A stretch of DNA of 64,000 nucleotides from Thalassotalea marina (GTDB lineage Bacteria; Pseudomonadota; Gammaproteobacteria; Enterobacterales; Alteromonadaceae), in NCBI RefSeq assembly GCF_014656435.1, contig NZ_BNCK01000001.1, positions 186,001-250,000 of the forward strand, given 5' to 3'. Position numbers and translations under genes: made by a program. This document shows, in pieces, positions 1 to 64,000 of the stretch (the stretch's first letter is position 1; the number at the start of each line of letters is the position of its first letter). The notes under the pieces are model-generated. The model made no database searches. It worked only from the letters and a program-made list of their open reading frames with translations, and was not told the DNA's origin.

Positions 1-711
1 CCCGCTTTATCCGGAACAATATTAAAACTTGCCAATAGCTCATTTTTTAATTATCCCGGTAAAATTGACACCATTTCAAAGGCGGTACTCGTACTAGGTA
101 TTACCGAAGTCTATAACCTAGTTATTGCATACTTTACTACTAAAGCATTTAAGTCCATTAGTGCGCCTGCAGAATTTCTAGAAGTCTTTTGGGAAAAAAG
201 CGTTGATTGTGCACTAATCATTAAATATTTAGGGTTCAAATTAAAAGTGGCCAACGCTGAGCGACTTTTCATTTTGGGGTTGTTGCATAACTTAGGTGAG
301 CTGGTAGTACAACAGTTTGAACCGGAAAAAGTAACTCAACTTAATGAGCACAATGACAAATCATTACCATGGGCATTGCAGAAAGAAACCTTTGGTTTTA
401 CTTTTGCTGATTGCACTGGAGAGTTGTTAAAGCAATGGCAATTACCTTTCAGTTTGATAGAGCCTGTGCGTTATCAAAATGAAGAAAACTTTGAACACTG
501 TACCGATGAAACAAAGCTACTATATGTTGCTAAGCGTATTATGTTGTCTAATCACCACAGTCATTTTAACGTTGAAGACTTAGCTGACGAAGCCAAACTG
601 CAAGAGCTACAAATAGACACTCAAATGATCAAAGCGGTAAACGAGTTTTGCGATCTTGAACGATTAGCAATTTTAGCTATTTTAAGTCCTGGTGCTGTCA
701 CCATTTATTAG
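1..711 (+). CDS. HDOD domain protein, 5' end outside window
   Basis: The frame is open from base 1, so the gene starts upstream of the window and about 236 C-terminal residues are visible. The first residues (ILKLANSSFF, then ISKAVLVLGI) match the core of the HDOD domain, a non-catalytic relative of HD phosphohydrolases found in bacterial signalling proteins. The rest (LFILGLLHNLGELV and a helical tail) is the usual second half of the domain. No GGDEF, EAL or kinase domain follows. It may carry a receiver or other input domain in the missing N-terminus. The ATG-like start at 247 is internal to the domain and should not be used. It ends just before a strong terminator. The partner and signal are unknown. 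Confidence 0.8.
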   Translation, partial: PALSGTILKLANSSFFNYPGKIDTISKAVLVLGITEVYNLVIAYFTTKAFKSISAPAEFLEVFWEKSVDCALIIKYLGFKLKVANAERLFILGLLHNLGELVVQQFEPEKVTQLNEHNDKSLPWALQKETFGFTFADCTGELLKQWQLPFSLIEPVRYQNEENFEHCTDETKLLYVAKRIMLSNHHSHFNVEDLADEAKLQELQIDTQMIKAVNEFCDLERLAILAILSPGAVTIY

Positions 712-732
712 TTTATTGTTAACCGTAAAAAG

Positions 733-767
733 AGCCTGTTCGCTATAGAAGCTGAACAGGCTTTTTT
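733..767. terminator. Bidirectional intrinsic terminator
   Basis: Nine-base arms AGCCTGTTC (733-741) and GAACAGGCT (754-762) are followed by a T-run. An A-tract lies before the left arm, so it can also serve the convergent channel gene on the minus strand. Confidence 0.85.
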
Positions 768-779
768 ATTTCTCTTGCT

Positions 780-1481
780 TTAGTCGTCTTGATCTTGCAT
801 ATAGCGATCTCTAAATCTCTGCGCATGTTTGTTGCTGATAGCTGAAATTCTTGAGCCCACCATACTTGCTACTAATATCGCCAGATAAAACTGCCCACAT
901 ACTGCTTGAAAATAAACAAAAAACTGACTTAACGGCAACGTTGGTGCGATGTCACCAAAGCCCAATGTGGTAAGAGTCACAAAAGAGAAATAAACAAATG
1001 TTGGAAACAATTCAAACCAGTGCTCAGATGACTTTAAGCCTTTAAAAGAGCCAGGAATATTGAGTTCAATTAAGGTGTAGATAAGCGCCCAAATAAGCCC
1101 TAGCAATAAGTACAAACAAATCGCCCCTAGAATCTTATTGCTATCCACCTTGCCAGCTAGCATGACTAACTTGGTTGTTTGAATGGCGGTAAAAATAAAA
1201 AACACCAGTAACAATAATAAATGTGCATATTCTAAATTGACGTTATCAAGCCAATACCCACCCAAGGAAGTTAAAACGATAGCGACAGGAAATATAAAGG
1301 CTTTACGTAAAAACAGCTTTTCGTTTTTAGCTCCCCAAACGATTGATAATAAGGTAATGACGGTTGTTGATTGAACTAGCCGCTGTGCAGAGGGATCAAA
1401 AAACTGTTGAGCGAGTGCAGTGCTCAATAACAAAGTGGTTAAGGCAATCGTTAAATATATAAAATTATCTTTTGTTGTCAT
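780..1481 (-). CDS. Potassium channel family protein (two-TM pore domain)
   Basis: Integral membrane protein of about 233 residues with four or five hydrophobic segments. The pore loop carries TLGFGD at about residues 172-177, the K+ selectivity filter signature of the Ion_trans_2 family, followed by the last membrane helix and a short charged tail. Its likely job is K+ conductance across the inner membrane; no RCK/TrkA-N gating domain is present. An upstream GTG/ATG-type start would extend the frame to 1613. I prefer the ATG at 1481 because the extra 44 residues would cover the NtrC-like sites of the divergent glnK promoter and add an unusual cysteine/arginine-rich leader. Function in this organism is unproven. 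Confidence 0.75.
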   Translation of the reverse strand: MTTKDNFIYLTIALTTLLLSTALAQQFFDPSAQRLVQSTTVITLLSIVWGAKNEKLFLRKAFIFPVAIVLTSLGGYWLDNVNLEYAHLLLLLVFFIFTAIQTTKLVMLAGKVDSNKILGAICLYLLLGLIWALIYTLIELNIPGSFKGLKSSEHWFELFPTFVYFSFVTLTTLGFGDIAPTLPLSQFFVYFQAVCGQFYLAILVASMVGSRISAISNKHAQRFRDRYMQDQDD

Positions 1482-1530
1482 ATCTTGCTCTGCTAACAAT
1501 GGCAATCTACATATCATTAATACAAAGAAT

Positions 1531-1578
1531 TGCACCAAAAGTTTCACCTGCTCAAAAACTATGCACTGTCTTGGTGCG
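1531..1578 (+). promoter_or_regulatory. Putative NtrC enhancer sites for glnK-amtB
   Basis: Bases 1562-1578 read TGCACT-N5-GGTGCG, close to the NtrC dyad TGCACC-N5-GGTGCA. A weaker site, TGCACC-N5-TTTCAC, lies at 1531-1547. Their centres are 31 bp apart, about three helical turns, and fall near -99 and -130 relative to the start predicted from the -24/-12 element, the usual geometry of NtrC enhancers. Sites seen directly; binding by NtrC is inferred. Confidence 0.65.
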
Positions 1579-1642
1579 CTTCTATGGCAAGTATTATCAT
1601 TAATATTAAACAAGATATTGTAAATATTAAACTTTTATTGTT

Positions 1643-1658
1643 TGGCATAGCCATTGAA
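1643..1658 (+). promoter_or_regulatory. Putative sigma-54 promoter of glnK-amtB
   Basis: TGGCATAGCCATTGAA keeps the GG of the -24 element and the correct 10-base spacing, but has GA where the -12 element normally has GC. Predicted start is near 1669, 23 bases before the glnK ATG, leaving room for the AGGGG ribosome-binding site at 1681. The weaker -12 lowers confidence; the upstream NtrC-like sites raise it. Confidence 0.55.
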
Positions 1659-1688
1659 TATTCATTGAAAAATGATAATTAGGGGTAA

Positions 1689-2030
<342 letters not shown>

Positions 2031-2040
2031 GGAGAAAGTC

Positions 2041-3306
2041 ATGGAACAAAATATATTTCATTTACAATACGCTTTAGATACTTTTTATTTTCTAATTTGT
2101 GGTGCTTTAGTCATGTGGATGGCAGCTGGCTTTTCTATGTTAGAGGCTGGTTTAGTTCGTGCAAAAAACACCACTGAAATATTAACAAAGAATATCGCTT
2201 TGTATTCAATATCTTGTATCACCTACTTAGCGTGTGGTTATCAAATAATGTACGGCGGTGGCTATTTCTTATCGGGTATTGAAACGGTAGATGCCAATGC
2301 TGTTTTATCAGAATTTGCTAATCGAGAAGAGGGTTTTACTGGTGGTGCTATCTATTCGAAAGCATCTGATTTTTTCTTTCAGGTGGTCTTTGTCGCCACT
2401 GCGATGTCAATTGTGTCGGGAGCTGTAGCTGAACGTATGAAACTATGGTCATTTCTCGCTTTTACCGTAGTGTTGACTGCATTTATTTACCCGATGGAAG
2501 GTAGTTGGACTTGGGGCGGTGAAGCGGTTTTTGGTTGGTTTACTTTAGCCGATATGGGTTTTTCTGATTTCGCCGGTTCAGGTATTGTTCACTTGGCAGG
2601 TGCATCAGCAGCCCTTGCAGGTGTATTACTGTTAGGTCCTAGAAAAGGGAAATATGGGGCAAATGGCCGTATCAATGCTATTCCTGGAGCAAACTTACCA
2701 CTAGCCACATTAGGAACCTTTGTATTGTGGATGGGTTGGTTTGGCTTTAATGGTGGCTCTGTGTTAAAGCTAGGTGATATCAATAATTCACACTCAGTCG
2801 CTATGGTGTTTTTAAATACCAATGCCGCAGCAGCCGGAGGAGCGGTAGCAGCATTAATTTTAGCTAAAATCTTATTTAAAAAAGCAGATTTAACTATGGC
2901 GTTAAATGGGGCGCTTGCAGGACTTGTGGCAATTACCGCTGAACCATCAACTCCAACAGCGCTGCAAGCGACAGTGTTTGGCGTCTTGGGAGGTTTGTTA
3001 GTGGTATTAGCTATCGTTTCACTTGATAAGTTAAAAATCGATGATCCTGTTGGGGCTATTTCTGTGCATGGTGTCGTTGGTTTTCTAGGATTGTTATTAG
3101 TGCCTATCACTAATGGAAATGCAAGTTTTTCAGGGCAGTTAATTGGCGCAACGACGATATTTGCTTGGGTTTTTATCACCAGTTTAGTGGTATGGTTTTT
3201 ATTAAAAGTAACTATTGGTATTAGAGTAAGTGAAGAAGAAGAGTATGAAGGTGTAGACAAATCAGATTGTGGTTTGGAAGCCTATCCTGAGTTCACTCGA
3301 GGATAA
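2041..3306 (+). CDS. amtB: Ammonium transporter AmtB
   Basis: A 421-residue polytopic protein of the Amt/Rh family with about 11 hydrophobic segments. Family signatures seen are the early WMAAGFSMLEAGLVR, the central DFAGSGIVHLAGASAAL with the pore histidine, and the later SVHGVVGFLG with the second pore histidine. It carries ammonium across the inner membrane. There is no obvious cleaved signal peptide. Most of this subfamily begins, as here, with a short periplasmic stretch before the first helix. It is co-transcribed with glnK, whose product plugs the cytoplasmic pore. The gene ends at a hairpin terminator at 3332. Confidence 0.95.
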   Translation: MEQNIFHLQYALDTFYFLICGALVMWMAAGFSMLEAGLVRAKNTTEILTKNIALYSISCITYLACGYQIMYGGGYFLSGIETVDANAVLSEFANREEGFTGGAIYSKASDFFFQVVFVATAMSIVSGAVAERMKLWSFLAFTVVLTAFIYPMEGSWTWGGEAVFGWFTLADMGFSDFAGSGIVHLAGASAALAGVLLLGPRKGKYGANGRINAIPGANLPLATLGTFVLWMGWFGFNGGSVLKLGDINNSHSVAMVFLNTNAAAAGGAVAALILAKILFKKADLTMALNGALAGLVAITAEPSTPTALQATVFGVLGGLLVVLAIVSLDKLKIDDPVGAISVHGVVGFLGLLLVPITNGNASFSGQLIGATTIFAWVFITSLVVWFLLKVTIGIRVSEEEEYEGVDKSDCGLEAYPEFTRG

Positions 3307-3331
3307 CATAAGACAATAGTTATGCTCTTAA

Positions 3332-3356
3332 GGGAAGCCAAGTGCTTCCCTTTTTT
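3332..3356 (+). terminator. Intrinsic terminator after amtB
   Basis: Arms GGGAAGC (3332-3338) and GCTTCCC (3344-3350) are followed by six T residues. Confidence 0.85.
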
Positions 3357-3470
3357 AATCTGCACATTTTAATTGTCTAAAGAACTGACTGTGCAATTGC
3401 ATATTTCATTAGTACAAATTGTATAAAGTTGTGTAGTATTAATAGATTAGCTTGGATTTGGAATAGGGCG

Positions 3471-4406
3471 ATGGCAAGAGAGCAATTCGGTGTGTGTGCG
3501 GAACCGAGTCTTCATGGTTATTATTTGTTGTTCAATGTATTAGACGATAAAAATGCATTGATTAGGCAGGCGTTATCTAGACTACCCGCGATGTTTGAAA
3601 AGTATGCTGATCGGTTTTCGGAAGCCAATCTAACAGGGGTTATCGCTATTGGTGCAAACTATTGGGATGAGTTTTACCCCAAGGCCAGACCAAAATCATT
3701 ACGCGCTTTCTCAGAAATAAAATGTGATGACCGCATTGCACCTTCAGTAAATTATGATCTTTATATTGAAGTGCGCAGTGATAGAGCTGACGTAAATCAT
3801 ATTGTTGCAGGAAAGGTGTGTGAGTTATTGTCCGGCGGAGTAGAGTTAGTTGAGCAAGTTCGAGGGTTTAGGTTTCTTGATGGTCGAGATTTAACAGGCT
3901 TTGTAGATGGTACAGAAAACCCCAAAGGTAGACACCGACGTGAAGTCGCTTTATTGACGCCAGAGCAAGACGAACAGTTTGCCGCTGGAAGTTATTTACA
4001 TATTCAGCGATATAGACATAACTTAAACCTTTGGAATCGCTTAAAAGTTAAAGAGCAAGAAGATGTAATTGGGCGAACAAAAATCGATAACGAAGAATAT
4101 ACTGCAGAAAATAAACCAGAAACGTCTCATATTAAACGCACTAATTTAAAAGACGCTGAAGGTAACAGTATAGAGATATTAAGGCAAAGCATGCCTTACG
4201 GTGATATGAAAATTCAGGGGTTATTTTTTGTCTCTTATTGCCACTCACCTGAGCCGTTTGAAAATATGCTGAAAAGCATGGTCGAAGAAGACGAACTAGG
4301 TAACTTTGATCACATGCTTAAGTTTACACAGGCAGAAACAGGTGCTTCCTTTTTTGCTCCTAGCCTAAATATCCTAGCTGAGTTAGCTATAACAGAAAAC
4401 CAATAA
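3471..4406 (+). CDS. DyP-type haem peroxidase (YfeX-like)
   Basis: About 311 residues. The sequence opens REQFGVCAEPSLHGYYLLFNV, as in YfeX-type dye-decolourising peroxidases. It contains GFVDGTENP near residue 142, the GxxDG motif with the catalytic aspartate, and RYRHNLNLWNRL near residue 182 with the likely proximal haem histidine. Cytoplasmic by lack of a signal peptide. DyP enzymes use H2O2 to oxidise dyes and porphyrins; the physiological substrate is not known. A start at 3429 is possible but adds 14 residues not seen in the family, while the ATG at 3471 follows an AGGG. No encapsulin gene lies beside it. It ends inside a bidirectional terminator. Confidence 0.88.
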   Translation: MAREQFGVCAEPSLHGYYLLFNVLDDKNALIRQALSRLPAMFEKYADRFSEANLTGVIAIGANYWDEFYPKARPKSLRAFSEIKCDDRIAPSVNYDLYIEVRSDRADVNHIVAGKVCELLSGGVELVEQVRGFRFLDGRDLTGFVDGTENPKGRHRREVALLTPEQDEQFAAGSYLHIQRYRHNLNLWNRLKVKEQEDVIGRTKIDNEEYTAENKPETSHIKRTNLKDAEGNSIEILRQSMPYGDMKIQGLFFVSYCHSPEPFENMLKSMVEEDELGNFDHMLKFTQAETGASFFAPSLNILAELAITENQ

Positions 4407-4431
4407 CTGCATCAAAACAGTTATTGGTTTT
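4396..4431. terminator. Bidirectional terminator overlapping the DyP stop codon
   Basis: AAAACCAATAACTG (4396-4409) and CAGTTATTGGTTTT (4418-4431) form a perfect 14-bp stem with an 8-base loop. It lies between two convergent genes. Confidence 0.8.
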
Positions 4432-4455
4432 ACAACTATCTATTGCAAATGTGAA

Positions 4456-4680
4456 TTAATTTGAACAGTAGTTTTGTAAACATTGATTATAAAGATAATT
4501 AAATAATGGTTCGCTCGAAGCGCATGCTGAAGCCCCCGCTTGACCAGCACACATAACAGCTTGTTCTTGCCTTGCGATTCTCTCACAATCTTCTTCACAT
4601 GTTGTCGCATAAGAAGCGCCAGCCCCTAACAGTAGAGAAAGTGAAAACAAAGTGGATTTTCTGCTTAATAATTTTTTCAT
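4456..4680 (-). CDS. Small secreted six-cysteine protein, unknown function
   Basis: A 74-residue product. A clear signal peptide (KKLLSRK, then a leucine/serine/alanine core ending ASYA) is followed by a mature part of about 48 residues with six cysteines, in the pattern CxxxC...C...C...CxxxxC. An even number of cysteines in an exported peptide suggests three disulfides in the periplasm or outside. I do not recognise the family. It stands alone between a terminator and a 385-base gene-free stretch. The mature part is acidic and alanine/glutamine rich. Alternatives are a periplasmic metal-binding or envelope-stress peptide. The signal peptide and start are well supported; function is not. Confidence 0.65.
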   Translation of the reverse strand: MKKLLSRKSTLFSLSLLLGAGASYATTCEEDCERIARQEQAVMCAGQAGASACASSEPLFNYLYNQCLQNYCSN

Positions 4681-5065
4681 TGTTTATTCCTTAAACTAAA
4701 TTAATTGTCATGGTACATAACTTAACAACTGGCATCTTGCCATAATGGGAGCAAAGTCATGGTGACTCCCAAGTACCACCAACAGCATTTCATTCCCTAA
4801 GTTGTGTGTCAATGAAGAGCTATATACCTATTTTTCCTGAGATATTTCATTGTATTGCTGGTTTTTTAAACATGCTATGCACTTAGGTTATAAATGCGCT
4901 TAAACCATAAGAAGTTTGTTGTTTAGCTAGGAAGTAATTTTGAAAACAGTGACTTATTAGCAATTAATTCACCATTTTTTATCGACATGTATAAATATTC
5001 AAACACGACAGTTTTGTTGATTTCTAGCGGCTTAAAGAAGAAGCTTTATTTGGTTTATTGCTCTC
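4681..5065. other. Gene-free stretch between the six-cysteine gene and argR
   Basis: AT-rich, no convincing gene. It holds the promoter side of the small secreted gene and a weak stem TGGGAG/CTCCCA (4746-4771). A stem GCTCTCT/AGAGAGC with a 3-base loop and T-run (5060-5081) straddles the argR stop codon, but the T-run is on the plus strand, so it is not a normal argR terminator. Confidence 0.4.
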
Positions 5066-5542
5066 TTATAGAGAGCTTTTTGAAAAGAGTTTTTCTAAAC
5101 TGTTAATAGTAGTTTGAATGTCTTTTACGCTGGTAGGAGCGATAAAAATAGTATCGTCACCAGCGATAGTACCTAATACACCGTCAGCTTGGCTTAAACT
5201 GTCTAGTAACCTAGCGATAAGCTGAGCAGCACCGGGGCTAGTGCGAATAATGATCATCATTTCATTATGTTCGATATCAAGTACAAGCTGTTTTAAAGGG
5301 CTTTTTGCTGTGGGTACACCTAGTTCAGCCGGTAAACAATACACCATATCTTGACGCGCGTTGCGGGTGCGCACAGCGCCAAACTTACTTAACATTCTAG
5401 ATACTTTTGACTGGCTAATGTTATCAAAGCCTTGAGACTTCAAAGCGTCGACAATATCGCCCTGTGAGCCAAACTGCTCTTGTTTGAGTAATTCTTTAAA
5501 CGCATTTACTAATGCTTCTTGCTTTTGTTGGACTGTAGTCAT
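5066..5542 (-). CDS. argR: Arginine repressor ArgR
   Basis: A 158-residue protein of normal ArgR length. The N-terminal winged helix carries SQSKVSRML (DNA-recognition helix region); the C-terminal hexamerisation and arginine-binding domain carries [10 protein letters not shown] with the paired aspartates that contact arginine. With arginine it represses arginine synthesis and controls catabolic genes. It is divergent from mdh, a layout long conserved in gammaproteobacteria. A convincing ARG-box pair was not found by eye in the shared upstream region, so autoregulation is left open. Confidence 0.95.
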
Positions 5543-5896
5543 GTGATAATTGGTGATCTTTATACCTAAGTATTATTTCGTTGTTGAAATTATACGCTAT
5601 CCTTGAAGGGCATTATACAAGATAGTAAAAAAGCGTATCAATTCAATGGTCAGTGCTTTGTTGTTTCTATCAAAAATTTGGGGCTATTAAAAGAATTTAT
5701 TCGCTCGCTTGTCTGAATGTCAGGATAAAATGTAATAAATGGCAATCTGTGCATCAGCTTAAACTATATTGAACAAAGCAAAATTAGCGATTAATTCTAG
5801 ATAGCTTCACGTTATTAATCATTGTCTTTTGGTGGCTAATGTTTTATCTTTTGGCGACCAAATTTTACGTAAATACTCAAATTTCGGAGAATTCCA
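5543..5896. other. Divergent argR-mdh intergenic region
   Basis: 354 bases of AT-rich sequence that must hold both promoters. A GGAGA ribosome-binding site sits at 5886-5890 before mdh. I see no clear ARG box, small gene or stable hairpin. Confidence 0.4.
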
Positions 5897-6832
5897 ATGA
5901 AAGTAGCTGTTCTAGGCGCAGCTGGCGGTATCGGCCAAGCGTTATCATTACTTCTAAAAACACAATTACCAGCAGGTTCTGATTTAGCCTTGTACGACGT
6001 TGCACCAGTTGTACCAGGTGTTGCTGTTGATTTAAGCCACATCCCAACGGCAGTAAATGTTAAAGGTTACGGTGCAGACGATTTAGCATCTGCTCTTGAC
6101 AGTGCTGACATTGTAATTATTCCTGCTGGAATGCCACGTAAGCCAGGTATGGATCGTGCCGACCTTTTCAATGTGAATGCTGGTATCATCAAAACATTGG
6201 CGGAAGGTATTGTTGCTAACTGTCCAAAAGCTTTGGTTGGTGTTATCACTAACCCTGTAAATGGCACAGTTCCAATTGTGGCAGAAGTATTCAAAAAAGC
6301 AGGTACTTATGACGCTAATCGTGTATTTGGTGTTACAACACTTGACGTAATTCGTTCAGAAGCATTTGTTGCTGAATTAAAAGGTTTAGATGTTGCTAAC
6401 GTGAAAGTACCAGTTATTGGTGGTCATTCAGGTACAACAATTCTTCCACTACTTTCACAAGTAGAAGGTGTAACATTTACTGACGAAGAAGTGGCAGCTT
6501 TAACTCCTCGTATTCAAAACGCAGGTACTGAAGTTGTTAACGCTAAGGCGGGCGGTGGTTCTGCTACTTTATCTATGGGCGCTGCTGCAGCACGTTTCAC
6601 TATGTCTTTAATTAAAGGCTTACAAGGTGAAGACGTTGTAGATTATGCATATGTAAACGTTGAAAATGGCGATGCTGAATATTTTGCACACCCAGTACGT
6701 TTAGGTAAAAATGGCGTAGAAGAAATCTTATCTTATGGCGAATTAAGCGCATTTGAACAAAAAGCCAAAGAAGATATGCTTGAAACCTTAAATAAAGATA
6801 TCCAAGAAGGTATCGACTTTATCAATGGTTAA
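5897..6832 (+). CDS. mdh: Malate dehydrogenase
   Basis: A 311-residue protein, the length of the enterobacterial-type NAD-dependent enzyme. The Rossmann motif GAAGGIGQ is at residues 7-14, the substrate loop contains [12 protein letters not shown] with the malate-binding arginines, [11 protein letters not shown] follows, and [10 protein letters not shown] contains the catalytic histidine. It interconverts malate and oxaloacetate in the TCA cycle in the cytoplasm. It stands as a single gene with a strong ribosome-binding site and its own terminator. Codon use looks like that of a highly expressed gene. Confidence 0.97.
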
Positions 6833-6849
6833 GCTTATTGATTTTTAAT

Positions 6850-6878
6850 AAAAAAGCCGCCTTTTGGCGGCTTTTTTG
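6850..6878 (+). terminator. Intrinsic terminator after mdh
   Basis: AAAAAGCCGCC and GGCGGCTTTTTT form a GC-rich stem with a CTTTT-type loop and a T-run. The A-tract before it makes it potentially bidirectional. Confidence 0.9.
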
Positions 6879-6926
6879 TATCTTACGCTATACTGATTTT
6901 AAGTAGGCAGCTTTTTTAATATCAGT

Positions 6927-7622
6927 ATGTTGAAATATTTTGTCGTCTCATTTGTCGCACTTACATTCAGCAATGCATTGTCGGCTGAAACATTCAGGTT
7001 TTGCTATGAAAGATGGAAACCTTTTTCGTATCTTAATGACCAGGGGCAGTATGTTGGTGAAAGTATCGACCTTGTTAAAAGAGCGATTGAGCAATCAAAT
7101 ATAACGGTCTCTTTCAAAGAGCTACCTTTTGCGCGTTGCATCGCTGCGGTGACGGCAGGGCAATTCGATTTTGTGCTGCATTCTGATAAAAATGAAGCCT
7201 TACCTTTTGTACCTGTGCCGATTAATGATTGGAAAATAACGTTAGTTTTTCATCAAGACAGCAAACTAAATAATAATTTACTTCCTAATACCAAAGTGAT
7301 GCTATCTTGGGATTATCAATATCCAGATGAAGTCTTGCAGTACTTACTTAGCAATGATGCCAGATTAGTGAAAACGAAGTATTATGCTAAGGATGATAAA
7401 AGTACACGCTTGCTTTTTCAGCATCTTGTTTTGAAGCGTGTTGACGCCATGCTTGTCGATAGAGCATGGGCTGAATACAAAATAAAACACCTCGGTTTAC
7501 CGCTGAGAATTTCTCCAGACGATGTTTACATTGAGCCGCAATTTGTTGGTTATTATCCAAATGGAGAAGCTAAAGCTAAACGTTTGGAGCGCCTATTAAG
7601 ACAGGCGCTCGAAAATAAATAA
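6927..7622 (+). CDS. Orphan periplasmic solute-binding protein (SBP_bac_3 family)
   Basis: A 231-residue exported protein. The signal peptide runs to about residue 20 (ALSA cleavage). The mature part begins TFRFCYERWKPFSYLND, typical of the family 3 solute-binding fold used by amino acid ABC transporters, followed by GQYVGESIDLVKRAIE and FARCIAAVTAGQFDFVL. It is slightly short for the family. No permease or ATPase gene is adjacent, and it converges with ispB, so it may be a stand-alone binding protein rather than part of an importer. The ribosome-binding site is weak. The ligand cannot be read from sequence. A second orphan of this family is at 39301-40083. Confidence 0.78.
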   Translation: MLKYFVVSFVALTFSNALSAETFRFCYERWKPFSYLNDQGQYVGESIDLVKRAIEQSNITVSFKELPFARCIAAVTAGQFDFVLHSDKNEALPFVPVPINDWKITLVFHQDSKLNNNLLPNTKVMLSWDYQYPDEVLQYLLSNDARLVKTKYYAKDDKSTRLLFQHLVLKRVDAMLVDRAWAEYKIKHLGLPLRISPDDVYIEPQFVGYYPNGEAKAKRLERLLRQALENK

Positions 7623-7628
7623 CTCACA

Positions 7629-8600
7629 CTAGTGACTTCTATTAGCTGCAATATGAGCTAGCGCGATTAACGCTTCTTTGTAAGGGGTGTTAGGCAATAT
7701 AGTGAGTGCCGCAATAGCTTTATCTGCTTCTTGTTCTGCAATTTGTTGAGTGTACTCTAAAGCACCGGTGTCTTTCATTGCTGTTAATATGGCTTCTAGG
7801 TTGTCCATACCTGTGCAGTTTTCTATAGCATCTCGGATAAGCATTTTTTGAGCTTCATTCCCATTATTCATAGCATATAGAAGTGGCAGTGTGGGTTTAC
7901 CTTCGGCTAGATCATCACCAACATTTTTGCCCATTTCTTTGGCGTCTGCAGTGTAATCCATAATATCATCAACGAGTTGGAATGCCGTGCCTAAATATTT
8001 ACCATATTCCTGCATAGCTAACTCTATTTCTTCAGATTGTTCAGAGATAACTGCTGCTAAACGTGTTGCTGCTTCAAATAACTTTGCTGTTTTGCAGTAG
8101 ATTACCTGCATATAGCTTTCTTCTGTGGTGTCGGGGTCATTACAATTCATTAATTGCAATACTTCACCTTCTGCAACAATATTGGTGGCATCGGATAAAA
8201 TATCCATGACTTTCATATTGTTGAGTTTCGTCATCATTTGAAATGAACGTGTGTATAAGAAGTCGCCAACAAGTACACTAGCACTGTTGCCAAAAAGTGC
8301 ATTTGCCGTCTCTCGACCTCTGCGCATTTCAGATTCATCAACAACGTCATCATGTAGTAATGTAGCAGTGTGAATAAACTCGATTATCGCGGCGATATCT
8401 ATGTGTTTATCACCTTGATAATTCATTGCTCTTGCTGCTAGCACTGACAGCATAGGTCGCATTCTCTTTCCACCAGCATTTACAATGTAAATCCCTAGTT
8501 GATTAATTAAGGCGACATCAGATTGAAGTTGTTGATAAATAAGCTCATTAACGCTGTTCATGTCGGCTTGAGCTAGCGATTGAATTTGTTGAAGATCCAT
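7629..8600 (-). CDS. ispB: Octaprenyl diphosphate synthase
   Basis: Starting at the ATG at 8600 gives 323 residues, the length of E. coli IspB, and the N-terminus MDLQQIQSLAQADMNSVN aligns with it; an upstream start at 8624 adds eight unlikely residues. The first aspartate-rich motif DDVVDE with RRG and the second motif DDIMD are present, plus GGKRMRP for IPP binding. It condenses isopentenyl diphosphate units to make the side chain of ubiquinone and menaquinone. Divergent from rplU-rpmA-cgtA as in many gammaproteobacteria. Confidence 0.95.
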   Translation of the reverse strand: MDLQQIQSLAQADMNSVNELIYQQLQSDVALINQLGIYIVNAGGKRMRPMLSVLAARAMNYQGDKHIDIAAIIEFIHTATLLHDDVVDESEMRRGRETANALFGNSASVLVGDFLYTRSFQMMTKLNNMKVMDILSDATNIVAEGEVLQLMNCNDPDTTEESYMQVIYCKTAKLFEAATRLAAVISEQSEEIELAMQEYGKYLGTAFQLVDDIMDYTADAKEMGKNVGDDLAEGKPTLPLLYAMNNGNEAQKMLIRDAIENCTGMDNLEAILTAMKDTGALEYTQQIAEQEADKAIAALTILPNTPYKEALIALAHIAANRSH

Positions 8601-8741
8601 AGGAAAAGCTAAGAGGCGTTGCATCTAACAGTTACGTAAATTTGATGCTGCCAAGTGTACACTAAATTGCCTAATAAAGAAGGTGATATATCGACTTCCA
8701 TGCAATTAAACAAAAAATTCTATTTTCGTTAATAATTGTGC

Positions 8742-8770
8742 TTGCGATCATTTTACGCTTCGCGTAGAAT
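8742..8770 (+). promoter_or_regulatory. Sigma-70 promoter of rplU-rpmA
   Basis: TTGCGA at 8742-8747, a 17-base spacer, and TAGAAT at 8765-8770, followed by a short leader of about 57 bases to the rplU ATG. The leader can form a weak stem (TGCGTC with GGCGCA) just before the ribosome-binding site GGAG at 8824. Whether that stem has a role in L21 autoregulation cannot be said. Confidence 0.7.
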
Positions 8771-8833
8771 TCGCGCCCTATATTTTTAAATTTATGCGTC
8801 TATTTACTGAACAGGCGCAGTACGGAGTAGCAA

Positions 8834-9145
8834 ATGTACGCGGTATTCCAAAGCGGTGGTAAGCAACACCGTGTTACTGAAGGGCAAACAGTTCGCTTAG
8901 AAAAGCTAGAGCTAGAAGTTGGCGCTTCTGTAGAATTCGATAACGTTTTAATGATCGCTGATGGCGAAAACGTAAATGTAGGTGCACCTTACATTTCTGG
9001 CGGTAAAGTAACAGCTGAGATTGTTGCTCAAGGCCGTGGCGATAAAGTTAAGATTGTTAAGTTCAAACGTCGTAAGCATTCACGTAAGCAGCAGGGCCAT
9101 CGCCAATGGTTCACTGAAGTGAAAATTACTGGTATTAACGGCTAA
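8834..9145 (+). CDS. rplU: 50S ribosomal protein L21
   Basis: A 103-residue protein with the L21 signatures [14 protein letters not shown] at the start and [16 protein letters not shown] near the C-terminus, which contacts 23S rRNA. First gene of rplU-rpmA. Preceded by a clear promoter and GGAG. Length and sequence are fully typical. Confidence 0.98.
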
Positions 9146-9163
9146 TTTTAGGAGCATTTAAAA

Positions 9164-9421
9164 ATGGCACATAAGAAGGCAGCAGGTAGTACCAAGAACG
9201 GTCGTGATTCAGAAAGTAAACGCTTAGGTGTTAAGCGTTTCGGTGGTGAGTCTGTATTAGCAGGTAACATCATTGTTCGTCAACGTGGTACTAAGTTCCA
9301 CGCTGGTGACAACATGGGTATCGGTAAAGACCACACTTTATTTGCTTTAACTGACGGTAAAGTTCAGTTTGAAGTAAAAGGTCCTAAAAACCGCAAATTT
9401 GTAAGTATCGTTTCAGAATAA
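9164..9421 (+). CDS. rpmA: 50S ribosomal protein L27
   Basis: An 85-residue protein beginning [19 protein letters not shown], the flexible tail that reaches the peptidyl transferase centre, then GVKRFGGE and VRQRGTKFH. Its start has the normal proteobacterial form, without the extra cleaved leader seen in Firmicutes. It lies 18 bases after rplU with an AGGAG site and is followed by a terminator that separates it from cgtA. Confidence 0.98.
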
Positions 9422-9438
9422 TCGAACTTATTTATTTG

Positions 9439-9471
9439 AAAAAGCCCTGCTTAGATAGTAGGGCTTTTTTT
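9439..9471 (+). terminator. Intrinsic terminator after rpmA
   Basis: AAAAAGCCCT (9439-9448) and AGGGCTTTTT (9460-9469) with a T-run. It separates the ribosomal protein genes from cgtA, so expression of cgtA needs read-through or its own promoter. Confidence 0.85.
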
Positions 9472-9543
9472 ATGGAAGTGATAAAATTGTTTATACTAAA
9501 TGCAGTTTTATCATTGAATGCATAAGCATTGGAGAAAAGTTAG

Positions 9544-10707
<1,164 letters not shown>

Positions 10708-10721
10708 CGTTCAGCAGATAC

Positions 10722-10753
10722 AAAAAAGCCAATGATAAATCATTGGCTTTTTT
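10722..10753. terminator. Bidirectional terminator between cgtA and the pilin-like gene
   Basis: AAAAAAGCCAATGA (10722-10735) and TCATTGGCTTTTTT (10740-10753) form a 14-bp stem with a 4-base loop, usable on both strands. Confidence 0.9.
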
Positions 10754-10758
10754 AGTTT

Positions 10759-11268
10759 TTAATCATTAATAATTATCTCACCAGTGGTAGAGTTATAAAC
10801 GACGGTTAATGTAGGTTGTTTGTTATAAACATAAGTACAAGTGTCACCACTGTAGCTTGCTTCAAAATCTTGTGAGTTATTACCTGCCACTATAGCATCT
10901 TGTGAGATAAGAACTGCTCGCCACACATCAAGGCAATCATTTTCGCTGTTCATTGTTAAGCTAGTGCCACGTGTATCTGCTGGATAGCCAAATTGATTTA
11001 CACTTAAATCTCCACCTACACTTGGATCGCTAATTGGAATGAAATTAAGCTGGGCAACACCATTGCCTTTTATACGCCACTTTAGGTGGACTTGCTCCAC
11101 GCCGCCACGAAACGCTGCTGCTATGCCGCTAAAAACTGCTCGCTCAGCCTCATCTGAAACATCTAAAAACTTAGGTGCTGCAGTAGCGGCAAGAATACCT
11201 AATATAACAATGACAACGACAAGCTCGATAAGGGTGAAACCAGACGTTTTTATTTTTATTGCGGGCAT
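10759..11268 (-). CDS. Type IV pilin-like prepilin
   Basis: A 169-residue protein with a class III signal: a short basic leader, then GFTLIELVVVIVILGILAA with the glycine cleavage site and the conserved glutamate at +5, followed by a hydrophobic helix. The C-terminal globular part has two cysteines (CLDV and CTYV) that could form the disulfide loop of a pilin. The start resembles MSHA pilins and minor pilins (APKFLDVSDEAE). It stands alone, so assembly by a PilD peptidase and a pilus or type II system elsewhere in the genome is needed. It could be a minor pilin or pseudopilin. Confidence 0.85.
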   Translation of the reverse strand: MPAIKIKTSGFTLIELVVVIVILGILAATAAPKFLDVSDEAERAVFSGIAAAFRGGVEQVHLKWRIKGNGVAQLNFIPISDPSVGGDLSVNQFGYPADTRGTSLTMNSENDCLDVWRAVLISQDAIVAGNNSQDFEASYSGDTCTYVYNKQPTLTVVYNSTTGEIIIND

Positions 11269-11403
11269 AACGCTATTTAAACCTGATTGTATTTTGTACT
11301 GTTACTATTTTTACACAGGTAAGTTTAAAATGTAAGTGTATGAGTCTGCTTGAATTAATGTTGGTGGAATTTGATTATAGCTATTAACTGAACTTGAAAA
11401 GAT

Positions 11404-11441
11404 GAATGGCTAGGCTCAATAACTTTTTGGCCTAGCCATTC
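11404..11441. terminator. Perfect 12-bp stem-loop after the PEP-CTERM gene
   Basis: GAATGGCTAGGC (11404-11415) and GCCTAGCCATTC (11430-11441) pair perfectly with a 14-base loop. It lies just past the stop of the minus-strand PEP-CTERM gene. There is only a weak T-rich tail on that strand, so it may be a terminator or an RNA-stabilising hairpin. Confidence 0.5.
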
Positions 11442-11463
11442 AATAATGGTGATTTACGAGATA

Positions 11464-12567
11464 TTACCTTTTTAAACGAATAAGTAACATCAGAGCTCCA
11501 GAAAATAGGAACAATATAGATGGTTCAGGAATGTCTCTACCAACTTGTGCAGCTCGAATAAATAATTGTTCATAGCCATTTTCAATATGTGACATGCGCA
11601 TGTCGACAGACATCATGTCATACATACCACTGTATAATGCATTGTTGAGATCTTCATTCCATAAACCAAATGCAGCAGCGTTTGCTCCAAGGTTTTGATT
11701 TACCGTCTTGCCATTTGCTGGGTTGCCTGCGGCGCTACAAGAGCTTAGTGCAATAACACTACCGTCTAGCTCATTAACACAAATTTTACCGTGAATATAC
11801 GCCCATAAGTCGTCTGCAGTGGGTAAAATACTATCAGTTGCAGATTGAGCATGGCTTTGTACACCAGGTAATAAAGTATTGGCACCAGAGAGCGTAAATG
11901 ATATTGAGTCGCCTGTTGTCGAGTCGGTTAAATAGACACGCATCCAACCAAGCATATCTTGACCTGAATCTAATTGGTCTTCTGTTCCAGTTTCATTCAA
12001 ATTGAAAAAGAACATCAAATCTCCACCATTTAGAAACTGAGTTAGTGCAGATGTTTCAATATCCCAAAGTGATAAGCCACCACCAGGATTACCATCACCG
12101 TCAACAAGACCATCACCGTCTATATCCAATCCATCTGGGTTGGGTAGAAGTGCTGAACCTGCAGCAATATTATCGTGGGTCAATACTGGGGTTGGTTCAT
12201 TTCCAGCCAACATGGCAAATAGATCAGAGCCTCCAGAGTTTGGTGTTTTAAAAGCATTATCTATTCCTGGTCCAATGTCAGCGTTATTTACAGCGGAAGC
12301 TGGTGACGAACCTATAACAATATCGTCTTTAATTTTTCCTGGGCTTGAATCTATGTAAAACATGTCACCTGCAACAGGTTGTAATGAGCCTGAATTGTTA
12401 AATTCGAGGAAAGACATTGAGTAGACTGTGAAGTCGTCAAAAACTAAACAATTATCACCACCAGAGACTCCACAATTTGGGTCTGGAAGAATAACGTCGG
12501 CTTTGGCAACTTTAGATAGGCATAGAGATACTAATAATACCCCTATGAAAAGTTGTTTTGATGTCAT
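11464..12567 (-). CDS. PEP-CTERM sorting domain protein
   Basis: A 367-residue exported protein. It has an N-terminal signal peptide ending near KVAKA and a C-terminal PEP-CTERM signal: IPEPS, then a hydrophobic segment LFLFSGALMLLI, then RLKR. Such proteins are cut and sorted by an exosortase, normally encoded at an exopolysaccharide locus. The middle contains an Asp/Gly stretch (DIDGDGLVDGDGNPGGG) that could bind calcium, and few cysteines. I do not recognise the rest. The predicted place of action is the outer surface or biofilm matrix. No exosortase gene is visible in this window. Confidence 0.8.
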   Translation of the reverse strand: MTSKQLFIGVLLVSLCLSKVAKADVILPDPNCGVSGGDNCLVFDDFTVYSMSFLEFNNSGSLQPVAGDMFYIDSSPGKIKDDIVIGSSPASAVNNADIGPGIDNAFKTPNSGGSDLFAMLAGNEPTPVLTHDNIAAGSALLPNPDGLDIDGDGLVDGDGNPGGGLSLWDIETSALTQFLNGGDLMFFFNLNETGTEDQLDSGQDMLGWMRVYLTDSTTGDSISFTLSGANTLLPGVQSHAQSATDSILPTADDLWAYIHGKICVNELDGSVIALSSCSAAGNPANGKTVNQNLGANAAAFGLWNEDLNNALYSGMYDMMSVDMRMSHIENGYEQLFIRAAQVGRDIPEPSILFLFSGALMLLIRLKR

Positions 12568-13012
12568 ACTGGCTCCTAAGATAAAAACTAGTATTGCCTT
12601 TTATATGCATTAACTAGGCCTTAAAAAAACTTTGTTTAGTTTTTATGTGGTTAAAAAATGTTCATTGTTACACGCGCTAGAATATTTGATTATGTGTAAA
12701 AAAAGCTGACAGTTTAATGGAGGAGATATGCACGAACAGTAAAAGTTAAATCAATGTCAGCTCGAGGCTGTTTTGATAAATACAGAGCATTTTTAAGGTA
12801 ATTATATTAAGGCGATAAATTTACAATATAAAAACAATGTCCTGTTAATCAGTTAAGTTCAAACACTTGTACTAATTTTTGGTTTGTAGTGAGATTTAAA
12901 TGAAAAAATATCTTTGTTTTTAGCTAAATTAATTTAAACCAAGCGGGCGGTAATGGAAATGCCGAACAAACCGTTTATTAAATCTTAAACAATGCTAACA
13001 AGGAACAAAGCT
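12568..13012. other. Gene-free stretch with one inverted repeat
   Basis: About 445 AT-rich bases between divergent genes. AGCTGACA (12704-12711) and TGTCAGCT (12755-12762) could close a long hairpin. Within it a GGAGGAG at 12719 precedes ATG with a stop after four codons. I see no real gene. Confidence 0.35.
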
Positions 13013-13474
13013 ATGGATAGCAATACTTTGTCATTATCTTATACTCACCAACCTTTAGGGATTTATCTTTTAAAAGCTAATTTTTACTGTTTTTTAATCA
13101 TTATTTCATTCACTTGGTTAACGTTAACTTTGTTCCCAATGCTTGATAAACCAAGTGTTGAGTTGTCATTATCACATCTATTAGAAAGGTTAGTATTAGC
13201 GCCGCTACTTTATACCTGTTGTTTGGTCATTGTATTTGTTGCACTTAGTTACTTTGTTAAACAAATCTATTATCTTGCACTAATTACGGCTTTGTTTGGC
13301 GCTGTATCACATATAGCGATAATTCCAGGGTATGTAGGGGCAATTTTTGCGCTATGTTTTCTTCTTTCTTTGGTCTATCAATACTGGGATGAACACTCTA
13401 GGGCACATGCTGTTTTTGTCATATTAATGCTAAACATATTCATTCACTTTGTGACATTTTTACTGGCAATATAA
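13013..13474 (+). CDS. Small membrane protein, unknown function
   Basis: About 153 residues with four hydrophobic segments (roughly residues 20-42, 65-85, 88-112 and 130-152), probably in the inner membrane. The ATG at 13013 follows AAGGAA at a suitable distance and is preferred to the ATG at 12992, which has no ribosome-binding site. No motif is recognised. It lies between the PEP-CTERM gene and folA without tight spacing to either, so no operon partner can be named. Confidence 0.6.
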   Translation: MDSNTLSLSYTHQPLGIYLLKANFYCFLIIISFTWLTLTLFPMLDKPSVELSLSHLLERLVLAPLLYTCCLVIVFVALSYFVKQIYYLALITALFGAVSHIAIIPGYVGAIFALCFLLSLVYQYWDEHSRAHAVFVILMLNIFIHFVTFLLAI

Positions 13475-13720
13475 TTATTATTCGATAAGTTAGCGTATAC
13501 GAGAGGATGGCGAGCATTATTCTTTGCGGATGCTTTCAACTTTTACACAGCATTGGTTGTTTAATGACATAACTTGAGCTGTTTTACCTAACTCTTGTTA
13601 ATTGCTTCAAAATACACAATTGAATGTGAGTTAGCACATAAAACTCACTGTTAATCATAGCATCGCCCCCTTAACTGGATTAAAATCACCGACCATGATG
13701 TTAGTTAACTAAGTGTTTAT

Positions 13721-14209
13721 ATGACCATTCTTTCCATGATAGTTGCACATGCCGATGACAGGGTTATTGGCAAAGACAATGATATGCCGTGGCACTTGCC
13801 TGCTGATCTGGCTTATTTCAAAAAAACAACATTGGGTAAACCTGTCATCATGGGGCGTAAAACCTATGAATCTATTGGGCGTCCATTACCTGGTAGATTA
13901 AATATTGTGATCTCAAGAGATGCTTCATACCAGGCAGAAGGGGTTACAACGGTTTTATCTGTCGATAAAGCGCTTGAAGTTGCTGGTGATGTAGAAGAAA
14001 TTATGGTCATTGGAGGTGGCGCTATTTATGCCCACTGTTTAGATAAAGCCGACCGATTGTACATTACACATATCAAAGCAAAAGTTGATGGTGATACTAC
14101 ATTTCCTGCCTACGACCTTCAATTTTGGAATAAAGTAAGTAGTGAACTACGTCCTGCAGATGACAAAAACTTATATGACTTGGACTTTTGTGTCTACGAG
14201 CGCAAATAA
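13721..14209 (+). CDS. folA: Dihydrofolate reductase
   Basis: A 162-residue enzyme of standard length that reduces dihydrofolate with NADPH for thymidylate and purine synthesis. Motifs: IVAHADDRVIGKDNDMPWHLPADLAYFK with the catalytic acidic residue (Asp in the LPADL segment), VIMGRKTYESIGRPLPGR for NADPH binding, VIGGGAIY for the cofactor. The ribosome-binding site is weak. It is followed after 7 bases by a radical SAM gene, which suggests co-transcription. In E. coli folA is near apaH; here it is about 6 kb away. Confidence 0.96.
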   Translation: MTILSMIVAHADDRVIGKDNDMPWHLPADLAYFKKTTLGKPVIMGRKTYESIGRPLPGRLNIVISRDASYQAEGVTTVLSVDKALEVAGDVEEIMVIGGGAIYAHCLDKADRLYITHIKAKVDGDTTFPAYDLQFWNKVSSELRPADDKNLYDLDFCVYERK

Positions 14210-14216
14210 GTAAGTC

Positions 14217-15107
14217 ATGTATCCGTTAGCGTATACCGAGCCGGTATTTAGGCCACCAAGTGAATGGAAAAGCTTAATTTTACAAGTAACTAATGGTTGT
14301 TCTTGGAATAAGTGCACTTTCTGTGAAATGTACACCAGTGAAGCTAAAAAGTTTAAAGCGAAAAAGCTGGATGACATTGAGCAAGAACTTATCGCTATTC
14401 AACAATCTGGTCTACCGGTATATCGTGTGTTTTTGGCAGATGGCGATGCCATGATGTTACCATTTAGGCAACTTCACGCGATATTGACTTTAATTCGACG
14501 TTACTTTCCCAGTGTATCGCGTATTTCTAGCTACTGTTTACCGAGAAACTTAAAAAACAAAACGGTAGAACAGCTCAAAGAGCTGCAAGCCTTGGGGCTA
14601 AATTTACTTTACGTTGGTTGTGAAAGTGGTGACGATGAAGTACTTACCTATATTCAAAAAGGCGAATCATATCAATCTTCGCTGACCGCTCTTAAAAAGA
14701 TTAAATCTGCAGGAATTAAGAGCTCAGTCATGATACTCAATGGGCTAGGTGGTGTTCATCTGTCAGAGCAACATGCTATACAATCAGCTAAATTAATGAA
14801 CGAGGCACAGCCTGAGTACTTATCAACGTTAGTTGTATCTTTTCCATTAGGTATGGAAAGATTTACCCAGGGGTTTAATGGTCAATTTACCATGTTAAAC
14901 CAGCAGCAGCTGTTTGCAGAAATGCATACCTTATTAACAAGTCTTTGCCTTGAAAAAACAATATTTAGATCTGATCATGCTTCGAATTATTTAGTGCTTA
15001 AAGGGACATTAGGAAAAGACAAACAAAGTTTAATTTCTCAAGTCGAAACGGCCATGAACAATCCTCATGCCATTGATTTACGTCAAGAATGGCAGCGAGG
15101 TTTATAA
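14217..15107 (+). CDS. Radical SAM protein of unknown specificity
   Basis: A 296-residue protein. The iron-sulfur motif is NGCSWNKCTFCEMY at residues 27-39, with cysteines 28, 33 and 36, i.e. CX4CX2C rather than the usual CX3CX2C. The spacing is shared, from memory, with a family of stand-alone radical SAM proteins with GCSxNxCxFC. Later segments (YCLPRNL, LLYVGCESGDDEVL, SSVMILNGLGG) follow the radical SAM barrel, including the GG/ESG regions that hold SAM. No B12 or SPASM domain is visible. It follows folA by 7 bases. Its substrate is unknown. Confidence 0.8.
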   Translation: MYPLAYTEPVFRPPSEWKSLILQVTNGCSWNKCTFCEMYTSEAKKFKAKKLDDIEQELIAIQQSGLPVYRVFLADGDAMMLPFRQLHAILTLIRRYFPSVSRISSYCLPRNLKNKTVEQLKELQALGLNLLYVGCESGDDEVLTYIQKGESYQSSLTALKKIKSAGIKSSVMILNGLGGVHLSEQHAIQSAKLMNEAQPEYLSTLVVSFPLGMERFTQGFNGQFTMLNQQQLFAEMHTLLTSLCLEKTIFRSDHASNYLVLKGTLGKDKQSLISQVETAMNNPHAIDLRQEWQRGL

Positions 15108-15129
15108 CTTTCGCTCGAAAAGTTATAAA
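15101..15129 (+). terminator. AT-rich perfect hairpin after the radical SAM gene
   Basis: TTTATAACTTT (15101-15111) and AAAGTTATAAA (15119-15129) form an 11-bp stem with a 7-base loop and overlap the stop codon. It is AT-rich and lacks a T-run, so it is a weak terminator candidate. Its right arm contains TATAAAAT, a possible -10 box for the next gene. Confidence 0.4.
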
Positions 15130-15144
15130 ATTTACTTGATAATG

Positions 15145-15160
15145 GCACGATATTTCGTGT
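15145..15160 (+). promoter_or_regulatory. Palindromic operator copy 1 (GCACGA-N4-TCGTGT)
   Basis: GCACGATATTTCGTGT is an almost perfect 16-bp dyad placed 14 bases before the start codon of the sigma-54 activator. Related sites occur at 16606 and 16625 before ccoG. A position this close to the start suggests self-repression by the activator, as known for NorR-type regulators. Site seen directly; the binding protein is inferred. Confidence 0.6.
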
Positions 15161-15173
15161 CTTTTGTGTTTTT

Positions 15174-16592
15174 ATGGCTATTGAACTTACTGACTTTATT
15201 TCCGACCCTGCACTTTTACTTAATGCCGTAGGTGAAGGGATTTATGGCTTTGACCTTGAAGGTAAAGCCATTTTTATTAATCCTGCCGCTGAGCGGATGA
15301 CAGGATGGAAATCTTCAGATCTTATTGGTAAAAATATTCACCAATACCATCATCATAGTCATGCTGATGGCAGTGAATATCCAGCTTGTGACTGTAAAAT
15401 ATACGCTACCATGCAAGATGGTATTTCGCGACATGTCACAAACGAGGTGTTTTGGCGAAAAGATGGCACAAGCTTTCCGGTTGAATACACGTCAACAGCG
15501 GTTTTTCGCGATAAAAAATTGATTGGTGCAGTTGCCGTTTTTCGTGATGTTAGTGAACAAAAGCGTCAGCAACATGCGTTAGAAAGTGCGTTGGCACAAG
15601 TAAAAGAACTTTCAGAACAACTTGCCGAGCAAAATACCTATTTGAAAAAAGAGCTTAATCAAGAATGGCATGCAACAGGTTTAGTGGGTAATAGCCAAAC
15701 TTTTCAACGAGTGTTATCGCAAATTGAATTAGTGGCCGCAACAGACAGCACTGTGCTGATACTCGGTGAAAACGGGACAGGCAAAGAATTAGTTGCTCGA
15801 AATCTACATCAGATGAGTAATAGAAAAGATTCTCCCATGGTGAAAGTTAATTGCGCTGCATTTACCGCTTCCTTGTTAGAGTCTGAATTGTTTGGCCATG
15901 AAAAAGGTGCTTTTACGGGAGCGACAGAGCGTAGAAAAGGTAAGTTTGAACTGGCTGATGGTGGCACGTTATTTTTAGATGAAATAGGTGAATTGTCGGT
16001 AGAAGCTCAGAGTAAATTGTTAAGGGTGTTGCAAGAACAAGAATTCGAGCGGGTTGGTGGTAGTAAGGTGATCAAGGTGAATATTCGTGTAATTGCTGCT
16101 ACTAACCGAGATTTGAAGGCGATGGTTGACCAAGGCTTATTTCGTATGGATTTGTTCTATCGACTAAATGTATTTCCTATTGAAGTTCCTCCGTTAAAAG
16201 ACAGAATTGAAGATTTACCTCTACTTTGTCAAAGTATTATCAGTCGTTTAAATGATAAGCTAGGTAAAGCGGTAGACAAGATAAATAACAAAAGCTTGGC
16301 CATGCTTAAACGCTATCAGTGGCCAGGCAATGTGCGTGAACTGCAAAATGTACTAGAGCGCGAAATGATACTGTCGACCAGCCGCACGTTAACCTTGCAG
16401 TCATTTAGTTTAAAAGATGTTGCAGAACTAAAGTTAGAAACTTTAGTGGATGCTGAAAAACAGCATATTTTAAACATGTTAGAGCAAACGCAATGGAAGA
16501 TTGGTGGTGCTTTTGGAGCAGCTAAATTGTTAGATTTACCACCGAGTACTTTGCGCTCCAAAATGCAAAAATTAGGCATAAAACGACCTTAA
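15174..16592 (+). CDS. Sigma-54-dependent activator with PAS sensor (PAS-AAA+-Fis)
   Basis: A 472-residue regulator. The PAS domain spans about residues 8-125, with a His/Cys-rich insert ([11 protein letters not shown], then PACDC) followed by [16 protein letters not shown] short coiled coil leads to the AAA+ domain at about 165-395, with Walker A GENGTGKE, the sigma-54 contact loop GAFTGA, Walker [13 protein letters not shown] and the arginine finger region [11 protein letters not shown] Fis-type helix-turn-helix closes the protein ([22 protein letters not shown]). It should activate RNA polymerase-sigma-54 in response to an unknown PAS signal. The start lacks a good ribosome-binding site. 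Operator-like dyads flank it and precede ccoG, its probable target. Confidence 0.9.
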
Positions 16593-16605
16593 GTAAAGTA
16601 AAAAA

Positions 16606-16640
16606 GCACGGTATGTCGAGTTAGGCACGATATGTCGTTC
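16606..16640 (+). promoter_or_regulatory. Tandem operator copies 2 and 3 upstream of ccoG
   Basis: GCACGGTATGTCGAGT (16606-16621) and GCACGATATGTCGTTC (16625-16640) repeat the dyad seen at 15145, 19 bp apart. Their centres lie near -126 and -107 relative to the start predicted from the -24/-12 element at 16714, normal for upstream activator sites. The shared left half is GCACGRTATKTCG. Confidence 0.65.
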
Positions 16641-16713
16641 TTTTATGGTTTTTTATTAACCATATGGTATTTGTAACGCATTGTAATATAAGGTAATTAA
16701 AATAATTTAGTGT

Positions 16714-16729
16714 TGGCATCTTAATTGCC
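16714..16729 (+). promoter_or_regulatory. Sigma-54 promoter of ccoG
   Basis: TGGCAT-N5-TTGCC has the invariant GG (16715-16716) and GC (16727-16728) with exactly ten bases between them, matching TGGCAC-N5-TTGCW. Predicted start is near 16740, about 23 bases before the ccoG ATG. Confidence 0.75.
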
Positions 16730-16762
16730 TTACGTGTTTATCAAGGGCAATGAGAACACGTA

Positions 16763-18142
16763 ATGAAATTTGATGTACAAAGCGAAAACTTAATTATTAA
16801 ACCCTACAAAAATGAGAAAGCCACTTACGTTCGAGAGCAAAAGGGTCGCTTTCAACGAATGCGAAGGAATGCTGGTTGGTTTTTAATGCTCCTTTTTGTG
16901 TTAATTCCTTGGATCCCTTATCACGGTAGACAGGCTGTGCTGCTAGATTTTGGTGCTCAGCAATTCCATATTTTTTCTATCACCTTTTTCCCGCAAGATT
17001 TAACGGCATTAGCTGCATTATTTATGGTGGGGGCATTTGCACTATTTTTTATTACTACCTGGCTTGGGCGAATATGGTGTGGATTTTTATGTCCGCAAAC
17101 TGTGTGGATGTTTATGTACATTTGGGTGGAAGAGAAAGTTGAAGGAAGCCGTAATCAGCGGATCAAACTCGATAACTCACCAATGTCATGGAACAAGTTT
17201 AAGAAAAAAGCCACTAAACACAGCATTTGGTTGTTTATGTCATTACTGACATCTTTAACCTTTATGTCGTATTTTATTCCTGCCAAGTCGCTTTATGTAG
17301 ATCTATTTTCACTAGAGTGGAGCAGTATTGTTACCTTCTGGGTAGCACTATTCGCAATGTGTACTTATGGAAATGCGGGTTTTTTGAGGGAAAAAATGTG
17401 CATTTATATGTGCCCTTATTCTCGATTCCAGTCTGCTATGTTTGACAAAAATACTATGCTTATCGCCTATGATGCTGACAGAGGAGAAAGTCGTGGTAGA
17501 CGTAAAAGAAATGATGATCCTAAAGCGTTAAGTTTGGGTGACTGTGTCGATTGCAACTTATGTGTAGAGGTTTGTCCTGCTGGGATAGATATTCGCAATG
17601 GCTTGCAATATGAGTGTATTAGTTGTGCTGCTTGTGTTGATGCTTGTGATCAAACCATGGAGCGTTTCAATTACAACAAAGGCTTGATCAGTTTTACCAG
17701 CGAAAACGCTTTAGCCGGTAACAAGGTCTCAGTGTTTAGACCAAAAATTTTAGCGTATGCATCAATAACAACCGTGATGGTGTGTTTAATGGCATTTTTT
17801 GTAGCGACAAGGGTGCCGATTGAAGCAAACATTTTGCGTGACAGAACCGTGCTCTATCGCACTAACTTCGATGGATCTGTTGAAAATAGTTATCAGCTTA
17901 AGCTTACCAATAAACAACAGTTTGCAGACGAATACACCATTCGTGTTGCAGGAATGGAAAATGCGTCACTCAACTTAACTAAACCGATTGCCGCAGGGGC
18001 ACATGAAATGGTTGTAGTGCCATTTACCATCACAGTGCCAGAAGAAGCGATCAGTAAAAAAATATCAGAACTTGAGCTGATCATTGAAAATAAAAATCAG
18101 GAAGTATCAGTGCATAAACCCACAAGGTTTTATTCCGGTTAA
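16763..18142 (+). CDS. ccoG: CcoG (FixG/RdxA) cytochrome oxidase accessory protein
   Basis: A 459-residue membrane protein. Four or five hydrophobic segments surround WCGFLCPQTVWM and EKMCIYMCPYSRFQ, the CcoG cysteine motifs. A double 4Fe-4S ferredoxin domain follows (CVDCNLCVEVCPAGID, then CISCAACVDACDQTM), then one more membrane span and a C-terminal immunoglobulin-like FixG domain. In other bacteria CcoG is the copper reductase that supports assembly of cbb3 oxidase and is encoded with ccoNOPQ/ccoHIS. Here no cbb3 genes are beside it. It is next to a sigma-54 activator and has its own -24/-12 promoter, so it seems to be separately controlled. Confidence 0.93.
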   Translation: MKFDVQSENLIIKPYKNEKATYVREQKGRFQRMRRNAGWFLMLLFVLIPWIPYHGRQAVLLDFGAQQFHIFSITFFPQDLTALAALFMVGAFALFFITTWLGRIWCGFLCPQTVWMFMYIWVEEKVEGSRNQRIKLDNSPMSWNKFKKKATKHSIWLFMSLLTSLTFMSYFIPAKSLYVDLFSLEWSSIVTFWVALFAMCTYGNAGFLREKMCIYMCPYSRFQSAMFDKNTMLIAYDADRGESRGRRKRNDDPKALSLGDCVDCNLCVEVCPAGIDIRNGLQYECISCAACVDACDQTMERFNYNKGLISFTSENALAGNKVSVFRPKILAYASITTVMVCLMAFFVATRVPIEANILRDRTVLYRTNFDGSVENSYQLKLTNKQQFADEYTIRVAGMENASLNLTKPIAAGAHEMVVVPFTITVPEEAISKKISELELIIENKNQEVSVHKPTRFYSG

Positions 18143-18158
18143 CCTTTCTATTTACTTA

Positions 18159-18187
18159 GGGCTGTTATTGCATAACAGCCCTTTTTT
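18159..18187 (+). terminator. Intrinsic terminator after ccoG
   Basis: GGGCTGTTAT (18159-18168) and ATAACAGCCC (18172-18181) with a 3-base loop and six Ts. The gene-free stretch 18143-18471 holds this and the facing chemoreceptor terminator; I see nothing else in it. Confidence 0.9.
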
Positions 18188-18422
18188 ATATAAACATCCT
18201 CTCTTTATATAAGTTCCCTGTCTTATAAAATTTGCCATTTGAGTGACCAGTAGCGCACTGATAGTTTCTCTAACTAACCTAGCCATAGAATGATTTCGCT
18301 TAAATTGTTTAGCTAGTTCTAGGTAAGCTAAAAATTCCATGTTGATTAAATATTAAATTCAATTGGTATTATCCCGCTTAATTTTTATTTGGGGTAAAGG
18401 ATTGTTTTTAAAAACTAAGCAT

Positions 18423-18446
18423 AAAAAAAACGGCACCTAAGTGCCG
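18423..18446 (-). terminator. Intrinsic terminator after the chemoreceptor gene
   Basis: CGGCAC (18431-18436) and GTGCCG (18441-18446) form the stem; on the minus strand it is followed by a run of eight Ts. Confidence 0.85.
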
Positions 18447-18471
18447 TCTTTCTATTAATAGGCTTGGTGAA

Positions 18472-20490
18472 TTACAATTTGAATTCTCTAACTGATAATT
18501 GTAGTTCTTCCGCTAAACGAGCAACCTCACTGCTAGATTCTGCCGTTTGTTTGGAGCCAGAAGATGTTTGTTCAGCAATAGCAACAATAGACTCAAGGTT
18601 TTCACTAATTTCATGGGCCACTGCACTTTGCTCTTCTGCAGCACTGGCAATTTGTGAACTACGATCAAAAGCTTCGTGAACGGCATGAGTAATAGTTTCT
18701 AATGCTTTATCTGCTTCTTCACTTTGTACAACACATTCCGCAGCTTGCTTTTTGCCTGTTTCCATTACAGATACTGCTTGTTGCGCTCCTGATTGTAATA
18801 CTTCAATCATATTTTGAATTTCTTGGGTTGACTCTTGTGTGCGGCTGGCTAGTGTTCTAACTTCATCAGCTACAACTGCGAAACCTCTGCCTTGTTCACC
18901 TGCACGAGCAGCCTCTATCGCAGCGTTTAAAGCAAGTAGGTTAGTTTGCTCTGCAATACCTCGAATAACATCTAAGATGCCGCCAATTGAAGCGCTGTCT
19001 TGCTGAAGTTTATTTATTACTTGAGATGCATCTTCAACTTCTTTAGCTAACAACTCAATAGTGTGTTTGTTGCGATTTGAAATACCTTTGACACGCTCAG
19101 CTTCATCATCAGCCTGTTTAATCTCACCTAGAGCATCATTTGCACTGGAAAGTACACTTTGTGATGTGCTGCTCATTTCAGTGGTAGCAGACGCTGCTTG
19201 TTCTACTTGCGTGCGCTGCTCTTCAATTGCTGTAGTACTTTGTGATGTAACAGCAGAGGTCTGCTCTGCAGCTGTAGCTAATTGTGTTGAGCGGCTGACA
19301 ATGCCTGTAATTAGATTACGTAAGCTCTCTATTAAGGTGTTACAGTTTTTCGCAAGCTGGGCAAATTCGTCTTTACCTGAATCGTCAAGTTTGTGTGAAA
19401 GATCACCCGAGGCGACAATATTTAGCATGTCATTAACACGCCCTAGCGGACGAGTAATACTAACAAGTACAGCCCATGCAATACCGGCAGCGACTAGAAT
19501 AGAACCTACCATGATAGCAATGGTAATGGTGTTACCTGTTGATACTGAGTTATCGACTTGTTGCCCTGTTTCATCTGTTGTTTGATTTGCCAGTTTTACT
19601 TGAGTATTTAAAATCTCTGTTGCATCTTCAATGTGTTTCTCTGCTGCTGCTAACTGTTCTGTTGCATGAGTTTTTGCCGATAACTGTGAATTTTTCAAAT
19701 TAAATATACTTTGGCCTTCAAGGATCAGCTGGTCTAACCCTTTTTCGGTATTAGTTAATTCTTCTGCAATATCGTTGACATCATTCGCCGTTAATTCGTT
19801 GTTAATTTCACGAATAATACGTTTGGCTTCTTGAAAGTTATTGGTGATTTCATTACCAACAAGTTCTGTTGCTTGAGCATCTCGTAAATCTCTAAACTCT
19901 AAGCTAGAAGCAACAATACCATTTAACAATGACTCTAAACGTTCGCCCAAAGACACTGCTCGCTGTAATTTAGTATCCGCTAATTCATGGTCACCCAAAT
20001 CTAACATTAGGGTTGCGGCATCATCTGCTTTTTCTTCTAACGAATCGGTTTTTTCAGCTAATAAGGCATAATTTTCAATGGCTGCTTTACGGTTGGTAAA
20101 AACATGGTTAATGCTAGAGCTTAATGAGTCATAAACGCTGTCTACTTTATTCAAGTTTGATAGAAGTGAATTTTCCGTTCTAACTGTTGCTTTTAGTTCT
20201 TTGAACTCTTTATTGAATCTTTCATGAAGAGCATTGTAGTCTGTTAAATTTTCATCTAACGGTGCCAAGTCTGTCTGATAGTAACCACGAAGTGTTAAGT
20301 TACCAATTTTAGTCAATTGATTTGCGAGGGTTATGCTGCCACTTAGTGTCGGAATAGCCAACTTACTCTGTTTTAACGTAGCATCATTAATGGTACTTAA
20401 GTTGTTGAGAGAGATTATACTTGTTAATACTAACAAGACGACTATGATGGCGAAGCCACCTATAATTTTCATTGCAACAGTCAGGTTCAT
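18472..20490 (-). CDS. Methyl-accepting chemotaxis protein
   Basis: About 672 residues from the ATG at 20490; a GTG nine bases upstream is an alternative. A transmembrane helix at about residues 8-30 is followed by a long helical periplasmic sensor of about 290 residues with no recognised ligand fold, a second membrane helix near 325-345 ([20 protein letters not shown]), a HAMP domain, and the cytoplasmic signalling hairpin with [32 protein letters not shown] in full. It should steer the flagellar motor through CheA/CheW. There is no CheR-docking pentapeptide at the C-terminus (it ends SVREFKL). Monocistronic. The stimulus is unknown. Confidence 0.93.
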
Positions 20491-20626
20491 TGAAACCACC
20501 AGTAATATTGTCAGGGTGTTGTAAAAAGTAAGTTTGTTTTTGTTGTTAGCTTTATCGGCTTATGGCCAGCGTTCCTTAGCATTTAGTATAACAACCTTAA
20601 AAGTAATTTCACCTTTAGTTATTGCT

Positions 20627-21448
20627 TTAGGGGCAATTTTTAAAAGCCGGTTGTTTAAAGTATTGTTTATCGTGCCATCGTAAAAGTGTTAAATGCCCGC
20701 CCCATACGCATCCAGTGTCCAATGGGTAGACATTTTTTTTCTTAGCTTTCCCCTCTAAAGCTGCCCAATGACCAAATATCCAATGGCACTTTGACAGGGC
20801 TTTGTTTGGTACGTTAAACCAAGGTACAAGATTAGTTGGTGCTTTTGCTGGAGGGTATTTACACAAAAACTCGAGTGAGCCGTCAGCGAAGCAATAGCGC
20901 ATTCGGGTTAATGCATTAATGGTAAAACGAAATTTTTCTTCTTTGTTGTTTACTTGTGACCAGCTATTGGGACGTTCGCCATACATAATGGATAACCATT
21001 GCTCACGCTTTTTACCTTTTAGCTTTTTATGTGCAAATTCTGCACAGTCTTTTGCTTCTTTTAAAGACCATTGTGGACTCAGGCCTGCGTGAGACATATA
21101 GACTTTCTCTTCAGGAAGTTTTCTCAATAGAGGAGTATTTGCTAACCAAGAAATTATCTCGTCAATTTCCGGCGCAGCAAGAAGCTCGTCAAGAAAATCG
21201 TTTGCTTTGGGCTTTTTTATACCCGCATAAGTCGCAAGAAAATGAAGATCATGATTGCCAAGGACTGCTTTGACACTGTCTCCTAGCGACATCAGGTATT
21301 TGACAGTTTTATATGAGTCTGGACCTCTGGCCACCATGTCACCAGCTACCCATAACTCATCATTGTCGGCAGAGAAGTTAACTTGTTGAAGTAAAAGTTT
21401 TAATTCCTTGTAACATCCCTGTATGTCGCCAACAAAATAAACTGCCAT
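20627..21448 (-). CDS. apaH: Symmetrical diadenosine tetraphosphatase ApaH
   Basis: A 273-residue metallophosphoesterase. Motifs GDIQGCYKEL, GDMVARGPDS and GNHDLHFLA are the metal-binding GDxxG, GDxVxRGP and GNHD sequences, and a later HAGL and GHW complete the site. It hydrolyses Ap4A to two ADP and also removes Np4 caps from RNA. It is the last gene of the lptD-surA-pdxA-rsmA-apaG-apaH operon, 7 bases after apaG. Confidence 0.96.
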   Translation of the reverse strand: MAVYFVGDIQGCYKELKLLLQQVNFSADNDELWVAGDMVARGPDSYKTVKYLMSLGDSVKAVLGNHDLHFLATYAGIKKPKANDFLDELLAAPEIDEIISWLANTPLLRKLPEEKVYMSHAGLSPQWSLKEAKDCAEFAHKKLKGKKREQWLSIMYGERPNSWSQVNNKEEKFRFTINALTRMRYCFADGSLEFLCKYPPAKAPTNLVPWFNVPNKALSKCHWIFGHWAALEGKAKKKNVYPLDTGCVWGGHLTLLRWHDKQYFKQPAFKNCP

Positions 21449-21455
21449 AACTAGT

Positions 21456-21836
21456 TTAATTTAAAATATTAGGAGTAGACAATCTAAATACTGGAATGTC
21501 TACTTTGATAGGCGTGTTATTGTTATCCAGCATTTGGTAGTGCCCTTGCATGGTACCTACTGGTGTTTTAAATACACTACCGCTGCTGTAAGTGTAACTG
21601 TTATTGGGTTCAATAATTGGCTGTTCACCTACAACTCCTTCACCAACTACCGTTGATGTATCGCCATTAGCGTCGGTAATTAACCAATATCTCGATAGCA
21701 GTTTAACAGTAGTGTCACTATTGTTAGTAATAGTGATGGTATAAGTAAAAACGAACTGATGTTCTTTTTCGCTTGAGTGCTCAGGCAAGAATGCTGTTGC
21801 TACACTGACACTTATTTGATCGCTAATGTTATTCAT
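21456..21836 (-). CDS. apaG: ApaG protein
   Basis: 126 residues from the ATG at 21836, the length of E. coli ApaG. The start overlaps the rsmA stop by 8 bases (ATGAATAA), which argues for coupling and against the longer frame starting at 21917, which would add a spurious hydrophobic leader. The fold is a fibronectin-like beta sandwich with [21 protein letters not shown] and GTMQGHYQM. Function is unclear; the family is linked to Co2+/Mg2+ phenotypes and to Ap4A metabolism through gene order. Confidence 0.93.
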
Positions 21837-22641
21837 CGACAGGGTTATCAAACAAGTAGTTGGCAAGACTAATATACTGATCAATAGATATATTTTCAGG
21901 TCTAAGACTTGGATCAATATTTAATGATTCAATACCCTCTACAGAAATCAATTTTTTAAAACTGTTACGTAGGGTTTTTCTACGCTGGTTAAATGCAGTA
22001 GCACAAACTTGATTCAATAACGCAAGATCTTTGACTGGGTTTTTAATTTCAGCGTGTGGTATCAGCCTAACAATAGCTGAATCTACCTTAGGTGGCGGCT
22101 GAAATGCCTCTGGACCAATTTCCATCACTGGCATTACCTGACACTGATATTGGGTCATGATAGATAAACGTCCGTAGGCTTTAGAATTTGGTCCTGCAGC
22201 CATGCGCTCAACCACTTCTTTTTGTAGCATGAAGTGCATGTTTTGCACTTTATCTCTAAACGATAATAGATGAAAAATTAGTGGCGTTGATATGTTATAG
22301 GGTAAGTTGCCAAATATTTTAAGTGGCTTTCCTTCTTTACATAACTGAGCAAAATCAAACTTTAACGCATCGTGTTCAAAAATGGTTAAGTGTTTAGCCA
22401 AAAACGGGTGATGGCGAAGTCTATGGGCTAAATCTCTGTCAAGTTCTACTACTGATATGTCACCAGCACGCTCAACTACTGGCTCGGTCAGTGCGCCAAG
22501 TCCCGGACCTATTTCAACTAAGTTTTCACCTGGTTCAGGATTGATTGCATCTACAATTTGGCTGATTACAGCCTGATCGTGCAGGAAGTTTTGACCAAAA
22601 CGTTTTCTCGCTTGATGGCCCAAATGAGTTTTGTTACCCAT
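21829..22641 (-). CDS. rsmA: 16S rRNA dimethyladenosine transferase RsmA (KsgA)
   Basis: A 270-residue methyltransferase that dimethylates A1518 and A1519 of 16S rRNA, a late check on 30S assembly. Motifs: [11 protein letters not shown] at the start, [13 protein letters not shown] for SAM binding, and [14 protein letters not shown], the catalytic NLPY motif. The C-terminal helical domain ends FDNPVDE. It lies 14 bases after pdxA in the operon order typical of gammaproteobacteria. Confidence 0.97.
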
Positions 22642-22655
22642 AAAAATTAGTTTGC

Positions 22656-23648
22656 CTATTTATTACTTGATTGGTTATTTGCGAGCTCTATTGCAGATTT
22701 TATCGCCTGAATAAAGCTACCAGGATCGGCTTGATTAGAACCAGCTAAATCTACAGCAGTACCATGATCAACCGACGTCCTGATAAAAGGTAAGCCTAGA
22801 GTAATATTCACTGAGTTGCCAAACCCTTTGTATTTAATTACTGGTAAGCCTTGATCGTGATACATAGCTAATATTGCGTCAGCATCTTGTAAATATTTAT
22901 GATGAAAAATCGTATCAGCGGGTAATGGACCGATTAACTGCATACCGTTTTCACGCAACTCGTCAAGCGCTGGGTTCATCACTTCTATTTCTTCACGACC
23001 TAAATGGCCGCCTTCTCCAGCATGTGGATTGATTCCGCATACATAGATTTTAGGTTGTTCAATACCAAACTTTGTTATCAGGTCTTGATGCAGTATTTGT
23101 GTTACTTTTTGCAGCCGTTCACGAGTAATCGCTTTTGACACGTATGCTAGCGGAATGTGTGTAGTTACTAACGCAACACGCAAGCCTTCTGTCGCCAACA
23201 TCATTACAACATCGGTACAATTTGCCTGATTGGCAAAATATTCTGTATGGCCACTAAATGCAATGCCAGCTTGATTGATCAAGCCTTTATGCACAGGACC
23301 TGTTACAACGGCATCAAATTCACCAGAGATGTTTTTTTCACTTGCTATTCGCAAAGTTTCTACAACATAACGTCCATTGGCAGGATTCAATTCACCTGCA
23401 ACACATGGCTCCTCAAGCGCGACGGGAATAATTGATAAGGTGCCTGCCTTTTGAGGAGTAATAGGATCAGATGCTTGATATGTAGAAAATTGAACATTTA
23501 CACCTAGTTGTTGAGCCCGCTCTTGCATCATTTCTAACGAGCCTACAACAACTATCTGTACTGGCCAGTCGTATTGTGCGATAGCAAGTACTAGATCAGG
23601 TCCAATACCAGCTGGTTCACCAGGGGTAACAGCAATACGTTTTACCAT
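22656..23648 (-). CDS. pdxA: 4-hydroxythreonine-4-phosphate dehydrogenase PdxA
   Basis: A 330-residue enzyme of pyridoxal 5'-phosphate synthesis by the DXP-dependent route. Motifs: [12 protein letters not shown] at the N-terminus, [19 protein letters not shown], the Zn-binding histidines including [12 protein letters not shown], and [13 protein letters not shown]. It oxidises 4-phosphohydroxy-L-threonine with NAD. It lies 8 bases after surA. No PdxJ gene is nearby. Confidence 0.97.
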
Positions 23649-23656
23649 TTAGATCA

Positions 23657-24937
23657 TTACTCCACTGCGTTAATGTAAGCTTCGTCACGCATTTCTTTGA
23701 TCCAGCTTACACTTTCCATGTCATATTTACGTTTAAACAATAACTGATAAGCTCTATTTTCATTCATTTGTTTTGTCGCATCTATAGTTCTACGACCTGT
23801 TAATTCAGCTAAATGCCAGCCAAAAGATGAGCGAAATGGTTGAGATAGCTCGTTAACCTCAAGCTTTGCCAGCGCGTCGGCAAATGCTGGGTCATATACT
23901 TTAGGCTCTGCCCAGCCAAGGTCACCACCTTTAACAGAAGTTGGGCCGTCTGAATGTTCTTTGGCAAGTTCAGCAAAATCAGCTTCGCCAGCGAGTATTT
24001 GTTCTCTAAACCCTTTCAACATATTTTCAGCTTTAGCTTCGCTTAAAATAATAGTTGGGGTAATTAGAATATGACGAGATTTAACTTCCTCAATTTCCAC
24101 GACTTGTTGGCCGCGAATATCGTTAATTTTTACAATGCTGAAGCCTAGGCCTGTTCTGATTGGGCCCAATACGGTGCCTTTTTCTTTTCCGTCAACGATT
24201 TCTGAGAAAAGTGTAGGTAATTCGTTGATGTTTCTCCAACCCAGATCACCACCTTCAAGGGCATTAGCGCCACCAGATGAAGCAATCGCAATTCGAGCGA
24301 AGTCAGAACCTTCTTCTAACAACTTGATAACGCGCTCGGCACGATCTTTGGCATCATTAATATCTTTTTGTGTTGCTTCTGTAGGAAACTCAATGAGTAT
24401 ATGTCCTAAACGGTACTCTACATTAGCATCTGTTTGCTCTTTCATCATATTAAGAAGATTTTCAACTTCTTGTGGTGAAATATAAATGCGACGTCTTACA
24501 GAGTTTCGCGTCACTTCACCTCTAATTAACTCAGAGCGTGCATTTTCACGATATTTATCATACTCTAAGCCTTCAGCTTCAATAGACTTTCGAAACTCCT
24601 CTAAACTCATATTGTTATTTTTGGCAATGTTTAAAATGGTGTCGTCTAATTGAGCATCACTTACTTGCACTCCCATACGCTCACCAAGCTGAGCAATAAG
24701 TACATCGTCAATGAGTTTATCTGTTACTTGTACCCTTAACGCTTTATCGGAAGGGAGTGTTTGACCACTTTTTTCGGCCTGTAGTTTAATTTTAGTTAAT
24801 AGGTCTTGGATTTCTGACTCTAATACAACGCCATTATTAACGACAACAGCGACACGATCTAACTCAACTTCTTTAGCAGAAGCTAATGAAGTAGCAATTG
24901 CGCAAGTTAAAGCAAAAGATTTAAGTAAATTTTTCAT
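23657..24937 (-). CDS. surA: Periplasmic chaperone and prolyl isomerase SurA
   Basis: A 426-residue exported protein. The signal peptide ends near LASAKE. The N-terminal chaperone domain (VELDRVAVVVNNGVVLESEI) is followed by two parvulin domains, each with a clear EYRLGHILI/ RHILITPTI start and GGDLGW motif, and a C-terminal helix. It guides outer membrane proteins including LptD, encoded immediately upstream. Spacing to lptD and pdxA is 16 and 8 bases, consistent with one transcript. Confidence 0.97.
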   Translation of the reverse strand: MKNLLKSFALTCAIATSLASAKEVELDRVAVVVNNGVVLESEIQDLLTKIKLQAEKSGQTLPSDKALRVQVTDKLIDDVLIAQLGERMGVQVSDAQLDDTILNIAKNNNMSLEEFRKSIEAEGLEYDKYRENARSELIRGEVTRNSVRRRIYISPQEVENLLNMMKEQTDANVEYRLGHILIEFPTEATQKDINDAKDRAERVIKLLEEGSDFARIAIASSGGANALEGGDLGWRNINELPTLFSEIVDGKEKGTVLGPIRTGLGFSIVKINDIRGQQVVEIEEVKSRHILITPTIILSEAKAENMLKGFREQILAGEADFAELAKEHSDGPTSVKGGDLGWAEPKVYDPAFADALAKLEVNELSQPFRSSFGWHLAELTGRRTIDATKQMNENRAYQLLFKRKYDMESVSWIKEMRDEAYINAVE

Positions 24938-24953
24938 TCAGTTTCATTCATTT

Positions 24954-27233
24954 TTAATTGTTGAGAAAGTAGGGGCGCTTATAACCAAAGATGCTTGAAT
25001 TGAACATTTCGGTCGTATCAATTCTACTTTGTTTGCTACCGCCTAATCCTTTTATTACAAACTCTATCATGAATCCACTATCAAATTCATCGCGGTTTTC
25101 ATGATAATTATTCTGATCTTCAATGTAGGAGTTAATATGGCGATGGAAGGCAAATCGAATTGCCCAGCAACAGCTCTCATATTGAAATCCTGCATAACTT
25201 TCTAAGCTGCGTTTATTTTTCAAATCTTGTGTTACTCGTCCAACAAATTGCCAATTTTTATTTATAGCAACGGTTGATAACAGCGAGACTTGCTCCAGCT
25301 TAGTACCTGAGACATTATTGCTATACCTATGGTTCAATTGAATTGTATTATTGTTGGCAAAGCGATAATCCAGCGAGCTCTGGCTTTTGCTGGTTTTATC
25401 TAATTCTGTATCGTATTGTATATCGCTACTAAATTGCCAGTCGCGATTAAACCGAATAGCAATTTCACCGGCATATGCAGATTTATCCGTTGAACTTTCA
25501 TTGCGCGAAGCCGATAAATTAGTTTCATTTAAATATACAATTCGGCCTAAACTTAACCTGAAACGTTCTGCATTTTCATGATCAAGCAAACGGCTCGTTA
25601 TACCCCATGAATACTGATTTGCTTGTGCGATTCTGTCAAGCCCACTAAAACGTCGGTCACGAAATAAACCGCCAAAATCATCTTGTAAGCTAGTTGTATC
25701 GTACACACCAATGTTGGATTGATCTTCATCGGGGATATACAAATATTGAATTTGTGGCTCTAGCGTTTGAGTAAAACTTGTATTTAAAAATTCAACGTTG
25801 CGATCTAGGTTAATACCGCCGTGAAAGCGCACTTTAGGTAGTGTTCTATTGACGTGTTTTTCAAGCTCAGGGCTATTTTGTAATCGTGTTTGTACGTAAT
25901 TGGTTTGTAAAATTCTAAATTCAGAATTTAAAAACCAAGCTGGAGTGGATATTGGAAACGTTACCCCTGCTTCAATGTGATATCGTTCTGCTTCAGGTAG
26001 ATCTCTGTTTTGTGTGGTGAACTGCGTAATCTCAGACGCAATATCAAATTCACCGTCCCAAAAAGGTAAGTATGTAAACTGGTTAAATTCGATATGAGGC
26101 AGAGTTTTATAACTCGTTTTATGTTGGCCTAATACTTCAAAATCCTGCAACAGCACTTTTGTTGACCAATTCTCACCAAAATAAGCCAACTCTCCAATTT
26201 GATACAAGTAAGCATCATTAGAGTTGTACTGATCACTTTTTATATCAACCAAATAGTTGTCATCGCTAATCGTGGTGTAATCAACATATGCTCTAAAATT
26301 GTCAGAAAAAGTGCCTACATGTTGAATGCGTGCTAAGTATCTTTCTTGGCTTTTATCGGTAAGCTCTTTGTCACTATTTAAGTATTCTAGGTTTATGCTT
26401 CCTGATTGTAGCCCTGATAAATAGCGGAATTCAGTTAAAAGTTGCGTACCTCGTTTAGACATATACCTTGGGGTAATTGTCGCATCCATGTTTGGTGCAA
26501 TGTTCCAATAATAGGGAACTTCAACTTGAAAACCTGAACGGCCAGATGAGCCAATTTTAGGATATAAAAAGCCTGATTTTCGCTCATTAGTTACTGGAAA
26601 AGAAAAATAAGGAATATATAAAATCGGTACGCCAAATAATGAAAAACGAGCGTTGTATGCTTCGCCGTGATTATCTGCCACCGACAAGCTAATTTCGCTG
26701 GCATTTAACTGCCAGTCAGGTACTTCGCCATAACAAGTAGTAAAACTGGAGTCTGTTAATGTTAATGTGCCGTCAGCAGTTACTTTGATATTAGCGGCAC
26801 CACCATGACCTGGATTGCCTAATAATTGATAAGAGCTACCTGCTAGTTCGGTACTATTTGCGGCGCGACTTGCTTTGAGTTGCTCGGCAAAAATATCAAC
26901 ATTTTTACCTTGAAAGTGAATATTACCTGAAGCATTAACCGATGCGGTTTGTCTATTGACTGCAACATTGTCAGCTAAAATAACTTGTCCATCTTTATAT
27001 AAAGTCACGCCACCGGAAAATTGTGCATATTGACCCTGACGAATTTTACCTGTTTGCGATATGATATTAATAGCGTCGGGACTAGTATCATTATCGATAA
27101 GCTTTAAACGTTCATAACTTGGCACTGGACAGGTTAAAATAGGTGGTTGAGTATTGTCGGCCGTTTGGCCATAAGCAAAACTTGAGACTTGTTGAGCGGA
27201 AAAAAGTATCAACAATGTGCGGAAACGAGACAT
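24954..27233 (-). CDS. lptD: LPS assembly outer membrane protein LptD
   Basis: A 759-residue outer membrane protein. After the signal peptide (ending SFAYGQ) comes the LptA-like periplasmic domain (ISQTGKIRQGQYAQFSGGVTLYKDGQVILAD), then a large beta-barrel with alternating strands. Cysteines at about residue 35, about 168 and a CC pair near 720 could form the interdomain disulfides needed for function. With LptE it inserts LPS into the outer leaflet. First gene of a six-gene operon, divergent from amgK. Confidence 0.96.
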   Translation of the reverse strand: MSRFRTLLILFSAQQVSSFAYGQTADNTQPPILTCPVPSYERLKLIDNDTSPDAINIISQTGKIRQGQYAQFSGGVTLYKDGQVILADNVAVNRQTASVNASGNIHFQGKNVDIFAEQLKASRAANSTELAGSSYQLLGNPGHGGAANIKVTADGTLTLTDSSFTTCYGEVPDWQLNASEISLSVADNHGEAYNARFSLFGVPILYIPYFSFPVTNERKSGFLYPKIGSSGRSGFQVEVPYYWNIAPNMDATITPRYMSKRGTQLLTEFRYLSGLQSGSINLEYLNSDKELTDKSQERYLARIQHVGTFSDNFRAYVDYTTISDDNYLVDIKSDQYNSNDAYLYQIGELAYFGENWSTKVLLQDFEVLGQHKTSYKTLPHIEFNQFTYLPFWDGEFDIASEITQFTTQNRDLPEAERYHIEAGVTFPISTPAWFLNSEFRILQTNYVQTRLQNSPELEKHVNRTLPKVRFHGGINLDRNVEFLNTSFTQTLEPQIQYLYIPDEDQSNIGVYDTTSLQDDFGGLFRDRRFSGLDRIAQANQYSWGITSRLLDHENAERFRLSLGRIVYLNETNLSASRNESSTDKSAYAGEIAIRFNRDWQFSSDIQYDTELDKTSKSQSSLDYRFANNNTIQLNHRYSNNVSGTKLEQVSLLSTVAINKNWQFVGRVTQDLKNKRSLESYAGFQYESCCWAIRFAFHRHINSYIEDQNNYHENRDEFDSGFMIEFVIKGLGGSKQSRIDTTEMFNSSIFGYKRPYFLNN

Positions 27234-27348
27234 TAATTATCCGAATTAGAAAAGATAGCTAGATAACATTAACATTTTGGCTGTCATTTTAACGCCAAAC
27301 TAGCTAATAATATAGCAATTTTCTGAGATAGGCCAATTTGCCTGAAGA

Positions 27349-28374
27349 ATGTTAGTAATATACGGGGAAAATAACTTGTTGCAAACAAGGGAGATAGCTT
27401 TAAATAGATGGCTATCTGAACAATTTAATAATAGTCATATTGCATTAAAACCTTTAACAGGTGATGCCGGATTTAGGCGATATTTCCGATTTGAACATAA
27501 AAAAAACTCTTACATTGCTGTGGATGCTCCATCAACTTACTGCAATAACCAAGCTTTTATTGATATTCAAGCCAACATTAAACAAGCGGGGATTTTAGTT
27601 CCTGAACTGAAATATGTTGATAATCAAAATGGCTTTTTTTGTTTGTCCGATCTTGGTGATACCATGTTAGCTGATAAGCTGTCGTTGAGTTCAATGAAGT
27701 ATTGTTATCAACAAGCAATGGCTTTGATCCCTCAGTTAGCGTCATTAAATGTTGCTAATTTGGCGGCATTTGATGATGACTTTGTGCAAATGGAGCTCAA
27801 TATTTTTGTTGAATGGTTGTTAGGTGAGCATTTGGCAATCACATTAAATGAACAAGAGCTACATCAATTGCAACAGTGCTTTGATGTTTTAAAACAAAAT
27901 ATTAGTGCACAACCAAAAGTATTTATGCATCGTGACTTTCACAGTAGAAATTTAATGTGGTTAGAGCAAGGCATAGCAGTGATTGACTTTCAAGATGCTG
28001 TGCATGGTCCTGTTACCTACGATATTGTTTCATTATTACGTGACTGTTATGTCAAATGGCCGAACGAACAAGTCGTAGAGTTATTTGATTACTTTGTTTC
28101 AACTTATGGCGCTTATTTAATTGATGAGCAAATCGATCGAGCAACTTGGTGGCGGTGGTTTGAATTGACTGGCTTGCAGCGCCACGTCAAAGCGGCTGGA
28201 ATTTTTGCTAGATTAAAACACCGAGATGGAAAAGACGGTTACCTTAAAGATATTCCGTTAACACTTGCATACATAATAGATGTGTCATCGCACTATCCTG
28301 AACTTGAGTACTTACATCACCTTGTTAAAACTACTGTTGTGCCAGCTTTAGAGGCGCGAAGTAACAAGCAATGA
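27349..28374 (+). CDS. amgK: Amino sugar 1-kinase AmgK (phosphotransferase family)
   Basis: A protein of up to 341 residues with the aminoglycoside phosphotransferase fold. The catalytic loop MHRDFHSRNLMW and the metal-binding VIDFQDAVHGP are present and match AmgK, which phosphorylates MurNAc and GlcNAc at C1 in cell wall recycling. The ATG at 27349 may be too early: TTG codons at 27376 and 27379 follow GGGGAAAA at good distance and give the usual N-terminus LQTREIALNRWL. It overlaps murU by four bases, and both lie divergent from lptD as in Pseudomonas. Confidence 0.88.
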   Translation: MLVIYGENNLLQTREIALNRWLSEQFNNSHIALKPLTGDAGFRRYFRFEHKKNSYIAVDAPSTYCNNQAFIDIQANIKQAGILVPELKYVDNQNGFFCLSDLGDTMLADKLSLSSMKYCYQQAMALIPQLASLNVANLAAFDDDFVQMELNIFVEWLLGEHLAITLNEQELHQLQQCFDVLKQNISAQPKVFMHRDFHSRNLMWLEQGIAVIDFQDAVHGPVTYDIVSLLRDCYVKWPNEQVVELFDYFVSTYGAYLIDEQIDRATWWRWFELTGLQRHVKAAGIFARLKHRDGKDGYLKDIPLTLAYIIDVSSHYPELEYLHHLVKTTVVPALEARSNKQ

Positions 28375-29060
28375 AGGCTATGATTTTAGCTGCTGGGCGA
28401 GGCGAGCGAATGCGCCCTTTAACCGACGATAAGCCAAAACCTATGTTAACGGTTAACGGTATTCCGTTAATTGAACATCACATAAGACGCTTAAAACATG
28501 CGGGTATTACGGAGTTAGTGATTAATACCGCATGGCAAGCACAAAGCATAGAGAACTACCTACAAGACGGTAGTGCTTTTGGCGTGTCGATAACATATAG
28601 CCATGAACGTGAAGGTGCACTAGAAACAGCAGGTGGCATTGCAACCGCATTACCACTATTTGCGACTAACGATGAGCCATTTTTATTGGTTAACGGTGAT
28701 GTTTTTACCGATATCGATTTTTGCCATTTGCCTAAGCTTGCTCCTCAAGTGTTGGCTCACTTGTTTTTGGTCCCTAACCCTGAACATAATCCTAATGGGG
28801 ATTTTTGTTTATCAAAAGAATGGGTATGCGCTAACACTGATAATATGGCGAGTTACACCTATTCAGGTGTTTCAATTTTTAGGCCTAGCTTTTTTGATTC
28901 GTGTCAACCACACCATAAAGCGGCACTTGGTCCTTTGCTTAAGCGCCATCTTGGGAAAAACCAAATAGCAGGGCAACTATGGCAGGGGCTCTGGACCGAT
29001 GTTGGCACACCAGAGCGTTTAGCAAGTTTACAGACAGATCACAAGGCAGAAACTCAATGA
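28371..29060 (+). CDS. murU: MurNAc-1-P uridylyltransferase MurU
   Basis: A 229-residue nucleotidyltransferase with MILAAGRGERMRPLTDDKPKPML, the signature of the NDP-sugar synthase family, and VNGDVFTDIDF in the metal site. With AmgK it makes UDP-MurNAc directly from recycled MurNAc, bypassing de novo synthesis and the fosfomycin-sensitive MurA step. Its start overlaps the amgK stop (ATGA) and its stop overlaps the djlA start (ATGA), so the three are translationally coupled. Assignment rests on pairing with AmgK. Confidence 0.88.
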   Translation: MKAMILAAGRGERMRPLTDDKPKPMLTVNGIPLIEHHIRRLKHAGITELVINTAWQAQSIENYLQDGSAFGVSITYSHEREGALETAGGIATALPLFATNDEPFLLVNGDVFTDIDFCHLPKLAPQVLAHLFLVPNPEHNPNGDFCLSKEWVCANTDNMASYTYSGVSIFRPSFFDSCQPHHKAALGPLLKRHLGKNQIAGQLWQGLWTDVGTPERLASLQTDHKAETQ

Positions 29061-29848
29061 AAATATGGGGCAAGGTATTAGGTTTTTTATTTGGTTTTAT
29101 GCTGAGTAAAAACATTTTAGGTGGCTTGCTGGGCATGTGGCTTGGTCATAGATTTGATAAAGGCATGGGGTTTGACTTTGATGGCCTAGCACAAAAAAAT
29201 GAACAGAGTAGGCAGCAAACCTTTTTCTATAGTGCGTTTAGTTCGATGGGCTATGTTGCCAAAGCTAAAGGCAGAGTCACCGAACATGAAATTAACTTTG
29301 CTACTTCCTATATGAATACCTTGGGGCTGAATGCTCAAATGCGCAGTGAAGCTCAAGAAGCCTTTAGAGATGGTAAAAATGCTGGTTTTCCATTGGAATC
29401 AACACTCAGGAAGTTGAAGCGAAGTTGTATTAATCGCCATGATTTATTAATGGTGTTTATGGAAATTCAGATCCAAGTCGCTTTTGCTGATGGTTCATTA
29501 GATCCAGCTGAGCGAGAAGCGCTTCACAAGATCGCCAGTAATCTTGGCTTCTCTAACCGAGATTTAGATCGGTTGTTAGAAATGATCATGGCAGGTGCTC
29601 AGTTTCATCAAGGTGGCCAAAATGCGCCTTCAAGTAAAGAGCAGCTATCACATGCTTATAAAATTTTAGGTGTAGAAGAAAGCGCCTCTGATCAAGAACT
29701 TAAAAAAGCATACCGTAAGTTAATGTCGCAACATCATCCAGATAAATTAGTTGCCAAGGGGCTGCCACCTGAAATGATGGAGTCCGCAAAACAAAAAGCG
29801 CAAGATATTCAAGCAGCTTACGAGCTTGTGCAAAAAGAGCGTAAATAA
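29057..29848 (+). CDS. djlA: DnaJ-like membrane co-chaperone DjlA
   Basis: 263 residues from the ATG at 29057, which overlaps the murU stop. A single N-terminal membrane helix with GFLFGFML and a glycine motif is followed by a TerB-like helical domain (residues about 60-180) and a C-terminal J domain with YRKLMSQHHPDK, containing the HPD tripeptide that stimulates DnaK. An upstream frame from 28979 overlaps murU and is not needed. DjlA works at the inner membrane and affects capsule and stress signalling in E. coli. Confidence 0.94.
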   Translation: MKIWGKVLGFLFGFMLSKNILGGLLGMWLGHRFDKGMGFDFDGLAQKNEQSRQQTFFYSAFSSMGYVAKAKGRVTEHEINFATSYMNTLGLNAQMRSEAQEAFRDGKNAGFPLESTLRKLKRSCINRHDLLMVFMEIQIQVAFADGSLDPAEREALHKIASNLGFSNRDLDRLLEMIMAGAQFHQGGQNAPSSKEQLSHAYKILGVEESASDQELKKAYRKLMSQHHPDKLVAKGLPPEMMESAKQKAQDIQAAYELVQKERK

Positions 29849-29865
29849 CTCGCTATCTGCGTTAA

Positions 29866-30816
29866 TTACCAGCCGATTGATTTGAGCCAGCCGTTGATTT
29901 CTTTAATCAGCGGCTCACCTTGATAATACCCCGAATATATATTGTGTAATTTCTTTTGCCTAAACTGAGATTTGGCCAAATAATAAACGTGTTTTTGTCT
30001 TATCTTAGCGTGCTGTTTAGCCACCGGCGAATCCATTCTTAGATACAGATCTAAAACGGGCAACTGTAAACTTGCTAGTTTTTCAGCACTTTGCTCCATG
30101 GCATTTGTTGAGCTCATTTGAGCGCTAAGTAGCACTAGCGCTTGAGGCTGAGGTATTTCTTTTGCTGCTAACAATTCACCGACAAACATCGCGTTATGTC
30201 CCTGTGTAACAAAGACGATAATACCTGGGTAGTTTTGCGCCTTTTCCATAACAGCGGTAAGTAAACCTTTCAGGTTTTGCTGATAGTTCTCTATAGTTTG
30301 CTTATTTTGTTCTACTTGCTCTGTGACTGATATTGCTGTTGATGGGTAATTGGGAGGTTTAGCTAAGGGTTGTACAGCAATAGTAACCCAACCTTGTTCC
30401 GGCAGTGTTTCTTGTAAAAAGTTAACTGCTTGTGGGCTCATCGCTGACTGCTGCCATTCCGGCAAGAGTATCATCACACCTTTTTGATTCGCTGATAAAT
30501 GAGGTTTAATAATAGATGTGTGGTTATCAGGTCCAACCATCACTTGTTCAATGACATCACTTGGTAAGTAGTGCTTGAGGTCGGATTGATAAAGTGTTGT
30601 CTGTGGTATGGGGTGCTCAATCACTACATTTGTTGAAGAAGTTGTAGCCGCGGTATCTTTATTGGCCGTATCGGCTGAATTGTTGGTGTCTACATTGGCT
30701 GGCGTTGATTGAGTACTTTCTTGTTGTTGCTTATTTTCTTCCTGTTGGCCTTGTTCTTGAGCCAAACAGACGTTTGTTAATAGCAACAGTGAAAACAAAA
30801 AAGTGTATTTAATCAT
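29866..30816 (-). CDS. DUF3530 family exported protein
   Basis: A 316-residue exported protein. The signal peptide ends near VCLAQ. A low-complexity Gln/Glu/Ser/Thr linker (residues 20-62) is followed by a domain that resembles an alpha/beta hydrolase in layout (GVMILLPEW, GWVTIAVQPLAKPP, GIIVFVTQGHNAMFVGELLA). The nucleophile elbow reads VTQGHN rather than GxSxG, so catalysis by a serine is unlikely. This matches the DUF3530 family from memory. Convergent with djlA. Role unknown, in the envelope. Confidence 0.75.
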   Translation of the reverse strand: MIKYTFLFSLLLLTNVCLAQEQGQQEENKQQQESTQSTPANVDTNNSADTANKDTAATTSSTNVVIEHPIPQTTLYQSDLKHYLPSDVIEQVMVGPDNHTSIIKPHLSANQKGVMILLPEWQQSAMSPQAVNFLQETLPEQGWVTIAVQPLAKPPNYPSTAISVTEQVEQNKQTIENYQQNLKGLLTAVMEKAQNYPGIIVFVTQGHNAMFVGELLAAKEIPQPQALVLLSAQMSSTNAMEQSAEKLASLQLPVLDLYLRMDSPVAKQHAKIRQKHVYYLAKSQFRQKKLHNIYSGYYQGEPLIKEINGWLKSIGW

Positions 30817-30901
30817 GATAAAGAGAGTTAACCAGTACTGTTGTTAATTATCGGCAGAATTATATATTTCTGTAACTTAATTTACCGTTAAAGTCGCATT
30901 A

Positions 30902-31576
30902 TCAATCCTGATAAAACTCACATGAAGCATTGAACTGCATGGCTAATTTTGACACTGGATGTGCAATTCTTAGTTGCTGAGCATGGAGCTGTAAACGAGT
31001 CGCCATGGTGCGCGCTTGTTCATGAGCATAGAGTTTGTCGCCCAATATAGGATGACCAAGACTTAACATATGTACTCGTAGCTGATGAGAGCGCCCTGTA
31101 ACCGGTGTGAGCTCTACAATTGTGCTTTGCTCTTCCTTAAGTAGTAATTGGTAATGTGTAAGTGCCTTTTTACCAAGCTCATGATCAATTTTTTGTTTCG
31201 GGCGGTTTGGCCAGTCACAAATTAACGGGGCATCAACCGAGCCTGTGTTTGATGCTAGGTGACCAAAAATACGAGCAATGTAGCGCTTTTGGGTTAATCG
31301 CTTCTCAAATTGACGGCTTATTTCAACATGAGCGTTTCTATTCAGTGCCATTATGATGACACCTGATGTGGCCATGTCTAATCGATGCACTATGGTTGCA
31401 GAGGGCAGCACCGACTGCACTCTATGTTGCAAACAATCTTGGTGTTCGGGCAATCTGCCCGGCACAGTTAACAGACCGCTGGGTTTGTTAAGCACGACGA
31501 TGTCGTTATCTTGATAAATTATATCAAGATATGGCGACATCGGTGGTTGATAAACAAAATCAGGGTTGGCGGCCAT
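30902..31576 (-). CDS. rluA: RNA pseudouridine synthase RluA
   Basis: A 224-residue enzyme close to E. coli RluA in length and sequence: NKPSGLLTVPGRLPEHQD, VHRLDMATSGVI with the catalytic aspartate, LICDWPNRPKQK, and TGRSHQLRVHMLSLGHPILGD. It makes pseudouridine at position 746 of 23S rRNA and at position 32 of some tRNAs. No S4 domain is present, as expected for RluA. It starts one base after the rapA stop, so the two are coupled. Confidence 0.95.
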   Translation of the reverse strand: MAANPDFVYQPPMSPYLDIIYQDNDIVVLNKPSGLLTVPGRLPEHQDCLQHRVQSVLPSATIVHRLDMATSGVIIMALNRNAHVEISRQFEKRLTQKRYIARIFGHLASNTGSVDAPLICDWPNRPKQKIDHELGKKALTHYQLLLKEEQSTIVELTPVTGRSHQLRVHMLSLGHPILGDKLYAHEQARTMATRLQLHAQQLRIAHPVSKLAMQFNASCEFYQD

Positions 31577-31577
31577 T

Positions 31578-34499
31578 TTAGTGTGTAACTACGACTAAAC
31601 GAATTGCTTCAAACTTAAGCTGTGCTTTATCAATGTACTCTGTTAGCTTTGCTTGTTGCGTTTTAATAAAATCTAACTCTTCTTGACGAACACTTGGGTT
31701 GATAGCTTTTAACGCGGTCATGCGTTGCCATTCATTATCAAGCTTTTTATTCATCGACTGTTTAGCTGACGTTAAAATGGCATCGACCTCAGTTTTTGCA
31801 TGCTGCTCAGCTTTTTCAACTAGTGGTGATACTTGAGTTTTCAGCGCTTTGACTAATTGAAGTGCCATTTGCTTTTTCACAGGGGAAAGCTGTTTGTCTA
31901 ATACTGCTCCCGGTACTTTGTCTGCAAGGTTATTGCCACCTTTATCGAGTAATACTCGAACTGGTGTCACAGGTAAATATCGGTTGAGTTGCAATTTGCT
32001 TGGCGCTATGGCTTCAATAGTAAACAAACATTCTACAAAGAAAGTGCCCGCAGGTAACGCTGGGTTTTTCAATAAACCAATGCTTGAATTACCAACTTCA
32101 TCTGATAGCACAAGATCCATAGCGCCAGTCACCATTGGATGATCCCAAGTTAACAAATGATAATCTTCACAAGCTAATGCGGTGTCTCGATTAAAGGTGA
32201 CTGTGGTGCCATCTTCAGGCAAACATGGGAAGCTGCCACTTAGCATGTGCTCTGTTGGCTGTAATGCAATGGCAAAATCTGATTTATCATCTTGAGCAAT
32301 GCCAAATACATCAAATACTTGAAACATAAACTGAGGTAGGTGAATTTGACCATCTTGCTGTTCAATTTCACTGACAATCTCTTGTGCACGCCCTTGACCT
32401 GAAGAATTTAATTCAAGTAACTTATCGCGACCCGTTTCAAGCTCTGCTTTTAGCGTTTGATGCAACTTACTACTAGATTCGATTAGTGCTGCAACTTTCT
32501 TGTCATCAACGGCCGCCGATAATCTGATGTCATTTAATGTGTCAATATGTGCTTCATATACGGCTCTGCCAGTAACACAGGTATGCTCAAATGCATTAAG
32601 TGCTTGGTGGTACCAATTAAACAAGGCACTTTGTGCGCTGTGCTCAAAATAAGGCACATGCAGTTTGATGGTTTGAGTTTGACCAATGCGGTCTAATCGA
32701 CCGATACGTTGTTCTAGTAAGTCGGGATTTGCAGGTAAATCAAATAGTACTAAGTGATGTGCAAACTGAAAGTTTCTGCCTTCACTGCCTATTTCTGAAC
32801 AAAGTAGTACTTGTGCGCTATCTTCTTCTTGAGCAAAGTAAGCGGCGGCTTTGTCGCGTTCAAAAATGCTCAACCCTTCGTGGAACACAGCCGCGCGAAT
32901 GCCTTCTTTGGTCCGAAGTGCCTGCTCTAACTCAATTGCGGTTTCTGCATGAGCACAAATAACTAGCACTTTCTCTTTTTGCAAATCTTTTAACAAATCA
33001 ATTAGAAAGTCGACACGAGGATCGATATCAAACCAATTTTCACGCGCATCTAAGCTAAATAAGCGCTCAGGTGTTAAGGTAAAAGCGGCCTGTTTTTGGG
33101 TTTTAATGTTGTCGATATTGTCAGACAGTAAAAAGTCTTCAAGCTTTTCTTGATAGGCCTCTGGCATCGTTTGTGGTGCCGCATTAAGTTTTCTTTCAGG
33201 AAAGCCTTTTATGGTGTTACGACTATTTCTGAACAGTATACGGCCAGTACCGTGGCGATCGAGCAACTGGCTTAATAGCGTTTTTCTCGCTTCAGCAGCT
33301 ACGCTTGCATCGGTGTCCGTAAGCTGAACCAACAGTTCGTTAATATCGGTTTCTTTTAATAAATCGCGCAATACCGATTGTTGTTCATCAGTCAGGTTTA
33401 CTTCTGATACTAATGCGTTGGCGGCACTGGCGACCTCAGTATAGTGGCTTTCTTCTTCAATAAATTTTTGGTAATCGTAAAAGCGGTCAGGGTCTAACAG
33501 TCTCAAGCGAGCAAAGTGGCTTTCGTGACCAAGCTGGTCTGGGGTTGCAGTTAAAAGTAAAACCCCTGGAATTGTTTGTGCAAGCTGTTCAACACATAAA
33601 TATTCAATGCTGGCTGCATCAACTTGCCAATCTAAATGGTGAGCTTCATCGACGACCATTAAGTCCCATTGTTCGGCAATAAGTTCTTCATACCACTCTG
33701 GATTGTCAGTGATGAAATCTAGGTTGACCAATACCAATTGCTCTGCGCTGAACGGATTGATTTTTTCACCTTCATCGCCAGAATTAGCTATTTCTTGGCA
33801 ACGTGTTTCGTCAAAAATACTAAAGCGTAAATTAAAGCGACGTAACATTTCGACTAACCATTGGTGCATTAAGCTTTCAGGTACAATAATTAATACACGT
33901 TGAGCTCTGCCGGTGACTAATTGTTGATGAATGATCAACCCTGCTTCGATGGTTTTACCCAAACCCACTTCGTCAGCTAAAAGTACACGAGGGGCAAATC
34001 GGCTACCAACTTCATCAGCAATATATAATTGGTGTGGAATTAAACTAACGCGACCACCCGTTAAACCGGATAAGTGAGATTGTTGCTGCTCAAATTGATG
34101 TTGCAAACAACTTTTGCGCAAAGCAAACCAGTCTAATCTGTCGACTTGCCCGTTAAGCAGGCGATCGTGCGGTTTGTTGAATTTAATAAAGTGATCAATC
34201 ATCACTTCTTTTAATGAAGCATCTTCTGAGGTATCAAGGCGAGTACCGTGATAGGTCATGATGCCGTTGTCTTCTGATACGTTTTTTACTTCTAGCTGCC
34301 AACCTTCGTGGCTTGGAATTTTATCACCAGTATTGAACAGAACACGAGTTAGAGGGGCATTGTCTATCGCATAAGTTCTTATGTCGCCGGTCGCAGTAAA
34401 CATGATGGAAACAAAGCGGTTTTCAACGGCTGTTACCGTTCCTAGTCCTTGATCTGATTCGCCATCACTAATCCAACGTTGGCCCGGTTTAAATGACAT
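31578..34499 (-). CDS. rapA: RNA polymerase-associated SWI/SNF ATPase RapA
   Basis: 973 residues from the ATG at 34499, whose product begins MSFKPGQRWISDGESDQGLG as in E. coli RapA; an upstream ATG adds five residues. Tudor-like N-terminal domains are followed by the helicase core: ADEVGLGKTIEAGL (Walker A), VVDEAHHLDW (DEAH box), and a second lobe ending SEIGSEGRNFQFAHHLVLFDLP and QRIGRLDRIGQ. It recycles stalled RNA polymerase using ATP. It is immediately upstream of rluA, a known pairing. Confidence 0.96.
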   Translation of the reverse strand: MSFKPGQRWISDGESDQGLGTVTAVENRFVSIMFTATGDIRTYAIDNAPLTRVLFNTGDKIPSHEGWQLEVKNVSEDNGIMTYHGTRLDTSEDASLKEVMIDHFIKFNKPHDRLLNGQVDRLDWFALRKSCLQHQFEQQQSHLSGLTGGRVSLIPHQLYIADEVGSRFAPRVLLADEVGLGKTIEAGLIIHQQLVTGRAQRVLIIVPESLMHQWLVEMLRRFNLRFSIFDETRCQEIANSGDEGEKINPFSAEQLVLVNLDFITDNPEWYEELIAEQWDLMVVDEAHHLDWQVDAASIEYLCVEQLAQTIPGVLLLTATPDQLGHESHFARLRLLDPDRFYDYQKFIEEESHYTEVASAANALVSEVNLTDEQQSVLRDLLKETDINELLVQLTDTDASVAAEARKTLLSQLLDRHGTGRILFRNSRNTIKGFPERKLNAAPQTMPEAYQEKLEDFLLSDNIDNIKTQKQAAFTLTPERLFSLDARENWFDIDPRVDFLIDLLKDLQKEKVLVICAHAETAIELEQALRTKEGIRAAVFHEGLSIFERDKAAAYFAQEEDSAQVLLCSEIGSEGRNFQFAHHLVLFDLPANPDLLEQRIGRLDRIGQTQTIKLHVPYFEHSAQSALFNWYHQALNAFEHTCVTGRAVYEAHIDTLNDIRLSAAVDDKKVAALIESSSKLHQTLKAELETGRDKLLELNSSGQGRAQEIVSEIEQQDGQIHLPQFMFQVFDVFGIAQDDKSDFAIALQPTEHMLSGSFPCLPEDGTTVTFNRDTALACEDYHLLTWDHPMVTGAMDLVLSDEVGNSSIGLLKNPALPAGTFFVECLFTIEAIAPSKLQLNRYLPVTPVRVLLDKGGNNLADKVPGAVLDKQLSPVKKQMALQLVKALKTQVSPLVEKAEQHAKTEVDAILTSAKQSMNKKLDNEWQRMTALKAINPSVRQEELDFIKTQQAKLTEYIDKAQLKFEAIRLVVVTH

Positions 34500-34602
34500 A
34501 AATATTAGCTCCAAAATTATACGATGAAAAAAAGGGGCGCTATGTTACCGTTAATCATAGCGCTGATCATCAATTAATTCTGAAAATTTACCTAAGCTGA
34601 AG

Positions 34603-35442
34603 TTATTTGACGCCTAATTCTTTTAAACGCTCAAGCAAGTAGCTTTTTTGAGTATGACGTTCGGATAAAACCACTTCATCTCTAGGGTGTAAAAATAGTG
34701 GTAAAGAAATACGCGACTTTTTAGCATTTTCTCCTGATGGATTAATAACTCGGTGACTTGTTGATGGAAAGTACCCGCCTGAGGCTTCTTGTAACATATC
34801 GCCAATATTAATGATGAGTTGGCCAAAGTCAGCAGGAATGTCTAACCATTGCCCATCTTTTTGTTGCACTTGTAAGCCGGGTTCATTTGCCGCTGGTAAA
34901 ATAGTGATCAAGTTAATATCTTCATGTGCTGCAGCTCTTACCGCGCCAGGCTCTTCATCACCAGATAGCGGTGGGTAATGCAATACACGCAATAGAGTAT
35001 TTGGTGTATCTTTTATCATCGAAGATAAAGGCTCTGAATACTTTGCTGCAACATCTGCTGGGCTGTATTTTTCAATCCAGTCTAGGAGCTCAGCAGCAAG
35101 TGCTGAAGCAGATTGATAATACTTCATTATGTTGTCTTTTAAAGACTCAGGAACTCTGCCCCAAGGATAGATATGATAATATTCTTTAATATCCTTTTTT
35201 TGATGGCCTTTTGCTGTTTCCGAGATCTCAGGTGCAAAATACCCATCTTGAGTTTCAGGATCAAATGCAAAGTCTTGCGGTGAACCTTGGGTAAAAAATT
35301 CATACCATTGTTGGTAAATGGTCTCAACAAATGCTTGTTGAATAGGGTGATTTGTTAATACACCAAACCCGGTTTCATGTAAGCTTTGCACAAACCGTTG
35401 TGGTGCGTCAGGGTGATTGTAGTCGACAACTTGAACCTGCAT
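34603..35442 (-). CDS. 2-oxoglutarate/Fe(II)-dependent oxygenase (isopenicillin N synthase-like)
   Basis: A 279-residue protein with the double-stranded beta-helix fold. The metal triad is visible as HED (AAHEDINLITIL) and a distal histidine in TSHRVINP, and the 2-oxoglutarate-binding arginine with RISLPLFLHP. The N-terminal part (FVQSLHETGFGVLTNHPI) is the non-haem dioxygenase N domain. It belongs to the family of bacterial IPNS/DAOCS-like and flavone-synthase-like enzymes; the substrate is unknown. Monocistronic, on the same strand upstream of rapA, with 104 bases between them. Confidence 0.85.
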   Translation of the reverse strand: MQVQVVDYNHPDAPQRFVQSLHETGFGVLTNHPIQQAFVETIYQQWYEFFTQGSPQDFAFDPETQDGYFAPEISETAKGHQKKDIKEYYHIYPWGRVPESLKDNIMKYYQSASALAAELLDWIEKYSPADVAAKYSEPLSSMIKDTPNTLLRVLHYPPLSGDEEPGAVRAAAHEDINLITILPAANEPGLQVQQKDGQWLDIPADFGQLIINIGDMLQEASGGYFPSTSHRVINPSGENAKKSRISLPLFLHPRDEVVLSERHTQKSYLLERLKELGVK

Positions 35443-35618
35443 TTTATCGCTTCCCGTTGTAAATAAAGATAAGTGTAGTATATCAAAAGTTGTCTAAATG
35501 GTCAGGAATCTTGGCGGGTTTGTCAACAAATTAATCAACTGGTTAAAAAACTACCGTTAAATCAGAAGCCTGTTTATAATGATTTGACATGTTGTAAGGA
35601 AAACAAGAGAAAAATAAT

Positions 35619-35921
35619 ATGAAAGTATCCGTTGTGTCTTCTTCTATCGTACTATTTTTAACTGTTGGTTGCGCTAATCAACAGCCTGCCTGTGAAGATG
35701 TCGTTGTTGCCAAAGAACAATTACAACAATGTCAACAATTGCAAAAACAAATTACTGCTGCCAAAGATAAACCAATTATTCGTACTGAATTAGAACGTAG
35801 ATATCAAAATGAATGTGTAGAGATGCGCTACTATCGCGAACAACATCAACCTGCGGTTTGTGGCAATAAGGAAAAGATTGAAGCATTGACAAAAGAAGCC
35901 ATCAAAGAACAAAAGCAATAA
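35619..35921 (+). CDS. Small lipoprotein, unknown function
   Basis: A 100-residue product with a lipobox LTVGC at about residues 15-19 after a short hydrophobic leader, so it is probably acylated at Cys19 and anchored in the envelope. The mature part has four further cysteines (two near the front, CEDV and QQCQQL, then ECVEM and AVCGN), and a charged helical body rich in Gln, Glu and Lys. It lies 77 bases before the GGDEF-EAL gene on the same strand but no link is shown. I do not recognise the family. Confidence 0.65.
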   Translation: MKVSVVSSSIVLFLTVGCANQQPACEDVVVAKEQLQQCQQLQKQITAAKDKPIIRTELERRYQNECVEMRYYREQHQPAVCGNKEKIEALTKEAIKEQKQ

Positions 35922-35998
35922 TGCTTTTTTCCTTAGTAAAATTTGTTACATTAGTGTTACTTTATTAATCGATTTTTTCGCTGACGATTTGTGGTGAT

Positions 35999-38578
35999 AT
36001 GACTAAGAAGTTTTCGAGTGACACAGGAAAAATGTCTCATATGGATAGTGAACTTGCTAAGCAGTCTTTACAGTTACTGGAAAAGTATCGCAAGCTTGAA
36101 GCTCGCTATACTGCGCTTTTTACGTTAAATCAACTATCCCATGATTGCGCAGACTTGAATACTTTCTATGGGCAAGTTCATCAAGCTATTGCTTCAATTA
36201 TGAATGCAAACAACTTTTATGTTGTTTTACATGATCAAACTTTTAATACGCTTGAGTTCGTTTATCACGTTGATGAAAACGATACGATGCCGAGCACGCC
36301 TTTTCCCTACGAAGATTTTAAAGGCACAATGACCTGTCATGTCATTGAGCAGGGCAAACCTTTGCTTGTTACGCCAGAGAAAATGCAAGCATTGAAAGAC
36401 GAAGGCATTATAAAACAAAAAGGTACTGCGGGGACTGACTGGTTAGGGGTACCTTTGATAAGCGATGGCTTTGTAATTGGTATTATGGCGGTACAAAGCT
36501 ACAGCGAAACCACTCGCTATATCGACGACGACTTAGAAATGCTCACTTTTACCGCGCAGCATATCGTCACAGCGATGGCCAGATTGCAAGATAGAGATCG
36601 TTTGCAAAAAGCAGTTGATGCAAGAACTCGCGAGTTAATGCAACAGATTCGTGAACGTGAAAAATCCGAGTTATTACAAGAATCACTCTTTCGTATTTCT
36701 GAGCTTACCAGCGACACAAATATTGATATCAACAAGTTCTATGAAATGGTACACAACATTGTTGGTCAACTGATTAACGCAGAGAACTTTTTTATTGCTC
36801 GCCACAACCGTGCAGACAATATGCTGTATTTTTCCTATTACTCTGAAAGAGAATCGGAAAATGTAGCGCAAAAATACCAGCCGAGGAAATTCGGTAAAGG
36901 ATTTACTGAGTTAGTCATCAGTAATAAAAAGACTTTGCTTCTTGATCCTCAAAAGATGAATGACTTATATCAACAAGGACTTACTCTTAAGCCTCAGACA
37001 CAGACCAAATCTTGGCTCGGTGTTCCTTTGGTGCATGCAGGCGAAGTTATTGGTGCCATGGTTATCCAGAGTTACCAAGCCAATGTAATTTTTAGCCAGC
37101 AAGATGCTGAACTATTAAACTTCGTTTCACAGCATGTTTCTACGGCAATAAAAAGGCGTGATTTAGCGCTATTTGAAAAGCAAACACAAGAGCTTTTAGA
37201 GCAACAGGTCAAGTTGCGCACTGCAGAATTAGAAGAAGAGATTAAACAACGTAAGGCAATGCAGGAAAAGCTTAAACATGCAGCTTCTCATGATGCGCTG
37301 ACAGGGTTGCCTAATCGTTCGGTGTTCTTGGATTTATTAAATCATGCAATTGCTTGCTTTACACGTAAACCAGAATTCCAATTTGCTGTGTTATTCCTCG
37401 ACTTAGATCGCTTTAAAGTTGTTAACGACAGCTTAGGTCATCATGCTGGTGATGAACTGCTTAAACAGGTTGCGATTGGCTTAGAACAACTTGTACGTTC
37501 AAAAGACACTGTGGCTAGGTTGGGCGGTGATGAATTTGTGATTTTAATTGAAGATCTAGAGAGTCAGCAAGAAGCCTATGATATTGCCCAGCGTATTACC
37601 GACTTTTTAAGCCGACCTTTTAGTATAGAAAATCAGCCCGTGTTTATTGGTACCAGTATTGGCGTATTATTTAATGATGAAAGGTACACCAGCGCTGAAG
37701 TTATGTTGCGAGATGCTGATATTGCAATGTATCACGCCAAAGATATGGGTAAGGGGCGCTATGAGGTGTTTGATTCGAGCATGCATAAAAAAGTGCAAAG
37801 TGCGATGATCCTCGAAGCGGATATCCGAGAGGCGATTGCTAAGCAAGAGTTTGTCCCTTATTTTCAGCCGATTGTTCGTTTATCCGATCAGGAAATCGTT
37901 GGCTTCGAAGCACTTGCTCGATGGAAAAGTGACAAACGTGGCTTTGTGATGCCCAATAATTTTATTTCTTTGGCGGAAGAAACTAACTTGATCATGGCGA
38001 TAGACATGCAAATTATAGAAAAGTCTTGCCGCCAATTAAAACACTGGTTAGCTGAGTTTGGGCATTCATCACTTTATGTCAGCTGTAACTTATATAGTAA
38101 TCACTTCTTTGACGCTAGCCTGCCTCAAGAAATTGAAAACATGCTTGAAAGAGTAGGACTTCCAGCAAAACACTTAAGAGTCGAGTTAACTGAAAGAGCG
38201 TTATTGGAAAATAGCGATATTGTGCTAGCGAATATGACAGCATTAAAGCAGCTTGGTGTAAAAATATTACTTGATGACTTTGGTACAGGGTATTCAAGTT
38301 TAAGTTATTTGCATAGATTTCCACTCGATGTGTTAAAAATTGACCGCTCTTTTATTAACAATATCCATGAACACAATAATCATCAGGCAATAATTAAAAC
38401 CATCATTGACTTAGCAACTAATTTGCAAATGGGCACGGTAGGGGAAGGCATTGAAAATGCTTCAGACGCTAAACTATTAGAACAAATGGATTGTATGTAT
38501 GGTCAAGGATATTACTTTCACAAACCAGCTCCTGCACACGAAATAAGTCGTCAATTAACTCCTTGTATCCAGAGTTAA
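35999..38578 (+). CDS. Cyclic di-GMP enzyme with GAF-GAF-GGDEF-EAL domains
   Basis: An 859-residue cytoplasmic protein with no membrane segment. Two GAF domains (about residues 45-200 and 240-395) share the repeated pattern of AGTDWLGVPLI... and TKSWLGVPLVHAGEVIGAMVIQSY. A short coiled coil leads to the GGDEF domain with RLGGDEF near residue 509 and an intact upstream inhibitory site RSKD. The EAL domain has GFEALARW near 635, LTERALLE, DDFGTGYSSLSYL and KIDRSFI, with the last motif GEGIEN. All catalytic motifs are intact, so it could both make and break c-di-GMP. Signal unknown. Confidence 0.93.
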   Translation: MTKKFSSDTGKMSHMDSELAKQSLQLLEKYRKLEARYTALFTLNQLSHDCADLNTFYGQVHQAIASIMNANNFYVVLHDQTFNTLEFVYHVDENDTMPSTPFPYEDFKGTMTCHVIEQGKPLLVTPEKMQALKDEGIIKQKGTAGTDWLGVPLISDGFVIGIMAVQSYSETTRYIDDDLEMLTFTAQHIVTAMARLQDRDRLQKAVDARTRELMQQIREREKSELLQESLFRISELTSDTNIDINKFYEMVHNIVGQLINAENFFIARHNRADNMLYFSYYSERESENVAQKYQPRKFGKGFTELVISNKKTLLLDPQKMNDLYQQGLTLKPQTQTKSWLGVPLVHAGEVIGAMVIQSYQANVIFSQQDAELLNFVSQHVSTAIKRRDLALFEKQTQELLEQQVKLRTAELEEEIKQRKAMQEKLKHAASHDALTGLPNRSVFLDLLNHAIACFTRKPEFQFAVLFLDLDRFKVVNDSLGHHAGDELLKQVAIGLEQLVRSKDTVARLGGDEFVILIEDLESQQEAYDIAQRITDFLSRPFSIENQPVFIGTSIGVLFNDERYTSAEVMLRDADIAMYHAKDMGKGRYEVFDSSMHKKVQSAMILEADIREAIAKQEFVPYFQPIVRLSDQEIVGFEALARWKSDKRGFVMPNNFISLAEETNLIMAIDMQIIEKSCRQLKHWLAEFGHSSLYVSCNLYSNHFFDASLPQEIENMLERVGLPAKHLRVELTERALLENSDIVLANMTALKQLGVKILLDDFGTGYSSLSYLHRFPLDVLKIDRSFINNIHEHNNHQAIIKTIIDLATNLQMGTVGEGIENASDAKLLEQMDCMYGQGYYFHKPAPAHEISRQLTPCIQS

Positions 38579-38767
38579 AATATTTAAATTGATAGTCTAG
38601 TACAGCTTGTAGTTTATTTTTATTGTTTGCATATAAGTATTAATTGCTGAGGTTTTCTTTTTATTGTGCGTCAAATGGAAATAATGTTGTGATAAATTAT
38701 GGCTTAATTTAAAGGGCGTTTGTCAGTACTATGAACACATCAAGTCAAACACTATTTGGAGTCAGAC

Positions 38768-39295
38768 ATGAAAATTTTAGCATTTGGCGCAACAAGCAGT
38801 AGCAAATCCATTAACAAACAACTGGCCGTGTATGCTGCTAATTTGGTACCTCAAGCCGACGTAGATGTGCTTGATTTAAACGAATTTGAAATGCCTTTAT
38901 TTAGTCAAGATAAAGAGGAGGCAATAGGCCATCCGCAGTTAGCAAAAGACTTTTTAGCTCGCATTGAACAAGCAGACGCGATAATAATTTCATTTGCTGA
39001 ACACAATGGTTCTTATACTGTTGCTTATAAAAATGTCTTTGATTGGGCTTCAAGAATTAATACAAAAGTTTTTCAGAATAAGCCTATGATTATGTTGGCT
39101 ACGTCTCCAGGACCTGGCGGTGCTGCGAGTGTTCTAGCGTCAGCAGTAAATTCAGCACCGTATTTCGATGGTGAGGTAAAGGGCTCTTTATCAGTACCAA
39201 GCTTTTATGACAACTTTAATTCAGATGAAGCAAAATTGGTAAATCAAGAACTTAACCAAGAATTAGCCGCCATTGTAAGTAAACTTACATCGTAA
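38768..39295 (+). CDS. NADPH-dependent FMN reductase family protein
   Basis: 175 residues from the ATG at 38768, which follows TTGGAG at normal distance; an in-frame ATG at 38756 overlaps that site. The flavodoxin-like fold is shown by ILAFGATSSSKSINKQL with the phosphate-binding loop, ADAIIISFAEHNGSYTVAYKNVFDW, and MLATSPGPGG. The family (SsuE/ArsH/chromate reductase-like) reduces flavins, quinones or azo dyes. Here the usual PEYN motif is replaced by AEHNGS, so specificity may differ. Convergent with the next gene by 5 bases. Confidence 0.88.
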   Translation: MKILAFGATSSSKSINKQLAVYAANLVPQADVDVLDLNEFEMPLFSQDKEEAIGHPQLAKDFLARIEQADAIIISFAEHNGSYTVAYKNVFDWASRINTKVFQNKPMIMLATSPGPGGAASVLASAVNSAPYFDGEVKGSLSVPSFYDNFNSDEAKLVNQELNQELAAIVSKLTS

Positions 39296-39300
39296 TTGGG

Positions 39301-40083
39301 TTATTGGATATTCCATTTATTTTTGATTTGCTCGATGACGCCATCACGCTTGATGGCGTCAAACGCCTGTCTAAAATGGCTAACAACATTGGGCTTGGTT
39401 TCTTTGCTAAATGCAATACTTAAGTCGTTATTCAGCTCAGTCACTTCTTTAATTTTTTTCATTTTATTAAAATCTAAACCGAGCTTTTGGGCGCGGGTTT
39501 TTAACGTTAGTTCTGTGGCGACGATGAGATCAACTCGGCCACGATACAACATCAGCATATTCTGGTCTTCTTTGATTAATTCATAGATATTTTTAAAGTT
39601 GTTTGCTTGAAGGTATTGAGCCACATTAGAAAAGCGAGAGGCAGCAATTTTTTCAGCTTTTAACTTTTCAATATCGTCGATGTTGTCAGGGAATTTAGAT
39701 TTTAACCCCCAAAAATATAACTTTTCTTTTTTTAAACTTCCGACCCAATGAAATAAAGGATCTCTTACTTCAGTATGAGCAATAGAGTAGATCATTATAT
39801 TGGGAGTAGAGCGAGCTATTTCATAGGCTCGCGCCCAAGGTAATACGCGAATATTAGCTCGGCTTTGCGCTTTTTTAAATAAGGCATGAACAACTTCAGT
39901 TGAAAAGCCACTTAATGTTCCGTCAGGATTTTCGATTTGATATGGCTCTAATAGCTCAGTTACCACTTCAATTTGAAAATGGGATACGTTGCTAATGTTT
40001 TCAAATTTATGTGATGCAAGGCTATGAAAGGAGCATAGCCCTGTGACTAACATCAAGCAGTGTAGATAAAAATTTTTAAGCAT
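39301..40083 (-). CDS. Orphan periplasmic solute-binding protein (SBP_bac_3 family)
   Basis: A 260-residue exported protein with a signal peptide ending near SLAS. The mature part has the family 3 solute-binding pattern (QIEVVTELLEPYQIENPDGTLSGFSTEVVHALFKKA; then VLPWARAYEIA). The C-terminal part reads AFDAIKRDGVIEQIKNKW, a classic end of this family. No transport genes are adjacent. It differs from the protein at 6927-7622 and may be a sensing or scavenging protein rather than an importer subunit. Ligand unknown. Confidence 0.8.
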   Translation of the reverse strand: MLKNFYLHCLMLVTGLCSFHSLASHKFENISNVSHFQIEVVTELLEPYQIENPDGTLSGFSTEVVHALFKKAQSRANIRVLPWARAYEIARSTPNIMIYSIAHTEVRDPLFHWVGSLKKEKLYFWGLKSKFPDNIDDIEKLKAEKIAASRFSNVAQYLQANNFKNIYELIKEDQNMLMLYRGRVDLIVATELTLKTRAQKLGLDFNKMKKIKEVTELNNDLSIAFSKETKPNVVSHFRQAFDAIKRDGVIEQIKNKWNIQ

Positions 40084-40428
40084 ACGTAATTAGTATTGTT
40101 AAATTAAATGTCAGAACATCAATCGAGTTCAATAAGCGTTAATTGAAGATTTATTACAGATGAATTTAACAAAAAAGGTGGCAATTGCCTATTGCCACCT
40201 TCATACTTTTTGGAATTGAAATTAGAATAACTTATCCTCAGGTTTGTATAAGAAATAGTGCTAAATCTAAGAAAACAATAAGTTAGCTGTCTCTTAATTT
40301 TCTAGGTCGATATTTTTGTCTGAATTCAAGGCATTTAGCAGCAGGAATAGCTAGCTATTTCGCTTCAAAATAACGCAGAAGTCAGTAAAAATAGCACCTA
40401 GAAACGCATTGTTTATGCGAAGCTGAGG
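40084..40428. other. Gene-free stretch downstream of gltD
   Basis: 345 bases. It holds the gltD terminator at 40171-40200 and the promoter side of the solute-binding gene. Otherwise I see nothing. Confidence 0.4.
40171..40200 (-). terminator. Terminator of gltBD
   Basis: AGGTGGCAAT (40176-40185) and ATTGCCACCT (40191-40200) form a 10-bp stem. On the minus strand it is followed by T residues (the A-run 40171-40176). It lies 230 bases past the gltD stop, so the transcript would have a long tail. Confidence 0.6.
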
Positions 40429-46328
<5,900 letters not shown>

Positions 46329-46803
46329 GTTTGTTTCTCCTAAAAATAACTACCTTTCCGGAAACAGAGTTGTTTTTAGAATAATACTATGCCTTTTTTG
46401 CATAATTACTCTGTTTTTGCCCAAAGGGAACTGATTACATTAAACGCAAAGAACTTAAAGGTCAATAAAAATAGAGCTTTTGCTCGTAATAATTTTACAT
46501 TGTACGTAAGTGTTTGAAAATAATGGGTTATGTTTGTTTTTTATTAGGTTTTTTATGATTTTTGGATTATTGTTTGAGCGATGGTGTTCCTTGTTTAAGC
46601 GGGTTCAAGGTAAGTTGTATAGTCAATTTGTAATTTTATTACATATTTGTGAAAAACGAAGTGATCTCAAATAAGAAGTGTTATTATTCACTAATTATTC
46701 ACTGTGGGCGTTGAGAGTGCGTGGTTAATTGAATGACGAGGTGCGCCTATAAACAAAAAAACCAGCTAAAAGCTGGTTTTTTTGTTTTGGGATTTAAAAA
46801 GTT
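46329..46803. other. Gene-free stretch upstream of gltB
   Basis: 475 AT-rich bases holding the gltB promoter, a 15-bp palindrome TGTAATTTTATTACA at 46629-46643 (TGTAAT-N3-ATTACA), and the folE2 terminator. No sigma-54 -24/-12 element was convincing near gltB. No small gene is seen. Confidence 0.45.
46755..46783. terminator. Bidirectional terminator downstream of folE2
   Basis: AAACCAGCT and AGCTGGTTT form the stem with an AAA loop, flanked by an A-run and a T-run. On the minus strand it ends the folE2 transcript. Confidence 0.88.
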
Positions 46804-47727
46804 TTAAGGCTGGTAACCACCTTCAATCCCTTTTGTTGTAATACTCACTGCATCATGAGCATGGAGAGATTCAAGATGATTTATTTTAAGCCAGAAATCG
46901 TCAAACTTATTTTCCTGATTCATTGCATGTTGAAGCTTTCTTGCTGCATCTTCACAAAACATTAGGTTTTGGCCATTTAGACGAGCAAACTCTTGTTCAT
47001 CTTCTCGTTTTACTGCAGCTTGTACTGGTGTTTTTAAGGCACCTTCAGTTAAATCTACTAAGTACTTAATTGGGAATTCAGTTAAATTAGCATTAAGCTT
47101 AACTTTTATCTCTGCTACCGAACGTTGGCTGTGTGGTGTTGCAACAATCCCCTCGGTCGTACCAAGCCATTCGTGGACTTGTTCAAAGTTAACGTCTTCT
47201 TGGGTAAACTTCTCTGTGAAAGAGCGTTGTATTAGTTGTCTAGCAAGTGCCGCTGAGCATGGACAGGTAGATGAGTAACGCATATCTAACGCTAATTCTA
47301 TACTAACTTCACCTTTGTTTACTCTGCCTGTGATGGTAATTGGATAAGCTTTCCAGCCTTCTTTACCACTAATGAGTGATTTTCTACGCAAATGGTAGTC
47401 AAACTTAAATACAACTTTGGCGTTATCGCTCAACTCTTGATGACTACTAATAAAGCCGTCTAATAAGCTTACAATGCTTTGATAGTTTAACTCATTGCTC
47501 GTTGAAAGATCATCAAGCAGCAAATACAAACGAGACATGTGAATGCCTTTTGCTTGTGGCTCTTTTAAATTAACAAATGCATCGACATAAGCTGAGACCA
47601 TGCGTGGTGATTCATCTTGAGATGAGATCATAATTGGCATTTCTATATTGCTCATCCCCACCCAGTCGAGCGTACCTTCAGTTTGGGCAGTGGTATGGTT
47701 GGCAATATCAGGCATTATGGGTGACAT
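46804..47727 (-). CDS. folE2: GTP cyclohydrolase FolE2 (type IB)
   Basis: 307 residues from the ATG at 47727, which follows CCGGAG and gives the usual start [10 protein letters not shown]. An earlier in-frame codon at 47784 adds 19 residues not seen in the family. Motifs include [13 protein letters not shown] near the start and [15 protein letters not shown], the metal-site cysteine region. It makes 7,8-dihydroneopterin triphosphate from GTP for folate and queuosine. FolE2 differs from FolE in metal need and is often used when zinc is scarce. It is monocistronic. Confidence 0.93.
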
Positions 47728-48192
47728 GGAAACTCCGGTATGAGCGGCTATGTAAAGGGCTAGGCTTTCCCTAACTTCAGTCATAACGCATGGTTGAATT
47801 AAATTTTAAACATTAACTACCAAAACAAAGCAACTTAACTTCACTAGGTAGAAAGGGCGGCTATTTTGAAGTAAATTTAGTCCAAAATCAATAATAACAA
47901 GGTAAAGGGCTTATCTAGTGCTGTTAAAGGTTAGTCAGTCCGTCGAGATTTTGCAGTTTAACCAGAGTCATAAAGCATCATGAGAAAGGATTAGCGGTAA
48001 AAGGTAGTCACTCTAAGTGCTAAATTTAATACCTTTGCGTGTTTAAGAAATTAGCTCATTTTTTAGGTGTTTATTTGGATTTAACTATTCTTTTTGTACT
48101 TATGTACATTAATAAAACACTAAGTAAGTCAAATCTTTAATTAAATTGTTGTGATACAATGCAAAAATATTAAATAGGAAGAAGGTCTGATC
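47728..48192. other. Gene-free stretch between folE2 and the Hpt gene
   Basis: 465 bases. It contains the folE2 promoter side and a perfect 14-bp palindrome TGTAC-TTAT-GTACA (48095-48108) about 85 bases before the Hpt gene. I find no Zur-like site and no small gene by eye. Confidence 0.4.
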
Positions 48193-48534
48193 ATGGAACA
48201 TGAAATACAGTTAGATTTACAGTTACTCAATGGGTATCTCGATAATCTTGGACGTGACGTTGTGCAACAAATGTTAACTCTGTATACACAGCAATCTGAA
48301 ATTTATTTAACTGAAATCCAATCAACTTTAATAGCTCAAGATAAAAATGAATGGCGTGATAAATGTCATAAAATGAAAGGGGCTGCAGGTAGTGTAGGAT
48401 TAGTACAAGTTCACGGGTTACTTGTTGATATTGAAAAGTCTGAGGTCCCTTGGGCACAGCGACAAGAGCATTTTACCAATCTTCAACGTTTGAATAATGA
48501 AGCTATTGCGAGCTTTAACACTTGGCTTGGATAA
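48193..48534 (+). CDS. Stand-alone Hpt phosphotransfer protein (HptA-like)
   Basis: A 113-residue all-helical protein. It carries CHKMKGAAGSVGL at about residues 57-69, the Hpt signature with phospho-accepting histidine 58. There is no kinase or receiver part. In Shewanella a free Hpt protein, HptA, passes phosphate from the hybrid kinase ArcS to ArcA. Here the gene faces arcA tail to tail with 102 bases between them, which makes an Arc role attractive. This is inference; it could serve another hybrid kinase. The ribosome-binding site is AGGAAGAAG, 9 bases before the ATG. Confidence 0.82.
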   Translation: MEHEIQLDLQLLNGYLDNLGRDVVQQMLTLYTQQSEIYLTEIQSTLIAQDKNEWRDKCHKMKGAAGSVGLVQVHGLLVDIEKSEVPWAQRQEHFTNLQRLNNEAIASFNTWLG

Positions 48535-48555
48535 ACATTAAGATTGCAACAGCTG

Positions 48556-48589
48556 AAAAAACAAAGGCTAGAAGTTTCTAGCCTTTGTT
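48556..48589. terminator. Bidirectional terminator between the Hpt gene and arcA
   Basis: AACAAAGGCTAGAA (48560-48573) and TTCTAGCCTTTGTT (48576-48589) pair almost fully around a very short loop. An A-tract lies before it. It sits between convergent genes. Confidence 0.75.
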
Positions 48590-48635
48590 ATGTTTGATTC
48601 TTTTTAAATCACTCAAGTGAGTGACATTAGTTTTG

Positions 48636-49340
48636 TTATGATTCAACCGAACCAACAAAACGATACCCTTCGCCATGAATGGTATTAATCAGCTCTAATT
48701 TATCGTCAATCAGTTCAAAATGTTTTCGCAACCTTCTGATAGTAACATCTACAGTTCTATCATTTGAGCGTAAGTCACGACCGGTCATTTCTTTGATTAG
48801 TTGTTGTCGAGTAACAATCTGCCCCGCATTAGCAATTAACAATCTAAGCGCTCGATATTCTCCGCGAGGGATAGAAACAACATCATTGGAAGGTGATGTC
48901 ATTTGTCTAGAGTTACCATCTAATGTCCAGCCATTAAACTTAACAACCGCATTATCAAGATCCGTTCTGCCTTGGGTGATTCTATTTAATATGTTACGAG
49001 CGCGGATAGTTAATTCACGAGGGTTAAAGGGCTTAGTTAAGTAATCGTCAGCACCTATTTCTAAGCCTAAGATTTTGTCAATGTCGCTGTCTCGACCTGT
49101 TAAAAAGATAAGACCTAAATCACTGTTGTTGGTTAACTCTCTTGCTAGCAATAATCCATTTTTGCCAGGTAAATTGATATCCATGATCACTAAATTAATG
49201 GTGTTGTTTTTGAGCTGCTGTTCCATTGCGTCACCATTAATTGCTTCTGAAACAGTGTAACCTTCAGCTTCAAAAAGGTTTCGCAAATTAAAACGTGTGA
49301 CTTCTTCGTCTTCTACAATGAGTATATGAGGTTTTTGCAT
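48636..49340 (-). CDS. arcA: Response regulator ArcA (redox)
   Basis: 234 residues from the ATG at 49340; a TTG six bases earlier is an alternative. The receiver has acidic pair EDEE, the phospho-acceptor in [12 protein letters not shown], and TGRDSD and KPFNPREL, matching E. coli ArcA almost word for word ([11 protein letters not shown]). The OmpR-type winged helix contains [13 protein letters not shown] and ends [10 protein letters not shown]. It controls respiratory and TCA genes with oxygen supply. ArcB is not in this window. The histidine kinase upstream on the same strand is 198 bases away and is not ArcB-like. Confidence 0.93.
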
Positions 49341-49537
49341 GCTCAAGTTTCCAAATTAACGCTTTCTGCGTGATATCGTTATTCTAAAATTGTGCTTTTT
49401 AACGTGTCTTATAACAGTTCGCTTTAGACATTAGCCATTCTATAAAGCCTATGGTCAACATGTTACTTAACCTAGTTTGAAAAGACAATTAGCAAAACCA
49501 CTAATTGTTTCAATTCCTTAATTACTGGAGAGCTAAG

Positions 49538-51169
49538 CTACAATAACTGCTCGCTAATTGGAAAATTAATTTCAAACGTGGTGCCTTTGCCTGAAGAGCT
49601 TTCTAGCTTTATGTTACCACCCAGTGCTTGAGTTACTAAATTATAGACTAAATGCAAGCCTAGACCACTGCCACCTTCGCCACGTTTAGTGGTCGTAAAG
49701 GGTTCAAACACTTTATCTTTGACGCTAGCGGGTATACCCATACCATCATCTTTGTAAATAATATTAAGTTGTTCACCTAATCTCATGACTTTTAATTCTA
49801 TGGTTCCATGATCGCGTTTATCAAAGCCATGGATAATGGAGTTTAATATTAAATTGATTAAAATTTGATTGATTGGTCCAGGTTTACTCACTACCATCAA
49901 ATCTTCATCACAATCGAAATGGATTTGGTAAGGTGTGTTTTTAATTTGTGGTGCTAAGGTCAACAAAATTTCTTTGAGAAGTTCTGCAAAGTTAAAGCGC
50001 CTAAAATCTTCGCTAGACTGATCTACCGCTACTTTTTTGAAACTGGAAATAAGCTCTGCTGCGCGCTTAAGATTACGATAGATAATGCCAACATTTTCTT
50101 CACCTTCGGTTAAAAAGCGCTTAAGTTGACTCGATTTTAACGATTTATCTTCAAATGCTTGTTTAACTTCATTTAGACGATCAGCGAGTAGTGTTGAAGC
50201 GGTAACACCTAACCCAATTGGCGTATTTACTTCATGGGCAACCCCTGCAACCATATCGCCCAAAGAGGCCATTTTTTCACTTTCAACAAGCTGGTCCTGA
50301 AACTGATGTAACTTTTCCAATGTTGAAAGCAACTCTTGATTTGACTCTTTAAGTGCGGCAGTTCTACTAGCGACTTTATCTTCAAGTTCAATATTTAACT
50401 CTAGACTTTGCTGCTCTGCTAAGCCTAATTGGGTAACATGACGCTCAGTTCTAGTAAGTAGGTTGTTTATATTTCTTGATAACAGATCGGCTTCTTTATA
50501 GGGCATGCTGCGGATGCGCAAACTGTAATCTTTTGTTTGTGATATTTTTAATATATCGGCACTAAGCTCTTGAAGTGGTGATGCAAAAAGGCTTTCTAAA
50601 CGCAGGCTAATAAAAGTAACTGCCGAAACTAATATAAAGAATAAAACAATAAAAATGAGCAATAGGTGATTACTAAACGACAACCCTGAATGCGAATCTA
50701 TTTCTAAATAAACAAACCCTATTTGCTGCTCATTATCTTTAATTGGGGTGGCAAACTTAACAATATCGCCGTCAAAGGTGGGGATTGAATGTTTGGCCAA
50801 TTCTAGGTTGGGATCGCCATCAGTTGGCACCCTGATATTTTTTAAATAATCATAGCCAGCAAAAAATCGAAACCTATCGTCTGTTGAAAACTTTTTGTAA
50901 ACATCGATAACTAATATAGATTGATTTACTTGCAGTTTCTGAAGCTTTTGTGACAGCAATGCATCTTGTTCATCTTTGATATCTTCGATACTAAGAGTGG
51001 CAATATATTGTGCCCATTGTTTAGTATTTTGTTCAACTTGCTGTTTAGATTCTTCGATGAAGGTTTGTGCAATATATAAAAGCGCTAATAAAATAAATAT
51101 CGATACAAACCCGACTACGGTGTAGAGAATCGGTCTGCGTATTGATTTTATATTGGCGTTTGACTGCAT
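49538..51169 (-). CDS. Membrane sensor histidine kinase
   Basis: A 543-residue inner membrane kinase. Helix 1 is at about residues 14-35, a periplasmic sensor of about 120 residues follows (with VYLEID just before the second helix at about 165-190), then HAMP, a coiled coil, and the HisKA site ASLGDMVAGVAHEVNTPIGLG with the phosphorylated histidine in the H-E-x-N-T-P box. The ATPase domain has NLILNSIIHGF (N box), DDGMGIP, and GEGGSGLGLHLV. It has no receiver or Hpt. The partner regulator is not obvious; the closest one is arcA downstream. The signal is unknown. It follows rsmC by 76 bases. Confidence 0.88.
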   Translation of the reverse strand: MQSNANIKSIRRPILYTVVGFVSIFILLALLYIAQTFIEESKQQVEQNTKQWAQYIATLSIEDIKDEQDALLSQKLQKLQVNQSILVIDVYKKFSTDDRFRFFAGYDYLKNIRVPTDGDPNLELAKHSIPTFDGDIVKFATPIKDNEQQIGFVYLEIDSHSGLSFSNHLLLIFIVLFFILVSAVTFISLRLESLFASPLQELSADILKISQTKDYSLRIRSMPYKEADLLSRNINNLLTRTERHVTQLGLAEQQSLELNIELEDKVASRTAALKESNQELLSTLEKLHQFQDQLVESEKMASLGDMVAGVAHEVNTPIGLGVTASTLLADRLNEVKQAFEDKSLKSSQLKRFLTEGEENVGIIYRNLKRAAELISSFKKVAVDQSSEDFRRFNFAELLKEILLTLAPQIKNTPYQIHFDCDEDLMVVSKPGPINQILINLILNSIIHGFDKRDHGTIELKVMRLGEQLNIIYKDDGMGIPASVKDKVFEPFTTTKRGEGGSGLGLHLVYNLVTQALGGNIKLESSSGKGTTFEINFPISEQLL

Positions 51170-51245
51170 AAACTCTATTAATTTTATTATGTCTATAAGG
51201 GATAATTGTCAAAAATTGGCTAGATTGCAACAATTGCTTTGGTTT

Positions 51246-52277
51246 TTATTTTTTATCAGCTCGATAGACGGTAAAACCTTTTTTCTCAATTAGCCTGCAT
51301 ATTTGTGAAAAATTGTTACGCATCAAAGGCTCGTAGCTTAAAAAACTGTTTGCGACTACCAACATTTTCCCTCTCACATTAACAAACTGAGCAATTTGTT
51401 TGAGAAAAGTTTCTGTAGCAGCATAGTGGGTTTTTAAGCCTTGATGAAACGGCGGGTTAGTGATTACTGTGTCGAAATTACCTCGAATATTAGACATGCT
51501 GTCAGTGGCGAAAACATTTCCAGATAACCCATTTAGCGCTAGTGATTTTTCCGCTGAGGCTAACGCTAATGCACTGACGTCTGCCAAATGCAATTCTGTC
51601 GTTGGAAACTTCTTACCAATTAAAGTTGCAATTACACCAGCACCAGTACCAAAGTCGAGGACTTTTCCGTTGATATCATCAGGTAAAACATCAAAAAGAA
51701 CTTCGGTGCCTTTATCAAGCTTGGCTTGACTAAATACACCAGGTAAAGCGGCAATTTTGCATTGAATTTCCTGATGGTTAAACGTGTAAGTTGAAAACCA
51801 AGTTTGAAGGTCAAATGGCATTTGATGGTTTAATGCCATTTCAAACAAAATACAATGACGAGCTGAATCTATTTTAGTGACATACGTCGCTTGATCTTTG
51901 ACTAACTTATCTAATGATTTTATGCCGCTTTTGTTCTCACCTATCACTAATATGCGAGCGTTATCAGCCAGCTTGGGGGCTACCATAGCTAAAGTGAAGG
52001 CTAACTCTTTTTTACTTTTTGGAAACGTCATTATCACTAAGTCATGCTTTAATTTAGTTTCGTAGCATGCGGTAAAGACGGCGTTCGCAAAGGTAAATTT
52101 TTTACGCTGTAAATGGTTGCCAAAATGGGTATCAAAAAAGGTGACGTTATTATCAGATTTTAGACGATTAAGTTCACTGGCAAAGTTGTCGTCAGGCATA
52201 TTAATTAACAATGGAAAGTTAGCAATTAATAAATCATCGTTACGTAATAAGACTTGGCTTAAATTGGTTAGGCTCAT
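51246..52277 (-). CDS. rsmC: 16S rRNA guanine-N2 methyltransferase RsmC
   Basis: 343 residues from the ATG at 52277, the exact length of E. coli RsmC, and the start MSLTNLSQVLLRNDDLL aligns with it; a longer frame to 52475 adds an unlikely leader. It has the duplicated methyltransferase architecture: an inactive N-terminal copy, then VLDFGTGAGVIATLIG for SAM binding and TNPPFHQGLKTHY, the catalytic NPPF motif. It methylates G1207 of 16S rRNA. Divergent from the DsbA-like gene; the intergenic region is about 130 bases. Confidence 0.95.
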   Translation of the reverse strand: MSLTNLSQVLLRNDDLLIANFPLLINMPDDNFASELNRLKSDNNVTFFDTHFGNHLQRKKFTFANAVFTACYETKLKHDLVIMTFPKSKKELAFTLAMVAPKLADNARILVIGENKSGIKSLDKLVKDQATYVTKIDSARHCILFEMALNHQMPFDLQTWFSTYTFNHQEIQCKIAALPGVFSQAKLDKGTEVLFDVLPDDINGKVLDFGTGAGVIATLIGKKFPTTELHLADVSALALASAEKSLALNGLSGNVFATDSMSNIRGNFDTVITNPPFHQGLKTHYAATETFLKQIAQFVNVRGKMLVVANSFLSYEPLMRNNFSQICRLIEKKGFTVYRADKK

Positions 52278-52404
52278 AACTGTAGGGTGCTCTGTTATCC
52301 GGGGAACAAGGAAAATCCCTGATAATGTGTCATAATTAGCGAGTATTCTACCGAATATTGATGTCGGTACCAACGATACAATACACACAAATGAGGGAAT
52401 CGTT

Positions 52405-53724
52405 ATTAGCAACTGGCTTGTTAAAGTAAAAAACTGGTGGCTGCGTAGCGATTTCAGACAGTCGTGTTTAAACACTATGTGTTTAACTATTTCACGAATT
52501 GTCGGCTCTGCCCCTAGTGTTGACGTGTATCTAGCATTGCGCGATCCACACAGTTACTTGCTTGTTCAAGCGATAAATGATCTTTCCATGCGTTACAATG
52601 TCAACTTTAAGCTTTTTCTAGTTTACGAATCAGTACCTGGTTTTACTCTATCACCTAAATTAATGCAGTTTTGGGCATTAAAAGATGCGCAAGAATTGGC
52701 AGCGTATTTTGGATTAAATGCTCAAAGTCAGTATCCTCGCCATCATGGTTTAATTGCAGGTCAACAACTGTGGCAATTAACAGTAAAAGATGTTTCTGGT
52801 GCGTTAGATATTTTTAATCGTGTATGGAGCAACGCTATTGATGAAATTATTCAGCCATCAACTCCAGTCATTAACTTCCAAGTTAAAAATCAACAGCGAT
52901 TATTAAAAAAGGGTCATTATCTGCCAGCTACTTTGCACTTTGCTGGTGTATGGTTCACTGGTGTAGAGCGCTTGAAGTATTTGGAGCAACAATTAACTGC
53001 GCTGAAGTTAAATAAAAATAACCTCGCACAAAGATACGGCACAAAGTCAGGCGATATCTCTGGTCAAATCATGAATATGGATGATTTACCTGTACTCGAA
53101 GTGTATTTATCATTGCGTAGTCCATATTCTTATTTGGGACTGGTCAAAGCACTAAAATTGGCCAATCAATTTCAAATAAAAGTAAAGCTAAAACCTGTTG
53201 TTCCGTTAGTTATGAGAGGATTAAAAGTCCCAATAAGCAAACAGCGCTACACCTATAAAGACGTTTTACGAGAAGCAAAGTCGGCGGGAATACCATTTTC
53301 CTCCTTTAACGAGCCGACTGGCCAAGGTGTTGTAAATTGCTATCAACTTTTTGCCTATGCTGAACTTAAAGGAAAAGCACAAGAGTTAATCGAAAGTGCC
53401 TTTGAGGCGATATACGTAAGAGATTTGGACTTGGCTAGACAATCCGTTGTATTAGATATATGTGAGCAGGTAGGGATTGACTACCAAAAGGCAATGACTT
53501 ACCAAGAGTCACATGACTGGCAACTATGGTCAGAAAAATATTTACGAGAATTGTCTGCTTTAGGCCTTTGGGGCGTGCCCTGTTTTAAACTCAACGATAC
53601 CTGTTGTTGGGGGCAAGATAGACTGTTTATTATTGAAAAAGCACTAATAGATCTAGCTGTTAAGTCACAACATGATTTCAACGCTTTGCAAGTCAACGAG
53701 CAAACTTTAAATCCTCACCTATAA
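52405..53724 (+). CDS. Tandem DsbA/HCCA-isomerase-like protein, possible ATT start
   Basis: A protein with two copies of a thioredoxin-like DsbA-family half. Copy 1 (about residues 15-200 from the ATG at 52477) starts VDVYLALRDPHSYLLV. Copy 2 (about 204-415) starts LEVYLSLRSPYSYLGL and ends GVPCFKLNDTCCWGQDRLF, the C-terminal signature of 2-hydroxychromene-2-carboxylate isomerases. The ATG at 52477 has no ribosome-binding site. The frame stays open upstream with natural-looking sequence (NWLVKVKNWWLRSDFRQ) to an ATT at 52405, 7 bases after GAGGG. There is no ATG, GTG or TTG in that upstream part. I give the longer form. It is probably a glutathione-linked isomerase or disulfide protein of unknown substrate. 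Confidence 0.65.
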   Translation: MSNWLVKVKNWWLRSDFRQSCLNTMCLTISRIVGSAPSVDVYLALRDPHSYLLVQAINDLSMRYNVNFKLFLVYESVPGFTLSPKLMQFWALKDAQELAAYFGLNAQSQYPRHHGLIAGQQLWQLTVKDVSGALDIFNRVWSNAIDEIIQPSTPVINFQVKNQQRLLKKGHYLPATLHFAGVWFTGVERLKYLEQQLTALKLNKNNLAQRYGTKSGDISGQIMNMDDLPVLEVYLSLRSPYSYLGLVKALKLANQFQIKVKLKPVVPLVMRGLKVPISKQRYTYKDVLREAKSAGIPFSSFNEPTGQGVVNCYQLFAYAELKGKAQELIESAFEAIYVRDLDLARQSVVLDICEQVGIDYQKAMTYQESHDWQLWSEKYLRELSALGLWGVPCFKLNDTCCWGQDRLFIIEKALIDLAVKSQHDFNALQVNEQTLNPHL

Positions 53725-53771
53725 AGTTTAGTGGCGTCAAGCTACACCCTTCTTTCAAACAATGTACATGC

Positions 53772-53800
53772 TTGCAGATGATTAGAATAAATGTTCTAAT
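53772..53800 (+). promoter_or_regulatory. Sigma-70 promoter of the lysine-riboswitch operon
   Basis: TTGCAG (53772-53777), 17-base spacer, TCTAAT (53795-53800). Predicted start is near 53807, giving a leader of about 360 bases. A 20-bp inverted repeat ATTAGAA-N6-TTCTAAT (53781-53800) overlaps the spacer and -10 box and might be an operator. Confidence 0.6.
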
Positions 53801-53855
53801 ACTGTCGTCCCTATTCTAGGTTAGCAGCCCAATCGGCGCTGCTAACTGATCTAGG

Positions 53856-54022
53856 GCCAGAAGAGGTGCGTTAACTAGGTAGTTAATGGGAAGAGATCAA
53901 ACTCTGACGATCATTAACGAGGGAGTATAACGCCGAGGCAATAATGTATTTGATGACGTTATTGTCGGTTGTAGAGGTTGAATCCCTGCAATTGTCACCT
54001 TTTTAGGTGGAGAGCTTCTGGT
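53856..54022 (+). ncRNA. Lysine riboswitch aptamer (L box)
   Basis: The five-helix L-box layout is visible. P1: GCCAGAAG (53856-53863) with CTTCTGGT (54015-54022). The conserved AGAGGTGCG follows at 53862. P2: GTTAATG (53882-53888) with CATTAAC (53912-53918), then GGGAGTATAACGCCGAGGC, the conserved AGTA and GCCGA motifs. P3: CAATAA (53939-53944) with TTATTG (53959-53964). P4: region GTAGAGG/CCCTGC (53971-53989). P5: CACC (53996-53999) with GGTG (54006-54009). Class motifs match the lysine riboswitch as known from lysC and lysine transport genes. It precedes dapD and so should turn the operon down when lysine is high. Confidence 0.9.
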
Positions 54023-54167
54023 CTTTGTCTGCAAACTTGCCAATAAGTTGGTGAGTCAATGTCATGCAAAAGTCCTAAGTTCTCCTTACAACATGAAATT
54101 TGCATCAACCCCAAAATAGTTGGTTGATTGCTGTACGCTTTTTTAAGCGTTGACAAGATCTTGGAGT
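54023..54167 (+). promoter_or_regulatory. Expression platform of the lysine riboswitch
   Basis: The stretch contains CTCC (54082-54085), which could pair with the GGAG before the dapD start, and hairpins ATCAACC/GGTTGAT (54104-54128) and ACGCTT/AAGCGT (54135-54150). A T-run (54139-54144) lies inside the last one. No standard terminator with a T-run directly after it is seen, so control is more likely at translation, but a terminator form is not excluded. Confidence 0.45.
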
Positions 54168-54926
54168 ATGAGAGTAGTGAGTTGGCAAGAAACTTTAGCA
54201 CAATTAGAAGCAGGTACCGTTAGAGCGGCAAACAGAGACGACAATGGTCAGTGGCATGCTAATGTTGAAGTAAAAGAAGCGATTTTAGCGTCGTTTAAAG
54301 CAGGTGAAAATATCGCATTTGACGGTATATACCAAGGCTTTGTAGATAAACATAATTTACCTGCAAGACAATTTGAACCATCTCATGGCGTCAGAATGGT
54401 GCCGGGGGGCTCGTCTGTACGAACTGGTGCATATGTATCGTCAGGTGTCATCATTATGCCACCAGCTTACATCAATGTGGGTGCTTATGTTGATTCAGGC
54501 ACTATGGTTGATAGTCATGCCTTAATTGGTTCTTGTGCGCAAATTGGAAAAAATGTCCATGTTTCGGCTGCTGTTCAAATTGGTGGTGTATTGGAGCCAG
54601 TTGGTGCAAGCCCAGTCATTATAGAAGATGATGCATTTTTAGGTGCTGGCGTCGTTGTTGTTGAAGGTATTGTTGTTCGCAAAGGTGCAGTGTTAGCGCC
54701 AGGTGTTACTTTATCAGCATCGGTTCCTGTATACGACTGTGTGAACCAAGTCATGCTTGAAAAAGGCGCTGATATTCCAGAAAGAGCTGTTGTTGTACCT
54801 GGTACTCGTCCTGTCTCTGGTGATTGGGCACAAGCAAATGGTTTGAATATGGCGTGTGCTTTGATTGTTAAATATCGCGACGAACAAAGCGATGCGTCGT
54901 TAACGCTAGAAACACTATTACGTTAA
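54168..54926 (+). CDS. dapD: Short-form tetrahydrodipicolinate N-succinyltransferase (DapD)
   Basis: 252 residues from the ATG at 54168. The C-terminal two thirds is a left-handed beta helix of hexapeptide repeats: INVGAYVDSGTMVDSHALIGSCAQIGKNVHVSAAVQIGGVLEPVGASPVIIED, as in DapD. It transfers succinyl (or acetyl) to tetrahydrodipicolinate in lysine and diaminopimelate synthesis. E. coli DapD is 274 residues; this lacks part of the N-terminal helical domain. GGAG (54163-54166) is only one base before this ATG, so a GTG at 54177 is a possible true start. It lies behind a lysine riboswitch and 12 bases before the LysA-like gene. Confidence 0.9.
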   Translation: MRVVSWQETLAQLEAGTVRAANRDDNGQWHANVEVKEAILASFKAGENIAFDGIYQGFVDKHNLPARQFEPSHGVRMVPGGSSVRTGAYVSSGVIIMPPAYINVGAYVDSGTMVDSHALIGSCAQIGKNVHVSAAVQIGGVLEPVGASPVIIEDDAFLGAGVVVVEGIVVRKGAVLAPGVTLSASVPVYDCVNQVMLEKGADIPERAVVVPGTRPVSGDWAQANGLNMACALIVKYRDEQSDASLTLETLLR

Positions 54927-54938
54927 TTTGAGGTCGCT

Positions 54939-56183
54939 ATGTCCGCTTATACACCAGCTAACTGGTATCAACAATTTACTGCTAATCAACATTTAGTTGA
55001 CGCGGTTGAGCAACATCAACCTACTAATGAAAATGAATTAGCTTACTTTGTTTATGATCTTGATGCGCTAAAACAACACTTAGATGCACTACAAAAACAA
55101 AGTGTCATTAAGCTGTGGTATGCGGTAAAGGCCAATCCTTTATCGTCTATCATTCAAACGGTTAATGATGCAGGAATACAATTTGATGTTGCCAGTAGTG
55201 GTGAGTTAAATCAGGTGTTGAAGCAAGGCATAGCACCCGAACGCATTTTAAATACTGGCCCTGCCAAATCGAGAGCTCAACTTAAAGAGTTCTTGATTAA
55301 AGGGGTAAATACTTTTGTTGTTGAAAGCCCTAACCAGTTAATTTGGTTAGAGCAAGCAGCAGCGGAACTTGGTTTTAAACCTCAGGTGTTGTTGCGTGTA
55401 CAATTGCAATGGCCAGAAGGTGAGAAAAATCCTTTGGGGGGCAACCAAGTAACTCCATTTGGCATGTCAGTATCTGCTTGGCAAGATATCAAGGTTCATG
55501 ATTATCCTCATTTAGAATTAATAGGCCTACATATTTTCCAGTGGGGCAATATGTTGTCTAATGCAAAAATGTATGATTTGTGGCAGCAAATGATAGAACC
55601 TCTTGTTGGTTTAGCAAACAACATAGGAATGACCCTAAAAGTGCTAGACCTTGGTGGTGGTTTAGGTATTGACTATCTAGAGCAGGATCAAGCACTTTGC
55701 TGGCAAACCATAGTGCATGATCTTGCCGACATTAAAGCCAAAGCCAAGGTTGATGAGTTATGGCTCGAATTAGGCCGATTTGCTGTTGCCTCATGCGGTT
55801 ATTACGTGACAAATGTTGTAGATAAAAAAGCCAACTTTACTCAGCAGCAATTAGTACTTGCTGCAGGTATTAATCACCTGATCCGCCCAGCAATTACCGA
55901 GCAACCTTTTCCAGTGCGAATGGTTAGATATTCAGCTCAAGAGCAGAGTCATTTTGATTTGCACGGCCCGTTGTGCACCAGTATGGATAAACTAGGTCAT
56001 TTACCTTTGCCAACGGATGTTAATGTTGGCGACCAACTGATATTTGGCTATGTAGGGGCGTATGGCTTTACCGAAAGCATGCCGTTTTTCTTATGCCATC
56101 AATTACCTGCAGAGTATATTTTTCAGCAAGGGCAGATGATTGAAAAAAGACCTGCACGATCTGCCGATTGGTATTTAGCCTAA
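54939..56183 (+). CDS. LysA-like PLP-dependent decarboxylase (fold III)
   Basis: A 414-residue alanine-racemase-fold decarboxylase. YAVKANPLS carries the PLP lysine at about residue 64, LDLGGGLGIDY binds phosphate, and LELGRFAVASCGYYV and GPLCTSMDKLG are active-site segments, the last with the dimer cysteine. The substrate region reads GLHIFQWGNML in place of the usual HIGSQ of diaminopimelate decarboxylase. The fit to the lysine riboswitch and dapD suggests decarboxylation of a diaminopimelate-type compound to lysine, but a carboxy-polyamine or other acylated substrate is possible. Ribosome-binding site GAGG, 15 bases before the next gene. Confidence 0.82.
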   Translation: MSAYTPANWYQQFTANQHLVDAVEQHQPTNENELAYFVYDLDALKQHLDALQKQSVIKLWYAVKANPLSSIIQTVNDAGIQFDVASSGELNQVLKQGIAPERILNTGPAKSRAQLKEFLIKGVNTFVVESPNQLIWLEQAAAELGFKPQVLLRVQLQWPEGEKNPLGGNQVTPFGMSVSAWQDIKVHDYPHLELIGLHIFQWGNMLSNAKMYDLWQQMIEPLVGLANNIGMTLKVLDLGGGLGIDYLEQDQALCWQTIVHDLADIKAKAKVDELWLELGRFAVASCGYYVTNVVDKKANFTQQQLVLAAGINHLIRPAITEQPFPVRMVRYSAQEQSHFDLHGPLCTSMDKLGHLPLPTDVNVGDQLIFGYVGAYGFTESMPFFLCHQLPAEYIFQQGQMIEKRPARSADWYLA

Positions 56184-56198
56184 TTTTAAGAGAATTTT

Positions 56199-57326
56199 AT
56201 GACAAATTTTACGAAAGAAGTGATGCATGTTGGTGAAATGGCCAGCGGCGCAGCATTAACCGTACCTGTATACCGTATTAAAGGCGAAACGGGTGGTCGA
56301 AGTGTATATATACAGGCAAATATGCATGGTGCTGAAGTACAAGGTAATGCCGTAATATTTCAATTACTTGAACTACTTAGAGAAATAAAAGTTAACGGTG
56401 ATATTACACTCGTGCCATATGCTAACCCTGTCGGCTGCAACCATAAAAATGGTGAATATACCTTAGGACGATTTGATCCGATCACCGGTGTTAACTGGAA
56501 TCGCATGTATCATTTTGATGCAGATATTATCAAACCTTTTGTTCGTAAAAGCATTGGTCAAGACGATAAAACGATTGAGCAAAACTTCAAGGCATTGATG
56601 ATTAATAGCATCGAAAAGAAACTTGATCACAATAATTATGGCTTAACAACGGGTCAACGTATTGCCTATCAGTTGCAGCGTTTAGCACATCAAGCCGATA
56701 TTGTGCTTGATTTGCACACTGGGCCTATCTCAAGTAAGCACTTGTACTGTCCTGAATATGCACAAGAAAGTGCTTCGTATTTTGATATTCCACATACTTT
56801 ATTAATACCGAATGATTTTGCTGGTGCTTTAGATGAAGCGACCTTTTGTCCTTGGTGGCAATTACAAGAAGCGTTTGCTGAATTAGGCATTAATTTTTCG
56901 ATTAGTGCTGAACACCTAAATAAAGAAAGCTTTACGGTAGAATTGGGCTCTCAAGAGCAGATTGACTTAGATGTGGCATTAGAAGATGCAAAAAGTATTT
57001 TAAGTTACTTATCTTATAAAGGGGTGATTGACTCAAATGATTTTCAACCACAGTCAATGACTCGATACGCGTGTTATTTAAAAGACTATAAAGCGTATTA
57101 CTCCCCGATGGGCGGCATGGTAGATTATTTAGCAGAATTTGGTGAACCGTTAGCACCAGGTGAGCCATTGGCAAGAATTCTGCGCATGGATAATTATGGT
57201 GACGGTGAACCGCTACACTATTTATCGCTTGAAGAACCCGTGATCCCAATACTGCACTTTGCTTCGGCTAGTGTAAATCAGGGAACTGAGCTCTATAAAG
57301 TCTTTGCCAATTACTTTACGCTGTAA
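56199..57326 (+). CDS. M14-family deacylase (AstE/AspA-like succinyl-amino acid desuccinylase)
   Basis: A 375-residue zinc carboxypeptidase-like protein. The motif ANMHGAEVQGN near residues 41-51 supplies the first Zn histidine and glutamate, and VLDLHTGP near residue 170 the second histidine; the acid-base glutamate is likely in FTVELGSQEQ. It is in the succinylglutamate desuccinylase/aspartoacylase family. Standard bacteria remove succinyl from N-succinyl-diaminopimelate with DapE, an unrelated M20 enzyme. Its place after dapD and a LysA-like gene, under a lysine riboswitch, suggests it does the same job. No close assignment is certain. Confidence 0.8.
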   Translation: MTNFTKEVMHVGEMASGAALTVPVYRIKGETGGRSVYIQANMHGAEVQGNAVIFQLLELLREIKVNGDITLVPYANPVGCNHKNGEYTLGRFDPITGVNWNRMYHFDADIIKPFVRKSIGQDDKTIEQNFKALMINSIEKKLDHNNYGLTTGQRIAYQLQRLAHQADIVLDLHTGPISSKHLYCPEYAQESASYFDIPHTLLIPNDFAGALDEATFCPWWQLQEAFAELGINFSISAEHLNKESFTVELGSQEQIDLDVALEDAKSILSYLSYKGVIDSNDFQPQSMTRYACYLKDYKAYYSPMGGMVDYLAEFGEPLAPGEPLARILRMDNYGDGEPLHYLSLEEPVIPILHFASASVNQGTELYKVFANYFTL

Positions 57327-57352
57327 AAAAAACGCCCATTAGGGCGTTTATT
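57324..57352. terminator. Bidirectional terminator after the lysine operon
   Basis: AACGCCC (57331-57337) and GGGCGTT (57342-57348) with a 4-base loop, an A-run before it and T-rich sequence after it. On the minus strand it ends the darP transcript. Confidence 0.85.
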
Positions 57353-57370
57353 TATTGTATAAATTGACCT

Positions 57371-57886
57371 TTATTGAGCGAACTGCTTGATGTAAGCAAA
57401 CAACTCTTTGTAGTATTTGCCTTTGGCATCGGCTTTTACTTCTTTACTTGCTTGTCTAACAAGTTGTCTTAGCTTTTGACGTTCCATAGCAGGATATTCA
57501 TCAAGTGTGGATTCTATTTCAGCATTACCGTTGGCAATTAAAGCATCGCGTTTTACTTCTAATAGATGAAACTTAGTTGTATCTTGCTGGTGCTTGTTTG
57601 CCATTACATCTAATGCATGGTTTATAGGATCCATGTCAGTTTCTAATAGTACCTTTGACATAAAGCGTACATGACGACGCAATGCTTCAGGCTTATTTTT
57701 AATTTTGTCAGCTAATACGAGTGCCTCTAGTAGTTCTTCAGTAAACGGAACTTTGGCACGCTCAGCTTTTGACAATTTAACTAATTTGTAAGCAAAATCT
57801 TGTAGCGCAAGCATTTCACGCTTTATTTCAGATTTACTTTTATAATCTTCATCGAATTCGTCGATATCGTGGTTATAGTCAGGCAT
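57371..57886 (-). CDS. darP: Ribosome-associated protein DarP (YjgA, DUF615)
   Basis: 171 residues from the ATG at 57886. The acidic start (DYNHDIDEFDEDYKSKSEIKRE) and the helical body, with ALRRHVRFMSKVLLETDMDPINHALD, match YjgA/DarP, a factor in late 50S assembly. A frame to 57970 adds 28 unlikely residues. It is divergent from pmbA, as in E. coli, with about 100 bases between them. Confidence 0.92.
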   Translation of the reverse strand: MPDYNHDIDEFDEDYKSKSEIKREMLALQDFAYKLVKLSKAERAKVPFTEELLEALVLADKIKNKPEALRRHVRFMSKVLLETDMDPINHALDVMANKHQQDTTKFHLLEVKRDALIANGNAEIESTLDEYPAMERQKLRQLVRQASKEVKADAKGKYYKELFAYIKQFAQ

Positions 57887-57990
57887 AATAACTAAATTAA
57901 CATCAATTTGTGTATAGTATACAACAAGCACTAACAGGCCACTAGCGTCCATGTGCGGTTGTTGTCGCAATAAATAGAGTATTTTACTGG

Positions 57991-59334
57991 ATGAGTGAAA
58001 CGAATAGTATTCCTGAACAAATGAAGCAGGTAGAACAACGAGTCAGTGAGGTATTAACACTGGCTAAGTCGATAGGGGCTGATGGTGCAGAGGTTGCCAT
58101 GAGTCGTCAACAAGGATTAAGCGTCTCAACACGGTTAGGTGAAGTAGAAACCGTTGAGTTTACCAGTGACGGTGCTTTAGGAATTACCGTTTATCAGCAA
58201 GGTAGAAAAGGCAGCGCGTCGACAGCTGATCTATCGGAAAAGGCTTTGCACCAAGCGGTTCAGGCGGCGATAAATATCGCTAAATATACCTCTGTTGATC
58301 AATGTTCTGGTTTAGCTGATGCAGAACTATTAGCAAAAAATCCACCTGATTTAGATCTATACCACCCCAAGGCACTTTCTACTGACCAAGCAATCGCTAT
58401 TGCCACTGAATGTGAAGAAGCGGGGCTTAAAGCTGATGCTCGCATCACAAACTCAGACGGCGCAACATTGGCAAGCTTTGAAGGCTTTAAAGTATATGGT
58501 AATACCCACGGACAACTTGTCGGCTATCCGAGTTCTAGGCACAGCCTAAGTTGTGTGATGATTGCTCAAGAAGGCGACGACATGCAGCGCGATTACGACT
58601 ATGCCGTAAATCGTGATTTTGAGTTGTTAAAAGCACCTGTTGAGATTGGTCAAAAGGCAGCTCGTGAAGTTTTATCGCGATTAAATGCTCGAAAAATTAA
58701 TACTTGTAAAGTACCCGTGATGTTTCATTCCGATATCGCCAATACTTTTTGGGGGCATTTGATAGCAGCGATAAGCGGTGGCAATTTGTATCGAAAATCA
58801 TCATTTTTACTTGATGCAATTGGTCAGCAAATCTTCCCTGAGTTTTTAACCATCAACGAGTTACCACATATCAAGAAAGGGCTAGCCAGTAGTGCATTTG
58901 ATAGTGAAGGTGTCGCAACAAAAGACAGAGATATTATTGTTAATGGTTGCCTAGAGACCTACCTACTTACCAGTTATTCTGCTCGTAAGTTAGGTTTACA
59001 AACAACAGGTCATGCCGGTGGAATTCACAACTGGGTTGTTTCTGCTAATGGCGGTGACTTTGAGCAAATGTTAAAAGCGTTAGGAACTGGTTTATTGGTA
59101 ACAGAGCTAATGGGGCAGGGCGTTAATGTTGTTAACGGCGACTATTCACGTGGTGCTGCAGGCTTCTGGGTTGAAAATGGTCAGATTCAATACCCTGTAT
59201 CTGAGGTAACTATCGCCGGCAATTTAGCCGATATGTTTAAAAATATAGTATCAGTCGGTAGCGACTTTGATGTGCGCGGCGCTATTCGCACTGGTTCTAT
59301 TTTAGTTGAACAAATGCAAGTTGCAGGCAGTTAA
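57991..59334 (+). CDS. pmbA: Metalloprotease PmbA (TldE)
   Basis: A 447-residue protein, the TldE half of the TldD/TldE heterodimer. It shows SIGADGAEVAMSRQQGLSVSTR at the start, GITVYQQGRKGSAST, and KVPVMFHSDIANTFWGHLIAAISGG, and ends with GSILVEQMQVAG. TldE itself lacks the zinc-binding histidines of TldD. The pair degrades small peptides and processes microcins and CcdA. TldD is not in this window. Confidence 0.95.
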   Translation: MSETNSIPEQMKQVEQRVSEVLTLAKSIGADGAEVAMSRQQGLSVSTRLGEVETVEFTSDGALGITVYQQGRKGSASTADLSEKALHQAVQAAINIAKYTSVDQCSGLADAELLAKNPPDLDLYHPKALSTDQAIAIATECEEAGLKADARITNSDGATLASFEGFKVYGNTHGQLVGYPSSRHSLSCVMIAQEGDDMQRDYDYAVNRDFELLKAPVEIGQKAAREVLSRLNARKINTCKVPVMFHSDIANTFWGHLIAAISGGNLYRKSSFLLDAIGQQIFPEFLTINELPHIKKGLASSAFDSEGVATKDRDIIVNGCLETYLLTSYSARKLGLQTTGHAGGIHNWVVSANGGDFEQMLKALGTGLLVTELMGQGVNVVNGDYSRGAAGFWVENGQIQYPVSEVTIAGNLADMFKNIVSVGSDFDVRGAIRTGSILVEQMQVAGS

Positions 59335-59352
59335 GCTGCCAATACTAAAATT

Positions 59353-59379
59353 AAAAAAGGGCCATAGAGGCCCTTTTTT
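59353..59379. terminator. Bidirectional terminator between pmbA and mgtE
   Basis: AAAAAAGGGCC (59353-59363) and GGCCCTTTTTT (59369-59379) with a 5-base loop. Confidence 0.92.
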
Positions 59380-59406
59380 AATTGGATGACTTTTCGCTGT
59401 TAATCG

Positions 59407-60768
59407 TTAATATCCGATAAGTAAGGTTGCAGTGCCTAGGAAGGCAAAAATTCCAACAACATCAGTGACCGTTGTAAGAATAACGCTACCTGCAAGCGCT
59501 GGATCAATTTTCATGCGCTTTAACATAAGTGGAATGGTTACGCCGGCAATCCCAGCCGCCGTCATATTCATCAACATGGCAAAGGCAATTATCCCTGCTA
59601 GCGTCATGTCTTGCTTCCAAACACCTACAACAGCGGCGATGAGTAATGCCCAAATAACGCCGTTTAAAAAGCCCACGGCGAGCTCTTTGTATAACAGCGC
59701 CTTGGCGTTACTATCACCAACGTGACCTAGTGCTAAACCACGAATGACTAAGGTTAACGTTTGATTACCTGCTACGCCTCCCATCGAAGGAACTAGGGTA
59801 TTTAAAATCGCCAAAATGGTTAGCTGGCTTAATATATCCTCGAACATGTTTGAAACAACCACGGCAAAAATGGCCGTGATTAAGTTTACGCCTAACCAAA
59901 CTGAACGTTGTTGTGTACTTTTAAGGATAGGAGCAAAGGTATCGGCTTCATCATCTAAACCCGCCATACTCATCATGGAGTGCTCTGCTTCTTCACGAAT
60001 AATATCAACAACGTCATCTACAGTGATACGACCGAGTAGTCGGCCGTCATCATCAACGACAGGCGCAGAAAACCAGTCGTAGCGTTCAAATAGTTGCGCT
60101 ACTTCGGTTTCGGGTAACTTGGCATTAACCGCTTGGATATCTTCGTCAATCAAGGCGGAGATACCAACCTCAGGCTTTGCCGTCACTAATTTAGCAAGTG
60201 CAACAGAGCCTATAAAATGGTCTTGCCTATCAACAACATAAAATGAGTCCGTAGATTCTGGCAACTCCCCCTTAAGGCGCAAGTATCTTAAAACAACATC
60301 GACCGTGACATCGGCGCGTATCGTGATGGTATCGGTATTCATGATACCACCAGCGGTGTCTTCTTCGTAAGATAGTGCTTGCTCTACCCGGCCTCTGTCT
60401 TGTGAGTCCATCGAATTAAGTACTTGGCGATAGACGCTATCGGGCAAGGCACGTAATACTTCTGCAATATCGTCAACATCCATGCCTTCCGTAACTTCTG
60501 CCAGCTTTTCCGGGCGCATGGTTTTGAGAATGCCTTTACGTACTTCTTCGTTTAGTTCTTCAAGTACGTCACCGTGATGATCTGTGTCGATAAGCTGCCA
60601 CAACACAGTACGGGTTTTTGTAGGGGAGGACTCAAGTAGTAGTGCTAAATCATAAGCAGGAAGGTCTTGTAGCAGTTTTCTAACATGCACAAACATACCG
60701 CTACCAAGTGCTTCATTAACTTGTTGCAGTCGTAATTGGCTGTAATCTTGATCTGAAATTTCCGGCAT
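59407..60768 (-). CDS. mgtE: Magnesium transporter MgtE
   Basis: 453 residues from the ATG at 60768, which follows CAGGGT; a GTG 24 bases upstream is an alternative. The N-terminal superhelical domain (residues about 20-130) is followed by two CBS domains (with DTAGGIMNTDTITI and WFSAPVVDDDGRLLGRITVDDVVD) and five transmembrane helices, with VPSMGGVAGNQTLTLVIRGLALG, the conserved pore region, present in full. The channel is closed by cytoplasmic Mg2+. It lies after npr on the same strand, with 220 bases between. Confidence 0.95.
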   Translation of the reverse strand: MPEISDQDYSQLRLQQVNEALGSGMFVHVRKLLQDLPAYDLALLLESSPTKTRTVLWQLIDTDHHGDVLEELNEEVRKGILKTMRPEKLAEVTEGMDVDDIAEVLRALPDSVYRQVLNSMDSQDRGRVEQALSYEEDTAGGIMNTDTITIRADVTVDVVLRYLRLKGELPESTDSFYVVDRQDHFIGSVALAKLVTAKPEVGISALIDEDIQAVNAKLPETEVAQLFERYDWFSAPVVDDDGRLLGRITVDDVVDIIREEAEHSMMSMAGLDDEADTFAPILKSTQQRSVWLGVNLITAIFAVVVSNMFEDILSQLTILAILNTLVPSMGGVAGNQTLTLVIRGLALGHVGDSNAKALLYKELAVGFLNGVIWALLIAAVVGVWKQDMTLAGIIAFAMLMNMTAAGIAGVTIPLMLKRMKIDPALAGSVILTTVTDVVGIFAFLGTATLLIGY

Positions 60769-60991
60769 ATTGCTACCCTGTGCCGTTACCACACAAAACT
60801 TGAAAATGAAATTCGAAAATAGAAGACGCTGAGAGTATGCGTTTATTATTTTCTAGTGCATGGCTTATAAGTTTATCTCAACTATCTGGTTTTATCAGCT
60901 TTTTTCTGAGATAACTTAAGATTAAATTTGAAAACGTGTTTGAGTTAGGAGGGAGTAAATAAAACTAGAGGTGAACTGGTCGGTTAACCAA

Positions 60992-61267
60992 TCATTCATC
61001 CTCTTCAAATTTATCGGTAAATAACTGGCAAACTTGAGTAAGTGCTTGCTCTGCTTCTTGTCCTTTTGTAATGACGGTAACAACCTTTCCTTTGCCACCG
61101 GCCAATAACATTAAGCCCATAATGCTGCTTGCATCAGCTTCTTTATCACCTAATTTAACCGTTACCTGCGCATCAAACTTTTGCGTTAACTGGGCAAGTT
61201 TGGTGGCAGCTCTTGCATGTAAACCAAGTTTATTAGAGATAAGCACTTCGCGAGTAAATTCGTTCAT
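60992..61267 (-). CDS. ptsO: PTS-Ntr phosphocarrier NPr (HPr family)
   Basis: A 91-residue HPr-like protein with KLGLHARAATKL, phospho-accepting His17, and SSIMGLMLLAGGKGK at the regulatory region. The Ser/Met pattern is closer to NPr than HPr. It receives phosphate from PtsP and passes it to PtsN. It lies one base after rapZ in the rpoN cluster, so it is likely co-transcribed. Confidence 0.93.
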   Translation of the reverse strand: MNEFTREVLISNKLGLHARAATKLAQLTQKFDAQVTVKLGDKEADASSIMGLMLLAGGKGKVVTVITKGQEAEQALTQVCQLFTDKFEEDE

Positions 61268-61268
61268 A

Positions 61269-62123
61269 TTAGGTGCTCGCTACCGTGAGGTCTCTATGTC
61301 TTGCTTGAACTTCAGGTCGCTCTTTTTTAAGATTTGCAGCTAAGATTTCAGCAATATAAACCGAGCGGTGTTTGCCGCCTGTACAACCTATTGCAATGGT
61401 GATGTAACTACGGTTATTTCGCTCTAAATGCGGCAACCATGTCATCATAAAGCTGTTGATTTGCCATATAAACTTCGTCACGATAGCTTGACTGGCTAAG
61501 AAGTCTTTAACGGGTTGGTCTAAACCTGTAAACGGCTTAAGCTCCTTCTCCCAAAAAGGGTTCGGTAAGAACCTAGCGTCAAATACAAAGTCAGCATCTT
61601 TAGGTAAACCGTGTTTAAAGCCAAAAGATTCAAATACCACCACCATAGTACCTGTTTTTTTACCGAGTATACGTTCACGAATAAGGTCGGCAAGTTGATG
61701 TGGGGTTAGCTGGCTAGTATTAATATATAAGTTCGCGCGCGATGAAATTGGTTCGAGTAATTTTTTCTCTAACGTCATCGCTTGATCTAATGCAATATTT
61801 TGTTTTATCAGAGGATGCAAACGTCGCGTTTCGCTAAAGCGTCTTATCAGATCACTATCGTCAGCATCTAAATAAACAATACTTAATTCAACGGCTGATG
61901 GCAGATAATCAAGTATTTCAGAAACGTCTGTAGGTTCCGCTGGTAAGTTACGAACGTCTAAGCTCACTGCTACGGTTTCGTAATCATTAATGACGGTATG
62001 CGTAAGTGCAGGCAATAGGTTGACTGGAATATTGTCTACACAATAGTAGCCTAGATCTTCCAATACTCTTAATGCAACAGTTTTTCCCGAGCCTGAACGG
62101 CCACTTACTATGGTGAGTTTCAT
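61269..62123 (-). CDS. rapZ: RNase adapter protein RapZ
   Basis: A 284-residue P-loop protein with GRSGSGKT (Walker A) at residues 8-15 and DLGYYCVDNIPVNLLP, and a C-terminal domain with IGCTGGKHRSVYIAE, which binds glucosamine-6-phosphate and RNA. In E. coli it brings GlmZ sRNA to RNase E and tunes cell wall amino sugar supply. Third-last gene of the rpoN cluster. It is fully typical. Confidence 0.96.
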   Translation of the reverse strand: MKLTIVSGRSGSGKTVALRVLEDLGYYCVDNIPVNLLPALTHTVINDYETVAVSLDVRNLPAEPTDVSEILDYLPSAVELSIVYLDADDSDLIRRFSETRRLHPLIKQNIALDQAMTLEKKLLEPISSRANLYINTSQLTPHQLADLIRERILGKKTGTMVVVFESFGFKHGLPKDADFVFDARFLPNPFWEKELKPFTGLDQPVKDFLASQAIVTKFIWQINSFMMTWLPHLERNNRSYITIAIGCTGGKHRSVYIAEILAANLKKERPEVQARHRDLTVAST

Positions 62124-62136
62124 TAATAATGTCCGT

Positions 62137-62592
62137 TTAACATTCTGCTGTTTTTATTAGCTGGTAGAGTGCTTTGCTGCTATCGCAGCGGCGTGCTTGT
62201 TTACAAATTTGTTTATTACTGAATATTTTAGCGATGCTTTGTAGTGTTGTTAGGTGTGCTTGACACTGATCTTCAGGTACAAACAATGCAATAAAAATGT
62301 CGACAGGGCGGTTATCTATGGCATCAAAATCAATGGCTTCTTCAGTCGTCGCAACTACTACTAATGCCTTGTCTGTTGAAGTTAACTTGCCATGTGGAAT
62401 TGCAATACCGTTGCCAATGCCTGTAGAACCCATTTTTTCCCGCTGAATTAAGCTTTCGAGCAGAGTATAGGTGTTAAGGTCGTCAGACATTTCTGCGGCT
62501 TTACTTGATAGTATTTCAAGAATTCTTTTTTTGCTCGTAGCTTGGACTGCACATAATGTGCAGTCCTCATTTAAAATATCAGTTAACTTCAT
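62137..62592 (-). CDS. ptsN: PTS-Ntr EIIA protein PtsN
   Basis: A 151-residue EIIA of the fructose type with GSTGIGNGIAIPHGKL, containing the phospho-accepting His near residue 67, and PEDQCQAHLTTL. It controls K+ uptake and several stress functions by its phosphorylation state. It lies after hpf with 24 bases between, and before rapZ with 13. Confidence 0.96.
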   Translation of the reverse strand: MKLTDILNEDCTLCAVQATSKKRILEILSSKAAEMSDDLNTYTLLESLIQREKMGSTGIGNGIAIPHGKLTSTDKALVVVATTEEAIDFDAIDNRPVDIFIALFVPEDQCQAHLTTLQSIAKIFSNKQICKQARRCDSSKALYQLIKTAEC

Positions 62593-62616
62593 GGAAATGA
62601 TTAAAATTTAAAGGGG

Positions 62617-62904
62617 TTAGTGTTGAGAAATTTTGCCTTTGTATTTGAGAATTTGCTTATCAAGCTTATTCACCAAGGCATCAATAGAAGCGTACATATC
62701 ACCATTTTCTGCTCGCGCATGTAATTCGGTACCATTAAGGTGAACGGTTGCCTCGGCAATTTGGTTTAGTTTTTCTACGGTGAGAACGACATAAACATTA
62801 TTAATATGGTCAAAATGTCGTTCTAGCTTTGCAAACTTAGCATTTACGCTTTCGCGCATTGGTTCAGTAATTTCAACATGGTGTCCGGCAAGATTGATTT
62901 GCAT
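62617..62904 (-). CDS. hpf: Ribosome hibernation promoting factor HPF (short form)
   Basis: A 95-residue protein with the S30AE fold: QINLAGHHVEITEPMRESV at the start and LTVEKLNQIAEATVHLNGTELHA. It is the short form, without the C-terminal dimerisation domain, that pairs with RMF to form 100S ribosomes. It lies 24 bases after rpoN. Confidence 0.95.
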   Translation of the reverse strand: MQINLAGHHVEITEPMRESVNAKFAKLERHFDHINNVYVVLTVEKLNQIAEATVHLNGTELHARAENGDMYASIDALVNKLDKQILKYKGKISQH

Positions 62905-62928
62905 AAGCTGTTATCCTTCTATTGGAAG

Positions 62929-64000
62929 TTAAAGTAGACTTTTACGTTGATTTGACGGTGGAATATTTAATGATTCCCGATATTTTGCAATCGTACGTCT
63001 AGCAACATTAATTCCCTGCTCGGCCAAAAGCTCAGCCATTTTACTGTCACTTAGCGGTTTCGCAGGGGTTTCAGCAGCAACTAACTTTTTAATTAAAGCG
63101 CGAATTGCTGTTGAGGAGCATTCTCCACCATTTTCAGTACTAACATGGCTGGAGAAGAAATATTTTAATTCAAAAATGCCTCGTGGTGTGTGCATGTATT
63201 TTTGTGTTGTGACCCTAGAGATGGTCGACTCATGCATATCTACTGCTTCAGCAATATCGTTTAGCACCATAGGACGCATAGCCTCAGGGCCATGTTCAAA
63301 AAAGCCTTGTTGGCGCTGTACAATGCAGTTTGAAACTTTGAGTAAAGTATCATTTCTACTTTCTAAACTTTTGATAAACCATTTAGCTTCTTGAAGATTA
63401 GAACGAATAAATTGGCTGTCAGTAGCATTCTTCATTGAACGAGCCATAGACGCATATTGTTGATTTACCGATAATTTAGGAGCTGTATCTGGGTTTAGCT
63501 CAACAACCCAGCGTCCATTGCGCTTTTCAACAGACACGTCTGGCACTATGTATTGCTCTTCACCTTGAATAACCGAGTCACCAGGACGAGGATCGAGTGA
63601 TTGGATCAGACGAATTACTTCACGTAACTGGTCTTCTTTTAAACGTGTTTTACGCATAATTTGGCGATAATCACGGTTACCAAGTAAATCGATATGCTCT
63701 GAGATGACTTTTTTACTTTCTTCTAGCCAAGGTGTGCTTTTGTCAAACTGATTTAACTGAATTAACAAACACTCAGCGATAGAGCGAGCACCAACGCCAA
63801 CTGGATCAAAGACATTGATGCGCTTTAACACCGCTTCTACTTCATCAAGCTCTACGTCTTCAATGCCAACAGACTCTAAAATGTCTTCTGTGGTTACCGT
63901 CAAATATCCCGCATCGTCAATGGCATCAATAATCGCTGTAGCAATAGCGGCATCAGTGTCAGTAAAAGGGGTTAATTGCATTTGCCAGCGCAAGTGATCT
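62929..64000 (-). CDS. rpoN: RNA polymerase sigma-54 factor RpoN (N-terminus outside window)
   Basis: About 357 C-terminal residues; the frame runs past the window end, and an apparent start at 63993 is internal. The core-binding region ([45 protein letters not shown]), the DNA-binding helix-turn-helix ([28 protein letters not shown]) and the RpoN box [15 protein letters not shown] near the C-terminus are all present. It serves the -24/-12 promoters, two of which, before glnK and ccoG, are proposed in this window. Confidence 0.97.

Follow-up and report, generated by a model that had tools for sequence, protein, structure and literature searches.

A lysine-riboswitch operon of Thalassotalea marina and its relatives is a conserved accessory branch of lysine synthesis that may work through capped intermediates

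Bacteria that use the diaminopimelate (DAP) pathway make lysine and the wall component meso-DAP by one route, so that shutting off lysine synthesis puts the cell wall at risk. Among described systems, the succinylase branch (DapD, DapC/ArgD, DapE, DapF and LysA) is the natural comparison for the operon reported here. Both have enzymes of the DapD and LysA families, a zinc deacylase, control by a lysine riboswitch and an N-acyl intermediate, which in our operon is a proposed one. The operon differs in that its genes are paralogues standing beside a standard set, in that its deacylase belongs to the AstE/AspA family rather than being an M20 DapE, in that its LysA-like protein (LysA′) has lost the glutamate that contacts the distal amino group, and in that it contains no dapF, dapE or aminotransferase gene. 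A first-pass annotation of the same DNA had already remarked that the cluster has no aminotransferase or epimerase, and this is borne out.

Lysine riboswitches of Shewanella govern biosynthesis or uptake genes, and neither lysC nor a desuccinylase appears in the main text of that study (PMC3223726). Closer to the present locus, a Pseudoalteromonas riboswitch operon, dapA-dapD-lysA-hypothetical1-hypothetical2, was listed in 2017, together with a riboswitch preceding the dapD of Colwellia psychrerythraea (PMC5584792). Its gene order is that of the Pseudoalteromonas loci found here and it is very likely the same operon; the statement in the first-pass annotation that no published description of the trio was known therefore needs correction. 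In the passages of that paper dealing with the operon, however, the hypothetical genes have no function, neither paralogues nor a deacylase are named, and the origin of the operon is placed in Pseudoalteromonas, whereas we find it also in Colwellia, Thalassotalea and others. Apart from the 2017 listing, neither an acyl-DAP decarboxylase nor the trio was described in any of the matches listed from the open-licence literature (titles and abstract openings); within that literature, the part found to be undescribed is the chemistry that we propose for the operon.

The locus lies in a window (the whole stretch of DNA analysed) of 64 kb and comprises the following features:

53853..54025, + strand: lysine riboswitch aptamer (RF00168), complete (cmscan 95.6 bits, E 4.8e-24)
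54009..54085, + strand: possible expression platform (minimum-energy fold of 53850-54190, z -3.34)
54168..54926, + strand: dapD′, divergent tetrahydrodipicolinate N-acyltransferase (NF008808, 299 bits; TIGR00965 below cut-off; PDB relatives are DapD)
54939..56183, + strand: lysA′, fold-III PLP decarboxylase, proposed N-acyl-L,L-diaminopimelate decarboxylase (Pfam PF02784/PF00278)
56199..57326, + strand: M14 (AstE/AspA-type) zinc deacylase, proposed last-step cap remover (PF24827)
57330..57349, both strands: terminator-like stem 3′ of the operon (pattern scan)

The aptamer score compares with a gathering score of 30, and the match spans model positions 1-182, that is, the whole aptamer, as the first-pass annotation had claimed; it is the sole Rfam match above the gathering score in the window. 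In the predicted fold, GGAGAGCTT (54009-54017, the 3′ strand of aptamer P1) could pair with AAGTTCTCC (54077-54085) in competition with P1, which makes a possible expression platform. By a strict regular expression, a platform-like element was present at 48 of 118 riboswitch loci and absent or different in 70. The P1 regular expression failed at 19 loci; 11 of these were checked by Rfam, and all 11 scored above the gathering score. Three open reading frames follow on the + strand, 54150(TTG)-54926, 54939-56183 and 56199-57326, and both their spacing (gaps of 12 and 15 bases) and their types (DapD-like, LysA-like and AstE/AspA-type, by NCBIfam and Pfam scores) agree with the earlier description. 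For dapD′ the ATG at 54168 (252 aa), which has TTGGAG ahead of it, is a more likely start than the TTG at 54150, which is also open; in relatives the reading frame is 246-250 aa in 10 of 12 cases, and the remaining two open further upstream. Over the region scanned for terminators, 5 sites came up where shuffles led one to expect 3.5; a site is by itself no evidence of function.

Named loci were found through LysA′ alone, and 80 of the 161 LysA′ relatives are listed. Among these listed matches, dapD′-lysA′-M14 occurs in fixed order at 80/80, with the riboswitch ahead of it at 78/80 (nhmmer) and dapA′ in front at 58/80, two of which have lysC as well; examples of the dapA and lysC neighbours were confirmed by Pfam. 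Because the same order returned at all 80 loci in a search made with LysA′ only, it is more than chance, and the trio does recur across genomes, a check that the first-pass annotation had suggested. Of 295 genomes of the taxonomic order, 16 have DapD′ and the same 16 have LysA′; 15 of these also have the M14 gene.

The genomes that carry the pair also carry the ordinary genes. In the host, dapE scores 555 bits and dapD 489, and two lysA genes are over the cut-off at 543 and 486 bits; the presence of all three is one half of what the first-pass annotation had set against its own pathway claim. Across the pair-bearing genomes tested, standard lysA was over the cut-off in 26/27, dapE was found in 23/24 and dapD in 13/13; G126, an assembly in about 450 contigs, has no standard lysA above the cut-off. 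Since the standard genes co-exist with the pair, LysA′ is an addition and not a substitute, and the operon is a conserved accessory, lysine-controlled branch of lysine synthesis. Of the two roles offered earlier, the accessory branch is upheld by the riboswitch and by the dapA and lysC partners in relatives, whereas a compact or sole lysine pathway is ruled out by the host's standard dapD, dapE and two lysA genes. The idea that the M14 enzyme takes the place of an absent DapE likewise fails in the host. One candidate for such a replacement, G062 (92% complete, 5% contamination), has no dapE past E 1e-60 and was not used as proof; its congener G037 has dapE.

LysA′ falls below the cut-offs of the lysA model TIGR01048 (198.7 vs 297.9) and of the FslC model (59 vs 500), and forms its own clade in the tree (support 100/100). 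In the DAP decarboxylase of T. maritima, Arg249 and Arg285 contact the distal carboxylate, and Glu315 contacts the distal amino group; the E315T change removes most DAP activity and admits a substrate without the distal amino group, and the enzyme still prefers the D form (PMC8277567). All 106 LysA′ rows, which reduce to 95 distinct sequences because some genomes were entered twice, retain K64 (the PLP lysine), C346 (the cysteine of the C-x-S motif) and the distal-carboxylate pair, Arg280 and Arg316, and all 106 have Thr347 in place of the distal-amine Glu. That Glu is present in all seven standard LysA proteins compared, including both of the host and those of three small genomes of another order. 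In addition, the Tyr of RPxxY is replaced by Thr or Ser and the PLP-stacking His by Phe (each in 106/106 rows), and the phosphate-binding Ser by Gly. Another LysA-like paralogue of the host also has Thr at the Glu position, so the Thr marks loss of the amine contact and not a particular substrate.

Retention of the Arg pair with loss of the Glu suggests that decarboxylation comes first and deacylation last. We therefore lean, at a little less than even confidence, towards a lysine-repressed accessory set that would make extra lysine in shortage through capped intermediates. In such a route DapD′ would acylate tetrahydrodipicolinate with succinyl or acetyl, an aminotransferase from another part of the host genome would yield N-acyl-L,L-diaminopimelate, LysA′ would decarboxylate the free end of this still-capped compound to N2-acyl-L-lysine, and the M14 enzyme would strip the cap to give L-lysine. 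The riboswitch would act as an off switch when lysine is plentiful. The flux would avoid DapE, the epimerase DapF and meso-diaminopimelate, and because of this bypass the lysine supply could be shut without starving the cell wall. LysA′ would need a different stereochemistry, since N-acyl-L,L-diaminopimelate has the L configuration at its free end, whereas the centre on which DAP decarboxylases work is D. If instead the M14 enzyme first released L,L-DAP and LysA′ decarboxylated that directly, only DapF would be bypassed; the cofactor-side changes (the stacking His to Phe and the phosphate-binding Ser to Gly) could suit an L-specific enzyme, but the free distal amino group would be that of meso-DAP and the lost Glu would go unexplained, and we regard this as improbable.

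The M14 protein scores 102 bits against PF24827 (AstE/AspA; cut-off 25), and its Pfam and NCBIfam matches include no M20 or dapE family. H43, E46, R91, N101, R102, H173 and E248, whose zinc-binding and catalytic roles we take to be those in AspA/AstE, are retained in 117/117 distinct M14 rows of at least 330 aa. Its distribution is wider than that of the pair. Strong M14 matches (E < 1e-90) occur in 48 genomes of the order, 33 of them without DapD′-LysA′; a riboswitch-lysC-M14 arrangement is found at 19 loci, in genomes without LysA′ or DapD′, and riboswitch-dapA-M14 in one further genome (G007), which also has no DapD′. Eight M14-alone loci (seven of the more distant copies and the M14 of G016) have no adjoining gene matched by the five models. 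The M14 gene is thus not tied to LysA′, which speaks against the capped route and for the first-pass annotation's reading of lysine-regulated isozymes of the ordinary pathway, in which DapD′ is a DapD, the M14 enzyme a non-homologous DapE and LysA′ a meso-DAP decarboxylase, with DapF and the aminotransferase shared. The broad families and gene context are the same, and at the lysC-M14 loci the N-acyl compound most naturally expected as substrate would be N-succinyl-L,L-DAP. Against it stands the Glu lost in 106/106 LysA′ rows: a Thr in its place costs a DAP decarboxylase most of its DAP activity (PMC8277567), and the standard LysA proteins of the host and the three small genomes keep the Glu. 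We consider the isozymes possible, with the chances on the low side. Position 177 of the M14 protein is Ile in 86/88 trio copies and Lys in 18/19 lysC-type copies, the exceptions including Arg in the G062 trio and Ile in G007. From the alignment, Ile177 may be a hint that the trio enzyme handles a side chain without a carboxylate, or may merely reflect descent.

Returning to the capped route, DapD′ bears on the nature of the cap. It meets the broad NCBIfam model NF008808 (cut-off 204) and fails TIGR00965, the succinyl-type dapD model (196.8 vs 375.4). Against five standard DapD sequences, its GARSE site is altered in 105/105 full-length rows (one split row was left out), with Arg187 replaced by Gly161 and Glu189, presumably catalytic in standard DapD, by Val/Ile163; GARSE is present in 5/5 printed PDB alignments of DapD relatives. 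A change at Ser203 (Ala in 105/105 DapD′) was dropped as an argument and carries no weight, because Ala or Gly also occurs in 2/5 PDB DapD chains. In PaDapD the succinyl carboxylate is held by Arg223 and Ser241, in that protein's own numbering (PMC3281039). The loss of the Arg and Glu of the succinyl-type site makes acetyl a possible cap. More tentatively, we put forward the fuller proposal that lysine is made under riboswitch control without meso-diaminopimelate ever being formed on the way; the cap, possibly acetyl, would be kept until after decarboxylation and be taken off last by the M14 enzyme, so that lysine would be insulated from wall DAP.

In the three small genomes the pair lies at the end of a run, lysC-dapB-dapA-DapD′-LysA′, that has no M14 gene, so the capped route would require another deacylase there. 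The stretch adjoining the run has a class I/II aminotransferase gene in 3/3 and asd in 1/3; such an aminotransferase would supply the step that the operon in the window lacks.

If the capped route is correct, a dedicated branch would be a neat fix for the sharing of one route by lysine and the wall; it would add a new enzyme activity, acyl-DAP decarboxylase, and give a clue to the function of two structures, 3fmc and 3lwu. NCBIfam labels DapD′ an ordinary succinyltransferase, which is a warning for annotation.

These two structures are the closest to the M14 protein and are labelled by their depositors as (putative) succinylglutamate desuccinylase/aspartoacylase. The M14 protein (375 aa) aligns over its full length with their chains of 368 and 391 residues and shares the catalytic set, but they are named by family and carry the lysC-type Lys at position 177; the context of the M14 gene is lysine and not, as for AstE, arginine breakdown. 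The nearest other M14 structures are 8ein and 8eip, for which our open-licence literature search found no substrate. By description, tabtoxin synthesis also has enzymes that leave the DAP pathway (TabB, TabA and TabD), among them TabB, which resembles DapD, and TabA, which resembles LysA but does not rescue an E. coli lysA mutant (PMC3927611), and the operon could likewise make another compound off the DAP branch. The tabtoxin genes form a secondary metabolite cluster, however, whereas our operon has a lysine riboswitch and dapA, lysC and dapB partners, and no common tailoring genes were recognised by eye in the relatives' ORF lists; we hold such a product to be very unlikely. Finally, FigC/FslC and SbnH, of siderophore synthesis, are fold-III PLP enzymes whose substrate is acylated at its other amine, and FigC and SbnH, which decarboxylate N-acylated L-amino acids (PMC7857480), are precedents in favour of the capped route. 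SbnH ranked fourth, behind LysA structures, in a Foldseek search with the LysA′ model; their caps are citryl, whereas LysA′ retains both Arg that would hold a distal carboxylate.

The operon behind the lysine riboswitch (RF00168) comprises three genes encoding a divergent DapD (DapD'), a LysA-like decarboxylase (LysA') and an AstE/AspA-type deacylase (M14). Positions are as the first-pass annotation gave them, all on one strand, with gaps of 12 bases (DapD'/LysA') and 15 bases (LysA'/M14), and a pattern scan detected a terminator-like stem 3' of the operon.

53853-54025, + strand, lysine riboswitch aptamer
54168 (or 54150)-54926, + strand, DapD' gene
54939-56183, + strand, LysA' gene
56199-57326, + strand, M14 gene

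Directly upstream (52477-53724) is a gene for a 415-aa protein whose second half contains a DSBA-like domain, and a homologue was found in 8 of the 20 relatives' loci read.

The first-pass annotation had considered either a compact lysine pathway or an accessory branch. The 4.87 Mb host genome (31 contigs) harbors, over curated family-model cut-offs, a standard dapD (489 bits in a profile search), a dapE (555 bits) and two copies of lysA (543 and 486 bits), besides a second dapE at 409 bits. We read the gene directly after the 543-bit lysA as dapF; a second lysine riboswitch lies upstream of a lysC-like gene. Given the standard dapD, dapE and lysA, the window operon is an addition to the host's standard lysine genes, which favors the accessory branch and argues against a compact sole pathway. 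The DapD'-LysA' pair is present in 13 of 59 relatives (host counted), all 13 of which have the three standard genes over the cut-offs; among 11 further pair-bearing genomes, dapE and lysA each exceed them in 10, the misses being G062 and G126. We are highly confident that this is an accessory lysine operon. The host also encodes a further LysA-like decarboxylase (L067, G000:C3:94959-96191), which has a CT motif, lacks the second Arg, resembles the exosortase-associated type and, by our reading, adjoins an AMP-ligase-like gene.

By sequence comparison, the closest relatives of the window's M14 are Thalassotalea and Colwellia proteins. To survey LysA', we took one genome per species and used the best 80 of 161 relatives, which belong to Colwellia, Thalassotalea, Pseudoalteromonas and their kin, some being assigned only to family, order or class. 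The trio was consecutive on one strand and in the same order in 80/80 of these loci. The riboswitch accompanied it in 78, and none was detected, Rfam included, in two Colwellia loci (L085, L089) that keep the trio. A dapA gene (dapA') precedes the trio in 58 of the 80, together with lysC in two of those. DapD' is broken into two ORFs in L077, as is M14 in L095, through sequencing error or decay; in L117, M14 is truncated by the contig end. Fifty further loci picked via M14 matches yielded the trio in 22 (20 with riboswitch), riboswitch-lysC-M14 in 19, riboswitch-dapA-M14 in one, and M14 without the other genes in eight. In the 19 lysC loci (L186-L203 and L055), M14 comes after a lysC under riboswitch control, and their genomes lack both DapD' and LysA'; 18 of these loci belong to one family, which we take to be Shewanellaceae. 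Of 295 genomes in the order, the same 16 carry both DapD' and LysA'. M14 is present in 15 of those 16, and the one that lacks it is 80% complete. Strong M14 matches (E below 1e-90) occur in 48 of the 295, 33 of which are without the pair.

Among 369 genomes of the class, LysA' at E <= 1e-65 was found in only three others, from one genus of another order (G504, G366, G608; 2.0-2.1 Mb). Their loci (L211, L212 and L213, respectively) share the run lysC, short dapB, dapA, DapD', LysA', within which M14 was not found. A class I/II aminotransferase gene is nearby in all three: past asd in L211, directly after LysA' in L212 and ahead of lysC in L213, where an amino acid permease gene follows. Each genome has a standard lysA over the cut-off, with a CES motif. 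Within G062, short dapB, DapD', LysA' and a divergent M14 form one run (L206, 1002-4857); no riboswitch was found at this locus, nor an M20 dapE at E 1e-60 in the genome, which is 92% complete.

In the computed fold of the window leader, GGAGAGCTT (P1) pairs with the downstream AAGTTCTCC; this predicted pairing would compete with the lysine-bound aptamer form, and an expression for the P1-competing pair matches 48 of 118 riboswitch loci. Since a pattern scan of the window found no terminator between aptamer and DapD' gene, control of translation is likelier. The E. coli lysC riboswitch controls translation and mRNA decay and is off with lysine (PMC5584792, in part), and we infer that the window riboswitch is likewise off with lysine.

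Asp141 of standard DapD is retained in DapD' as Asp115. Arg187 and Glu189 are replaced in 105/105 full-length DapD' rows, and given the roles of Asp141 and Glu189 in standard DapD, the acyl group that DapD' transfers may be succinyl or acetyl. A Ser203 argument was dropped. The zinc and catalytic residues of M14 are kept in 117/117 proteins, and 13 columns distinguish the trio M14 from the lysC-type. Four residues past a zinc His stands Ile in 86/88 trio and Lys in 18/19 lysC-type proteins, which would fit a trio substrate without a side-chain carboxylate; Arg in the G062 trio M14 and Ile in the dapA-M14 genome run counter to this. The difference could also be mere descent, as the lysC-type M14 form one clade.

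The first-pass annotation knew of no published description of exactly this trio. The part of PMC5584792 consulted lists a Pseudoalteromonas operon that is very likely the same, along with a Colwellia psychrerythraea dapD riboswitch. Among the matches listed, the open-licence literature gave neither an explanation of the operon nor a named acyl-DAP decarboxylase. The operon may use a route in which the acyl group is kept through LysA' decarboxylation and M14 deacylates last, giving lysine without DapE, DapF or meso-diaminopimelate; we put this at slightly under an even chance. Our odds for this route and for the accessory reading were unchanged by dropping Ser203 and adding the neighboring aminotransferases.

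A tree of 24 rows, some on long branches, places the 15 LysA' rows in a clade (100/100) distinct from that of the 7 standard LysA rows (100/100). In the Thermotoga maritima enzyme, according to an excerpt of PMC8277567, Arg249 and Arg285 hold the distal carboxylate of DAP and Glu315 the distal amino group; Glu315 to Thr loses most DAP activity, keeps the D preference and becomes active on 2-aminopimelate, a compound without the distal amino group. By sequence alignment, all 106 LysA' rows (95 distinct sequences) keep the Arg pair (Arg280, Arg316), have Thr347 at the Glu position, Thr or Ser for the Tyr of RPxxY, and Phe for the PLP-stacking His. Because the Arg pair is kept, the Glu is lost and the operon encodes an N-acyltransferase and a deacylase, the simplest substrate would be an N-acyl-DAP, with a distal carboxylate and no free distal amine. 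The LysA' AlphaFold model (mean pLDDT 83) fits LysA and SbnH structures about equally well; we took no pocket detail from it, given low confidence near the site (317-319, 376-383). FigC and SbnH, in the portion of PMC7857480 consulted, accept N-acylated L-amino acids with the same fold, and thus offer a precedent for the LysA' fold acting on such substrates.
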